Positions 1 through 35,719 of a DNA stretch of 35,719 bases are shown here, piece after piece. The stretch's first letter is position 1; every line of letters begins with the position of its first letter. The position numbers and the translations under genes are program-made. The notes under the pieces were generated by a model that saw only the letters and a list, made by a program, of their open reading frames with translations, was not told where the DNA came from and did not search any database. The stretch covers positions 1 through 35,719 of the forward strand of contig JAGNQL010000012.1 of NCBI GenBank assembly GCA_017989135.1. The letters are read 5' to 3'. This DNA is from Burkholderiales bacterium. GTDB lineage: Bacteria; Pseudomonadota; Gammaproteobacteria; Burkholderiales; Casimicrobiaceae.

Positions 1-2
1 TT

Positions 3-113
3 CGGCGCGAGGGTGAAGCGAAGGGCTTTATCTACGGCACAGGATTAGATCCTAAGGGTGGGTTCAAGCTCTCTTCGCTTCTTGTAGCAGACGCTATCCA
101 CTACAGTTCTTAA
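3..113 (+). CDS. Possible 3' end of a gene entering from the left edge
   Basis: One frame is open from the window edge to a TAA and encodes about 36 residues (…GFIYGTGLDPKGGFKLSS…). The composition could be that of a protein C-terminus, but I recognise no family. Third codon positions are not strongly G/C-rich, unlike the core genes of this window. Part of the stretch (TAAGGGTGGGTTCAAG) resembles the GGTGGGTT dispersed repeat near 10418, which argues for non-coding repeat debris. It is kept only as a low-confidence partial gene. Confidence 0.2.
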   Translation, partial: RREGEAKGFIYGTGLDPKGGFKLSSLLVADAIHYSS

Positions 114-221
114 GATACAAGGGTGGGCACGCTGTGCCCACGGACTTGAGGCGAACCAGGCATTTGTACCGAGCGCACCGCGTCCGATTTCAGCCCGTCG
201 CCGTTCGAGTTCAACTCGTCT

Positions 222-252
222 CCGTTCGTGGTGAGCCTGTCGAATCATGAAC
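222..252 (+). repeat. 31-bp dispersed repeat, copy 1
   Basis: The stretch beginning CCGTTCGTGGTGAGCC recurs at 10381-10411 with a single mismatch (T versus C near its end). Both copies are intergenic, and the second sits directly behind the aldo/keto reductase gene. Similar short repeats are scattered through many bacterial genomes. I infer no function. Confidence 0.8.
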
Positions 253-950
253 ACCCTCAATCAATCTCGCTGATGCCGCGCCGCTGCGGTTGTTAGCGGC
301 GGGTGCCGTGGCGCAGGGCACGGCGTGCCCTCCGCATCCGGCTCCGCATCGTTCGGCACATCGGTGTTGATGCCAAGACACATACCGCGAATGGCAGTGA
401 TCGGCAGCTCAGATGCCAGTTTGGAATCGGCACCAATGCCGTCAGATATTGTTTTCAAAAAAGTCCTTTTTGTGCGCGCAACCATCCTCACGATCACGGC
501 GTGGGGTGAATTTATAGTCTGTAGCGCGATCTGGCATCGAGCCCTATTAATGTTCGCTCCAGCGGTAGGCGCGAAGCCGGTCGCGCTCGGCGACTTGGGC
601 AACAACGGTCAAGCCACCGCCGCCCTCACGCAGCGAACTCGTTCAACTCACTCGCCGCAGGTTGCCGCGCCTAGGGATCAGTGGCCGGTGTGGAGACAAA
701 CACGCCCAACAAGAACCCCTCAACCTTGAACAACTCACCCGGGTAGAACGTCTCAACGAACTCCGCATGCGACACGATTCGAGCGATCTCTGTGCGAGGC
801 GATCCGTGTGGGCGCATTTTTTGGCGTAGTTTGTTTGTCGGGCGTGATGCCGGGGTAGATGCTAGGCATAGATGTAACTTCCTACTCGCATGTGGGTAGC
901 TTGGAGTCAACTCAAGCAGAGTCAGTAAACTGTGTCAATAAATACGAAAC

Positions 951-973
951 ATACGACTAACTTACTGTCGTAT
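951..973. promoter_or_regulatory. Inverted repeat upstream of the orphan gene, possible operator
   Basis: ATACGAC and GTCGTAT form perfect 7-bp arms around a 9-nt spacer, about 30 bp ahead of the likely start at 1002. The arms are A/T-rich relative to the surroundings and could be a repressor site. No clear -35/-10 pair could be fixed, so the regulatory role is a guess. Confidence 0.3.
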
Positions 974-1001
974 ACGTTGGTCTGAATTGAGAGTATCAGC
1001 C

Positions 1002-1541
1002 ATGCCTAGTAAGCACTTGATCGAAACGGACAGTTGGCTTAACTTGCTTGATCTTGACGCAATCGCAGATCCTGCTGACAAGTTATCTGAGTGCGAATAT
1101 TTTCTCGAGCTAGCGACGCTGGAAAGCGACAAGGAAAAATTTCGGTGGCTAATCAGTGCTTTTTTTGGCGCTGCTTACAGTTTTTTTGAGATTCACGCCC
1201 TTCGCGCACATCACAGTTTTCACAATCCAGAAACGGGCGCGCCCATTGAAAACGACGAAGCGCTAAAAACACTTCGTCGCTATGTGCGAGTAGAGCAAAA
1301 TCCAAGACGGTCGACCTACGTTAAAACGGCAGGACAGCACAAAATCACAAAAGTGCTTTATGACCTTCGAGGTGGCAACACTCACCACTTCCCGTTATCG
1401 CTGATGACAAGCGGTGAGCGACTTCCAGACGATTTTCACTTTGGCAACATTTCTGGGAAAGGTGTTCCCGCCTTATCTTTTTGTCGAGAGGTAATGTCGC
1501 TGATCCACTTGGTTGAAAGCGAACTGCGAAAGCATTATTGA
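1002..1541 (+). CDS. Hypothetical protein, orphan accessory gene
   Basis: This encodes a soluble protein of about 179 residues that I do not recognise. I chose the ATG at 1002 (MPSKHLIE…) over an in-frame TTG at 987, because the TTG is weaker and neither has a strong Shine-Dalgarno. The product has a hydrophobic, aromatic-rich helix near residues 45-65 (…LISAFFGAAYSFFEIHALRAHHSF…) and no signal peptide. Its A/T-rich third positions differ from the G/C-rich core genes, suggesting horizontal acquisition. An inverted repeat at 951-973 may control it. It is convergent with the DUF551-like gene that follows. Confidence 0.6.
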   Translation: MPSKHLIETDSWLNLLDLDAIADPADKLSECEYFLELATLESDKEKFRWLISAFFGAAYSFFEIHALRAHHSFHNPETGAPIENDEALKTLRRYVRVEQNPRRSTYVKTAGQHKITKVLYDLRGGNTHHFPLSLMTSGERLPDDFHFGNISGKGVPALSFCREVMSLIHLVESELRKHY

Positions 1542-1580
1542 CGCATGGCTGTTTAGTGCCGACAACTATTTTTTTGCCTC

Positions 1581-2054
1581 TCAAGGAAACTTGAGAGATG
1601 AGCCTGCAATTAATGGGGCCGGGGCTTTTGGAAACGGCATCCAAGCACGCACTTGCAAACCTTGCGGCGAACAAAACCAATCATGTGAATCCCCTAGGTA
1701 ACCGATCCCGGGGAAGCGGCCACCTTTGATGCCGTATCGTCCGAATCCCGTATGGGTGCCGCTTTTCCATGTCAGAGTTCCCGCGACGACGAGGGGTTCA
1801 CCAACAGCAGGGTATCGATCTGAGAGCAGCGTCCATGCGCCTACCCATTCGGGTTGGTTGACCTCGCCCGATGTATTGCCCGACATCAGTCTCCTCGATG
1901 ACTCTAACGGCGAACGGTCGCTGTGGTCCGATTCGCCCACCGCAGCGTCCATGGCTTCGGCTATTGTTTGGGCGAAGTCCGCATTTTGAGTTGTCGTCCA
2001 GACACGAATAAAGTTGGCCGCTTCTCGCAGCAGGGTATCTTTTTCCAAATCCAT
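1581..2054 (-). CDS. DUF551-like C-terminal domain protein, paralog 1
   Basis: This is a 157-residue protein of unknown function. Its C-terminal half resembles DUF551, a small domain common in phage and prophage genes: an aromatic residue, a loop around …YPAVGEPLVVAGTL…, then a terminal …AWMPFPKAP motif. The N-terminal 35 residues (KDTLLREAANFIRVW…) match the neighbouring gene at 2208-2606, so the two are tandem paralogs. The start is ATG after a GGGGTGTAAGA stretch. It converges on the orphan gene, with 39 bp between stop codons. The DUF551 link rests on motif recall and gives no biochemical function. Confidence 0.6.
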   Translation of the reverse strand: MDLEKDTLLREAANFIRVWTTTQNADFAQTIAEAMDAAVGESDHSDRSPLESSRRLMSGNTSGEVNQPEWVGAWTLLSDRYPAVGEPLVVAGTLTWKSGTHTGFGRYGIKGGRFPGIGYLGDSHDWFCSPQGLQVRAWMPFPKAPAPLIAGSSLKFP

Positions 2055-2207
2055 TCTTACACCCCATAGAAACGAAAATTCGCGTTAATTGACGAGTTGC
2101 AGACACGCTCCGTGGTATTCCTGGGAATCCTTGCATTGGCGGCTGCTTGCCCCCCCCCAAATTTGTAGCCTCAGCAGCCTGACCTAGCCGCAAATCGTTC
2201 AAAAACA

Positions 2208-2606
2208 TCAGCGTACTCGAAACATCGGCGATGCGAGTTGCGAAATTGATAGATCGGGTGCGTGTGGAAATGGCATCCACGCCTGCACTGCCAAGTGTGC
2301 GGGCCAACAAACCCATCTCCGCGACTTTCCGTCGAGGCCGTCGCCCTCGGCACCGTATCGTCCGAATCCTCTGCACACTCCGGAGATTCCGAGCAACGTT
2401 CCTGCGACGATGACCTCTTCGCCGAGGGGAGGGAGTCGATCCATCGGACTAATCCACATGGGTGTCCAGTGTGGCTTGTTAGATTTGATCAATACTGCAT
2501 CTATAGCCGCTGCCAGTTTTTCGGCGAGATGTTGATTTTGTGGCGTCTTCCACAATCGAATGAAGTCAGCCCCGGATTTGAGCAAGACGTCCTTTTTTTG
2601 ACTCAT
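2208..2606 (-). CDS. DUF551-like C-terminal domain protein, paralog 2
   Basis: This is a 132-residue protein starting at an ATG (MSQKKDVLLK…); a TTG six codons upstream is the alternative. The motif WISPMDRLPPLGEEVIVAG followed later by AWMPFPHAP fits the DUF551 pattern (W-x-DRLP-x-G-x-V … W-x-P-x-P). It aligns with the gene at 1581-2054 across both the N-terminal helix and the C-terminal domain. The ~150-bp gap between the two contains a run of nine C residues (2150-2158) and nothing else I can identify. It is divergent from the nucleotidyltransferase gene that starts at 2701. Confidence 0.6.
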   Translation of the reverse strand: MSQKKDVLLKSGADFIRLWKTPQNQHLAEKLAAAIDAVLIKSNKPHWTPMWISPMDRLPPLGEEVIVAGTLLGISGVCRGFGRYGAEGDGLDGKSRRWVCWPAHLAVQAWMPFPHAPDLSISQLASPMFRVR

Positions 2607-2673
2607 ACTTTTACTCGTGCTCAAAAAGTGCAGTCGTAAAATTATCTCCGCAATTCACTAGAATGCATTTTTA

Positions 2674-2699
2674 TAGCACGATCATGCTAATATTTAGCA
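2674..2699. promoter_or_regulatory. Candidate autoregulatory operator of the MNT/HEPN pair
   Basis: Three half-sites abut the start codon at 2701: TAGCA at 2674-2678, its inverse TGCTA at 2685-2689, and a direct TAGCA at 2695-2699, 21 bp (two helical turns) after the first. A -10-like TAATAT overlaps 2688-2693. No Shine-Dalgarno is visible, so the message could be leaderless. The encoded protein begins with a winged helix, so binding here to repress its own promoter is plausible. Confidence 0.4.
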
Positions 2700-2700
2700 C

Positions 2701-3273
2701 ATGTCGCTAGCCAACGCCCTATTCGCGCCCGCCCAATCAAAAATCATCGAATGGATTTTTGGGATGCCTGCGCGCGCGTTCCACTTGAATGAGTTGATGC
2801 GCTTGACGGGGTTGGGCAGCGCGTCGGTGCAGCGCGAAATCGGACGATTGTGTGACGCGGGTTTGGTGACGGAAGAGCGCATCGGGAACGTGCGGCGCGT
2901 GCAGGCGAATCCGTCGAGCCCGGTGTTTGCGGAATTGACGTCGCTGGTTCAAAAGACGCTGGGGGTGGTGCCTGCGATTGCGGAGGCGCTGCTGCCGCTG
3001 GCCGACCGAATCGAGTTTGCAGCAGTTTACGGCTCGATTGCCAAACGCAGCGAGCACGCTGGTAGCGATGTGGATCTGATGATCGTGTCGGACGCGCTGA
3101 CGTTTGCAGAGGTGATGGCGGCGCTCGCGGTGGCGCAAGATCGTTTGTCGCGCGTCATCAATCCTACGATTTACACGTCGGCTGAGTTTGCTACGCGCCG
3201 TGCGCAGCCCGATTCGTTTGTCAATCGAGTGCTTGCGCAGCCGCACGACGTAGTGGCGGGGCGGTTATCGTGA
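2701..3273 (+). CDS. Winged-helix / MNT nucleotidyltransferase, MntA-like antitoxin candidate
   Basis: This is a 190-residue two-domain protein. Residues ~10-70 form a winged helix-turn-helix (HLNELMRLTGLGSASVQREI…, then a wing around EERIGNVRRVQAN). Residues ~100-185 form a minimal nucleotidyltransferase with the signature GS-x10-DVD (G111, S112, D123, D125). In MntA/HepT modules the MNT protein AMPylates and silences its HEPN partner. The next gene overlaps by 4 nt (GTGA), as expected for such a pair. The N-terminal DNA-binding fusion suggests it also acts as the repressor of the pair. The assignment as a TA antitoxin is inference; standalone MNT proteins with other roles exist. Confidence 0.75.
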   Translation: MSLANALFAPAQSKIIEWIFGMPARAFHLNELMRLTGLGSASVQREIGRLCDAGLVTEERIGNVRRVQANPSSPVFAELTSLVQKTLGVVPAIAEALLPLADRIEFAAVYGSIAKRSEHAGSDVDLMIVSDALTFAEVMAALAVAQDRLSRVINPTIYTSAEFATRRAQPDSFVNRVLAQPHDVVAGRLS

Positions 3274-3698
3274 GTATTGCGGCGCTGGATAACCTGGTCA
3301 AGATTCGACAGCTCGCGGCCGAGCCGCGAAACGAGACTGAAATCCGGCGTTTACTTCGCATGGCGCAAACGCATCTCGCGGATGCGCAGCAAACGTCTGT
3401 GTCGGTTGAAGGCCGCTATCTGTCGGCTTACGCGGCGGGACATTCGGCCGGGCTCGCAGCCCTGCGGCACCACGGTTATCGCAGCGAAAACCGCTACATC
3501 GTGTTTCAGTCGCTTACGCATACGCTCGGGTGGCCCGCAGAGCGTTGGCGGCTCCTCGACGCTGCGCATCGCGCCCGAAACTTGGCTGAGTACGAGGGGT
3601 TTATGGAAGTTGAGTTGTCGCAAGTGACCGAGTTGACCCACGTGGTTGCAACGCTACTTGAAGATGCACAGCGGGTGCTGGGAATCAGACTCGACTGA
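3270..3698 (+). CDS. HEPN-domain protein, HepT-like toxin candidate
   Basis: This is a 142-residue, mostly helical protein that starts with GTG and overlaps the MNT gene's stop codon, so the two are translationally coupled. It has the HEPN pattern of two long helices with a conserved R-N-x-A-E-Y stretch (HRARNLAEYE, residues 100-109). The canonical HEPN RNase motif R-x4-6-H is not evident. It may therefore belong to an R-N-x3-Y variant whose catalytic status is uncertain, or act as a structural partner of the MNT domain. The membrane-active alternative is unlikely because no transmembrane segment is seen. Confidence 0.65.
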   Translation: MSIAALDNLVKIRQLAAEPRNETEIRRLLRMAQTHLADAQQTSVSVEGRYLSAYAAGHSAGLAALRHHGYRSENRYIVFQSLTHTLGWPAERWRLLDAAHRARNLAEYEGFMEVELSQVTELTHVVATLLEDAQRVLGIRLD

Positions 3699-3713
3699 TA
3701 CTGCGTCGCCCAA

Positions 3714-3729
3714 TGGCACAACTCCTGCA
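3714..3729 (+). promoter_or_regulatory. Sigma-54 (RpoN) type promoter ahead of livH
   Basis: TGGCACAACTCCTGCA matches the sigma-54 consensus TGGCAC-N5-TTGCA with the obligatory GG and GC dinucleotides exactly 10 nt apart; only one conserved T of the -12 element is replaced by C. It lies ~150 bp upstream of the livH start and just behind the HEPN gene, in the right orientation for the liv operon. Nitrogen-controlled expression of the transporter would be the expected consequence. No NtrC site was identified. Confidence 0.5.
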
Positions 3730-3876
3730 TCTTGCAGAGCAGGCCTAGGCCGGAACCGAATCGGCATGACCTGCGGCACTGAATCAGGGCAGAATTGAGC
3801 CCATTCGTGCAGCGCGGATTTCTGGGAGGGAGCCGCGCCACACTCAACGATGACACTTCAAGCGGGGAATTTCTTC

Positions 3877-4782
3877 ATGTCAATAGACGTATTGCTACAG
3901 CAAATCGTCAATGGTCTGGTCGTAGGCAGCGTGTACGCGCTGGTTGCGCTGGGCTACACGATGGTCTACGGCATCTTGCAACTGATTAACTTTGCGCACG
4001 GCGAGATCGTGATGATCGGCGGCCTCACGGCGCTGGTCGTGGCGAAATGGCTGCTGGCGGCTGGCGTGCCGTCGGTGTTGGCGCTGCTGATTTCTATTTT
4101 GGTGGCGATGGTGGTCTGCGCCATAGTCGGGGTGTTGGTGGAGCGCATTGCGTATCGACCGCTGCGAAACGCGCCGCGATTAGCCCCGTTGATCACCGCC
4201 ATCGGCGTGTCGATCTTGTTGCAACAGGTCGCGATTCTGGTGTTTGGCCGCAACTACTTCTCTTTCCCAGAACTGATCGACAAGACGCCAATCACACTCG
4301 GTCCGATCACGGTCACGATGAACGAAATTGTCATCCTGATTGCGTCGGTTGCGCTAATGAGCGGCCTCCTCTGGTTGGTGCACAACACCAAAATCGGCAC
4401 CGCGATGCGCGCCACGGCCGAGAACCAAAAAGTCGCTGGCTTGATGGGCATCGACATCAACAAAATCATCGCGATCACCTTCGCGATTGGCTCGGGCCTT
4501 GGCGCGATTGCCGGCGTGATGGTCGCGTCGAACTACGGTCAGGCGCATTACTACATGGGCTTCATGCTCGGTCTTAAAGCGTTCACTGCTGCGGTGATGG
4601 GCGGCATCGGCAACTTGTGGGGCGCGATGGTGGGCGGCTTGATTCTTGGCCTTGTTGAAAACGTGGGCCTGATTTTCGTGCGCGGTGATTACAAAGACAT
4701 CTTCGCGTTTGTGGTGCTGGTGCTGGTGCTGATTTTCCGTCCGCAAGGACTGATCGGCGAGCGTGTCGCGGAGAGGGCGTAA
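3877..4782 (+). CDS. livH: Branched-chain amino acid ABC transporter permease LivH
   Basis: This is an inner-membrane permease of 301 residues with about eight hydrophobic segments. It carries the LivH landmarks: an N-terminal NGLVVGSVYALVALGYTMVYG helix followed by NFAHGEIVMIG, and the cytoplasmic …RATAENQKVAGLMGIDINK loop that contacts the ATPases. I placed the start at the ATG preceded by GGGGAA, nine codons inside the longest frame. It opens a tight four-gene operon (livH-livM-livG-livF) with 2-nt or shorter junctions. The substrate could be leucine/isoleucine/valine or another amide or amino acid, because HAAT-family permeases are not specific by sequence alone. A sigma-54-like promoter lies upstream. 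Confidence 0.93.
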   Translation: MSIDVLLQQIVNGLVVGSVYALVALGYTMVYGILQLINFAHGEIVMIGGLTALVVAKWLLAAGVPSVLALLISILVAMVVCAIVGVLVERIAYRPLRNAPRLAPLITAIGVSILLQQVAILVFGRNYFSFPELIDKTPITLGPITVTMNEIVILIASVALMSGLLWLVHNTKIGTAMRATAENQKVAGLMGIDINKIIAITFAIGSGLGAIAGVMVASNYGQAHYYMGFMLGLKAFTAAVMGGIGNLWGAMVGGLILGLVENVGLIFVRGDYKDIFAFVVLVLVLIFRPQGLIGERVAERA

Positions 4783-4784
4783 TC

Positions 4785-5855
4785 ATGGCGAACCTGATGC
4801 AAGACAAGAAAAAACAGATCATCGCGCTCGCCGTGCTGGGCGTGTTTCTCCTGATTCTGCCGTTCGCGGCGGGTGCGCTGGGCCAAGCCTGGGTGCGTAT
4901 CCTGAACGTTACGTTGCTCTATGTGATGCTGGCGTTGGGCTTGAACGTGGTGGTTGGCGTGGCGGGGCTGCTGGACTTGGGCTACGTCGCGTTCTACGCG
5001 GTCGGCGCGTATACGTGGTCGCTGCTGGCTTCGCCGCACTTCAATATCCATATGCCGTTCTGGATTTTGTTGCCGCTTGGCGCGTTTTTGGCAGCGCTGG
5101 CGGGTTTGTTGCTCGGTACGCCGGTGCTCAAACTTCGCGGTGATTACCTCGCGATTGTGACGCTGGGTTTCGGCGAAATTGTTCGTATCTTGATGAACAA
5201 CTTCGACAAAGTGGGTCTGCCGTGGTCCGACACGACGTACAACATTACCAACGGCCCGCGCGGTCTGACGGGCATTGATCCGCTGACGTTTTTTGGGTTT
5301 AAGTTGAACGAGGGCATGAACTTGTTCGGTCTGCCGATCAGCGGTTTGCAGCTCTATTACTTCGTGTTCTTGGCCCTTACAGTGCTCTCGGTGATTGGCG
5401 TTTCGCGCCTTCAGCACTCGCGCCTAGGCCGCGCATGGCAAGCATTGCGCGAAGACGAAATCGCTGCGAAAGCGATGGGCATCAACACCCGAAACATCAA
5501 ACTCGCTGCGTTCGCGTTCGGCGCGCTCACAGGCGGCTTGGCCGGCGGATTGTTCGCCTCGATGCAGGGCTTTGTGAGCCCCGAGTCGTTTGGATTGCTT
5601 GAGTCGGTGATGATTCTCGCGATGGTGGTGCTCGGCGGCATGGGTCATATTCCCGGCGTGATTCTCGGCGCGGTGCTCCTCTCCGCGATGCCAGAAGTGA
5701 TTCGCTACGTGGCCGACGAAAACAAACAAGAAGCCGTGTTCGGCATGGTGCTCGTAGCGCCGGAAGTGTTGCGCAATTTGATCTTCTCGCTCGCAATGAT
5801 TTTGATCATGCTGCTCAAACCCGCTGGCCTGTGGCCGTCACCGGAGAAGAAATAA
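4785..5855 (+). CDS. livM: Branched-chain amino acid ABC transporter permease LivM
   Basis: This is the second inner-membrane permease of the transporter, 356 residues with about nine membrane segments. The LivM signatures are visible: YVMLALGLNVVVGVAGLLDLGYVAFYAVGAY near the N-terminus, the RGDYLAIVTLGFGEI helix, and the LREDEIAAKAMGINTRNIKLAAFA coupling loop. The start ATG follows the livH stop by two bases, so the genes are co-translated. A typical LivM is 320-430 residues, so the length is normal. It pairs with LivH to form the translocation pore. Confidence 0.93.
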   Translation: MANLMQDKKKQIIALAVLGVFLLILPFAAGALGQAWVRILNVTLLYVMLALGLNVVVGVAGLLDLGYVAFYAVGAYTWSLLASPHFNIHMPFWILLPLGAFLAALAGLLLGTPVLKLRGDYLAIVTLGFGEIVRILMNNFDKVGLPWSDTTYNITNGPRGLTGIDPLTFFGFKLNEGMNLFGLPISGLQLYYFVFLALTVLSVIGVSRLQHSRLGRAWQALREDEIAAKAMGINTRNIKLAAFAFGALTGGLAGGLFASMQGFVSPESFGLLESVMILAMVVLGGMGHIPGVILGAVLLSAMPEVIRYVADENKQEAVFGMVLVAPEVLRNLIFSLAMILIMLLKPAGLWPSPEKK

Positions 5856-6640
5856 TGGCTGACATGCTTTTTGTTGCCGAAGGAGTGACCAAACGCTTTG
5901 GCGGCGTGACGGCGCTGGACAACGTTTCGATGTCGATTCGTCGCAGCTCCATCTTCGGCCTGATTGGCCCGAACGGTGCTGGCAAAACGACGTTCTTCAA
6001 CACGCTCACCGGACTTTATCAAGTCGACGAGGGTAAGTTCACGTTCGACGACAAGCCACTCAACGTGAAAGCGCCGCACGAGGTCGCCGAGGTCGGTATT
6101 GCACGCACCTTCCAAAACATTCGCCTATTCGGCGAAATGTCGGTGCTCGAGAACGTGATGGTCGGCCGCCATGTGCGCACCAAAGCCGGAGCATTCGGCG
6201 CGATATTCCGCACACCGGCCGCGCGCCGCGAAGAGGCAGAGATCACGCAACGCGCACATGAACTGCTCGAATACATTGGTCTCTCGAAGCGTGCGGGTGA
6301 CAAGAGCCGTACGCTGGCGTATGGCGAACAGCGTCGCCTAGAAATCGCGCGCGCGCTGGCGACCGATCCGAAGATGATCGCGCTCGACGAACCAGCGGCA
6401 GGCATGAACGCCACCGAGACGGTGGTGCTGCGCCAGTTGATCGAACGCATCGCTAGCGACGGCACGACAGTGATGCTGATCGAGCACGATATGCGCCTCG
6501 TGATGAACGTGTGCCAACACATCGCCGTGCTTGATTACGGCCGCAAGATCGCCGACGGTTCGCCCTCGGAAATTCAGAAAGACGCCGCGGTGATCAAAGC
6601 CTATCTCGGTGGCGCACACGAACCGCAGGGAGCCAAGTAA
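5855..6640 (+). CDS. livG: Branched-chain amino acid ABC transporter ATP-binding protein LivG
   Basis: This is a cytoplasmic ATPase of 261 residues. Walker A GPNGAGKTT lies at residues 38-46, a signature-like LAYGEQRRLEIARALA follows, and Walker B is MIALDEP with the LivG-specific AAGMNATET continuation. The C-terminal VIKAYLGG is typical of the family. The start is the ATG that shares its A with the livM stop (TAATG), preceded by CGGAGAAG; a GTG eight codons upstream was rejected. It forms a heterodimer with LivF to power the LivHM pore. Confidence 0.95.
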   Translation: MADMLFVAEGVTKRFGGVTALDNVSMSIRRSSIFGLIGPNGAGKTTFFNTLTGLYQVDEGKFTFDDKPLNVKAPHEVAEVGIARTFQNIRLFGEMSVLENVMVGRHVRTKAGAFGAIFRTPAARREEAEITQRAHELLEYIGLSKRAGDKSRTLAYGEQRRLEIARALATDPKMIALDEPAAGMNATETVVLRQLIERIASDGTTVMLIEHDMRLVMNVCQHIAVLDYGRKIADGSPSEIQKDAAVIKAYLGGAHEPQGAK

Positions 6641-7353
6641 TGTCTGCGATGCTTGAAATTAAGAAATTGGAAGTTGCGTACGGCGGCATCAAGGCCATCA
6701 AAGGAATCGACTTTCACGTCAACGAAGGCGAACTCGTCACGCTGATCGGTGCCAACGGCGCTGGGAAGTCGAGCACCTTGCGCGCGCTCTCGGGCCTCAT
6801 CAAACCCGCAGGCGGCAAGGTCACCTACAAAGGCCAAGACATCACGGGCATTCCGTCGCATGCGCTTGTGGGTCTCGGCGCCGCGCTGTGCCCCGAAGGA
6901 CGCGGCGTGTTCGCACGTTTGTCGGTTCATGAAAATTTGCTCATGGGTGCGTTTGCGCGCAACGACAAAGAAAAAATCTTGCGCGAAGTCGATGAGATTT
7001 ACACCATGATTCCGCGGCTCAAAGAGCGCACCAAGCAAATGGCCGGCACGCTCTCGGGTGGTGAACAACAAATGCTCGCCATTGGTCGCGCGATGCTCGC
7101 GCAGCCAAAGCTTTTGATGCTCGACGAACCATCAATGGGCCTCGCGCCGCTGATGGTAGAAAAAATCTTCGAGATCATTCGCTTGATCGCATCGCGCGGC
7201 ACCACGATTTTGCTCATCGAGCAAAACGCACAGCTCGCGCTCGAACACGCCACACGCGGCTACGTGCTCGAATCGGGTGAGATCACGCTCACTGATGACG
7301 CGAAGACGTTGCTGGCCGATCCGCGCGTTAAGGCGGCGTATTTGGGCGGGTAG
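6640..7353 (+). CDS. livF: Branched-chain amino acid ABC transporter ATP-binding protein LivF
   Basis: This is the second ATPase of the transporter, 237 residues. Walker A GANGAGKSS lies at 37-45, the signature is LSGGEQQMLAIGRAM, and Walker B is LLMLDEPSMGLAP, all diagnostic of LivF. The ATG again overlaps the preceding stop (TAATG). It is the last gene of the operon. No binding protein (LivK/LivJ) lies up- or downstream in this window, so the transporter must use a binding protein encoded elsewhere. No clear intrinsic terminator follows; the intergenic DNA instead holds a palindromic repeat. Confidence 0.95.
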   Translation: MSAMLEIKKLEVAYGGIKAIKGIDFHVNEGELVTLIGANGAGKSSTLRALSGLIKPAGGKVTYKGQDITGIPSHALVGLGAALCPEGRGVFARLSVHENLLMGAFARNDKEKILREVDEIYTMIPRLKERTKQMAGTLSGGEQQMLAIGRAMLAQPKLLMLDEPSMGLAPLMVEKIFEIIRLIASRGTTILLIEQNAQLALEHATRGYVLESGEITLTDDAKTLLADPRVKAAYLGG

Positions 7354-7425
7354 GCGCCGACGTACGCTGCGCTGAGTCGTAGACGCAATGCAACGTAACG
7401 GAATCGAGCGACTGTTGCGCAAAGG

Positions 7426-7485
7426 GTAGGCGACGACTTGGCGTCGCTCCGTGCGACGGAGAAGCGCGGCCAAGTCCGCGCCTAC
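7426..7485. repeat. 60-bp palindromic repeat upstream of gshA
   Basis: The arms begin GTAGGCGACGACTTGG and end CCAAGTCCGCGCCTAC, forming a long hairpin with about 14 nt of loop. A second copy of exactly the same length lies at 9188-9247 on the other side of gshA. This REP-like sequence could form a stable RNA stem on either strand; no T-run follows it. The rest of the 7354-7621 gap holds nothing I can identify. Confidence 0.75.
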
Positions 7486-7621
7486 CTAATGACCAGCAGG
7501 AATGACGCCCAAACCCGCCAATTTCGCACATTGATATTCCGCCAAGCGCCACCATATGCTTACAGCGGCGTGCTAACTTTGAGTTTCGCGTGACGTAGTA
7601 CTGGCCTCCACGGAATTTGAT

Positions 7622-9148
7622 ATGAGCACTTTGCAACAACGCATTAACGCGCTTCCCCCCACTCGCCTTCAGGGCATTCGTCGTGGGATCGAGAAAGAAA
7701 GTTTGCGCGCGCTACCCGCGGGCGGCCTCGCGCTTACGCCGCATCCGAAAGCGCTGGGCTCCGCGCTCACCCACCCGCGCATTACGACCGACTTCAGTGA
7801 ATCGCAAGTTGAACTGATTACCGGTGTGCATGCGGACGTTGAGGCTTGCCTGGCTGAGTTGACAGAAATTCATCAGTTCACGTATCGCACAATGCGTGAT
7901 GCCGGCGACGAAATGCTGTGGGTTTCGTCGATGCCTTGTGGCTTGCCGACGGATGAAACAATTCCGCTTGGGCGCTATGGATCGTCAAACGTGGGACGAG
8001 CGAAAAGCGTATATCGGATGGGCCTCGGGCACCGCTACGGACGGCGCATGCAGACGATTTCTGGCATTCATTACAACTGGTCGCTGCCCGGCGTTTCTAA
8101 CGAAGAATATTTTTCGTTGATCCGAAATTTCCGCCGCCACGCGTTTTTGCTCATGACGCTTTTCGGCGCGTCGCCCGCCGTGTGTTCGACCTTCGTGGCT
8201 GGCCGACAACACGAACTGCAATCGCTCACAAAAAACACGATGTACATGCCCTACGGCACGTCGCTGCGAATGGGTCGTTTGGGTTATCAAAGTGATGCGC
8301 AGGCGTCGCTCGCGGTGAGCTACAACAGCCTCGAAGGCTACGGTGCGTCGCTACAAGACGCTCTCACACGGCCGTACCCCGCGTACGAAGCGATTGGCGT
8401 CAAGAACCCCGGCGGCGATTACAACCAACTCGGCACTACGTTGCTGCAAATTGAGAACGAGTTTTACGGCACGATTCGCCCCAAGCGCGTCATCAAGCCC
8501 GGCGAGCGGCCGTTGCATGCGCTGCGCGAGCGCGGCGTTGAATACGTCGAAGTGCGGCTCATGGACCTCGATCCGTTTGTGCCGGTTGGCATCACGGCGG
8601 CGACGATGCGCTTTATCGACGTTTTCTTGTTGCATTGTTTGCTCGCCGACAGCCCGCCGGACACTCCGGCAGAAATCGCAGCGCTCGGACGTAATCAGCA
8701 CCGCACGGCGGCCAGCGGACGCGAACCCGGCTTGATGCTTGAACGCGACGGCGAACAGGTTGCGTTGATGGCGTGGGCACAGGAATTGGTCGACCAATGC
8801 GCGCCGATTGCCGCGGCGATGGACGCGGCGAACGGTGGAGCGCTTTATGCGGAGGCAGTCGCGGCGGCGAAGCATTCGCTGCAACACCTAGACACGCTTC
8901 CGTCGGCGCGTGTGCTGGCATCGGTGACCAACGACTACGACAAATCATTCGTCGGCTTCATCCGCGCGCAATCCGCAAAAACGCGCGAAGCGCTGCTCGC
9001 ATTGCCGTTCACGAGCGATCAACAAACACGCTTCGAGCAGATGACCACCACGTCGGTCGCGGAGCAAAAAGAAATCGAAGCGAACGACACGATGCCGTTT
9101 GAAATTTATCGACAGCAGTATGTGTCGGCGGCGCGGTTAAACGTCTAA
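7622..9148 (+). CDS. gshA: Glutamate-cysteine ligase
   Basis: This catalyses the ATP-dependent joining of L-glutamate and L-cysteine, the first and rate-limiting step of glutathione synthesis, in the cytoplasm. The 508-residue length matches the proteobacterial class-1 enzyme. Recognisable family blocks include GIRRGIEKESLR near the N-terminus, TTDFSESQVELITG, the …ISGIHYNWSLP stretch near residue 145 (the E. coli enzyme has a similar GIHxN motif), and VEYVEVRLMDLDPF in the second half. The ATG start has only a weak upstream ribosome site. It stands alone, flanked by two copies of a 60-bp palindrome. gshB is not present in the window. Confidence 0.92.
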   Translation: MSTLQQRINALPPTRLQGIRRGIEKESLRALPAGGLALTPHPKALGSALTHPRITTDFSESQVELITGVHADVEACLAELTEIHQFTYRTMRDAGDEMLWVSSMPCGLPTDETIPLGRYGSSNVGRAKSVYRMGLGHRYGRRMQTISGIHYNWSLPGVSNEEYFSLIRNFRRHAFLLMTLFGASPAVCSTFVAGRQHELQSLTKNTMYMPYGTSLRMGRLGYQSDAQASLAVSYNSLEGYGASLQDALTRPYPAYEAIGVKNPGGDYNQLGTTLLQIENEFYGTIRPKRVIKPGERPLHALRERGVEYVEVRLMDLDPFVPVGITAATMRFIDVFLLHCLLADSPPDTPAEIAALGRNQHRTAASGREPGLMLERDGEQVALMAWAQELVDQCAPIAAAMDAANGGALYAEAVAAAKHSLQHLDTLPSARVLASVTNDYDKSFVGFIRAQSAKTREALLALPFTSDQQTRFEQMTTTSVAEQKEIEANDTMPFEIYRQQYVSAARLNV

Positions 9149-9187
9149 CGCCTAGAGGCCGCAAAGCCGAAACCAGACAGGGAGCTT

Positions 9188-9247
9188 GTAGGCGCGGACT
9201 TGGCCGCGCTTCCCCTGCCCGTTGAGTGCGGCCAAGTCCGCGCCTAC
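9188..9247. repeat. 60-bp palindromic repeat downstream of gshA
   Basis: Near-perfect 22-23-bp arms (GTAGGCGCGGACTTGG… and …CCAAGTCCGCGCCTAC) surround a ~14-nt loop. It is the same family and the same length as the copy at 7426-7485. The hairpin could shield the gshA 3' end or act as a weak terminator, but there is no T-run. Confidence 0.8.
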
Positions 9248-9325
9248 ATGAATCTTCGGTTCTCGAACACAGCGTAGGCCGCCACCCGCGCTAGACTTCC
9301 ACAAACATCACTCCCGGAACACTCC

Positions 9326-10369
9326 ATGGAACGCCGTCCGCTCTTTCACGCCAATCTCAAAGTCTCTGTCATCGGTCTAGGCACCATGACGTGGGGCGAG
9401 CAAAACACCGAAGCCGAAGCGCACGCGCAGCTCGAATGGGCGATGCAACACGGCATCAATTTCGTCGACACTGCTGAGATGTATCCCGTGCCACCGGGGC
9501 CAGAAACGGCGCTTCGCACGGAGACAATTCTCGGCAACTGGGTCGGCAAGCCCGGCAATCGCGACAAGATCGTGCTCGCCACCAAGATCGCCGGGCCGGG
9601 TCGTCGCGATTGGATTCGCAATGGCGCGACGTCCGTCTCGAAAGCCAACATCATCGACGCCTGCGAAGGCTCGCTCCGTCGCCTGCAAACGGATCACATC
9701 GATCTCTATCAAATTCACTGGCCGGATCGCAACGTCGCCGCGTTCGGCTCGTGGCAATTCGACAGCGGCAAAGAGCGCGACACCGTGCCCATCATCGAGC
9801 AGGTGGACGCGATGAACACGCTCATCAAAGCCGGCAAGATTCGCGGCTATGGACTCTCCAATGAAATGGCCTGGGGCACCACGATGTTCTGCCGCGCGGC
9901 GGAGCAGCTCGGCGCGCCAAAACCCGCGTCGATTCAAAACCCATACTGCATGCTCAACCGCTCCTTCGAGGGAGATCTTGCCGAAGTGAGCTATCGTGAG
10001 CAGGTTCCGCTCTTGGCCTACAGTCCACTCGGCATGGGCATGCTGACCGGCAAGTACCTCAACGGCGCAATGCCCGCGGGTTCGCGCTTTCAAAAGTTCG
10101 GCAACAAAATGGGCGCTCGCTACATCCGCCCACTCGCGATGATCGCGACAGAGGAATACGCCAAGCTCGCTAAGAAATACGGCATGTCGATTCTCGAACT
10201 CGCGCTCTCGTTCGTCGTCAACCGATGGTTCGTCGGCAGCGCCCTGATCGGCGCAACGAAGATCGAACATTTGCAGCAGATATACAACGCGTATGCGAAG
10301 CCATTGCCTGTGGAAATGTTGCCTGAGATTGAGGCGATCAGCGCTCGGTATTTGCATCCGGCGGCGTAG
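9326..10369 (+). CDS. tas: NADP(H)-dependent aldo/keto reductase, Tas family
   Basis: This is a cytoplasmic oxidoreductase with a TIM-barrel fold, 347 residues. It resembles E. coli Tas (346 residues) in length and in its landmarks: LGTMTWGEQN at the start and YQIHWPDRNVAAFG mid-protein. The catalytic tetrad is visible as D48, Y53, K87 and H131. The C-terminal FVVNRWFVGSALIGATKIEHLQQ is the family's cofactor-binding segment. Natural substrates of Tas enzymes are poorly defined, so no pathway is inferred. It appears to be monocistronic and is followed by dispersed repeats. Confidence 0.9.
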   Translation: MERRPLFHANLKVSVIGLGTMTWGEQNTEAEAHAQLEWAMQHGINFVDTAEMYPVPPGPETALRTETILGNWVGKPGNRDKIVLATKIAGPGRRDWIRNGATSVSKANIIDACEGSLRRLQTDHIDLYQIHWPDRNVAAFGSWQFDSGKERDTVPIIEQVDAMNTLIKAGKIRGYGLSNEMAWGTTMFCRAAEQLGAPKPASIQNPYCMLNRSFEGDLAEVSYREQVPLLAYSPLGMGMLTGKYLNGAMPAGSRFQKFGNKMGARYIRPLAMIATEEYAKLAKKYGMSILELALSFVVNRWFVGSALIGATKIEHLQQIYNAYAKPLPVEMLPEIEAISARYLHPAA

Positions 10370-10380
10370 CTCGTTGAGCA

Positions 10381-10435
10381 CCGTTCGTGGTGAGCCTGTC
10401 GAACCATGAACCCGTAGGGTGGGTTTCAACCCACC
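10381..10435. repeat. Dispersed repeats behind the aldo/keto reductase
   Basis: 10381-10411 is the second copy of the 31-bp repeat at 222-252. Directly after it, 10418-10435 is a perfect palindrome GGTGGGTT-TC-AACCCACC, which could fold into a short hairpin. The two together suggest an assembly site of small repeats rather than a designed regulatory region. Confidence 0.7.
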
Positions 10436-10497
10436 ACAAATTGATACCAACTAACGGGACTACTCCGGCGCAACCAAGCCGGGTCTCGGCCCGGCAG

Positions 10498-10720
10498 CCG
10501 ACCTACTTTCTGGCATTGCCCAGAAAGTAGGCAAAGAGGCTAGCCCCGAACCCCGCTTGTTTCCTGTGGTGCTCGCAACGGGCGGGACCAAAACAAATCG
10601 CCCGATGGCGCGCTAACCGCGCGCGGTGGGCTCATGGTTTTGGTCTACGACCGCCCGTTGCTCCGCTCCTCGGCGCGGGGTGACGAGGCGTTACAAGCAT
10701 ATGATGATCGCTTCGCGATT
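10498..10720 (+). repeat. Left arm of a ~225-bp inverted repeat pair
   Basis: This stretch matches the reverse complement of 11314-11540 over nearly its whole length at roughly 80% identity by eye. Shared blocks include GCTAGCCCCGAACCCCGC, GTGGTGCTCGCAACGGGCGG and CGACCGCCCGTTGCTCCGC. It begins with a small hairpin, TACTTTCTGGCATTGCCCAGAAAGTA. It is probably a dispersed non-coding repeat; the two copies flank a lipoprotein gene. Confidence 0.85.
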
Positions 10721-10794
10721 TGATCACCAGAACCCGGATGAGAGCATCCTAGCTACTCGCTAACATACTTATTTCGCAACCCCAAAGAATTTCG

Positions 10795-11274
10795 ATGAAG
10801 ACGCTAACCACACTCTGCATGATCGCACTAGGGTTGCTAGTTGGGTGCACAACAGCGTTACCCGCTCCGAGTGTTGTCCAGACCAAGCCTCTGGGTGCAT
10901 ACAAATGGGTGCAAATTCCGGACACTGGCACGGTAATTGGAACATCCGGGTCCTTTTCTAGGGTGGGAGGAACATTGACGACTCGCGAGGTAAATGGATC
11001 CTCGTTGATTGAAGGCGTTCTGCTGCGAAAAGGTTTGGTCAGAATCTCGAACATAACTGATTCAAATCGGCCCCAAACGCTTGTGACTCGATGGGCAGTC
11101 AGTGGCAAGCGAGATGTCAATCTGGGACTCGGCTACTCTCAGGAAGTCACGATTACCCTTTTGGACGGTGTGACCATCACTCCAGTGTTTACCTGCAGTG
11201 CCGAGGGCATCGGCAGAACCGAGGCCGACGATGTACGCGAGGCCATATTGCGCTGCTTGTCGAGTATTCATTAG
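10795..11274 (+). CDS. Small putative lipoprotein of unknown function
   Basis: This is a 159-residue protein with a lipoprotein signal peptide: a short lysine N-region, a hydrophobic stretch, and the lipobox LVGC with the lipidated cysteine at residue 18. The mature part is mostly beta-like, and I recognise no family. The start is an ATG without a clear Shine-Dalgarno. Composition is less G/C-rich than the neighbouring core genes. It lies alone between two inverted copies of a ~225-bp repeat, so it may be a passenger acquired with them. Confidence 0.65.
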   Translation: MKTLTTLCMIALGLLVGCTTALPAPSVVQTKPLGAYKWVQIPDTGTVIGTSGSFSRVGGTLTTREVNGSSLIEGVLLRKGLVRISNITDSNRPQTLVTRWAVSGKRDVNLGLGYSQEVTITLLDGVTITPVFTCSAEGIGRTEADDVREAILRCLSSIH

Positions 11275-11313
11275 CGCGGAAACCTAGATGCTCGGGGGCA
11301 GGTACTCGTACCC

Positions 11314-11540
11314 AATCGCGAAGCGATCAAGCTTTCGTTCGAGACGCACCGTCACCCCGCGCCGAGGAGCGGAGCAACGGGCGGTCGTAGACCCGCACCA
11401 TGAGCCCACTGGTTGCGCGTTAGCGCAACTTTCGGGCGATTCGTGCGGGTCCCGCCCGTTGCGAGCACCACAGGGAACAGCGGGGTTCGGGGCTAGCCTT
11501 TTTGGTTACTTTTTGGGCAATGCCAAAAAGTAACTCGCCG
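11314..11540 (-). repeat. Right arm of the ~225-bp inverted repeat pair
   Basis: This is the reverse-orientation copy of 10498-10720. It ends with the hairpin TTACTTTTTGGGCAATGCCA… , which parallels the TACTTTCTGG… hairpin of the left arm with compensating changes on both strands of the stem. That supports selection for, or recent copying of, the structure. The remaining DNA up to 11681 carries only a short GTG-started frame without support. Confidence 0.85.
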
Positions 11541-11681
11541 AAAGGCGAAACGAAGCCGTGGCAAACGACTCACTTCCTTCCACCAAACCCTTCGACAAGC
11601 TACGAGCGTGCAAACTGCGCTACGCTAAACACGCCGCCACCTCGCTTGAAAATGAGCGCAATGCCAAATTCCTTATCGAAT

Positions 11682-11797
11682 AGCTTTTTCGCACCAACGA
11701 CCGACCGGCGGTCGTTTCAGACGTAATTATAATGAAGTTGACTATAAGCAAATAATGCCTGTAACCGCCGCCTGGCGGTCGCCGCGCCAAAAAAGCT
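11682..11797 (+). mobile_element. 116-bp palindromic MITE/REP-like element, copy A
   Basis: The ends are inverted repeats AGCTTTTT… / …AAAAAAGCT. Fourteen bases in is a perfect hairpin AACGACCG-N5-CGGTCGTT (11696-11716); a weaker mirror hairpin sits at the same distance from the other end. Two more elements of exactly 116 bp lie at 23779-23894 and 27310-27425. This copy ends one base before the ATG of the CoA-transferase gene, so it forms that gene's entire leader and contains a TATAAT at 11728-11733. No target-site duplication is visible. Confidence 0.7.
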
Positions 11798-11798
11798 G

Positions 11799-13196
11799 AT
11801 GAACACAGTTTCCCACCGCAGTCCATCAAACACCCTCGCCAATCTCTGGTCGCTGGCAGGGCTGCCGCCCGACGCCCTCGCGCACGCTGCGTTGACCGGC
11901 GCAAACCCGGTCCTGCCTTCGTCGTTTCCAGTCGGCACCGCGGCGCAAGCGAGCTTAGCCGCGGCGGCGCTCGCAGCGTGCGAATTGGGACATGTGCGTG
12001 GACAACCGCGCCAAACCGTCTCGCTCGATATGCGTCACGCGGCTATCGAATGCACGGGTTGGTTCAGTCTCGACGGTGTGGTGCCGGACATTTGGGACGC
12101 GTTTTCTGGGTTGTATCGTTGCGCCGACGGTTGGGTGCGCGTACACGCGAACTTCACGCATCATCGCGACGGCGCGTTGCGCTTGTTGGGGCTGACGCCG
12201 GGTGTTGCTACTCGCGCTGACGCGGAACGCGCGATGTTGGATTGGCGGGCGTTGGATTTCGAGGCGGCGGCGGCGGAGCGTGGATTGGTCGTTGCGGCCT
12301 GCCGAAGCTTCGCCGAGTGGGACGCGCATCCACAGGCGCGCGCGGTGGCAGCGATGCCGCTTTTCTCGATGGAAAAAATTGGCGACGCGCCGCCGCGCGA
12401 ATTGCCGGCGTTGGCGATGGATGCGCTGCCGCTGACTAGTGTGCGCGTGCTGGATCTCACCCGTATTCTCGCGGGGCCGGTGTGCGGGCGTTTGCTCGCG
12501 GCGTATGGCGCGGATGTGATGCTGGTGAACTCACCGCATCTGCCGAACATCGAATCGATCGCCAACACGAGCCGCGGCAAGCTTTCCGCGCATGTTGATT
12601 TGCGGACGGACGTTGGGCGCGCGGCGCTCACGCGTTTGCTGCAAACGAGTCACGTGTTCGTGCAGGGCTATCGGCCCGGCGCGTTGGCGTCGCTCGGGTT
12701 CGGTCCGCACGAGGCGGCGCAGCGTCGGCCGGGGATCGTTTATGTGTCGCTGTGCGCGTACGGCAACGACGGGCCGTGGCGTGATCGGCGCGGGTTCGAT
12801 TCGTTGGTGCAAACGGCGACCGGATTCAATCTCGCCGAAGCGGAAGCAGGGGGGGCGCAAACGCCGAAGCCGATGCCTATGCAGATTCTCGATTACGCGA
12901 CGGGGCACTTGATGGCGTTTGCTGCGGCCGCTGCGCTTCGTCGGCAGACGATTGAAGGCGGAAGCTGGCATGTGCAAGTGTCGCTGGCGCAAACCGCGCA
13001 TTGGCTGCGTGCGATGGGACGCGTTGCCGATGGGTTCGCCGCGCTGCCTGTGGATCGAGCGGCGTATTTGGAAACCGTGCCGTCGGGCTTTGGTGAGCTG
13101 CGCACGATTCGGCACAGCGTGCGGCTCTCGCGCACGCCGCTGCGTGAAGCGCGGCCATCGATGCCGCCAGGAAGTCACCCGGCGGTGTGGCCGTAG
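11799..13196 (+). CDS. CaiB/BaiF (class III) CoA-transferase family protein
   Basis: This is a 465-residue cytoplasmic enzyme of the family III CoA-transferases, which move CoA between carboxylic acids through aspartyl-CoA intermediates. The core CaiB motif appears late (residues ~207-235: LTSVRVLDLTRILAGPVCGRLLAAYGADVMLVNSP). It is preceded by a ~200-residue N-terminal part (…NPVLPSSFPVGTAAQASLAAAALAA…) typical of the longer, two-part subgroup. The family is too broad to name a substrate. The start codon follows a 116-bp element with no obvious ribosome site, and the TAG stop overlaps the first bases of another palindromic element. It is not obviously part of the neighbouring oxalate operon, which is on the opposite strand. 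Confidence 0.85.
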   Translation: MNTVSHRSPSNTLANLWSLAGLPPDALAHAALTGANPVLPSSFPVGTAAQASLAAAALAACELGHVRGQPRQTVSLDMRHAAIECTGWFSLDGVVPDIWDAFSGLYRCADGWVRVHANFTHHRDGALRLLGLTPGVATRADAERAMLDWRALDFEAAAAERGLVVAACRSFAEWDAHPQARAVAAMPLFSMEKIGDAPPRELPALAMDALPLTSVRVLDLTRILAGPVCGRLLAAYGADVMLVNSPHLPNIESIANTSRGKLSAHVDLRTDVGRAALTRLLQTSHVFVQGYRPGALASLGFGPHEAAQRRPGIVYVSLCAYGNDGPWRDRRGFDSLVQTATGFNLAEAEAGGAQTPKPMPMQILDYATGHLMAFAAAAALRRQTIEGGSWHVQVSLAQTAHWLRAMGRVADGFAALPVDRAAYLETVPSGFGELRTIRHSVRLSRTPLREARPSMPPGSHPAVWP

Positions 13197-13441
13197 CCCG
13201 CATATTTCACGAGGTCGCGCGAAAACAGAGCTGCACGCGACGAGGAGCGGTGGCTCATGGGTTTCTGCGGCGATGTCATTTTAGTTTTCGCGCTACGGGC
13301 GCATTGGCAGTGAAATTCGGCGCATCTTGCGACGACCCCCTTGGCCGATAGCCCCGCTATCGGCACTGCGGGCGGCCGCCGCAACCTGCATCCGAATTTC
13401 CCGCGCCACTGCATCCCGTCCCTCATGAAATATGCGGGCTA
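13194..13441. mobile_element. 248-bp palindromic element with 21-bp terminal inverted repeats
   Basis: The ends read TAGCCCGCATATTTCA… and …TGAAATATGCGGGCTA, pairing over 21 bp with one mismatch. Inside are nested inverted repeats: GCGCGAAAAC / GTTTTCGCGC, a GAAATTCGG… / …CCGAATTTC pair, and a central hairpin CCGATAGCCCCGCTATCGG. No open frame of note is present, so it is non-autonomous (MITE-like) or a large structured repeat. It fills the gap between the CoA-transferase stop and the fdsA stop, and both genes converge on it. Confidence 0.75.
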
Positions 13442-13447
13442 GCTATC

Positions 13448-16288
13448 TCAGTCAGCCATCGCCGCGCGCACCGATGCGGCGAGCGCCTGTCCGCCGCCGT
13501 AGCTCGATTGCGCAGCGAGTTCGCCACCCAATGTGACGCGAATTGCGCAGTACTTGAATTCGGGGATTTTGGCGAAGGGATCGAGCGCCGCGTTGGTGAG
13601 ACGATTGATCGCGGCTTCGTAGTAGCAGAACGGCACGAAAACCGCGCCGCGTGGCGAGCTGTCGTCAGCGCGAGCGTAGAGCACCACTTCACCGCGACGC
13701 GAGGCGATGGTGATCACGTCGCCCGGCTTGCCGCCCATGTCGGCGAGATCGAGCGGATGAATCAGCGCGATGGGATCGGGCTCGATGGCGTCGAGCATTG
13801 TCGCGCGGCGCGTCATGCTGCCCGTGTGCCAATGCTCCAACTGGCGACCCGTGATGAGCACCATCGGGTACTCAGCGTCCGGACGTTCGTTGGCCGGAAT
13901 GATGTCGGCGGGTACAAACATCGCGCGACCGCCTTCGCGTGGGAAGTGGTCTGTGAACACCACGCTCTCTCCGGGGTCGCCTTCTTTCATGCACGGATAC
14001 GTCACCGCGTGTTCGCACTCAAGACGATCCCACGTGATGCCACCGATGCTCGGCATGGTGTGGCGCATTTCGTCGAACACCTCGGCGACGTGACCGTAGT
14101 TCCAATCGAGTCCCATGCGTTTGGCGATCTGCTGAATGATCCACAAATCTTGTTTGGCTTGCCCCGGCGGATCAATCGCTTTGCGGCCCATTTGCACGAG
14201 GCGATCGGTGTTGGTAAAGCTGCCGTCTTTCTCCGGGAACGCGCTAGCGGGGAGGATGACGTCGGCAAGATACGCCGTCTCCGTGAGGAAAATATCTTGG
14301 ACTACGAGGTGATCCAACGCCGCGAGTGATTCGCGAGCGTGGTTCGCGTCGGGGTCGGACATGGCGGGGTTTTCGCCCATCACGTAGAGCCCGCGCACTT
14401 CGCCTTTTTTGATCGCGTGCATCACTTCAACCACGGTAAGGCCCGGCTTGTCGTCGAGCGAGCCAGCGGGCACCTTCCATGCAGTTTCAAAGCGCGAGCG
14501 AACAGCTGGGTCAATCACGCGCTGATAGTCCGGATACATCATCGGAATCAAGCCCGCGTCGGACGCGCCTTGCACGTTGTTCTGGCCACGCAGTGGATGC
14601 AGCCCGGTGCCGGGGCGACCGATTTGTCCGGTCATCAGAGCGAGCGCGATCAAGCAACGCGCGTTGTCGGTGCCATGAACGTGTTGCGACACGCCCATGC
14701 CCCAGAGAATCATCGAAGCCTTCGACGATGCGTAGAGGCGCGCCACGTAGCGCAAGGTATCGGCGTCGATTCCGCAGATCGGCGCCATCGCTTCGGGACT
14801 GTAGCCCTCGACGTTTTTTCGCAATTCGTCGTAACCAATCGTGCGGCTCGCGATGAAGTCGGCGTCGACCAAATTCTCGGTAACGATGACGTTCATCATG
14901 GCGTTGAGCATTGCGACGTCCGTGTCGGGCTTGAACTGCAAGTGGCGATGCGCCACACGCACCAAGTCCGAACGGCGCGGATCCGCGATGATGAGTTTGG
15001 TGCCGTTGTTGACGGCGTTTTTGATCCAGCTCGCCGCGACGGGGTGGTTCACGCTTGGGTTCGCGCCGATGACGATCACAACCTCGGCTTTGGTCACGTC
15101 CATCACTGGATTCGACACTGCGCCGGAACCGATGCCTTCGAGCAGTGCGACAACGGACGAGGCGTGGCACAAGCGCGTGCAATGATCCACATTATTGCTG
15201 CCAAAGCCCGTTCGGACTAGCTTCTGGAAGAGGTAGGCCTCTTCGTTGCTCCCCTTTGCCGAGCCAAATCCAGCGAGCGATTTCTTGCCGTGTTGGTCGC
15301 GAATTCGCGCGAGTTTGCCACCAGCGAGTTCGAGCGCTTCTTCCCACGTTGCTTCGCGGAACACGTCCAAAACGCGATCCGGGTCCATCACAAAATCGCC
15401 GCGTTTCGGTGCGTCTGCCCGACGAATGAGTGGCACGGTGAGGCGATGTGGATGATGCGCGTAGTCAAAACCGTAACGGCCTTTGACGCACAAACGCTCG
15501 CGGTTGGCCGGGCCATCGCGGCCGTTCACGAACAAAATTTTGTTGTCTTTCACGTTGTACGTGAGCTGGCACCCGACACCGCAGAACGGGCAAACCGATT
15601 CGACTTGTTTGTCGGGCACGGTCAACGCTGCATCGCGCGCGGGCATGAGCGCGCCCGTCGGACAAGCCTGTACGCACTCACCGCAAGCGACGCAGGTGGA
15701 CGCGCCCATCGCGTCGTCCATGTCAAACACAATCTTTGCGTGCGCGCCGCGGAATGCGAGGCCGATGACATCGTTAACCTGCTCGTCGCGACACGCGCGC
15801 AAGCAACGTGTGCACTGAATGCAAGCGTCAAGATTGACTGAAATTGCGGGATGGGAATGGTCGCTATTGACCTGCTCCCGCGCTGCAAAGCGTGGCTTGC
15901 CGACGCCGAGCTTCTGTGCCCATTGATCGACTTCGTTGTTTCGTGTGTAGCTCGTCTCGGGCATGTCGGCTTGCAACAATTCGAGCACGAGCTTCTGCGA
16001 CTTCACTGCGCGCTCACTGTCGGTGGTCACTTTCATGCCGTTGGCTGGCGTGCGGCAGCAGGACGGCGCGAGCACACGCTCGCCGGCGATCTCAACGACG
16101 CAGGCGCGGCAGTTGCCCGCCGTATCAAGGCCTTCTTTGTAGCAAAGGTGGGGCACCTCGATGCCGTGATCTTTCGCGACTTCAATGAGTGTTTGGTCGG
16201 AGCGGGCGGAGACCGCTTTACCGTTGAGCTCAAAGGTGACGACGGGTGCGTCAAGAGAGGCCATTTCGCTGCGGGTGATTGCGTTCAT
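13448..16288 (-). CDS. fdsA: NAD-dependent formate dehydrogenase, catalytic alpha subunit
   Basis: This oxidises formate to CO2 at a molybdenum (or tungsten) bis-pterin centre in the cytoplasm and passes electrons to the NAD-reducing subunit encoded upstream. Domain order over 946 residues is: an N-terminal [2Fe-2S] ferredoxin domain (C49, C60, C63, C77), two [4Fe-4S] motifs (C156-C166 and C199-C209), a further [4Fe-4S] motif (C233, C236, C240, C267), then the molybdopterin oxidoreductase core and binding domain. The metal ligand is a cysteine in TRLCH (C374, H375), so this is a Cys-type, not a selenocysteine, enzyme. The ATG follows AGGA at 8 nt. It is the last gene of the oxalate operon. 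fdhD/fdsC maturation genes are absent from the window. Confidence 0.95.
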   Translation of the reverse strand: MNAITRSEMASLDAPVVTFELNGKAVSARSDQTLIEVAKDHGIEVPHLCYKEGLDTAGNCRACVVEIAGERVLAPSCCRTPANGMKVTTDSERAVKSQKLVLELLQADMPETSYTRNNEVDQWAQKLGVGKPRFAAREQVNSDHSHPAISVNLDACIQCTRCLRACRDEQVNDVIGLAFRGAHAKIVFDMDDAMGASTCVACGECVQACPTGALMPARDAALTVPDKQVESVCPFCGVGCQLTYNVKDNKILFVNGRDGPANRERLCVKGRYGFDYAHHPHRLTVPLIRRADAPKRGDFVMDPDRVLDVFREATWEEALELAGGKLARIRDQHGKKSLAGFGSAKGSNEEAYLFQKLVRTGFGSNNVDHCTRLCHASSVVALLEGIGSGAVSNPVMDVTKAEVVIVIGANPSVNHPVAASWIKNAVNNGTKLIIADPRRSDLVRVAHRHLQFKPDTDVAMLNAMMNVIVTENLVDADFIASRTIGYDELRKNVEGYSPEAMAPICGIDADTLRYVARLYASSKASMILWGMGVSQHVHGTDNARCLIALALMTGQIGRPGTGLHPLRGQNNVQGASDAGLIPMMYPDYQRVIDPAVRSRFETAWKVPAGSLDDKPGLTVVEVMHAIKKGEVRGLYVMGENPAMSDPDANHARESLAALDHLVVQDIFLTETAYLADVILPASAFPEKDGSFTNTDRLVQMGRKAIDPPGQAKQDLWIIQQIAKRMGLDWNYGHVAEVFDEMRHTMPSIGGITWDRLECEHAVTYPCMKEGDPGESVVFTDHFPREGGRAMFVPADIIPANERPDAEYPMVLITGRQLEHWHTGSMTRRATMLDAIEPDPIALIHPLDLADMGGKPGDVITIASRRGEVVLYARADDSSPRGAVFVPFCYYEAAINRLTNAALDPFAKIPEFKYCAIRVTLGGELAAQSSYGGGQALAASVRAAMAD

Positions 16289-16307
16289 AGTGAATCCTGT
16301 TCTGCAG

Positions 16308-18005
16308 CTATGCCAACTCGTGCGGGAAATACTTCACCACACAATCAATCGGATTGGGAGCGGCCTGACCGAGACCGCAAATCGACGCGTCGCGCATCAC
16401 GGTCGAAAGGTCCGCGAGCAGTTCGAGGTCCCACTTCGGTTTCGCGATCAGCTGTGCCGCTTTGGCCGTGCCGTTGCGGCAAGGCGTGCACTGTCCGCAG
16501 GATTCGTGCTCGAAAAAACGCATAGTGTTGCGCGCCGCTGCGACGGCGGTGTCTTTGTCGGAAAGCACGACGACCGCCGCCGAGCCGATGAAACAACCGT
16601 GGGGTTGCAAAGTGTCGAAGTCCAGCGGAATGTTGTTCATGTGCGCGGGCAAAATGCCGCCGGACGCTCCACCTGGCAGATAGCCGTAGAACGTGTGGCC
16701 AGGCAGCATGCCGCCGCAATGGTCGTCGATCAACGCTTGGATCGTGATGCCTGCTGGCGCGAGTTTTACGCCAGGGCTCTGCACGCGTCCCGATACCGAA
16801 AACGAGCGCAAGCCCTTGCGACCGTTCGCGCCGAACGACGCAAACCACGCGCCGCCTTTTTCGAGCAGTTCGCGCACCCAATAAAGCGTTTCAAAATTGT
16901 GTTCGAGCGTGGGGCGACCAAACAAGCCCACTTGCGCCACGTAAGGCGGGCGCAGGCGCGGCATGCCGCGCTTCCCTTCAATCGATTCGATCATCGCGGA
17001 TTCTTCGCCGCAGATGTATGCGCCTGCTCCACGCCGCAAATGGATCGTTGGCATATTGGTGATCGGTGGATTCGCTCGAAGCTTCGCAAGCTCGGCTTCC
17101 AGCATCGTGCGACAGCCGTGGTATTCGTCGCGCAGGTAAACGTAGATCGTCTCGATGCCAACGGCCCACGCCGCGATCAACATACCTTCAAGAAAACGGT
17201 GTGGATCGCGCTCCAACATCACGCGATCTTTGAATGTGCCCGGCTCGCCCTCGTCGATATTCACGGCCATCAATCGCGGCCCCGCTTCGGCGCGCACGAT
17301 GCGCCATTTGCGACCCGCAGGGAAGCCTGCGCCGCCCAAGCCACGCAGGCCCGAATCTTCGAGCGTTTTGATGACGGACTCGACGTCGCGGTTGCCGGAT
17401 ACGCACTCGTTGATTAACGAGTAGCCGCCCGCCGCGCGATACGCGGTAAGGTCGATGAAACCCGTGGGTTCGTGTCTCACGGTGCCAGCCTTCACGGCGG
17501 CGGTCACGGTATCCACCGTTGCATTTGCAATCGGCTGTTGCCCAACCGCCACCGCGGGTGCTTGTTCGCAACGACCGATGCACGGCGCGGCGATCACGCG
17601 CACTTCGCGGCCCAGCAAAGCGGGTAAGCGCGCCAACAAATCGCGCGCGCCCGCCATTTCGCATGACAAGCCATCACACACGCGAACGGTGAGCGCAGCG
17701 GGCGCGGCTTCACCCTCTTTCACCACATCAAAGTGATGGTAGAACGTCGCGACTTCGTAGACTTCTGTTTGCGCGAGGCGCATCTCTTGTGCGAGCGCAG
17801 CGAGGTGGCCCGCCGACAAACACCCGAAATGATCTTGAATCTTGTGCAGATGTTCGATTAGCAAGTCGCGTTGGCGTGACTGACTGCCAAGCAGCGCCTG
17901 AACTTCGGCAAGCTCTGCGGCGCTGGCACGACGACCTTTTGGGCCTTGGCGCTTGCGCTCTTTAGTGCTGGCCTGCACGGCAATCGGGATCACGGGGTGG
18001 TTCAT
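16308..18005 (-). CDS. fdsB: NAD-dependent formate dehydrogenase beta subunit, FdsG-FdsB fusion
   Basis: This diaphorase subunit carries electrons from FdsA to NAD+. It is a 565-residue fusion. Residues ~28-170 are a NuoE/FdsG-like domain with a [2Fe-2S] site (C110, C115, C142, C146). Residues ~185-565 are a NuoF/FdsB-like domain with the FMN/NADH-binding GLRGLGGAGFPAGRKW near 220 and a [4Fe-4S] motif (C503, C506, C509, C543). Many betaproteobacteria encode these as two genes; the fused form is known from Methylorubrum FDH1. The start is an ATG behind TTGGAG; a TTG one codon earlier was rejected. It sits 19 bp ahead of fdsA. Confidence 0.94.
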   Translation of the reverse strand: MNHPVIPIAVQASTKERKRQGPKGRRASAAELAEVQALLGSQSRQRDLLIEHLHKIQDHFGCLSAGHLAALAQEMRLAQTEVYEVATFYHHFDVVKEGEAAPAALTVRVCDGLSCEMAGARDLLARLPALLGREVRVIAAPCIGRCEQAPAVAVGQQPIANATVDTVTAAVKAGTVRHEPTGFIDLTAYRAAGGYSLINECVSGNRDVESVIKTLEDSGLRGLGGAGFPAGRKWRIVRAEAGPRLMAVNIDEGEPGTFKDRVMLERDPHRFLEGMLIAAWAVGIETIYVYLRDEYHGCRTMLEAELAKLRANPPITNMPTIHLRRGAGAYICGEESAMIESIEGKRGMPRLRPPYVAQVGLFGRPTLEHNFETLYWVRELLEKGGAWFASFGANGRKGLRSFSVSGRVQSPGVKLAPAGITIQALIDDHCGGMLPGHTFYGYLPGGASGGILPAHMNNIPLDFDTLQPHGCFIGSAAVVVLSDKDTAVAAARNTMRFFEHESCGQCTPCRNGTAKAAQLIAKPKWDLELLADLSTVMRDASICGLGQAAPNPIDCVVKYFPHELA

Positions 18006-18039
18006 CAAAACTCCAAAATTCTTTGCGCGATTCGTGTAG

Positions 18040-19287
18040 CTAAATCACGCGTGCTTCGCGAAGCGCATCGATTTGCGCCTGCGTGTAGCCCAACTGTGTG
18101 AGCACTTCTTCGGTGTGTTCGCCCAAGAGCGGCGAGCGGGTAACGACGGTGGGGCTGTCCGACATCTTGATCGGATTGCCGACGGTCAAATATTTGCCGC
18201 GAACCGGGTGATCGACTTCAACGATAGTGCCGGTTTCGCGCAGCGACGGCTCTTCGGCGATTTCTTTCATCGACAAAATCGGGCCGCACGGAATGTCGTA
18301 TTGATTGAGAATTTCCATGACCTCGAATTTGTCTTTGGTCATCGTCCACTGCTCAATGCGTCGAAAGATGGGCTTTAGGTGCAACAGGCGCGCCGCGGGC
18401 GTTGCAAAGGCTTCGTCGTCGATCCATCCAGGTTCGCCGATGACCTTGCACACGGCGGGCCACACAGCCGCTTGCGTGATGAAGTAGATGTAGGCGTTGG
18501 GGTCCGTTTCCCAGCCTTTGCACTTGAGGATAGAGCCCGGTTGCCCGCCCCCCGAGGCATTGCCCGCGCGCGGCACGGCGTCGCCGAATTTGCCGTCGGG
18601 ATATTGCGGATATTCGTGCATGGTGCCAGTGCGCTCTAGGCGCTGCTGGTCGCGTAGCTTCACCCGACAGAGATTGAGCACTGCGTCTTGCATCGGCGCG
18701 AGCACACGCTGGCCACGATCTGTTTTGTGGCGCTGTAAAAGCGCTGCAAGAATGCCCAACGCGAGGTGCAATCCCGTGCCGCTGTCGCCGATCTGCGCGC
18801 CGGTCACGAGTGGCGGGCCGTCATCGAAACCCGTGGTCGAGGCGGCACCGCCCGCGCACTGCGCGACGTTTTCGTAGACCTTGCAATGCTCGTATTTTCC
18901 GGGGCCAAAACCTTTGACCGAAGCGACGACCATGCGCGGGTTCAACTCGTTAATACGCTCCCACGTAAAACCCATACGATCCAGCGCGCCGGGCGCGAAG
19001 TTTTCGACGAGCACGTCACATTGCTTAATCAAATTCTCCAACACCTCTTTGCCCGCTGGCTTTTTGGTGTCGATCGTGATCGAACGCTTGTTGTGGTTGA
19101 GCATCGTGAAGTAGAGGCTGTCGGCCCCCGGGATGTCCCGGAGTTGGCCGCGCGTCGCGTCGCCTTCGCCCGCTCGTTCCACTTTGATCACGTCGGCACC
19201 AAACCACGCGAGCAACTGCGTGCACGTGGGGCCTGACTGCACGTGTGTGAAATCGAGAATTCGGTAGCCTGCTAGAGCCTGGCTCAT
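18040..19287 (-). CDS. Formyl-CoA:oxalate CoA-transferase paralog (CaiB/BaiF family)
   Basis: This is a 415-residue class III CoA-transferase, clearly homologous along its length to the frc gene at 19867-21138. The nucleophilic aspartate is D168 in QIGDSGTG, and Q17 (HVQSGP) and the …[10 protein letters not shown] region are retained. The active-site glycine loop reads NASGGGQP instead of NAGGGGQP, so one flexible glycine is replaced by serine. It could be a second formyl-CoA transferase or an acetyl-CoA/succinyl-CoA:oxalate transferase that primes the cycle, as YfdE does beside Frc in E. coli. It lies 34 bp ahead of fdsB, so it is in the same transcript. Confidence 0.88.
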
Positions 19288-19332
19288 AAATGCGTTCGCT
19301 AAGGTTTTAAAACCGTAATTGTCTACGAGCGC

Positions 19333-19770
19333 TTATTTCACGGCAGCGACCGCTGCTTCGAGCTCTGTCAAACGCTTCTTGAGCGCTCGATCTTCATTGA
19401 AGCGCGCGGTTTCATCGCGAATCACAGCAACAATGGCACTCACTTTGTGCTCAGACGTAAACAGCATCGCGACAGTGAACGCAATTGACATTGCACGACC
19501 GTCTTTGTGCGTGGCAGGAACGCGCAGCAAATCGTTGCCGTATTTGGTCGTGCCGGTGGCCATCGACTTGTGATAACCCTCCCAGTGGCGTGCACGCAAG
19601 CGCTCGGGCGTGATGAGGTCAAGCGAGTTACCTAGCGCCTCAGCTTCGGTGTAACCAAACATGCGTTCTGCCGCGGCGTTCCACAAAATAATTGCGCCGC
19701 CAGCATCTGACACAACGACCGCGTCGCCAATGCTGGCGATGATTTGTTGGCAATCTACGCTTGTTTTCAT
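19333..19770 (-). CDS. Single PAS-domain protein within the oxalate operon
   Basis: This is a 145-residue cytoplasmic protein made of one PAS domain (residues ~6-120: SIGDAVVVSDAGGAIILWNAAA…, then the KDGR…FTVAMLF strands) and a short C-terminal coiled coil (RALKKRLTELEAAVAAV). It has no kinase, GGDEF or DNA-binding output. H62 in RARHWEGY aligns with the heme-ligating histidine of FixL/DosP-type PAS domains, though this motif is also common in non-heme PAS domains. A strong AGGAAGAGG precedes the ATG. Located between the two CoA-transferase genes, it may sense redox state or a ligand and modulate an enzyme or the FNR-type regulator; this is inference. Confidence 0.85.
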   Translation of the reverse strand: MKTSVDCQQIIASIGDAVVVSDAGGAIILWNAAAERMFGYTEAEALGNSLDLITPERLRARHWEGYHKSMATGTTKYGNDLLRVPATHKDGRAMSIAFTVAMLFTSEHKVSAIVAVIRDETARFNEDRALKKRLTELEAAVAAVK

Positions 19771-19812
19771 CAGAGGCCTCTTCCTAAATAAATATTTCGC
19801 AGCGCGAAAAAC

Positions 19813-19834
19813 AACGGCACCCGGAGGTGCCGTT
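19813..19834 (-). terminator. Intrinsic terminator behind frc, inside the operon
   Basis: An 8-bp stem AACGGCAC / GTGCCGTT with a 6-nt loop is followed on the minus strand by TGTTTTT. It lies between frc and the PAS gene. It would separate high oxc-frc expression from lower read-through into PAS-frc2-fdsBA, unless a second promoter in the 42 bp before the PAS gene restarts transcription. Confidence 0.65.
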
Positions 19835-19866
19835 CTTCACCCAACAAAGCGATCTAACCGAAACAG

Positions 19867-21138
19867 TTAAACAGCCTTGGCAGCGTGGATCGCGGCGATC
19901 TCGTCCTTGCTGTAACCCAGTTCCGCCAACACCTCGTCGGTGTGCTCGCCCAACAGTGGCGACGCTGTGACTTCGGGCTTGGTGTCGGAGAACTTGATCG
20001 GGCTACCGACGGTCCAGTAGCTGCCGCGTACTTTGTGTGGCACTTCAACGATCGAGCCGCTGGCGCGCAGTGATTTGTCGTGCAACAGTTCTTTCATCGA
20101 AAGCACGGGCGCGCAGGGAATGTCGAACTTGCGGAAGATGTCGACGGCTTCGAACTTGGTCTTGTCAGCAATGAACGCTTCGATCGTGCCGAAGATGTCC
20201 ATGATGTGCGGCTGACGGCCTTGTGGTGTGTTGTAGGCCGGGTCGTCCTTCCACTCTGGCTTACCCAGCGCGTCACAGATGGGGCCCCATGCGTGGCCTT
20301 GAATCGTGAAGTAAATGTAGGCGTTGGGATCTGTCTGCCAGCCTTTGCACTTCAGAATCCAACCGGGTTGGCCGCCACCACCTGCGTTCGCGCCGCGCGG
20401 CACCACGCCGTCTTTGAACGCGTCCATTTCATGCGGGTACTGTGGATACTCTTCGAGATAACCGACTTTATCCAAACGCAGTTGATCGCGCATCTTCACG
20501 CGGCACAGGTTCAACACGGAGTCTTGCATGGACACGGCGACCTTTTGGCCTTTACCGGTTTTTTGACGACCGATGTAGGCCGTCAAAATGCCGATGGCGA
20601 GGTGCATACCGGTGTTGCTGTCGCCCAACGCAGCCGACGAAATCGTTGGGCCGGCGTTTTCGCCTTTCCAGTAGCCGGTTGTGGATGCAGCACCACCCGC
20701 GCACTGAGCAACGTTCTCGTAAACCTTCAGGTCTTCGTAGTGGTGGCCATCGCTGAAACCTTTGACCGACGCCAGAATCATGGCGGGGTTGAGGCTTTGG
20801 ATGTATTCCCACGTGAAGCCCATGCGATCTAGCGCGCCAGGACCGAAGTTTTCAACCATCACGTCGGATTCTTTAATCATCTTCTCAAGCACGGCCTTGC
20901 CTTCTGGCTTTTTCGTGTCGAGTGTGAGCGAGCGCTTGTTGCTGTTGAGCATCGTGAAATACAGGGCGTCAGCGCCGGGTACGTCACGCAGTTGTGAACG
21001 GGTCACGTCGCCGGAGCCCGGACGTTCAACCTTGATCACATCCGCGCCGAACCAAGCGAGCATCTGTGTGCATGCCGGGCCCGCTTGTACGTGCGTGAAG
21101 TCGATGATCTTGATACCTGCGAGAGGTTTGTTGCTCAT
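19867..21138 (-). CDS. frc: Formyl-CoA:oxalate CoA-transferase
   Basis: This moves CoA from formyl-CoA to oxalate, releasing formate and making oxalyl-CoA for the decarboxylase encoded upstream. The 423-residue length and motifs fit Frc of Oxalobacter and E. coli: [23 protein letters not shown] near the N-terminus with Q18, catalytic aspartate D173 in ALGDSNTG, and the intact glycine loop NAGGGGQP (residues 251-258) that covers the active site. The start is the ATG of MSNKPLAG behind AGGAGA; longer frames upstream overlap oxc and were rejected. It sits 25 bp from oxc, so the two are co-transcribed. Confidence 0.94.
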
Positions 21139-21163
21139 TTGATGTCTCCTAATTGACGGGAAA

Positions 21164-22891
21164 TTATTTTTTCTTGGCGGCGGATGGGTTGAGGCTAGTG
21201 ATGCGACCGCTCTCAGTGCCTGCCGTTTCATCAATGATCGCATTGATGAGCGTTGGCTTGCCCGATTTGACGGCTTCGACCATTGCCGCGCGCAGTTCTG
21301 CGGGCGTTGCGGCCTGAACACCGACGCCACCGAAGGCTTGCATCATCATGTCGTAACGCGCGCCCTTGACGAATACCGTTGGAGCGACGTCTTTGCCGCC
21401 GGATTGGTTTACGTCGGTGCCGCGATAGACGCCGTTATTGTTCATTACGACCACGCATACGGGCAGGTTGTAGCGACAGATCGTCTCCACTTCCATGCCG
21501 CTAAAGCCAAACGCGCTATCGCCTTCAACGGCGAATACTTGCTTGCCGGTAACGACGGCAGCGGCGACCGAGAAGCCCATGCCGATGCCCATGATGCCCC
21601 ATGTGCCCACGTCGAGGCGCTTACGCGGAAGGTACATGTCCACGATTGAGCGCGTGAAGTCGAGCGCGTTCGCGCCTTCGTTAACGAGGATCGCCTCTGG
21701 GTTGTCCTTAATCATGTCGCGCACCACGGCCAGCGCGCTGTGGAAGTTCATTGGCGACGGGTCTTTGGCCAAAGTTTCGGCCATCTTCGCTACGTTTTTC
21801 GTGCGGCGCTCAGAGATCGCACCGGTCCATTCGAGTGGGGGTTTCGCCCAATCGGAGCCGATGCCCGCGAGCAGAGCGGAAACGCAGGAGCCGATGTCGC
21901 CCACCAATGGCGCGTCGGTAGCGACGTTGCTGTCAGCTTCTTGCGGCGAAATGTCGATCTGGATGTACTTTTGACCGCCCCACGCTTTGTGGTCTTTGCC
22001 GCCCCACGTTTTGCCTTTGCCGTGCGAGAGGAGCCAGTTGAGGCGCGCGCCGATCAGCACGACAACGTCGGCTTCGGGCAATACATAAGAGCGCGCTGCG
22101 GCAGCCGATTGCTCATGCGTATCGGGCAGGATGCCTTTGGCCATCGACATCGGCAAATACGGGATGCCGGTCTTCTCAATCAATGCACGGATATCGGCGT
22201 CGGCCTGCGCATACGCTGCGCCCTTACCTAGCAGAATCAATGGTTTCTTCGCGCCCTTGAGCAGATCAAGCGCACGCTTCACCGCGTCTGGCGCAGGAAT
22301 TTGGCGTGGCGCTGCATCGACGACTTTGATCAATGAGGCTTTACCAGCAGCCGCGTCCATCGTCTGCGCGAAAAGTTTCGCTGGCAGGTCGAGGTACACC
22401 CCGCCAGGACGGCCTGACAGTGCGGCACGAATGGCGCGGGCAACACCCACGCCAATGTCTTCGGCGTTGAGTACACGGAAGGCCGCTTTGCACAGCGGCT
22501 TGGCGATGGCCAGTTGGTCCATCTCTTCGTAGTCGCCCTGCTGCAAATCGACAATTTCGCGCTCGCTGGAGCCGCTGATCAAAATCATCGGGAAGCAGTT
22601 CACCGTCGCGTTCGACAGCGCTGTCAAACCGTTCAAGAATCCGGGCGCAGAAACCGTGAGGCAAATGCCAGGCTTCTGCGTCAAGAAGCCGGCGGCGGCA
22701 GCAGCATTGCCGGCATGCTGTTCATGACGGAACGAAATGACGCGCATGCCCTCGCCTTGCGCCATCCGCGTGAGGTCCGTAATCGGAATGCCCGGCAAGC
22801 CAAAAATCGTGTCGATGCCGTTTAATTTGAGAGCGTCAATGACCAGGTGAAACCCGTCGGTCGTTTCTGCTGATGAAGCCTCTGTCGTCAT
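21164..22891 (-). CDS. oxc: Oxalyl-CoA decarboxylase
   Basis: This thiamine-diphosphate enzyme converts oxalyl-CoA to formyl-CoA and CO2 in the cytoplasm. It has 575 residues with the three-domain layout of the family. The cofactor-activating glutamate is E57 ([12 protein letters not shown]), and the ThDP/Mg motif begins GDSAFGFSG at residue 457 and ends in NNN at 484-486. The central domain carries the family's nucleotide-binding loop. The ATG is preceded by GGAGAG. It is the first gene of the operon, with an FNR-like operator 134-149 bp upstream of the start and the divergent regulator gene beyond it. Confidence 0.95.
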
Positions 22892-22996
22892 GATCCGTTT
22901 CTCTCCTTCGGGTTGTCGGTGCGGTGTCGCGCGATTTCGTTTCGGTGCGCGCGTTTTGCGCGCGTCAGACAGCGCGATCAGCCTCTGCGTCGAAGG

Positions 22997-23002
22997 ATTA
23001 TC
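22997..23002 (-). promoter_or_regulatory. Candidate -10 element of the oxc promoter
   Basis: GATAAT on the minus strand begins exactly 30 bases after the centre of the FNR-like operator, the spacing expected for an activator bound near -42. No good -35 hexamer is present, as is usual for activator-dependent class II promoters. The tctC promoter has a -10-like hexamer at the identical distance. Confidence 0.5.
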
Positions 23003-23024
23003 ATTCGCTCTTCAAAGCGTCCCT

Positions 23025-23040
23025 GTTGACCCCGGTCAAC
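23025..23040. promoter_or_regulatory. FNR-like operator between oxc and its regulator
   Basis: GTTGACCCCGGTCAAC is a perfect inverted repeat of 7-bp arms. Read as TTGAC-N4-GTCAA it is an FNR-type box (TTGAT-N4-ATCAA). The adjacent ACTTTCGCAAAATATCGC is repeated with one change beside the matching box upstream of tctC. It lies roughly midway between the divergent starts of oxc and the CRP/FNR gene, so it may control both. Confidence 0.65.
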
Positions 23041-23160
23041 TTTCGCAAAATATCGCTTTTGTTGCTCCTTTCCCGAAGTAGGCATGCCCCTGAAAATTGC
23101 ACTGACGTATGTAAGGCCATTCGCACTGTGCGCAGGCTTCATCACCGCTGAGAGATTGCG

Positions 23161-23769
23161 ATGATTCCGATGCTGCAACACCCCGAGCGGGCAATCATCA
23201 GCGCGCAGCTTCGTCAGAACGAGGTGCTCAAGGGTATGCCTGACGAAATTCGCGAAGAGCTTGAGCGAACGCTTACGATCGTCGACGGCGCGAAATCTGA
23301 TTTCTTGTTGAGCCAAGGCGTTCGTGAGATGGAGCAATACTTCATTCTCGACGGCGTATTGAAGCGCACCGTCTCGAACGCCGAAGGCAAAGAAATGATT
23401 TTGCGTTTCGCTGCGGAGGGCGATATGGAGACGAGCTACGCCGCGTGGCGCATGGGCACGCCGACGCCGTACAGCATCGTTTGCGTGACCAAGGCTAGGG
23501 TGGCGCGTCTGCCGTTGCCGCAGTGGGTTGATTTCCTCGAGCGGCATCGCGAAACGAAAGATTTGTTCGAGAGCGCCGTGATGCGCCTGATGACGGAGGT
23601 CATGGGCCACACCATCACTTTGCATCTTCTGGACGCGCCGGGACGCGTGCATCGCTTCCTACGCAAACGACCGGATCTCGTGGATCGCATTCCGCAAAAA
23701 CAACTCGCAGCGCACCTAAACTTATCGGCAGAAACGCTGAGCCGCTTGCGTCAACGCGGGAAGATCTAA
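23161..23769 (+). CDS. CRP/FNR-family transcriptional regulator of the oxalate genes
   Basis: This is a 202-residue DNA-binding protein: a cyclic-nucleotide-binding-like beta-roll (residues ~25-120), a dimerisation helix (~120-145) and a C-terminal helix-turn-helix ending IPQKQLAAHLNLSAETLSRLRQRGKI. The recognition helix has E191, S194 and R195 (ETLSR), the FNR arrangement that reads TTGA half-sites, which are present upstream of oxc and tctC. The N-terminal cysteine cluster of FNR is missing, so it does not sense oxygen through a [4Fe-4S] cluster; the effector is unknown (oxalyl-CoA, formyl-CoA or oxalate are guesses). It is divergent from oxc, the usual position of a local activator. Confidence 0.88.
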   Translation: MIPMLQHPERAIISAQLRQNEVLKGMPDEIREELERTLTIVDGAKSDFLLSQGVREMEQYFILDGVLKRTVSNAEGKEMILRFAAEGDMETSYAAWRMGTPTPYSIVCVTKARVARLPLPQWVDFLERHRETKDLFESAVMRLMTEVMGHTITLHLLDAPGRVHRFLRKRPDLVDRIPQKQLAAHLNLSAETLSRLRQRGKI

Positions 23770-23778
23770 GGGCACTAC

Positions 23779-23894
23779 AGCTTTTTCCTTCCAGCGACTG
23801 CTGGGCGGTCGTTTCAGTTACTTTTTCTACTAAGTCGATAGTTAATAAAAAGTGGCTGAGAGCGCCGCTGGTCTGTCGTTTCATGGAAAAAGCT
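23779..23894 (+). mobile_element. 116-bp palindromic MITE/REP-like element, copy B
   Basis: The ends are perfect inverted repeats AGCTTTTTCC / GGAAAAAGCT. The inner arm AGCGACTG-N5-CGGTCGTT occupies the same offset as in copy A. Hand alignment to copy A matches about 73 of 116 positions without gaps. It begins 9 bp after the regulator's stop codon and precedes the tct terminator. Confidence 0.7.
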
Positions 23895-23906
23895 GCTTAA
23901 AAAGAA

Positions 23907-23939
23907 AAACGGCGCGCTACCCAGGGCAGCGCGCCGTTT
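23907..23939 (-). terminator. Intrinsic terminator of the tctCBA operon
   Basis: A 12-bp perfect stem AAACGGCGCGCT / AGCGCGCCGTTT with a 9-nt loop is followed on the minus strand by TTCTTTTT. It ends transcription 29 bp past the stop codon that tctA would use if its frameshift were repaired (23969). On the plus strand it could also serve the regulator gene, although the T-tract there is weak. Confidence 0.8.
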
Positions 23940-23968
23940 CGCGAGTTCCGTCTTGCGACGGAAATGAA

Positions 23969-25470
23969 CTACGCCGCGCTAGTGCCTTTGAGCTTAGCCA
24001 TGACCGCTGTCACCGCAGGCCACACCAACATGATGAGCGCCAAGGTAGTGATTGAACCCACGAGCGGATTCGAGAAGACACTCCCATGCTGCCGCTCGAC
24101 GACAGCAGCGATTGACGGAATGCGTTCTCAGCCATGTCACCCAGCACCAACGCCAACACCAATGGCGCCATCGGATACTGCAGCTTCTTGAACACGTAAC
24201 CGATCACGCCAAAGCCCATCATCAACCACACGTCGAACATGGAGCTGTGCACGGTGTACGCACCGACCGCGCAAATCACCAAAATGACCGGCGCGATGAT
24301 CGAGAACGGAATGCGCAAGATTGCAGCGAACCAAGGTACGGTCGCAAGCACCACAATCAGGCCAACGATGTTGCCCAGATACATACTGGCAATCAGGCCC
24401 CACACGAAGTCTTTTTGCTCAACGAAAAGCAGCGGACCGGGCTGCAAACCCCAGACCAGCAGACCGCCAAGCAACACGGCCGCCGTAGGCGAGCCGGGAA
24501 TGCCGAGCGTGAGCATCGGCAGCAATGCCGACGTGCCCGCGGCGTGCGCAGCGGTTTCAGGCGCGAGCACACCTTCGACTTCGCCTTTGCCGAAATTCTT
24601 GGCGTTCGGCGAGAAGCGTTTGGCGATGCCATAGCCCATGAACGACGCGGGTGTTGCACCGCCTGGCGTGATGCCCATCCAGCAGCCGATAAACGAGCTG
24701 CGGAAATACGACTTCCAGTACTTCGGCAGTGTTTTCCACGTTTCCCAAACTACAGCGGGAGTGATCTTGGCAGACTTTCCGCGGAACGCGAGACCTTCTT
24801 CCATCGTGAGCAAAATCTCGCCGATGCCGAACAAACCGATCACCGCGATCAGGAAGTCAAATCCCTTTATCAACGGCTCCAAGCCAAAGGTCAGGCGCAG
24901 TTGGCCCGTTACGTTGTCCATGCCGATGGTTGCGAGTGCGAACCCCATGAACATCGCGGCAATTGTTTTCCATGCCGGCTCTTTGCTCATGCCCACGAAG
25001 CTGCAGAAGGTCAGCAATTGCACCGCGAAAAATTCTGGCGGACCAAACTGCAACGCGAACTTCGCTACCAACGGGGCAAGGAACGTGATGACGACGATAG
25101 CGACCAGAGCGCCGAAAAACGACGAGCTAAACGCCGCAGTCAAGGCTTGCGCTGCTTGCCCATTTTGCGCCATCGGATAGCCGTCAAACGTTGTCGCGAC
25201 AGACCACGGCTCGCCCGGAATGTTGAACAAGATCGAAGTGATCGCGCCACCGAACAACGCGCCCCAGTAAATGCACGAGAGCATGATGATGGCGGAGGTT
25301 GGGTTCATGCTAAACGTCAGTGGCAACAGAATCGCCACACCGTTGGCGCCGCCCAATCCGGGCAACACGCCGATGATGACGCCGAGCAAAATACCGATAA
25401 ACATGAGGGCAACGTTGGTCGGAGACAGGGCAACCGAAAAGCCCTGCATCAGTGCTTGAATTTCTTCCAT
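23969..25470 (-). pseudogene. tctA: Tripartite tricarboxylate transporter large permease TctA, frameshifted near the C-terminus
   Basis: This is the large membrane subunit, about 12 membrane segments, that imports a carboxylate captured by the TctC binding protein, driven by an ion gradient. Family motifs are intact: GVLPGLGGANGVAILLP, WGALFGGAITSILFNIPGEP, GITPGGATPASFMGYGIAKRF and LALVLGDMAENAFRQSL. After …SGSMGV the reading frame diverges into an unlike tail ending at 24010. Removing 2 nt at a GTGT (minus strand, around 24077-24081) restores FSNPLVGSITTLALIMLVWP…MAKLKGTSAA and a stop at 23969, giving about 499 residues, the normal family length. Either a 2-nt duplication or a sequencing error. 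The unrepaired product would lose the last membrane helix. ATG behind GAGGT; 7 nt from tctB. Confidence 0.85.
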
Positions 25471-25477
25471 ATCGACC

Positions 25478-25972
25478 TCAAAAACCTAGCAATGATTCAA
25501 TTGGGCCCTTGATGAGCGGCACCTTGAACCAGAGTTCAAACATTGCGAAAAGCACCACCACCGTGCCCACGCCAACCGCCGCGCAAATCGGGTAACTGAA
25601 CTTTCCTTGCCAACGCATGAAGACGGCAATCAAAATCGCGCCTGACACGTACAGACCGAGCCATTGCATCGCAAAAACGAAGGCCAGCGCGGGAAAGAAC
25701 ATCGCCCCGACCAAGCGCAACGCCTGCGAAGAAACAAAGGACTTCTCGCGGGACATTCGCCACCCTTTGATCAAATTGACGACGGACGCAATCGCCATCA
25801 TCAGCCCGATGTAGAACGGGAAGTAGCCGCTCTCCGGACCGCTCGCCCCCCAGCCCGCGCCAATGCGTCGACTGTCCCACATGATCAAAACAGCCAGCGC
25901 AAGCAGCACCAAGGCGACAATGATTTCAAGTGTCCGGGTGGACACGGCGCTAGTTTCCTCAGGCTCTGACAT
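25478..25972 (-). CDS. tctB: Tripartite tricarboxylate transporter small permease TctB
   Basis: This is the small membrane subunit of the tripartite transporter, 164 residues with four hydrophobic segments (LEIIVALVLLALAVLIMW, YFPFYIGLMMAIASVVNLI, the ALAFVFAMQWLGLYVSG region and VGVGTVVVLFAMFELWF). The GASGPESGYFPFYIG motif is typical of TctB. I took the ATG behind a strong GGAGG (MSEPEETS…) and not the longer upstream frame. It lies between tctC and tctA and is closely coupled to tctA. Confidence 0.9.
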   Translation of the reverse strand: MSEPEETSAVSTRTLEIIVALVLLALAVLIMWDSRRIGAGWGASGPESGYFPFYIGLMMAIASVVNLIKGWRMSREKSFVSSQALRLVGAMFFPALAFVFAMQWLGLYVSGAILIAVFMRWQGKFSYPICAAVGVGTVVVLFAMFELWFKVPLIKGPIESLLGF

Positions 25973-26041
25973 GCGGCCTCCTTCTCGATGAAATGAAATG
26001 CTGAGACTCGCGCGTTGTACCCACGCGTAGCCCAAAAACGA

Positions 26042-26074
26042 AACGGGCGCTGACTGTCTAAAGTCGCGCCCGTT
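26042..26074 (-). terminator. Intercistronic hairpin between tctC and tctB
   Basis: A 9-bp stem AACGGGCGC / GCGCCCGTT, extended by inner ACT/AGT pairing, is followed on the minus strand by TCGTTTTT. It sits 9 bp after the tctC stop. It would cap most transcripts after tctC and let only part continue into tctBA, giving an excess of the binding protein over the membrane subunits. Confidence 0.6.
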
Positions 26075-26083
26075 GTTGCGTCA

Positions 26084-27094
26084 CTACTTGGCTGGGACGA
26101 AGCCCGCTTCTTGCATCAGCTCGCGGTGATGCTGGTCCTCTTTGGCGACCCAAGCCGCGTACTCAGCGCCCGCCATGAAGGTGGTGTTGAACGCGCCTTC
26201 TTCCATGAATTTCGCCCAATCAGGCGTAGCGCGAACTTTCTTCATGAGGTCAACGTAAAACGCGACTTGATCTGGTGTGACGCCTGGTGCCATAAAGATT
26301 CCGCGCAACATCAAATACTCAATGTTGAGGCCGCTTTCTTTACAGGTTGGAATCTCACTCCAGCTCTTATCGGCAATCTTCTCTTTTTGCGCGAGACGTT
26401 TTCCGTCAAATACGCAGAGCGGACGCAACTTGCCGCCGCGCCACTGAGCTACGGCCTCAATGGGGTTGTTCACCGTGGACTCGACGTGCTTGCCGACGAG
26501 TTGCACGGCCACTTCGCCACCGCCTTTGTACGGTACGTAAATGAACTTCGCGCCTGTGGCCTTCTCGATCATCGCCGTGACGATCTGGTCTTCCTGCTTG
26601 GAGCCTGTGCCGCCCATGCGCATTTTTCCGCCAGCGGCTTTCACTGCGGCGATGTATTCCTGCGCAGTCTTGTATGGGCTTTCTGCGTTTACCCACAACA
26701 CGAATTCGTCAAGCGCGAGCATCGCGACTGGCGTCATGTCTTTGTACGAAAACGGAACGCCTGTGGCCACCGGTGTGGTGAACAGATTCGACAGGGTGAT
26801 GATGATTTTGTGCGGATCACCCTTGGAGTTCTTCATCTCAAGGAAGCCCTCAGCGCCCGCGCCGCCGCCTTTGTTAACAACCACCATCGAGGACTTCAGC
26901 AGCTTGTGCTTGGTCACGATGCCTTGCACGAGTCGCGCCATTTGATCGGCACCACCGCCGGTGCCAGCGGGAACAACGAACTCAACGTTTTTGGTGGGCT
27001 CCCACGCGTGGGCTGCGCTCGCGCCGAGCATTGCTGCGGCAACGGCGACCACGGAAAGGGCTTTGCTAATTTTCGTTAGACGAAATGAACTCAT
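26084..27094 (-). CDS. tctC: Bug-type periplasmic binding protein TctC
   Basis: This is a periplasmic solute receptor, 336 residues, that captures the substrate for TctBA. The signal peptide is clear (KISKALSVVAVAAAMLGASAAHA, cleavage after AHA at ~30). The mature protein opens with PTKNVEFVVPAGTGGGADQMAR, the Bug-family ligand loop, and carries the …MRMGGTGSKQEDQIVTAMIEKATGAKFIYVPYKGGGE block. The ATG follows AAAGGAGA. Bug proteins bind many carboxylates. The shared operator with oxc suggests oxalate or a close relative here, which sequence alone cannot prove. Confidence 0.92.
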   Translation of the reverse strand: MSSFRLTKISKALSVVAVAAAMLGASAAHAWEPTKNVEFVVPAGTGGGADQMARLVQGIVTKHKLLKSSMVVVNKGGGAGAEGFLEMKNSKGDPHKIIITLSNLFTTPVATGVPFSYKDMTPVAMLALDEFVLWVNAESPYKTAQEYIAAVKAAGGKMRMGGTGSKQEDQIVTAMIEKATGAKFIYVPYKGGGEVAVQLVGKHVESTVNNPIEAVAQWRGGKLRPLCVFDGKRLAQKEKIADKSWSEIPTCKESGLNIEYLMLRGIFMAPGVTPDQVAFYVDLMKKVRATPDWAKFMEEGAFNTTFMAGAEYAAWVAKEDQHHRELMQEAGFVPAK

Positions 27095-27122
27095 GGGTTG
27101 TCTCCTTTTGACTTGTGTAGGG

Positions 27123-27128
27123 ACTGTA
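27123..27128 (-). promoter_or_regulatory. Candidate -10 element of the tctC promoter
   Basis: TACAGT on the minus strand begins exactly 30 bases from the centre of the FNR-like box at 27151-27166, matching the arrangement in the oxc promoter. Four of six bases fit TATAAT. The transcript would start about 20-25 bases before the tctC ATG. Confidence 0.45.
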
Positions 27129-27150
27129 CGAGGGGAACTTTCATTTTGCT

Positions 27151-27166
27151 ATTGATCGCGGTCAAC
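27151..27166. promoter_or_regulatory. FNR-like operator upstream of tctC
   Basis: ATTGATCGCGGTCAAC contains TTGAT-N4-GTCAA, followed by ACTTTCGCAAAACATCGC, which repeats the flank of the oxc operator with one change. The block is in the same orientation relative to the minus-strand gene in both promoters. This marks oxc and tctC as members of one regulon. Confidence 0.65.
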
Positions 27167-27309
27167 TTTCGCAAAACATCGCACGGGATAACCCGATGCG
27201 AAGCACGCGACGATCAGACCGCATCATTCGACTGCGTAACGTGATGAAGCGAGGTGGCGCGGACAGTGCATTCCCTATACGTCCGGCGTGACGTCAAACA
27301 ATTGGAAAT

Positions 27310-27425
27310 AACTTTTTGGCGACATCGGCAGCCGTGCGGTCTTGTCGCTTCAAATATTCAATCTATCGACTGTGATCGAAAACGCGCCGCAACGACAGCC
27401 CGGCGGTCGTTTGCGCCATAAAGTT
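27310..27425 (-). mobile_element. 116-bp palindromic MITE/REP-like element, copy C (inverted)
   Basis: Both ends read inward as AACTTT(T/A)TGGCG, and the inner arms AACGACCG-N5-CTGTCGTT sit at the same offset as in copies A and B. AGTCGATAG occurs at the same internal position as in copy B. Hand alignment to copy A matches about 62 of 116 positions without gaps, so this is the most diverged copy. It lies in the gap between tctC and the TauE-like gene. Confidence 0.6.
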
Positions 27426-27523
27426 GTCATTTCAGTTTATGGCCGAAATTGCAGAGTAATCGCCAGTCATCGCCGAAAATATGGCACTGCAACATAACGC
27501 TGCGCATCGGAAATTTTCGCCGC

Positions 27524-28336
27524 ATGGAATACATCAACAGTTGGTTCTTAGGCTACGTTCTGCTCGGTGTAGTCGTCGGCTTCTTAGCCGGTTTGCTAGG
27601 GATTGGCGGCGGCATGACGATGGTGCCGGTGCTCGCGTTTATGTTTCCTGCACAGGGCTTTCCGTACGAGACACGCTTTCAGGTGATTCTCGCGACCTCA
27701 ATGGCCACCATCATCTTTACTTCAATTTCGTCACTGCGTGCGCACCACAGCAAAGGTGCGGTGAACTGGCGCGTGATGGGTTTGATGTCGCCGGGAATAT
27801 TAGTCGGCGGACTGATCGGTTCGCGCGTGGTGTCGCATTTGTCCACCGCATTTCTGGCGGTGTTTTTTATCTGCTTTATGTTCTACAGCGCAACGCAGAT
27901 GCTGGTGAATTTCAAGCCCAAAGCCTCGCGCACGCTGCCGGGCATGTTGGGTTTGAGTATTGCCGGAGTCGTGCTCGGTTTCCTCTCGGCGATGGCAAGC
28001 GTCGGCGGCGCGTTTTTCTCAATTCCGTTTTTGACTTGGTGCAACGTGCCGATTCACTCTGCGATCGGCACCTCGGCGGCGCTCGGCTTTCCGATCGCTG
28101 TTTTCACCACGATCGGCAATGTGTTTAACGGTTGGAACGCACCTAACGTGCCGCAGCCGTCGTTAGGCTTCGTTTACTTGCCCGCGCTCATCGGCATTTC
28201 TATGGCGAGCTTTCTTGTCGCACCATTCGGCGCCCGGCTTGCGCACAAACTCCCCGTGCAAACGCTCAAGCGGCTCTTCGCGCTGATGCTCTACATCCTC
28301 GGCGCGCGGATGCTGTGGGGCGTGCTCACGGGCTAA
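27524..28336 (+). CDS. TauE/SafE (TSUP) family membrane permease
   Basis: This inner-membrane protein of 270 residues has about eight hydrophobic segments. The TSUP signature GFLAGLLGIGGGMTMVPVL follows the first segment, and the second-repeat counterpart GFLSAMASVGGAFFSIPFL appears mid-protein, the hallmark of this duplicated family. Members export or import small anions such as sulfite, sulfoacetate and other organosulfur compounds; the substrate here is unknown. I chose the ATG of MEYINSWF over a TTG 25 codons upstream that lacks a ribosome site. It is convergent with the EVE gene, with only 6 bp between stops. Confidence 0.87.
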   Translation: MEYINSWFLGYVLLGVVVGFLAGLLGIGGGMTMVPVLAFMFPAQGFPYETRFQVILATSMATIIFTSISSLRAHHSKGAVNWRVMGLMSPGILVGGLIGSRVVSHLSTAFLAVFFICFMFYSATQMLVNFKPKASRTLPGMLGLSIAGVVLGFLSAMASVGGAFFSIPFLTWCNVPIHSAIGTSAALGFPIAVFTTIGNVFNGWNAPNVPQPSLGFVYLPALIGISMASFLVAPFGARLAHKLPVQTLKRLFALMLYILGARMLWGVLTG

Positions 28337-28342
28337 GTCGCG

Positions 28343-28804
28343 CTAAGCGCGTTTTACCAATCGTTTATTGATGTAGTTCCATTCGGCATCGGCCACAGGC
28401 GTAATCGAAAGCCGATTGCCGCGTTGCAGTATGCGCATTTCGGCAAGCTCTGGCGCGGCACGAAGCGCAGCGAGTGGAATCAAATCGAACGTCTCGACAA
28501 ACGAAACTTCAACGCAAACCCACAATGGATTCTCTGGCTTCGATTTCGGGTCGTAATGCGGGTTCTTCTTGTCGAACTGCGTAGCGTCCGGCGCAGCAGC
28601 CTTTGCGACTTTGCAGACTCCAGCGATGCCGGGCTCAGGGCAACTCGAATGGTAGAAAAACACCAAGTCGCCGACCTGCATATCGTCACGCATGAAGTTG
28701 CGCGCTTGATAATTGCGCACACCAAACCACGCGCTTTGCTTGTCGCGCTTTAGATCCGTGATGCCATATTCATTGGGCTCGGACTTCATCAGCCAATAAC
28801 GCAT
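28343..28804 (-). CDS. EVE-domain protein (PUA/YTH-like fold)
   Basis: This is a small cytoplasmic protein of 153 residues made of one EVE domain. It starts MRYWLMKSEPNEYGITDL and carries the AWFGVRNYQARNFMRDDMQVGDLVFFYHS block, the conserved core of the family. EVE domains belong to the PUA/YTH superfamily and are thought to bind modified nucleic-acid bases. The ATG is preceded by GGAGG. A longer upstream frame would run through the 6S RNA terminator and was rejected. Position next to 6S RNA and zapA is a common betaproteobacterial arrangement. Confidence 0.9.
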   Translation of the reverse strand: MRYWLMKSEPNEYGITDLKRDKQSAWFGVRNYQARNFMRDDMQVGDLVFFYHSSCPEPGIAGVCKVAKAAAPDATQFDKKNPHYDPKSKPENPLWVCVEVSFVETFDLIPLAALRAAPELAEMRILQRGNRLSITPVADAEWNYINKRLVKRA

Positions 28805-28820
28805 GCAAACCTCCATGTGA

Positions 28821-28845
28821 AAACGGGGAGCATCGCTCCCCGTTT
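28821..28845 (-). terminator. Terminator hairpin after 6S RNA
   Basis: AAACGGGGAGC / GCTCCCCGTTT forms a near-perfect stem with a minimal loop, followed by TTC on the minus strand. It lies 12 bp past the 3' end of the 6S RNA and directly in front of the EVE gene's ribosome site, so it may end the 6S precursor and partly insulate the EVE gene. Confidence 0.65.
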
Positions 28846-28856
28846 GTCGGAATAAA

Positions 28857-29058
28857 GACTCCCGCGCATGCCGCAACGGCCGGCACCTTGAACCGGGGTT
28901 CAAGAGTGGATGCCCCACGACGACTACAAGGTACAGCTGGCGACTTCAAGCTTGCGCTGAAAGAAGAGCCGCGCACACGGCCGCGGTAGAAGAGCATCCT
29001 CGCGACAAGCGCATTGGTTCAAAGAAATATTCGACCGCCACGCGCACCGCAGGAGCAA
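28857..29058 (-). ncRNA. ssrS: 6S RNA, regulator of sigma-70 RNA polymerase
   Basis: This ~200-nt RNA mimics an open promoter and sequesters RNA polymerase in stationary phase. On the minus strand the 3' part reads CTTGAACCCCGGTTCAAG followed by …GCGGCATGCGCGGGAG, matching the conserved TTGAACC…GGTTCAAG hairpin and closing stem of E. coli 6S. The 5' end CTCCTGCG pairs with the 3' CGCGGGAG. A -10-like TAGAAT at 29064-29069 precedes the 5' end, and a terminator follows. Placement directly downstream of zapA is the classical ssrS location. Exact ends are estimated. Confidence 0.85.
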
Positions 29059-29092
29059 GACAAATTCTACGCTCATGCGAGCCTGCGCGCGC

Positions 29093-29377
29093 CTATGATG
29101 AGTGGGAATCGTTAAGGGCTTGTTTGGCCAGTGCCGTCATCGCCAACACGCGCGCTTCCGTACGAGGATCTGCCTCGGTGGACGGGCGCGTAGCCGCCAA
29201 CTCGAGCGAAGCCAGCAGCAAAACGCGTTCTATCTCCGCGGTCGGTTGTTTGCGCGCAATCACTGCGCACTCGGCTTCCACGATAGCGATAGCCTCGGCC
29301 AGCGCCGCCTGTTCGCCGTCCGGCGCGCCGATTCGAAATTTTCGGCCGTGAATCGTTGCTTCGAGGGCGGAACTCAT
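29093..29377 (-). CDS. zapA: Cell division protein ZapA
   Basis: This 94-residue cytoplasmic protein bundles FtsZ filaments at the division ring. The N-terminal ATIHGRKFRIGAPDGEQAAL is the FtsZ-binding globular head of ZapA, followed by a helical C-terminus. It overlaps the preceding coiled-coil gene by 4 nt (ATGA), so the two are translationally coupled. 6S RNA follows immediately. Confidence 0.87.
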   Translation of the reverse strand: MSSALEATIHGRKFRIGAPDGEQAALAEAIAIVEAECAVIARKQPTAEIERVLLLASLELAATRPSTEADPRTEARVLAMTALAKQALNDSHSS

Positions 29378-29580
29378 CGCGCAACGTCCGTTAAGGTCGC
29401 GACAGTTTCACCGGGCAATTGCGCCGCGGCTGCACGCAGTCGAAGACTCGCGGCTTTCATGCGCTCGTTAAGATCAGCCAGTTCGGCGCGCAAACGCGCG
29501 TTCTCGGAGGCTAAAGTTGCCGTGCGCGCCGCAAGCGCACTCACGGCGGATTCGAGTTCATCAAGGCTGCTGGTGTTCAT
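29374..29580 (-). CDS. Small coiled-coil protein, ZapB-like
   Basis: This is a 68-residue protein that is one continuous coiled coil (LDELESAVSALAARTATLASENARLRAELADLNERMKAASLRLRAAAAQL). Heptad hydrophobics and the …SENARLRAEL… core resemble ZapB-type division proteins that are often encoded directly before zapA in betaproteobacteria. Its stop overlaps the zapA start. The role in Z-ring cross-linking is inferred from position and shape, not from a catalytic motif. Confidence 0.7.
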   Translation of the reverse strand: MNTSSLDELESAVSALAARTATLASENARLRAELADLNERMKAASLRLRAAAAQLPGETVATLTDVAR

Positions 29581-29606
29581 TCCGCAACTATATCAAGGGC
29601 ACGCCT

Positions 29607-30245
29607 TCATGCGCTAGCGGGCGGCTCGGCTGCAGACGGCGCACCGTCAATCGGTGCGATAAGTTGCGTGTGGCTGGGCGGCTCGTGGGTATCAAGCGTC
29701 TTGTATTCCACCGCCAAAATTTCGATCTCTTCAAGCCCCGCCGGTGTCGGCAGCATCACCACGTCACCCTCGTGATTCTTGGTGAGTACGCGCGCAATCG
29801 GACTCACCCAACTCACATAGCCACGCTGCGGATCAACTTCGTCGAGACCAACGATAGATACCGTGCGTTCTTCGCCACGCTTGTTCACTACGGTGACGGT
29901 CGCCCCGAAATAAATTTGTTCGGTGTCCCGTGTCGCGGGGTCAATGACCTCAGCCGCGTCTAAACGCTTGATCAAATAGCGCATGCGCCGATCAATCTCG
30001 CGCAAACGCTTTTTGCCGTAAAGGTAATCGCCGTTTTCGCTGCGATCGCCGTTGCTCGCGGCCCATGAGACAACGCGTGTTACTTCAGGCCGTTCAATCG
30101 TGGTGAGCTGCTCCAGCTCCGCTTTCAGGCGACCGTGGCCGCCTGGCGTCATGTAATTTTTGCTGCCCGCAGGAAGCGCGGGAAGGACGATGTCATCGTC
30201 GTCCTCAGGGGCATCAGGGTTCTCTTTAGTGAACGCTTTACTCAT
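29607..30245 (-). CDS. greB: Transcription elongation factor GreB
   Basis: This rescues backtracked RNA polymerase by stimulating cleavage of the nascent RNA. It has 212 residues: an acidic N-terminal extension, the coiled-coil domain with the acidic tip NGDRSENGDY (D67, E70) that enters the secondary channel, and the C-terminal FKBP-like domain. The GDYLYGKKRLREIDRRMRYL basic patch and FGATVTVVNKRGEE favour GreB over GreA. The C-terminal ~35 residues (…HTQLIAPIDGAPSAAEPPASA) are an extra low-complexity tail. It lies 41 bp behind btuF on the same strand. Confidence 0.9.
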   Translation of the reverse strand: MSKAFTKENPDAPEDDDDIVLPALPAGSKNYMTPGGHGRLKAELEQLTTIERPEVTRVVSWAASNGDRSENGDYLYGKKRLREIDRRMRYLIKRLDAAEVIDPATRDTEQIYFGATVTVVNKRGEERTVSIVGLDEVDPQRGYVSWVSPIARVLTKNHEGDVVMLPTPAGLEEIEILAVEYKTLDTHEPPSHTQLIAPIDGAPSAAEPPASA

Positions 30246-30286
30246 CTATCTCGATTCGCGCAGTGCGATGACGTCGGAGTCCGATG

Positions 30287-31225
30287 TTACCGGAGCGTCT
30301 GCCGAATTCGATCTATCGCCTCGCACATCGAGCCAACCGCCTCAAAAGTGCCCAGCGTAGGGCGATGCAATTGGGCGCCGTCCACCGCCACGATCCGCTC
30401 CCCGACGGCGCTCGCACTGAACAATTGCCGCTCCTTCCAATCTGTTTGTACAGCCAAGAGCGCGCCTTCGCCAGCAACGAGCACCGCGTCAGGCCGCGCG
30501 GCTAAGACCGCTTCGGCGGAAACCTCGGGGGCCGGCAACAGGAGTTTGCCAAAAACATTCTCAGCGCCGCACATCGCTAGCGCTTCGCCCACAACATGCT
30601 TGTCGGTCAGGGTAAATAAGCGTCCAGCACCCAATTGATAGAACACTTTGACTTTGCGCGCGGTAGCGTAACGACCGCGCAGCGCTTGTGTGAGACGATC
30701 CGCGTCGTACGCGCGAGCGAGTGCGGCGTTGCGTAGTTCAGCAGTGGTTGCCCATTGGCTAAACAGGCGCAGCTCAGCGGTAATGCTCGCCAAAGTTGCC
30801 AGCTCGCTGGCGTGGATCGGAATGCCGTAGCGACGTATTGCATCCACGTCGGCACTGCGATTACCGCTCGGCCATGTCACCACCAGATCGGGCTTCAACG
30901 CGATGACCGCTTCCACGTTGGTGCCCCGAAAGCCACTTACTTTTGGCAGCCGCTTGACTGCGGCTGGTCTGTCGCAGGACTCGGTCACACCAACCACGTT
31001 CCTACCCGCGCCGGCCGCAAACAGCAATTCAGTGGCGTGAGGCGAAAGACTCACGATACGCTGTGGCCCTGCGGCGTCCGCAGCCGCAGCCTCGTTTGCC
31101 GCCAAGAAAATCGCCGCCAGCCACGCGCAGAGCGCGAGCACGAAAAATGCACTCGGCCGCGCGCGCGTTCCCGTGCGCGCGACGCGGGCTTGGACCGATG
31201 AACTAATTTGCCAACGCAATTGCAT
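30287..31225 (-). CDS. btuF: Cobalamin ABC transporter periplasmic binding protein, BtuF-like
   Basis: This is a class III (helical-backbone) binding protein of 312 residues that would hand vitamin B12 from the outer-membrane receptor to an inner-membrane BtuCD. The N-terminus has an arginine-rich stretch and a hydrophobic signal region (AFFVLALCAWLAAIFLAA), then PQRIVSLSPHATELLFAAGAG, the diagnostic BtuF opening, and …EAVIALKPDLVVTW. The ATG overlaps the btuB stop (TAATG), so the two are coupled; a GTG nine codons upstream was rejected. btuC and btuD are not in the window. Other iron- or cobalt-chelate specificities are possible, but the riboswitch supports cobalamin. Confidence 0.85.
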   Translation of the reverse strand: MQLRWQISSSVQARVARTGTRARPSAFFVLALCAWLAAIFLAANEAAAADAAGPQRIVSLSPHATELLFAAGAGRNVVGVTESCDRPAAVKRLPKVSGFRGTNVEAVIALKPDLVVTWPSGNRSADVDAIRRYGIPIHASELATLASITAELRLFSQWATTAELRNAALARAYDADRLTQALRGRYATARKVKVFYQLGAGRLFTLTDKHVVGEALAMCGAENVFGKLLLPAPEVSAEAVLAARPDAVLVAGEGALLAVQTDWKERQLFSASAVGERIVAVDGAQLHRPTLGTFEAVGSMCEAIDRIRQTLR

Positions 31226-33063
31226 TACCGATCGTACGCGAGCGTTACCCACGCCCGACGACCACCGGTGGCGTAGCCGTAGGCCAGCTGATACTCACGG
31301 TTCGTCGCGTTCTCAATGCGCGCACCCAGTCGAAGGCCCGGCATGACCACCTTAGAGGCGTAGATACTAAACAACGTATAGCCCGGCAGGGCGCGGCTAT
31401 TGCTCACGTCGTCGAATCGTTTCCCAGACGCTGCAATCTCGATACCCGAACTCACGCTAAGCACATCACCACTAATTTTGACGGAGCCGTGTTGTTGGGC
31501 GCGACGTGGCAACAGCTTGTCAGTCGTTGTATTTTTCGGATTAGAAAAATTAAGGTTTGCATCAATGGCGAAGCCAGCAACACGCGTACTCCCCGTCAGC
31601 GTAAGCCCCTGCAGACGCGCATTGGCGACGTTCTGCGGCGCGCAGTCGTAGTTTTCGTCGCATACAAATTGAATCAAATCGGTCACACGGTTCTGATATG
31701 CCGTGACCCCCAATTTTGATCCAGCCAATGACCAGAGTAAGCCCGCATCAACCGACCGGCCATGCTCCGGTTTCAAATTGGGATTCGCATATCCGGGATA
31801 GTACAAGTCGTTAAACGTAGGTGCTTTGAAGCTGGTGCCGACGTTTACGGTGGTTCGAAGCGTTGGCGAAAGACGGTAACCGAATGACGTATTTGCAGTA
31901 GCGCGATTGCCAAACTGATTGCTGTCGTCAATCCGAACTGAGGCGTTGACGCGTGCCTCGCCCTTTGACCAATCCACGCCGAGCAACAGGCTTTGTGTAC
32001 GGCGGCTGGTAACGGGCAGCACATCGCTTCCGGTAGCTGACTCGTGACGCCATTCCAACGCACCCAGTAAGCGAATCGCACTATCCACGTTCACGGTATT
32101 GAACCAAGACAGTTGCTGATTTCGTGTGGAGTAACGACCCGGGTAGGTCGACACGAACGTGGCTTTGTCTATGCCGCTCCCTACTCGTAGCGTGCTCTGC
32201 CATCCGTCGGCGCCGCGATAGTCCAGCGTCGCGCCGACATTGTTGACAACCGACCGGATTCGGTCGTCGAACGTTGTATCCCCGTCATACTGCACATTGC
32301 CACGTGTCTCGAAGGCCGTCGCTGAAAGCGAAAGCGATTTCGTCAGCTCTACGTTGCCACCGACTTGTACGGTATTAAAGCGATAGCCGTCACGGTCCGG
32401 GTTGTAGTTGTAATCAGCGGAGTTGACGATGGCGTTGTACCCACGACTCGCGTTTTGCGCGAGCGAGACAGATAGGCCGTTGGCGACGCTGCCGAGGCCA
32501 GCATTCAGGTTGAGCTGCTGTGATTTCCATTCGCCGATGGATGCGCGCGCTGAGATGCCGCGGTCTCGACGAGTGAAAATTTGAATAACGCCGCCCACAG
32601 CGTCAGCACCATACAAACTCGCGGCAGGGCCACGCAGCACTTCAATGCGCTCGATCTGATCGACATTGATGTGCTGCAGCGCAGTCAGGCCGCTGTAGGA
32701 GGAGCCGATTCGTTGCCCGTCCACGAGCACTAGCGTTTGATTGCTGTTCGCACCCCGTAGAAAAATCGACGGCGTAGCGCCCGGGCCGTTGCTCGACAAC
32801 TCGACGCCGGGCAACATGCGCAATGCGTCTGTAATGTCGACGACGCCGGATTCGCGTAGAGCGGTTCCGTCAATGATCGATGCGTCTCGTAGAGTGGCGC
32901 CGAGCGGCTCTGTGACACGAGAGGCGGTGACAACGACCGGATCTGTTCGTGTTTGCGCAGTGGCTGGGACGCAGACAACTGCCGTCGCGACAGCGCTGGC
33001 GAGTACCTTCGCAGGTATTCGTATGGAGCGCGCTCGGGGAACGTAAAAAGAAATAGCTTTCAT
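31225..33063 (-). CDS. btuB: TonB-dependent vitamin B12 receptor BtuB
   Basis: This is an outer-membrane beta-barrel that imports cobalamin with TonB energy, 612 residues. It has a signal peptide (cleavage around residue 37), a TonB box DPVVVTAS at 41-48, and a plug domain with …LPGVELSSNGPGATPSIFLRGANSNQTLVLVDGQRIG and IERIEVLRGPAASLYGADAVGGVIQIFTRR. The barrel ends with a typical aromatic/basic C-terminus (TLAYDR). The size matches BtuB. The ATG at 33063 was preferred to a TTG upstream. A cobalamin riboswitch sits in its leader, so expression drops when B12 is plentiful. Confidence 0.9.
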   Translation of the reverse strand: MKAISFYVPRARSIRIPAKVLASAVATAVVCVPATAQTRTDPVVVTASRVTEPLGATLRDASIIDGTALRESGVVDITDALRMLPGVELSSNGPGATPSIFLRGANSNQTLVLVDGQRIGSSYSGLTALQHINVDQIERIEVLRGPAASLYGADAVGGVIQIFTRRDRGISARASIGEWKSQQLNLNAGLGSVANGLSVSLAQNASRGYNAIVNSADYNYNPDRDGYRFNTVQVGGNVELTKSLSLSATAFETRGNVQYDGDTTFDDRIRSVVNNVGATLDYRGADGWQSTLRVGSGIDKATFVSTYPGRYSTRNQQLSWFNTVNVDSAIRLLGALEWRHESATGSDVLPVTSRRTQSLLLGVDWSKGEARVNASVRIDDSNQFGNRATANTSFGYRLSPTLRTTVNVGTSFKAPTFNDLYYPGYANPNLKPEHGRSVDAGLLWSLAGSKLGVTAYQNRVTDLIQFVCDENYDCAPQNVANARLQGLTLTGSTRVAGFAIDANLNFSNPKNTTTDKLLPRRAQQHGSVKISGDVLSVSSGIEIAASGKRFDDVSNSRALPGYTLFSIYASKVVMPGLRLGARIENATNREYQLAYGYATGGRRAWVTLAYDR

Positions 33064-33224
33064 AGACTTCCGGAAAACCAAGCCCTCCGCTCGGCGTGCA
33101 TTGAGCGCCTAGAGCGTGGAGGTGGTTCGTGGAAGAGAAATGTGCGATGCGCGGACTGAGTGGTGAACTAAGCGCGCGACAGTCACATTTGCTTCAACGT
33201 GCTTCCCCGCACTGTCGGCATCAA

Positions 33225-33250
33225 ACGCGTCCCCGAGGGAGGGAACGCGT
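33225..33250 (-). promoter_or_regulatory. Expression-platform hairpin of the B12 riboswitch
   Basis: ACGCGTTCCC / GGGGACGCGT forms a strong stem immediately 3' of the riboswitch aptamer. It is not followed by a T-run, and the btuB start is ~160 nt further on, so the control mode (terminator-like or translational) cannot be decided from the sequence. Confidence 0.4.
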
Positions 33251-33412
33251 GAACCGGGCCGGTCTCCGGACTTCGTCGCGGCAGTGTTGAGCCTTCCCAA
33301 AACTCGCGTTTCAGTGGCTTAGATTCAACCTGCGCTCATGCGACTTACCGTTGCGGGGGCAGTATCGGAATGGCTGAAGTTCTATTCAACGCACCGATTT
33401 CCCGTTTCACTC
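33251..33412 (-). promoter_or_regulatory. Cobalamin (adenosylcobalamin) riboswitch
   Basis: On the minus strand the conserved blocks occur in order: GAAACGGGAA…CGGTG, CTGCCCCCGCAACGG, GCCACTG, TGGGAAGGC, then GACGAAGTCCGGAGACCGGCC. These are the canonical B12-box elements of the cobalamin riboswitch. It precedes btuB-btuF and would repress them when cobalamin binds. The 5' end lies ~80 bp from the divergent exporter gene, so the shared promoter region is compact. Confidence 0.93.
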
Positions 33413-33493
33413 TTCGCCGCGCCCCATCGTGCGGCACAGCGTCGAGCACCTTGTTCGATAACCATTTTACAGGGAGCATGCAACAATTTGCAC

Positions 33494-35320
33494 ATGTCCT
33501 CAAGCACCACCGACTTCCAGAGATACCGACGCCTGCTCAACTACGCGAAGCCGTATCGCGGGCGCCTGATAGCCGGGACACTGCTATTGGCGTTGGTTTC
33601 TCTCTTGGAGCCACTCATTTCTATTGCGTTCGCGCAAATTCTCGACCGCGGTTTCGCGGCTGACGGAGCAGGCGCAGGCGTGGCGTCTGCAATGAACCAA
33701 AGTGCGCTCGCCAAAGGGTTTCTTGCGCCGGTGACGAGCCTATTGCACGGTATTCCGATCTTGTGGTTCCCGGCATTGCTGGTCGCGATTTTTGCGTTGC
33801 GTGGCGTCGCCAATTTTTTAGGTGATCTCGCGCTGCATTGGGTTGCGAGCCGTGTGGTGCTGGATTTGCGGCAGATTACGTTTGCCCACCTTCTGCGGCT
33901 CCCGGTCAGCTTCTTTGATCGCAACGCCGCTGCCGAACTTACCTCGAAGATCACTTACGATACGCAACAAATTGGCGCAGTAACCAGCCAGGCCTTCACA
34001 ACGCTCGTACAAGACTCGCTTAAGCTGGTCGTAGCACTTGCAATGATGGCTTCCGTGAGTTGGAAGTTGACGCTGGGTGTCTTCGTGATCGCTCCGGTGG
34101 TTGCTGTGGTGGTACGTGTTATGACACGAAGACTGCGTGCCGCGAGCGTCGCACTCCAATCGGAGATGGGCGAGCTTTCGCGTTTTACTGATGAAGGCTT
34201 GAGCAACCAGCGCTCCATAAAAATTTACGCCGCGTACGAACAAATGATGCGCGCCTTTGGGTTGCGCAGCAATCGCGTTCGTCAGACCATCATGAAACAG
34301 GAAACAGCCAACGCTGCGAGCGCGCCGTTGATGCACCTTGTCGTGTCGGTTGCTATCGCTGGAATTGTCGCCTTGGCAATTCAAGAGGGTCAACGCAAGG
34401 CCATGACGGCGGGTGATTTTTTTGTGTTCTTTACCGCGTTGTTATCGCTGCTGCCACCAATCAAAAGCCTGTCGTCGATCAATGCGGTCTTACAGCGCGG
34501 TCTCGCTGCAGCCACGAGCCTTTTCTCGGTCCTCGATGAGCCTGTTGAACCGCAACTGGTTGAGAAAACTGCGCCGGCGTTGCGAGGAAACATTCGCTTC
34601 GAGGGCGTCACGGTGCGGTACGCAGGTCGTGATGCCGAGGCGTTGAGCAACGTGTCGCTGGAAATTTTGGCGGGTCAACGCGTTGCATTTGTAGGAGCAT
34701 CGGGTAGCGGTAAGTCAACAGCCATGGCCTTGTTGGCGGGGTTTTACCAACCGCAGTCCGGCTCGGTAAGTATTGATGGAGTCAAACTGGATGCCCTTGG
34801 ACTGACGGCACTGCGGGACAACATCGCTGTGGTCACTCAAGACGTTTTGCTGATCAACGACACCATCACTGCCAACATCGCGTTCGGCGTGGCCTTAAAT
34901 GACGTCGACGCGACGCGTGTTCGTTGGGCCGCTACAGCTGCAGGCGCGGCGACGTTTATCGAGGCGTTGCCAAGCGCGTACGAGGGGATCGTTGGCGAAG
35001 GTGGCGGATTGCTTTCAGGCGGCCAACGGCAACGCATCTCCATCGCGCGCGCCTTGTACAAGCGCGCTCCCATTCTGTTGTTCGATGAGGCGACCTCAGC
35101 GCTAGACACTGAGTCAGAGGCAGTTGTGCATGACACGCTGCGGCTTCTCGGCAAGGAATACACCGTCGTTCAAATCGCGCATCGCCTCAGCACCGTGCGA
35201 GATGCGGACGAGATCTTTGTGTTTGATTCGGGTCACATCGCGCAACGTGGCTCACACGCTAGTTTGGCGTCGGAGACGTCGGGGCCGTACTTCCGATTGC
35301 TCGCGCGTCAGGCGGATTGA
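33494..35320 (+). CDS. msbA: MsbA-like ABC exporter, lipid A-type
   Basis: This is an inner-membrane half-transporter of 608 residues that flips lipid A core or related lipids. The N-terminal membrane domain has about six segments, with the coupling-helix stretch FTDEGLSNQRSIKIYAAYEQ. The ATPase domain has Walker A GASGSGKST at 401-409, Q-loop Q449, signature LSGGQ at 507-511, Walker B ILLFDE at 527-532 and switch H563. I took the ATG of MSSSTTDF and not the frame that opens 156 nt upstream, because that stretch overlaps the divergent riboswitch. Alternative substrates (drugs, peptides) cannot be excluded. A nucleotide-sugar gene downstream fits a cell-envelope context. Confidence 0.88.
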   Translation: MSSSTTDFQRYRRLLNYAKPYRGRLIAGTLLLALVSLLEPLISIAFAQILDRGFAADGAGAGVASAMNQSALAKGFLAPVTSLLHGIPILWFPALLVAIFALRGVANFLGDLALHWVASRVVLDLRQITFAHLLRLPVSFFDRNAAAELTSKITYDTQQIGAVTSQAFTTLVQDSLKLVVALAMMASVSWKLTLGVFVIAPVVAVVVRVMTRRLRAASVALQSEMGELSRFTDEGLSNQRSIKIYAAYEQMMRAFGLRSNRVRQTIMKQETANAASAPLMHLVVSVAIAGIVALAIQEGQRKAMTAGDFFVFFTALLSLLPPIKSLSSINAVLQRGLAAATSLFSVLDEPVEPQLVEKTAPALRGNIRFEGVTVRYAGRDAEALSNVSLEILAGQRVAFVGASGSGKSTAMALLAGFYQPQSGSVSIDGVKLDALGLTALRDNIAVVTQDVLLINDTITANIAFGVALNDVDATRVRWAATAAGAATFIEALPSAYEGIVGEGGGLLSGGQRQRISIARALYKRAPILLFDEATSALDTESEAVVHDTLRLLGKEYTVVQIAHRLSTVRDADEIFVFDSGHIAQRGSHASLASETSGPYFRLLARQAD

Positions 35321-35719
35321 AATCGACAACCCAGCGTTTGAGTTCGGCTCTCACATCTGTTGGGGTGGGTTGTTGAATCCAACGTTTAAGTTCATCAAGA
35401 TTGATCGCAGTGGAACTGTCCGCAATAACACGACGGACTTTCATGTGATCTGTCTCTACAAATCGTTCTCCTTGCCCTGTCAGTTCCTCGTGCATTTTCT
35501 CGCCAGGCCGGAGTCCAGTAAACACGATAGGAACTGCGTCGGCGCTGCCTTTGGCTAAACGTATCAACTCTTCGGCGAGCTCCACGATGCGCACCGGCTT
35601 GCCCATGTCAAGAACGTATAGTGACCGAGCTTCACCGATAAGCCCTGCTTGCAGAACGAGCTGCGCCGCCTCTGGGATGGACATGAAGTAGCGCGTCATC
35701 TCGGTGTGAGTGACAGTCA
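35259..35719 (-). CDS. Nucleotide-sugar epimerase/dehydratase, C-terminal part (window edge)
   Basis: The frame stays open to the window edge, so the gene is 5'-truncated here. The visible C-terminal part begins VTHTEMTRYFMSIPEAAQLVLQAG and continues with LYVLDMGKPVRIVELAEELI and FTGLRPGEKMHEEL. This is the signature of the CapD/FlaA1/WbpM family of UDP-sugar 4,6-dehydratases or epimerases used for surface polysaccharides. Its 3' end overlaps the msbA-like gene tail-to-tail by 62 bp. Confidence 0.85.
   Translation of the reverse strand, partial: TVTHTEMTRYFMSIPEAAQLVLQAGLIGEARSLYVLDMGKPVRIVELAEELIRLAKGSADAVPIVFTGLRPGEKMHEELTGQGERFVETDHMKVRRVIADSSTAINLDELKRWIQQPTPTDVRAELKRWVVDFNPPDARAIGSTAPTSPTPN

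Follow-up and report, generated by a model that had tools for sequence, protein, structure and literature searches.

The locus examined here, a window of 35,719 nucleotides (the whole stretch of DNA that was analysed), raises the question of whether a single regulator governs two sets of genes, one for oxalate catabolism and one for a tripartite tricarboxylate transporter, each preceded by a similar palindromic box (Table 1). We consider it highly probable, judging from sequence, that both boxes are operators of one dedicated activator of the Crp/Fnr superfamily (encoded at 23161-23769), which in Burkholderiales would act in class II fashion on oxalate uptake and catabolism together. Like known oxc-frc oxalate catabolism operons, the window encodes Oxc and Frc equivalogs that score above curated cut-offs; unlike them, its locus adjoins tctCBA and formate dehydrogenase genes and includes a predicted dedicated Crp/Fnr regulator. 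The NuoE/NuoF-like flavoprotein is probably the NADH-linked subunit of the formate dehydrogenase. Searches of open-licence papers found no transcriptional regulator dedicated to the oxc-frc route, and a passage of PMC6994688 mentions none.

Table 1. Genes, boxes, flanks and promoter elements of the locus (positions in the window).
Feature	Position	Strand	Remarks
Crp/Fnr-family regulator	23161..23769	plus	202 aa; cNMP_binding PF00027; helix AETLSRL; divergent from oxc
oxc, oxalyl-CoA decarboxylase	21164..22891	minus	TIGR03254 968.3 bits, cut-off 739.4
frc copy 1, formyl-CoA transferase	19867..21138	minus	TIGR03253 698.7 bits, cut-off 504.2
Stand-alone PAS domain protein, 145 aa	19333..19770	minus	between the two frc genes
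frc copy 2, formyl-CoA transferase	18040..19287	minus	TIGR03253 721.5 bits, cut-off 504.2
NuoE/NuoF-like flavoprotein	16308..18008	minus	Pfam domains; below NuoF cut-off
Formate dehydrogenase alpha subunit	13448..16288	minus	TIGR01591 767.6 bits, cut-off 666.25
tctC, periplasmic binding protein, tripartite tricarboxylate transporter	26084..27094	minus	PF03401
tctB, small membrane subunit	25478..25972	minus	PF07331
tctA, large membrane subunit	24010..25470	minus	PF01970
Operator box TTGACCCCGGTCAA	23026..23039	none	upstream of oxc
Operator box TTGATCGCGGTCAA	27152..27165	none	upstream of tctC
Common flank CTTTCGCAAAATATCG	23040..23055	none	upstream side of oxc box, relative to oxc transcription
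Common flank CTTTCGCAAAACATCG	27166..27181	none	upstream side of tctC box
oxc -10-like hexamer GATAAT	22997-23002	minus	first base 30.5 nt from box centre
tctC -10-like hexamer TACAGT	27123-27128	minus	first base 30.5 nt from box centre
Possible extra dyad GGGATAACCC	27185..27194	none	centre 31 nt upstream of tctC box centre

The two palindromes reported by the first-pass annotation (23025-23040 and 27151-27166, the latter imperfect) were confirmed in sequence and position. In the window, TTGAYNNNNGTCAAC has zero-mismatch matches at these two operators only, and a search for ACTTTCGCAAAAYATCGC that allowed 3 mismatches gave two hits, a number reached in 0 of 100 dinucleotide shuffles (mean 0.08). 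An 18-nt flank had been described as common to both sites; the sharing stands, but the first two letters (AC) overlap the box, so that the common block outside it is 16 nt, of which 15 are identical between oxc and tctC, and the runner-up among all 16-mers of the window on both strands matches at 12/16. A genome-wide search for box plus flank, as had been proposed, placed the 25-mer (at most 3 mismatches) at only these two sites in an assembly of 3.35 Mb and 79.7% completeness. Chance origin of the paired box and flank was rejected on the evidence of the shuffles, the window and assembly scans, and the promoters of relatives. Elsewhere in the window, a guess that the near-palindrome at 28888-28903 belongs to a 6S RNA found no such Rfam match at gathering thresholds.

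The minus-strand hexamers, which had been put exactly 30 nt from the operator centre, begin at +30.5 from it in both promoters, and the box centre therefore lies at about -42.5, or at -41.5 with a transcript start 6 nt past the hexamer. Neither promoter has a consensus -35 (CAGGGA, 2/6, and TAGCAA, 3/6, at 17-nt spacing, by eye). E. coli class II CRP/FNR-dependent promoters have a box near -41.5 and a -10 at fixed distance but lack a consensus -35. The window promoters resemble them in a predicted dimeric box of Crp/Fnr type centred near -41.5, the missing consensus -35 and the fixed -10 distance, but differ from them in the sequence TTGACC-N2-GGTCAA, in having a linked, probably pathway-specific regulator, and in keeping an A/T-rich patch upstream.

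Many related bacteria show the same arrangement, and the predicted regulon is conserved among them. Because the main set of loci was assembled by way of the regulator and Variovorax is heavily represented in it, its counts are not independent events; with a search that required TTGA, the box was found ahead of oxc in 74 of the 76 usable loci and ahead of tctC in 46 of 52. The strict box is missing before oxc in L080, which has a version with one mismatch, and in L109, which has none, and before tctC in L081 (one mismatch) and in L091, L097, L099, L100 and L101 (no box). The consensus at oxc is TTGACC-N2-GGTCAA. The pattern xAxxxT stands at offset 29/30 in all 46 oxc and all 23 tctC non-redundant promoters, against means of 3.3 and 1.0 at other offset pairs, which supports the class II geometry first proposed from the window; the tctC -10 hexamers are weak, the top-scoring hexamer being at offset 30 in 5/23.

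A second set of genomes was drawn by oxc instead of the regulator. In this set a box with at most 2 mismatches precedes oxc in 22 of 27 usable genomes (the window's own genome excluded), and two of the five boxless genomes (L156, L166) carry the regulator adjoining oxc. The regulator was found in 27 of 28 oxc-bearing genomes, usually next to oxc; in the sole exception, G152, the box is absent as well. In G043 and G091 the regulator is on a separate contig, and oxc still has a perfect box and GATAAT at offset 30. A scan with GAAAGTTGAYCNNNRTCAA (at most 1 mismatch) also matched in 6 of the 13 genomes of the same genus for which the regulator was not detected (1 mismatch in five of them, 0 in G002; the reversed control matched none of these). 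The box also precedes other, unrelated genes of the pathway: an OxlT-type antiporter in G004 (TIGR04259, 385.7 bits, cut-off 335), and formate-THF ligase in L099 (family-tested) and in L091 and L101 (assigned by a similar N-terminus), the three ligase promoters having TATAGT at offset 29 or 30.

The regulator has an N-terminal beta-roll (PF00027, 34.8 bits, cut-off 27.5; modelled strands within residues 39-118), a long dimerisation helix and a C-terminal helix-turn-helix (model helices H130-156, H179-185 and H190-198), which on the modelled structure would place it in the Crp/Fnr superfamily. The model is a confident CRP fold (pLDDT 90.3) with a Foldseek probability of 1.00 to CRP/GlxR/FNR; its top fold match is 3r6s GlxR (TM 0.78), and A. 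fischeri FNR gave TM 0.80. No strand that could form a wing follows H190-198 in the model; the string ETLSRL occurs in 44 of 45 non-redundant homologues, and in these the protein ends 6-15 residues beyond it. ETLSR is present in 88 of 90 homologues, and E191, S194 and R195 are invariant across 26 aligned sequences.

FNR has the recognition helix ETISR and the box TTGAT-N4-ATCAA. The E..SR helix of the regulator (ETLSR) and the TTGA half-site at both window boxes point to recognition of the FNR type, and the regulator is similar to FNR/Anr in fold as well; unlike FNR, it has a single cysteine (C108; 0-3 in 45 non-redundant homologues) where FNR has four Fe-S ligand cysteines, no wing, and linkage to oxalate genes. 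With CRP and GlxR it shares the fold and a cNMP_binding domain above cut-off, but in alignment with 4i02_A it has S, T and P at the positions of E72, R82 and S83, which we take to be the cAMP contacts of CRP, and its half-site is TTGA rather than the GTGA of CRP. The assembly has four PF00027 places, and none of the other Crp/Fnr proteins read there has ETxSR. The relatives, the regulator sequence and its modelled fold support the earlier suggestion of one local activator for uptake and catabolism.

The boxes, the position of the -10 hexamers, their conservation, the gene linkage and the predicted fold, all read from sequence, are consistent with the following mechanism. A regulator dimer would bind TTGACC-N2-GGTCAA centred near -42, beside the place of the missing -35, in response to a signal that may be oxalate itself or a CoA derivative of it, and the bound regulator would recruit RNA polymerase in class II fashion at the oxc operon and at tctCBA. 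The oxc cluster, presumably co-transcribed as a whole, would account for decarboxylation and CoA transfer, and probably for formate oxidation as well; tctCBA would probably provide oxalate uptake. The A/T-rich patch upstream of each box would most likely seat the C-terminal domain of the RNA polymerase alpha subunit (alpha-CTD).

The first-pass annotation had suggested that the flank may be a second contact site, a reading that is supported in part. Its exact identity proved special to the window's lineage: in the 44 further genomes that have both boxes the best match between the two flanks is 10/16, and oxc-tctC flank identity averages 0.46 within genomes versus 0.45 between them. G003, a sister genome, has 3 differences in 16 positions between its own two flanks, and both keep TTTTGnGAAAG (by eye). 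More widely kept is the A/T-richness: over the 5 nt adjacent to the box, mean A/T is 0.59 on the upstream side versus 0.21 on the gene side at oxc, and 0.73 versus 0.23 at tctC, the upstream side being richer in 40/46 oxc promoters (poorer in 6) and in 20/23 tctC promoters (poorer in 0). Since this patch is more widely kept than the letters, contact with alpha-CTD is at least as likely, and the patch is perhaps an alpha-CTD site. We think it unlikely, though still a serious alternative, that the regulator instead makes a second sequence-specific contact at the flank, or that a second protein has its site there. GAAAG immediately before the box in 18/46 oxc promoters, AAAAG or GAAAG there in 11/23 tctC promoters, and palindromic oxc flanks in some Variovorax (TTTCCGGAAA) favour such a site; however, the letters differ among lineages while A/T content is mostly retained, and it is the upstream side that is A/T-rich, despite the symmetry of the dimer.

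The predicted class II geometry is no proof of the local regulator, because it is shared by further FNR-type boxes in this genome. TTGAYN4RTCAA palindromes number 14 in the genome, versus 4 for the reversed control pattern, and of the 12 that lie beyond the window, 9 carry xAxxxT at 29/30 when read in one orientation (the 92 offset pairs scanned average 2.3), so that a -10 spacing special to the two window boxes was rejected. The genes that follow include Usp, OmpW, PPK2 and an ODP-type diiron protein, several of them kinds that we take to be known FNR/Anr targets, and these boxes probably form another FNR-type regulon. Sister genomes G001, G002, G003 and G005 encode a second Crp/Fnr protein with ETVSR and enough sequence for a wing, which may have been lost from the window's assembly, about 20% of the genome being missing. 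All this would suit an FNR/Anr-type regulator that reads the window boxes alone or jointly, the linked gene not being the main reader. We judge that improbable: 0/12 outside boxes are TTGAYC-N2-GGTCAA (by eye), 0/12 have GAAAG or AAAAG adjoining on either side, the oxc consensus is unlike the FNR box, and the linked regulator accompanies nearly every oxc in the set drawn by that gene.

A recent copying of promoter sequence between the two places, without function, would fit a flank match unseen above 10/16 in the other genomes with both boxes. It is a decidedly weak candidate, as the box-to--10 stretches are dissimilar (0.17 identity), the G003 flanks have diverged yet both retain their common core, further oxc and tctC promoters also have an A/T-rich upstream patch, and the box itself would be left unexplained; copying of the whole promoter is not favoured as a full explanation. 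Crp/Fnr proteins can repress, and the local protein might bind as a repressor released by oxalate, but this is the least credible reading, given boxes centred near -42 and not over the -10 or start, promoters without a consensus -35, and a box-to--10 spacing kept in every non-redundant promoter counted, as contact with RNA polymerase predicts.

The preferred reading, a linked activator of class II type, looks like a well-known type of switch in an apparently undescribed use. A wider reading is plausible but judged a little short of probable: a wingless Crp/Fnr subfamily, using neither cAMP nor an Fe-S cluster, would sense oxalate, oxalyl-CoA or formyl-CoA and command a modular oxalate-to-formate regulon across Burkholderiales (Tct or OxlT import, CoA transfer, decarboxylation, and formate oxidation or assimilation), with one fixed promoter geometry and an upstream docking patch for RNA polymerase within the operator. 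Oxalate is an abundant acid of plants and fungi. If the reading is true, many Burkholderiales would have a predicted regulator, operator and gene set, the Tct transporter would be tied to probable oxalate uptake, a possible oxalate-responsive promoter would be at hand, and the ligand of an uncharacterised Crp/Fnr subfamily would become directly testable.

The boxes, flanks and -10-like hexamers that the first-pass annotation had placed before oxc (oxalyl-CoA decarboxylase) and tctC (of a tripartite tricarboxylate transporter) are all present in the sequence. Both promoters have the same layout in the direction of transcription: an A/T-rich 16-nt flank, TTGACC-N2-G(G/A)TCAA on that strand, 23 nt, and the -10 hexamer. 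Exact matches to the box pattern TTGAYNNNNGTCAAC within the window are confined to the two operators, the flank pattern occurs twice versus 0.08 expected, and the genome-wide search proposed earlier found the 25-mer of box and flank (up to 3 mismatches) only at these two sites in the 3.35-Mb assembly (79.7% complete). The oxc cluster in full is assumed to form a single transcript.

Features of the window (start, distance from box centre to the first base of the hexamer)
Feature	Position	Strand	Context	Remark
FNR-like box	23026-23039		oxc promoter	
-10-like hexamer GATAAT	22997-23002		oxc promoter	start 30.5 nt
FNR-like box	27152-27165		tctC promoter	
-10-like hexamer TACAGT	27123-27128		tctC promoter	start 30.5 nt
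Crp/Fnr protein, 202 aa	23161-23769	+	between oxc cluster and tctC-tctB-tctA	divergent from oxc
Oxalyl-CoA decarboxylase		-	oxc cluster	exceeds curated cut-off
Formyl-CoA transferases (frc), two		-	oxc cluster	both exceed curated cut-offs
Small stand-alone PAS protein, 145 aa	19333-19770	-	oxc cluster	between the two frc genes
NuoEF-like protein		-	oxc cluster	
Formate dehydrogenase alpha subunit		-	oxc cluster	
tctC-tctB-tctA			second unit	gene order as written
GGG-N4-CCC dyad	27185-27194		upstream of tctC box	
Near-palindrome TTGAACCGGGGTTCAA	28888-28903			resembles expanded box; unmatched in Rfam at gathering thresholds
Cobalamin riboswitch	33240-33468	-		96.3 bits

Conservation was assessed in 90 loci, comprising 78 genome_contigs loci encoding relatives of the regulator, 11 further strong-match loci and the window; the same organism may be included twice (e.g. 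L004 and L033). The regulator is divergent from oxc (at least 55% identity) in 76 loci and co-directional in one (L109); many contigs are short, and at this identity oxc was not seen in 13 loci and tctC was seen in 53. In the comparison of related genomes that the first-pass annotation had called for, the strict box TTGAY-N4-RTCAA recurs upstream of oxc in 74 of 76 usable loci (exceptions L080 and L109) and upstream of tctC in 46 of 52 (exceptions L081, L091, L097, L099, L100 and L101), with the box kept at one mismatch in L080 and L081. After removal of promoters more than 85% identical, all 46 oxc and all 23 tctC promoters have xAxxxT at an offset of 29 or 30 nt from the box centre, versus means of 3.3 (maximum 25) and 1.0 (maximum 4), respectively, at other offset pairs. 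When hexamers are scored with an approximate sigma-70 matrix, the top one falls at 29-30 in 44 of the 46 oxc promoters (at most 4 per bin in 50 shuffles) and at 30 in only 5 of the 23 tctC promoters (at most 4 per bin after shuffling); the tctC -10 elements are weak. A match to the PAS protein (at least 50% identity) is seen in 47 of the 90 loci; among the 51 having frc copy 1 at 70% identity or more, 47 have it. Some loci encode a second regulator copy, 37-49% identical, near the first (L042, 8742-9350; L071, 10189-10773; L082, 8754-9347; L076, 4207-4755).

A less biased set was drawn by an Oxc search over 150 genomes of the order, 29 of which, including the window's own, possess Oxc. The regulator is inside the fetched oxc flank in 21 of the 28 others (co-directional in 5). 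Six of the 7 left encode it elsewhere in the genome, and G152 lacks both the regulator and the box. TTGA-N6-TCAA with up to two mismatches at its inner C and G positions (none in 9, one in 7, two in 6) precedes oxc in 22 of the 27 genomes with upstream sequence, and was not found at that threshold in L156, L166, L167, L168 and L170. Sixteen of these 22 promoters are not near-copies of those already compared, and 11 of the 16 have their best -10 at 29-30. G043 and G091 encode the regulator on a different contig, and oxc still has TTGACCAAGGTCAA and GATAAT at offset 30, although another hexamer outscores GATAAT in G043.

The strongest argument for a putative regulon is the occurrence of the same box and spacing before different genes. 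In G004, which has no tctC match at E 1e-60, the regulator's neighbour is an oxalate/formate antiporter gene (product exceeding its curated cut-off) with TTGACCGTGGTCAA upstream. A perfect box precedes formate-tetrahydrofolate ligase in L099, and boxes in L091 (perfect) and L101 (two mismatches) precede an ORF with an N-terminus similar to the L099 ligase, all three carrying TATAGT at an offset of 29 or 30. L093 and L103-L107 have the box (one or two mismatches) upstream of an frc-like gene, and in G042 the interval separating the regulator from a TPP enzyme, which scores below the Oxc cut-offs, contains a perfect box and TAAGAT at offset 30. This acetolactate-synthase-like enzyme (L144, 10103-11869), with a box of its own, occupies the position of oxc beside the regulator, with two frc-like genes and OxlT nearby.

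The spacing is not specific to these operators. The window's own assembly contains 14 TTGAYN4RTCAA palindromes versus 4 for a reversed control, and 9 of the 12 outside the window (L111-L119 and L122-L124) show xAxxxT at offset 29/30 when read in one of the two orientations, versus 2.3 on average across the 92 scanned offset pairs; class-II spacing is thus a general property of Crp/Fnr-type boxes here. In none of the 12 is the box flanked by GAAAG or AAAAG. Several of the nine lie upstream of genes encoding Usp, OmpW, PPK2, ODP and HMA domains, a pattern suggestive of a distinct FNR/Anr-type regulon; the boxes lacking the hexamer (L112, L115 and L122) adjoin desaturase, solute-binding and FAD genes. 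The regulator of this presumed regulon is probably missing from the assembly, and sister genomes G001, G002, G003 and G005 encode a second Crp/Fnr protein with ETVSR. The GAAAG-box pattern (up to one mismatch) also matches 6 of 13 same-genus genomes where the linked regulator was not found. The predicted assignment of the window boxes to the linked regulator is based on linkage, on co-occurrence and on finding the box again before other genes of the pathway.

In the window the two flanks are identical at 15 of 16 positions; the next best of 45 genomes having both boxes reaches 10 of 16. Identity between oxc and tctC flanks averages 0.46 within one genome versus 0.45 between genomes. A/T richness upstream of the box is more general than exact flank identity: the A/T fraction directly upstream is 0.59 (oxc) and 0.73 (tctC), versus 0.21 and 0.23 downstream, with a further A/T-rich stretch at -20 to -16 (0.62 and 0.66). 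Such transcription-oriented asymmetry would be more in keeping with an alpha-CTD site than with contact by a symmetric protein. In 36 of the 45 genomes, mostly Variovorax, a GGG-N4-CCC dyad, possibly the site of a second regulator, is centred 31-33 nt upstream of the tctC box centre; 6 of the 45 have one in roughly the corresponding position by the oxc box. In G004, GGGTTAACCC is also upstream of the box of the oxlT-like gene.

The regulator has a confident structure model (pLDDT 90.3) whose fold matches GlxR, CRP and FNR. ETLSR is present in 88 of the 90 extracted homologues, the exceptions (L065 and L109) being short extractions, and ETxSR is absent from every other Crp/Fnr protein read from the four cNMP_binding places in the window's assembly. 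ETLSRL is contained in 44 of 45 non-redundant homologues, and in these the protein ends just 6-15 residues after it, leaving no room for a normal wing. The regulator has a single cysteine, and at the positions of the cAMP contacts of CRP its residues differ from those of CRP.

These comparisons uphold the earlier interpretation that one local activator would turn on uptake and catabolism together. The finding is ordinary in kind: a predicted Crp/Fnr activator, encoded locally and served by class-II promoters. To the extent that the searched literature reveals, its assignment to oxalate use and its broad conservation are new.
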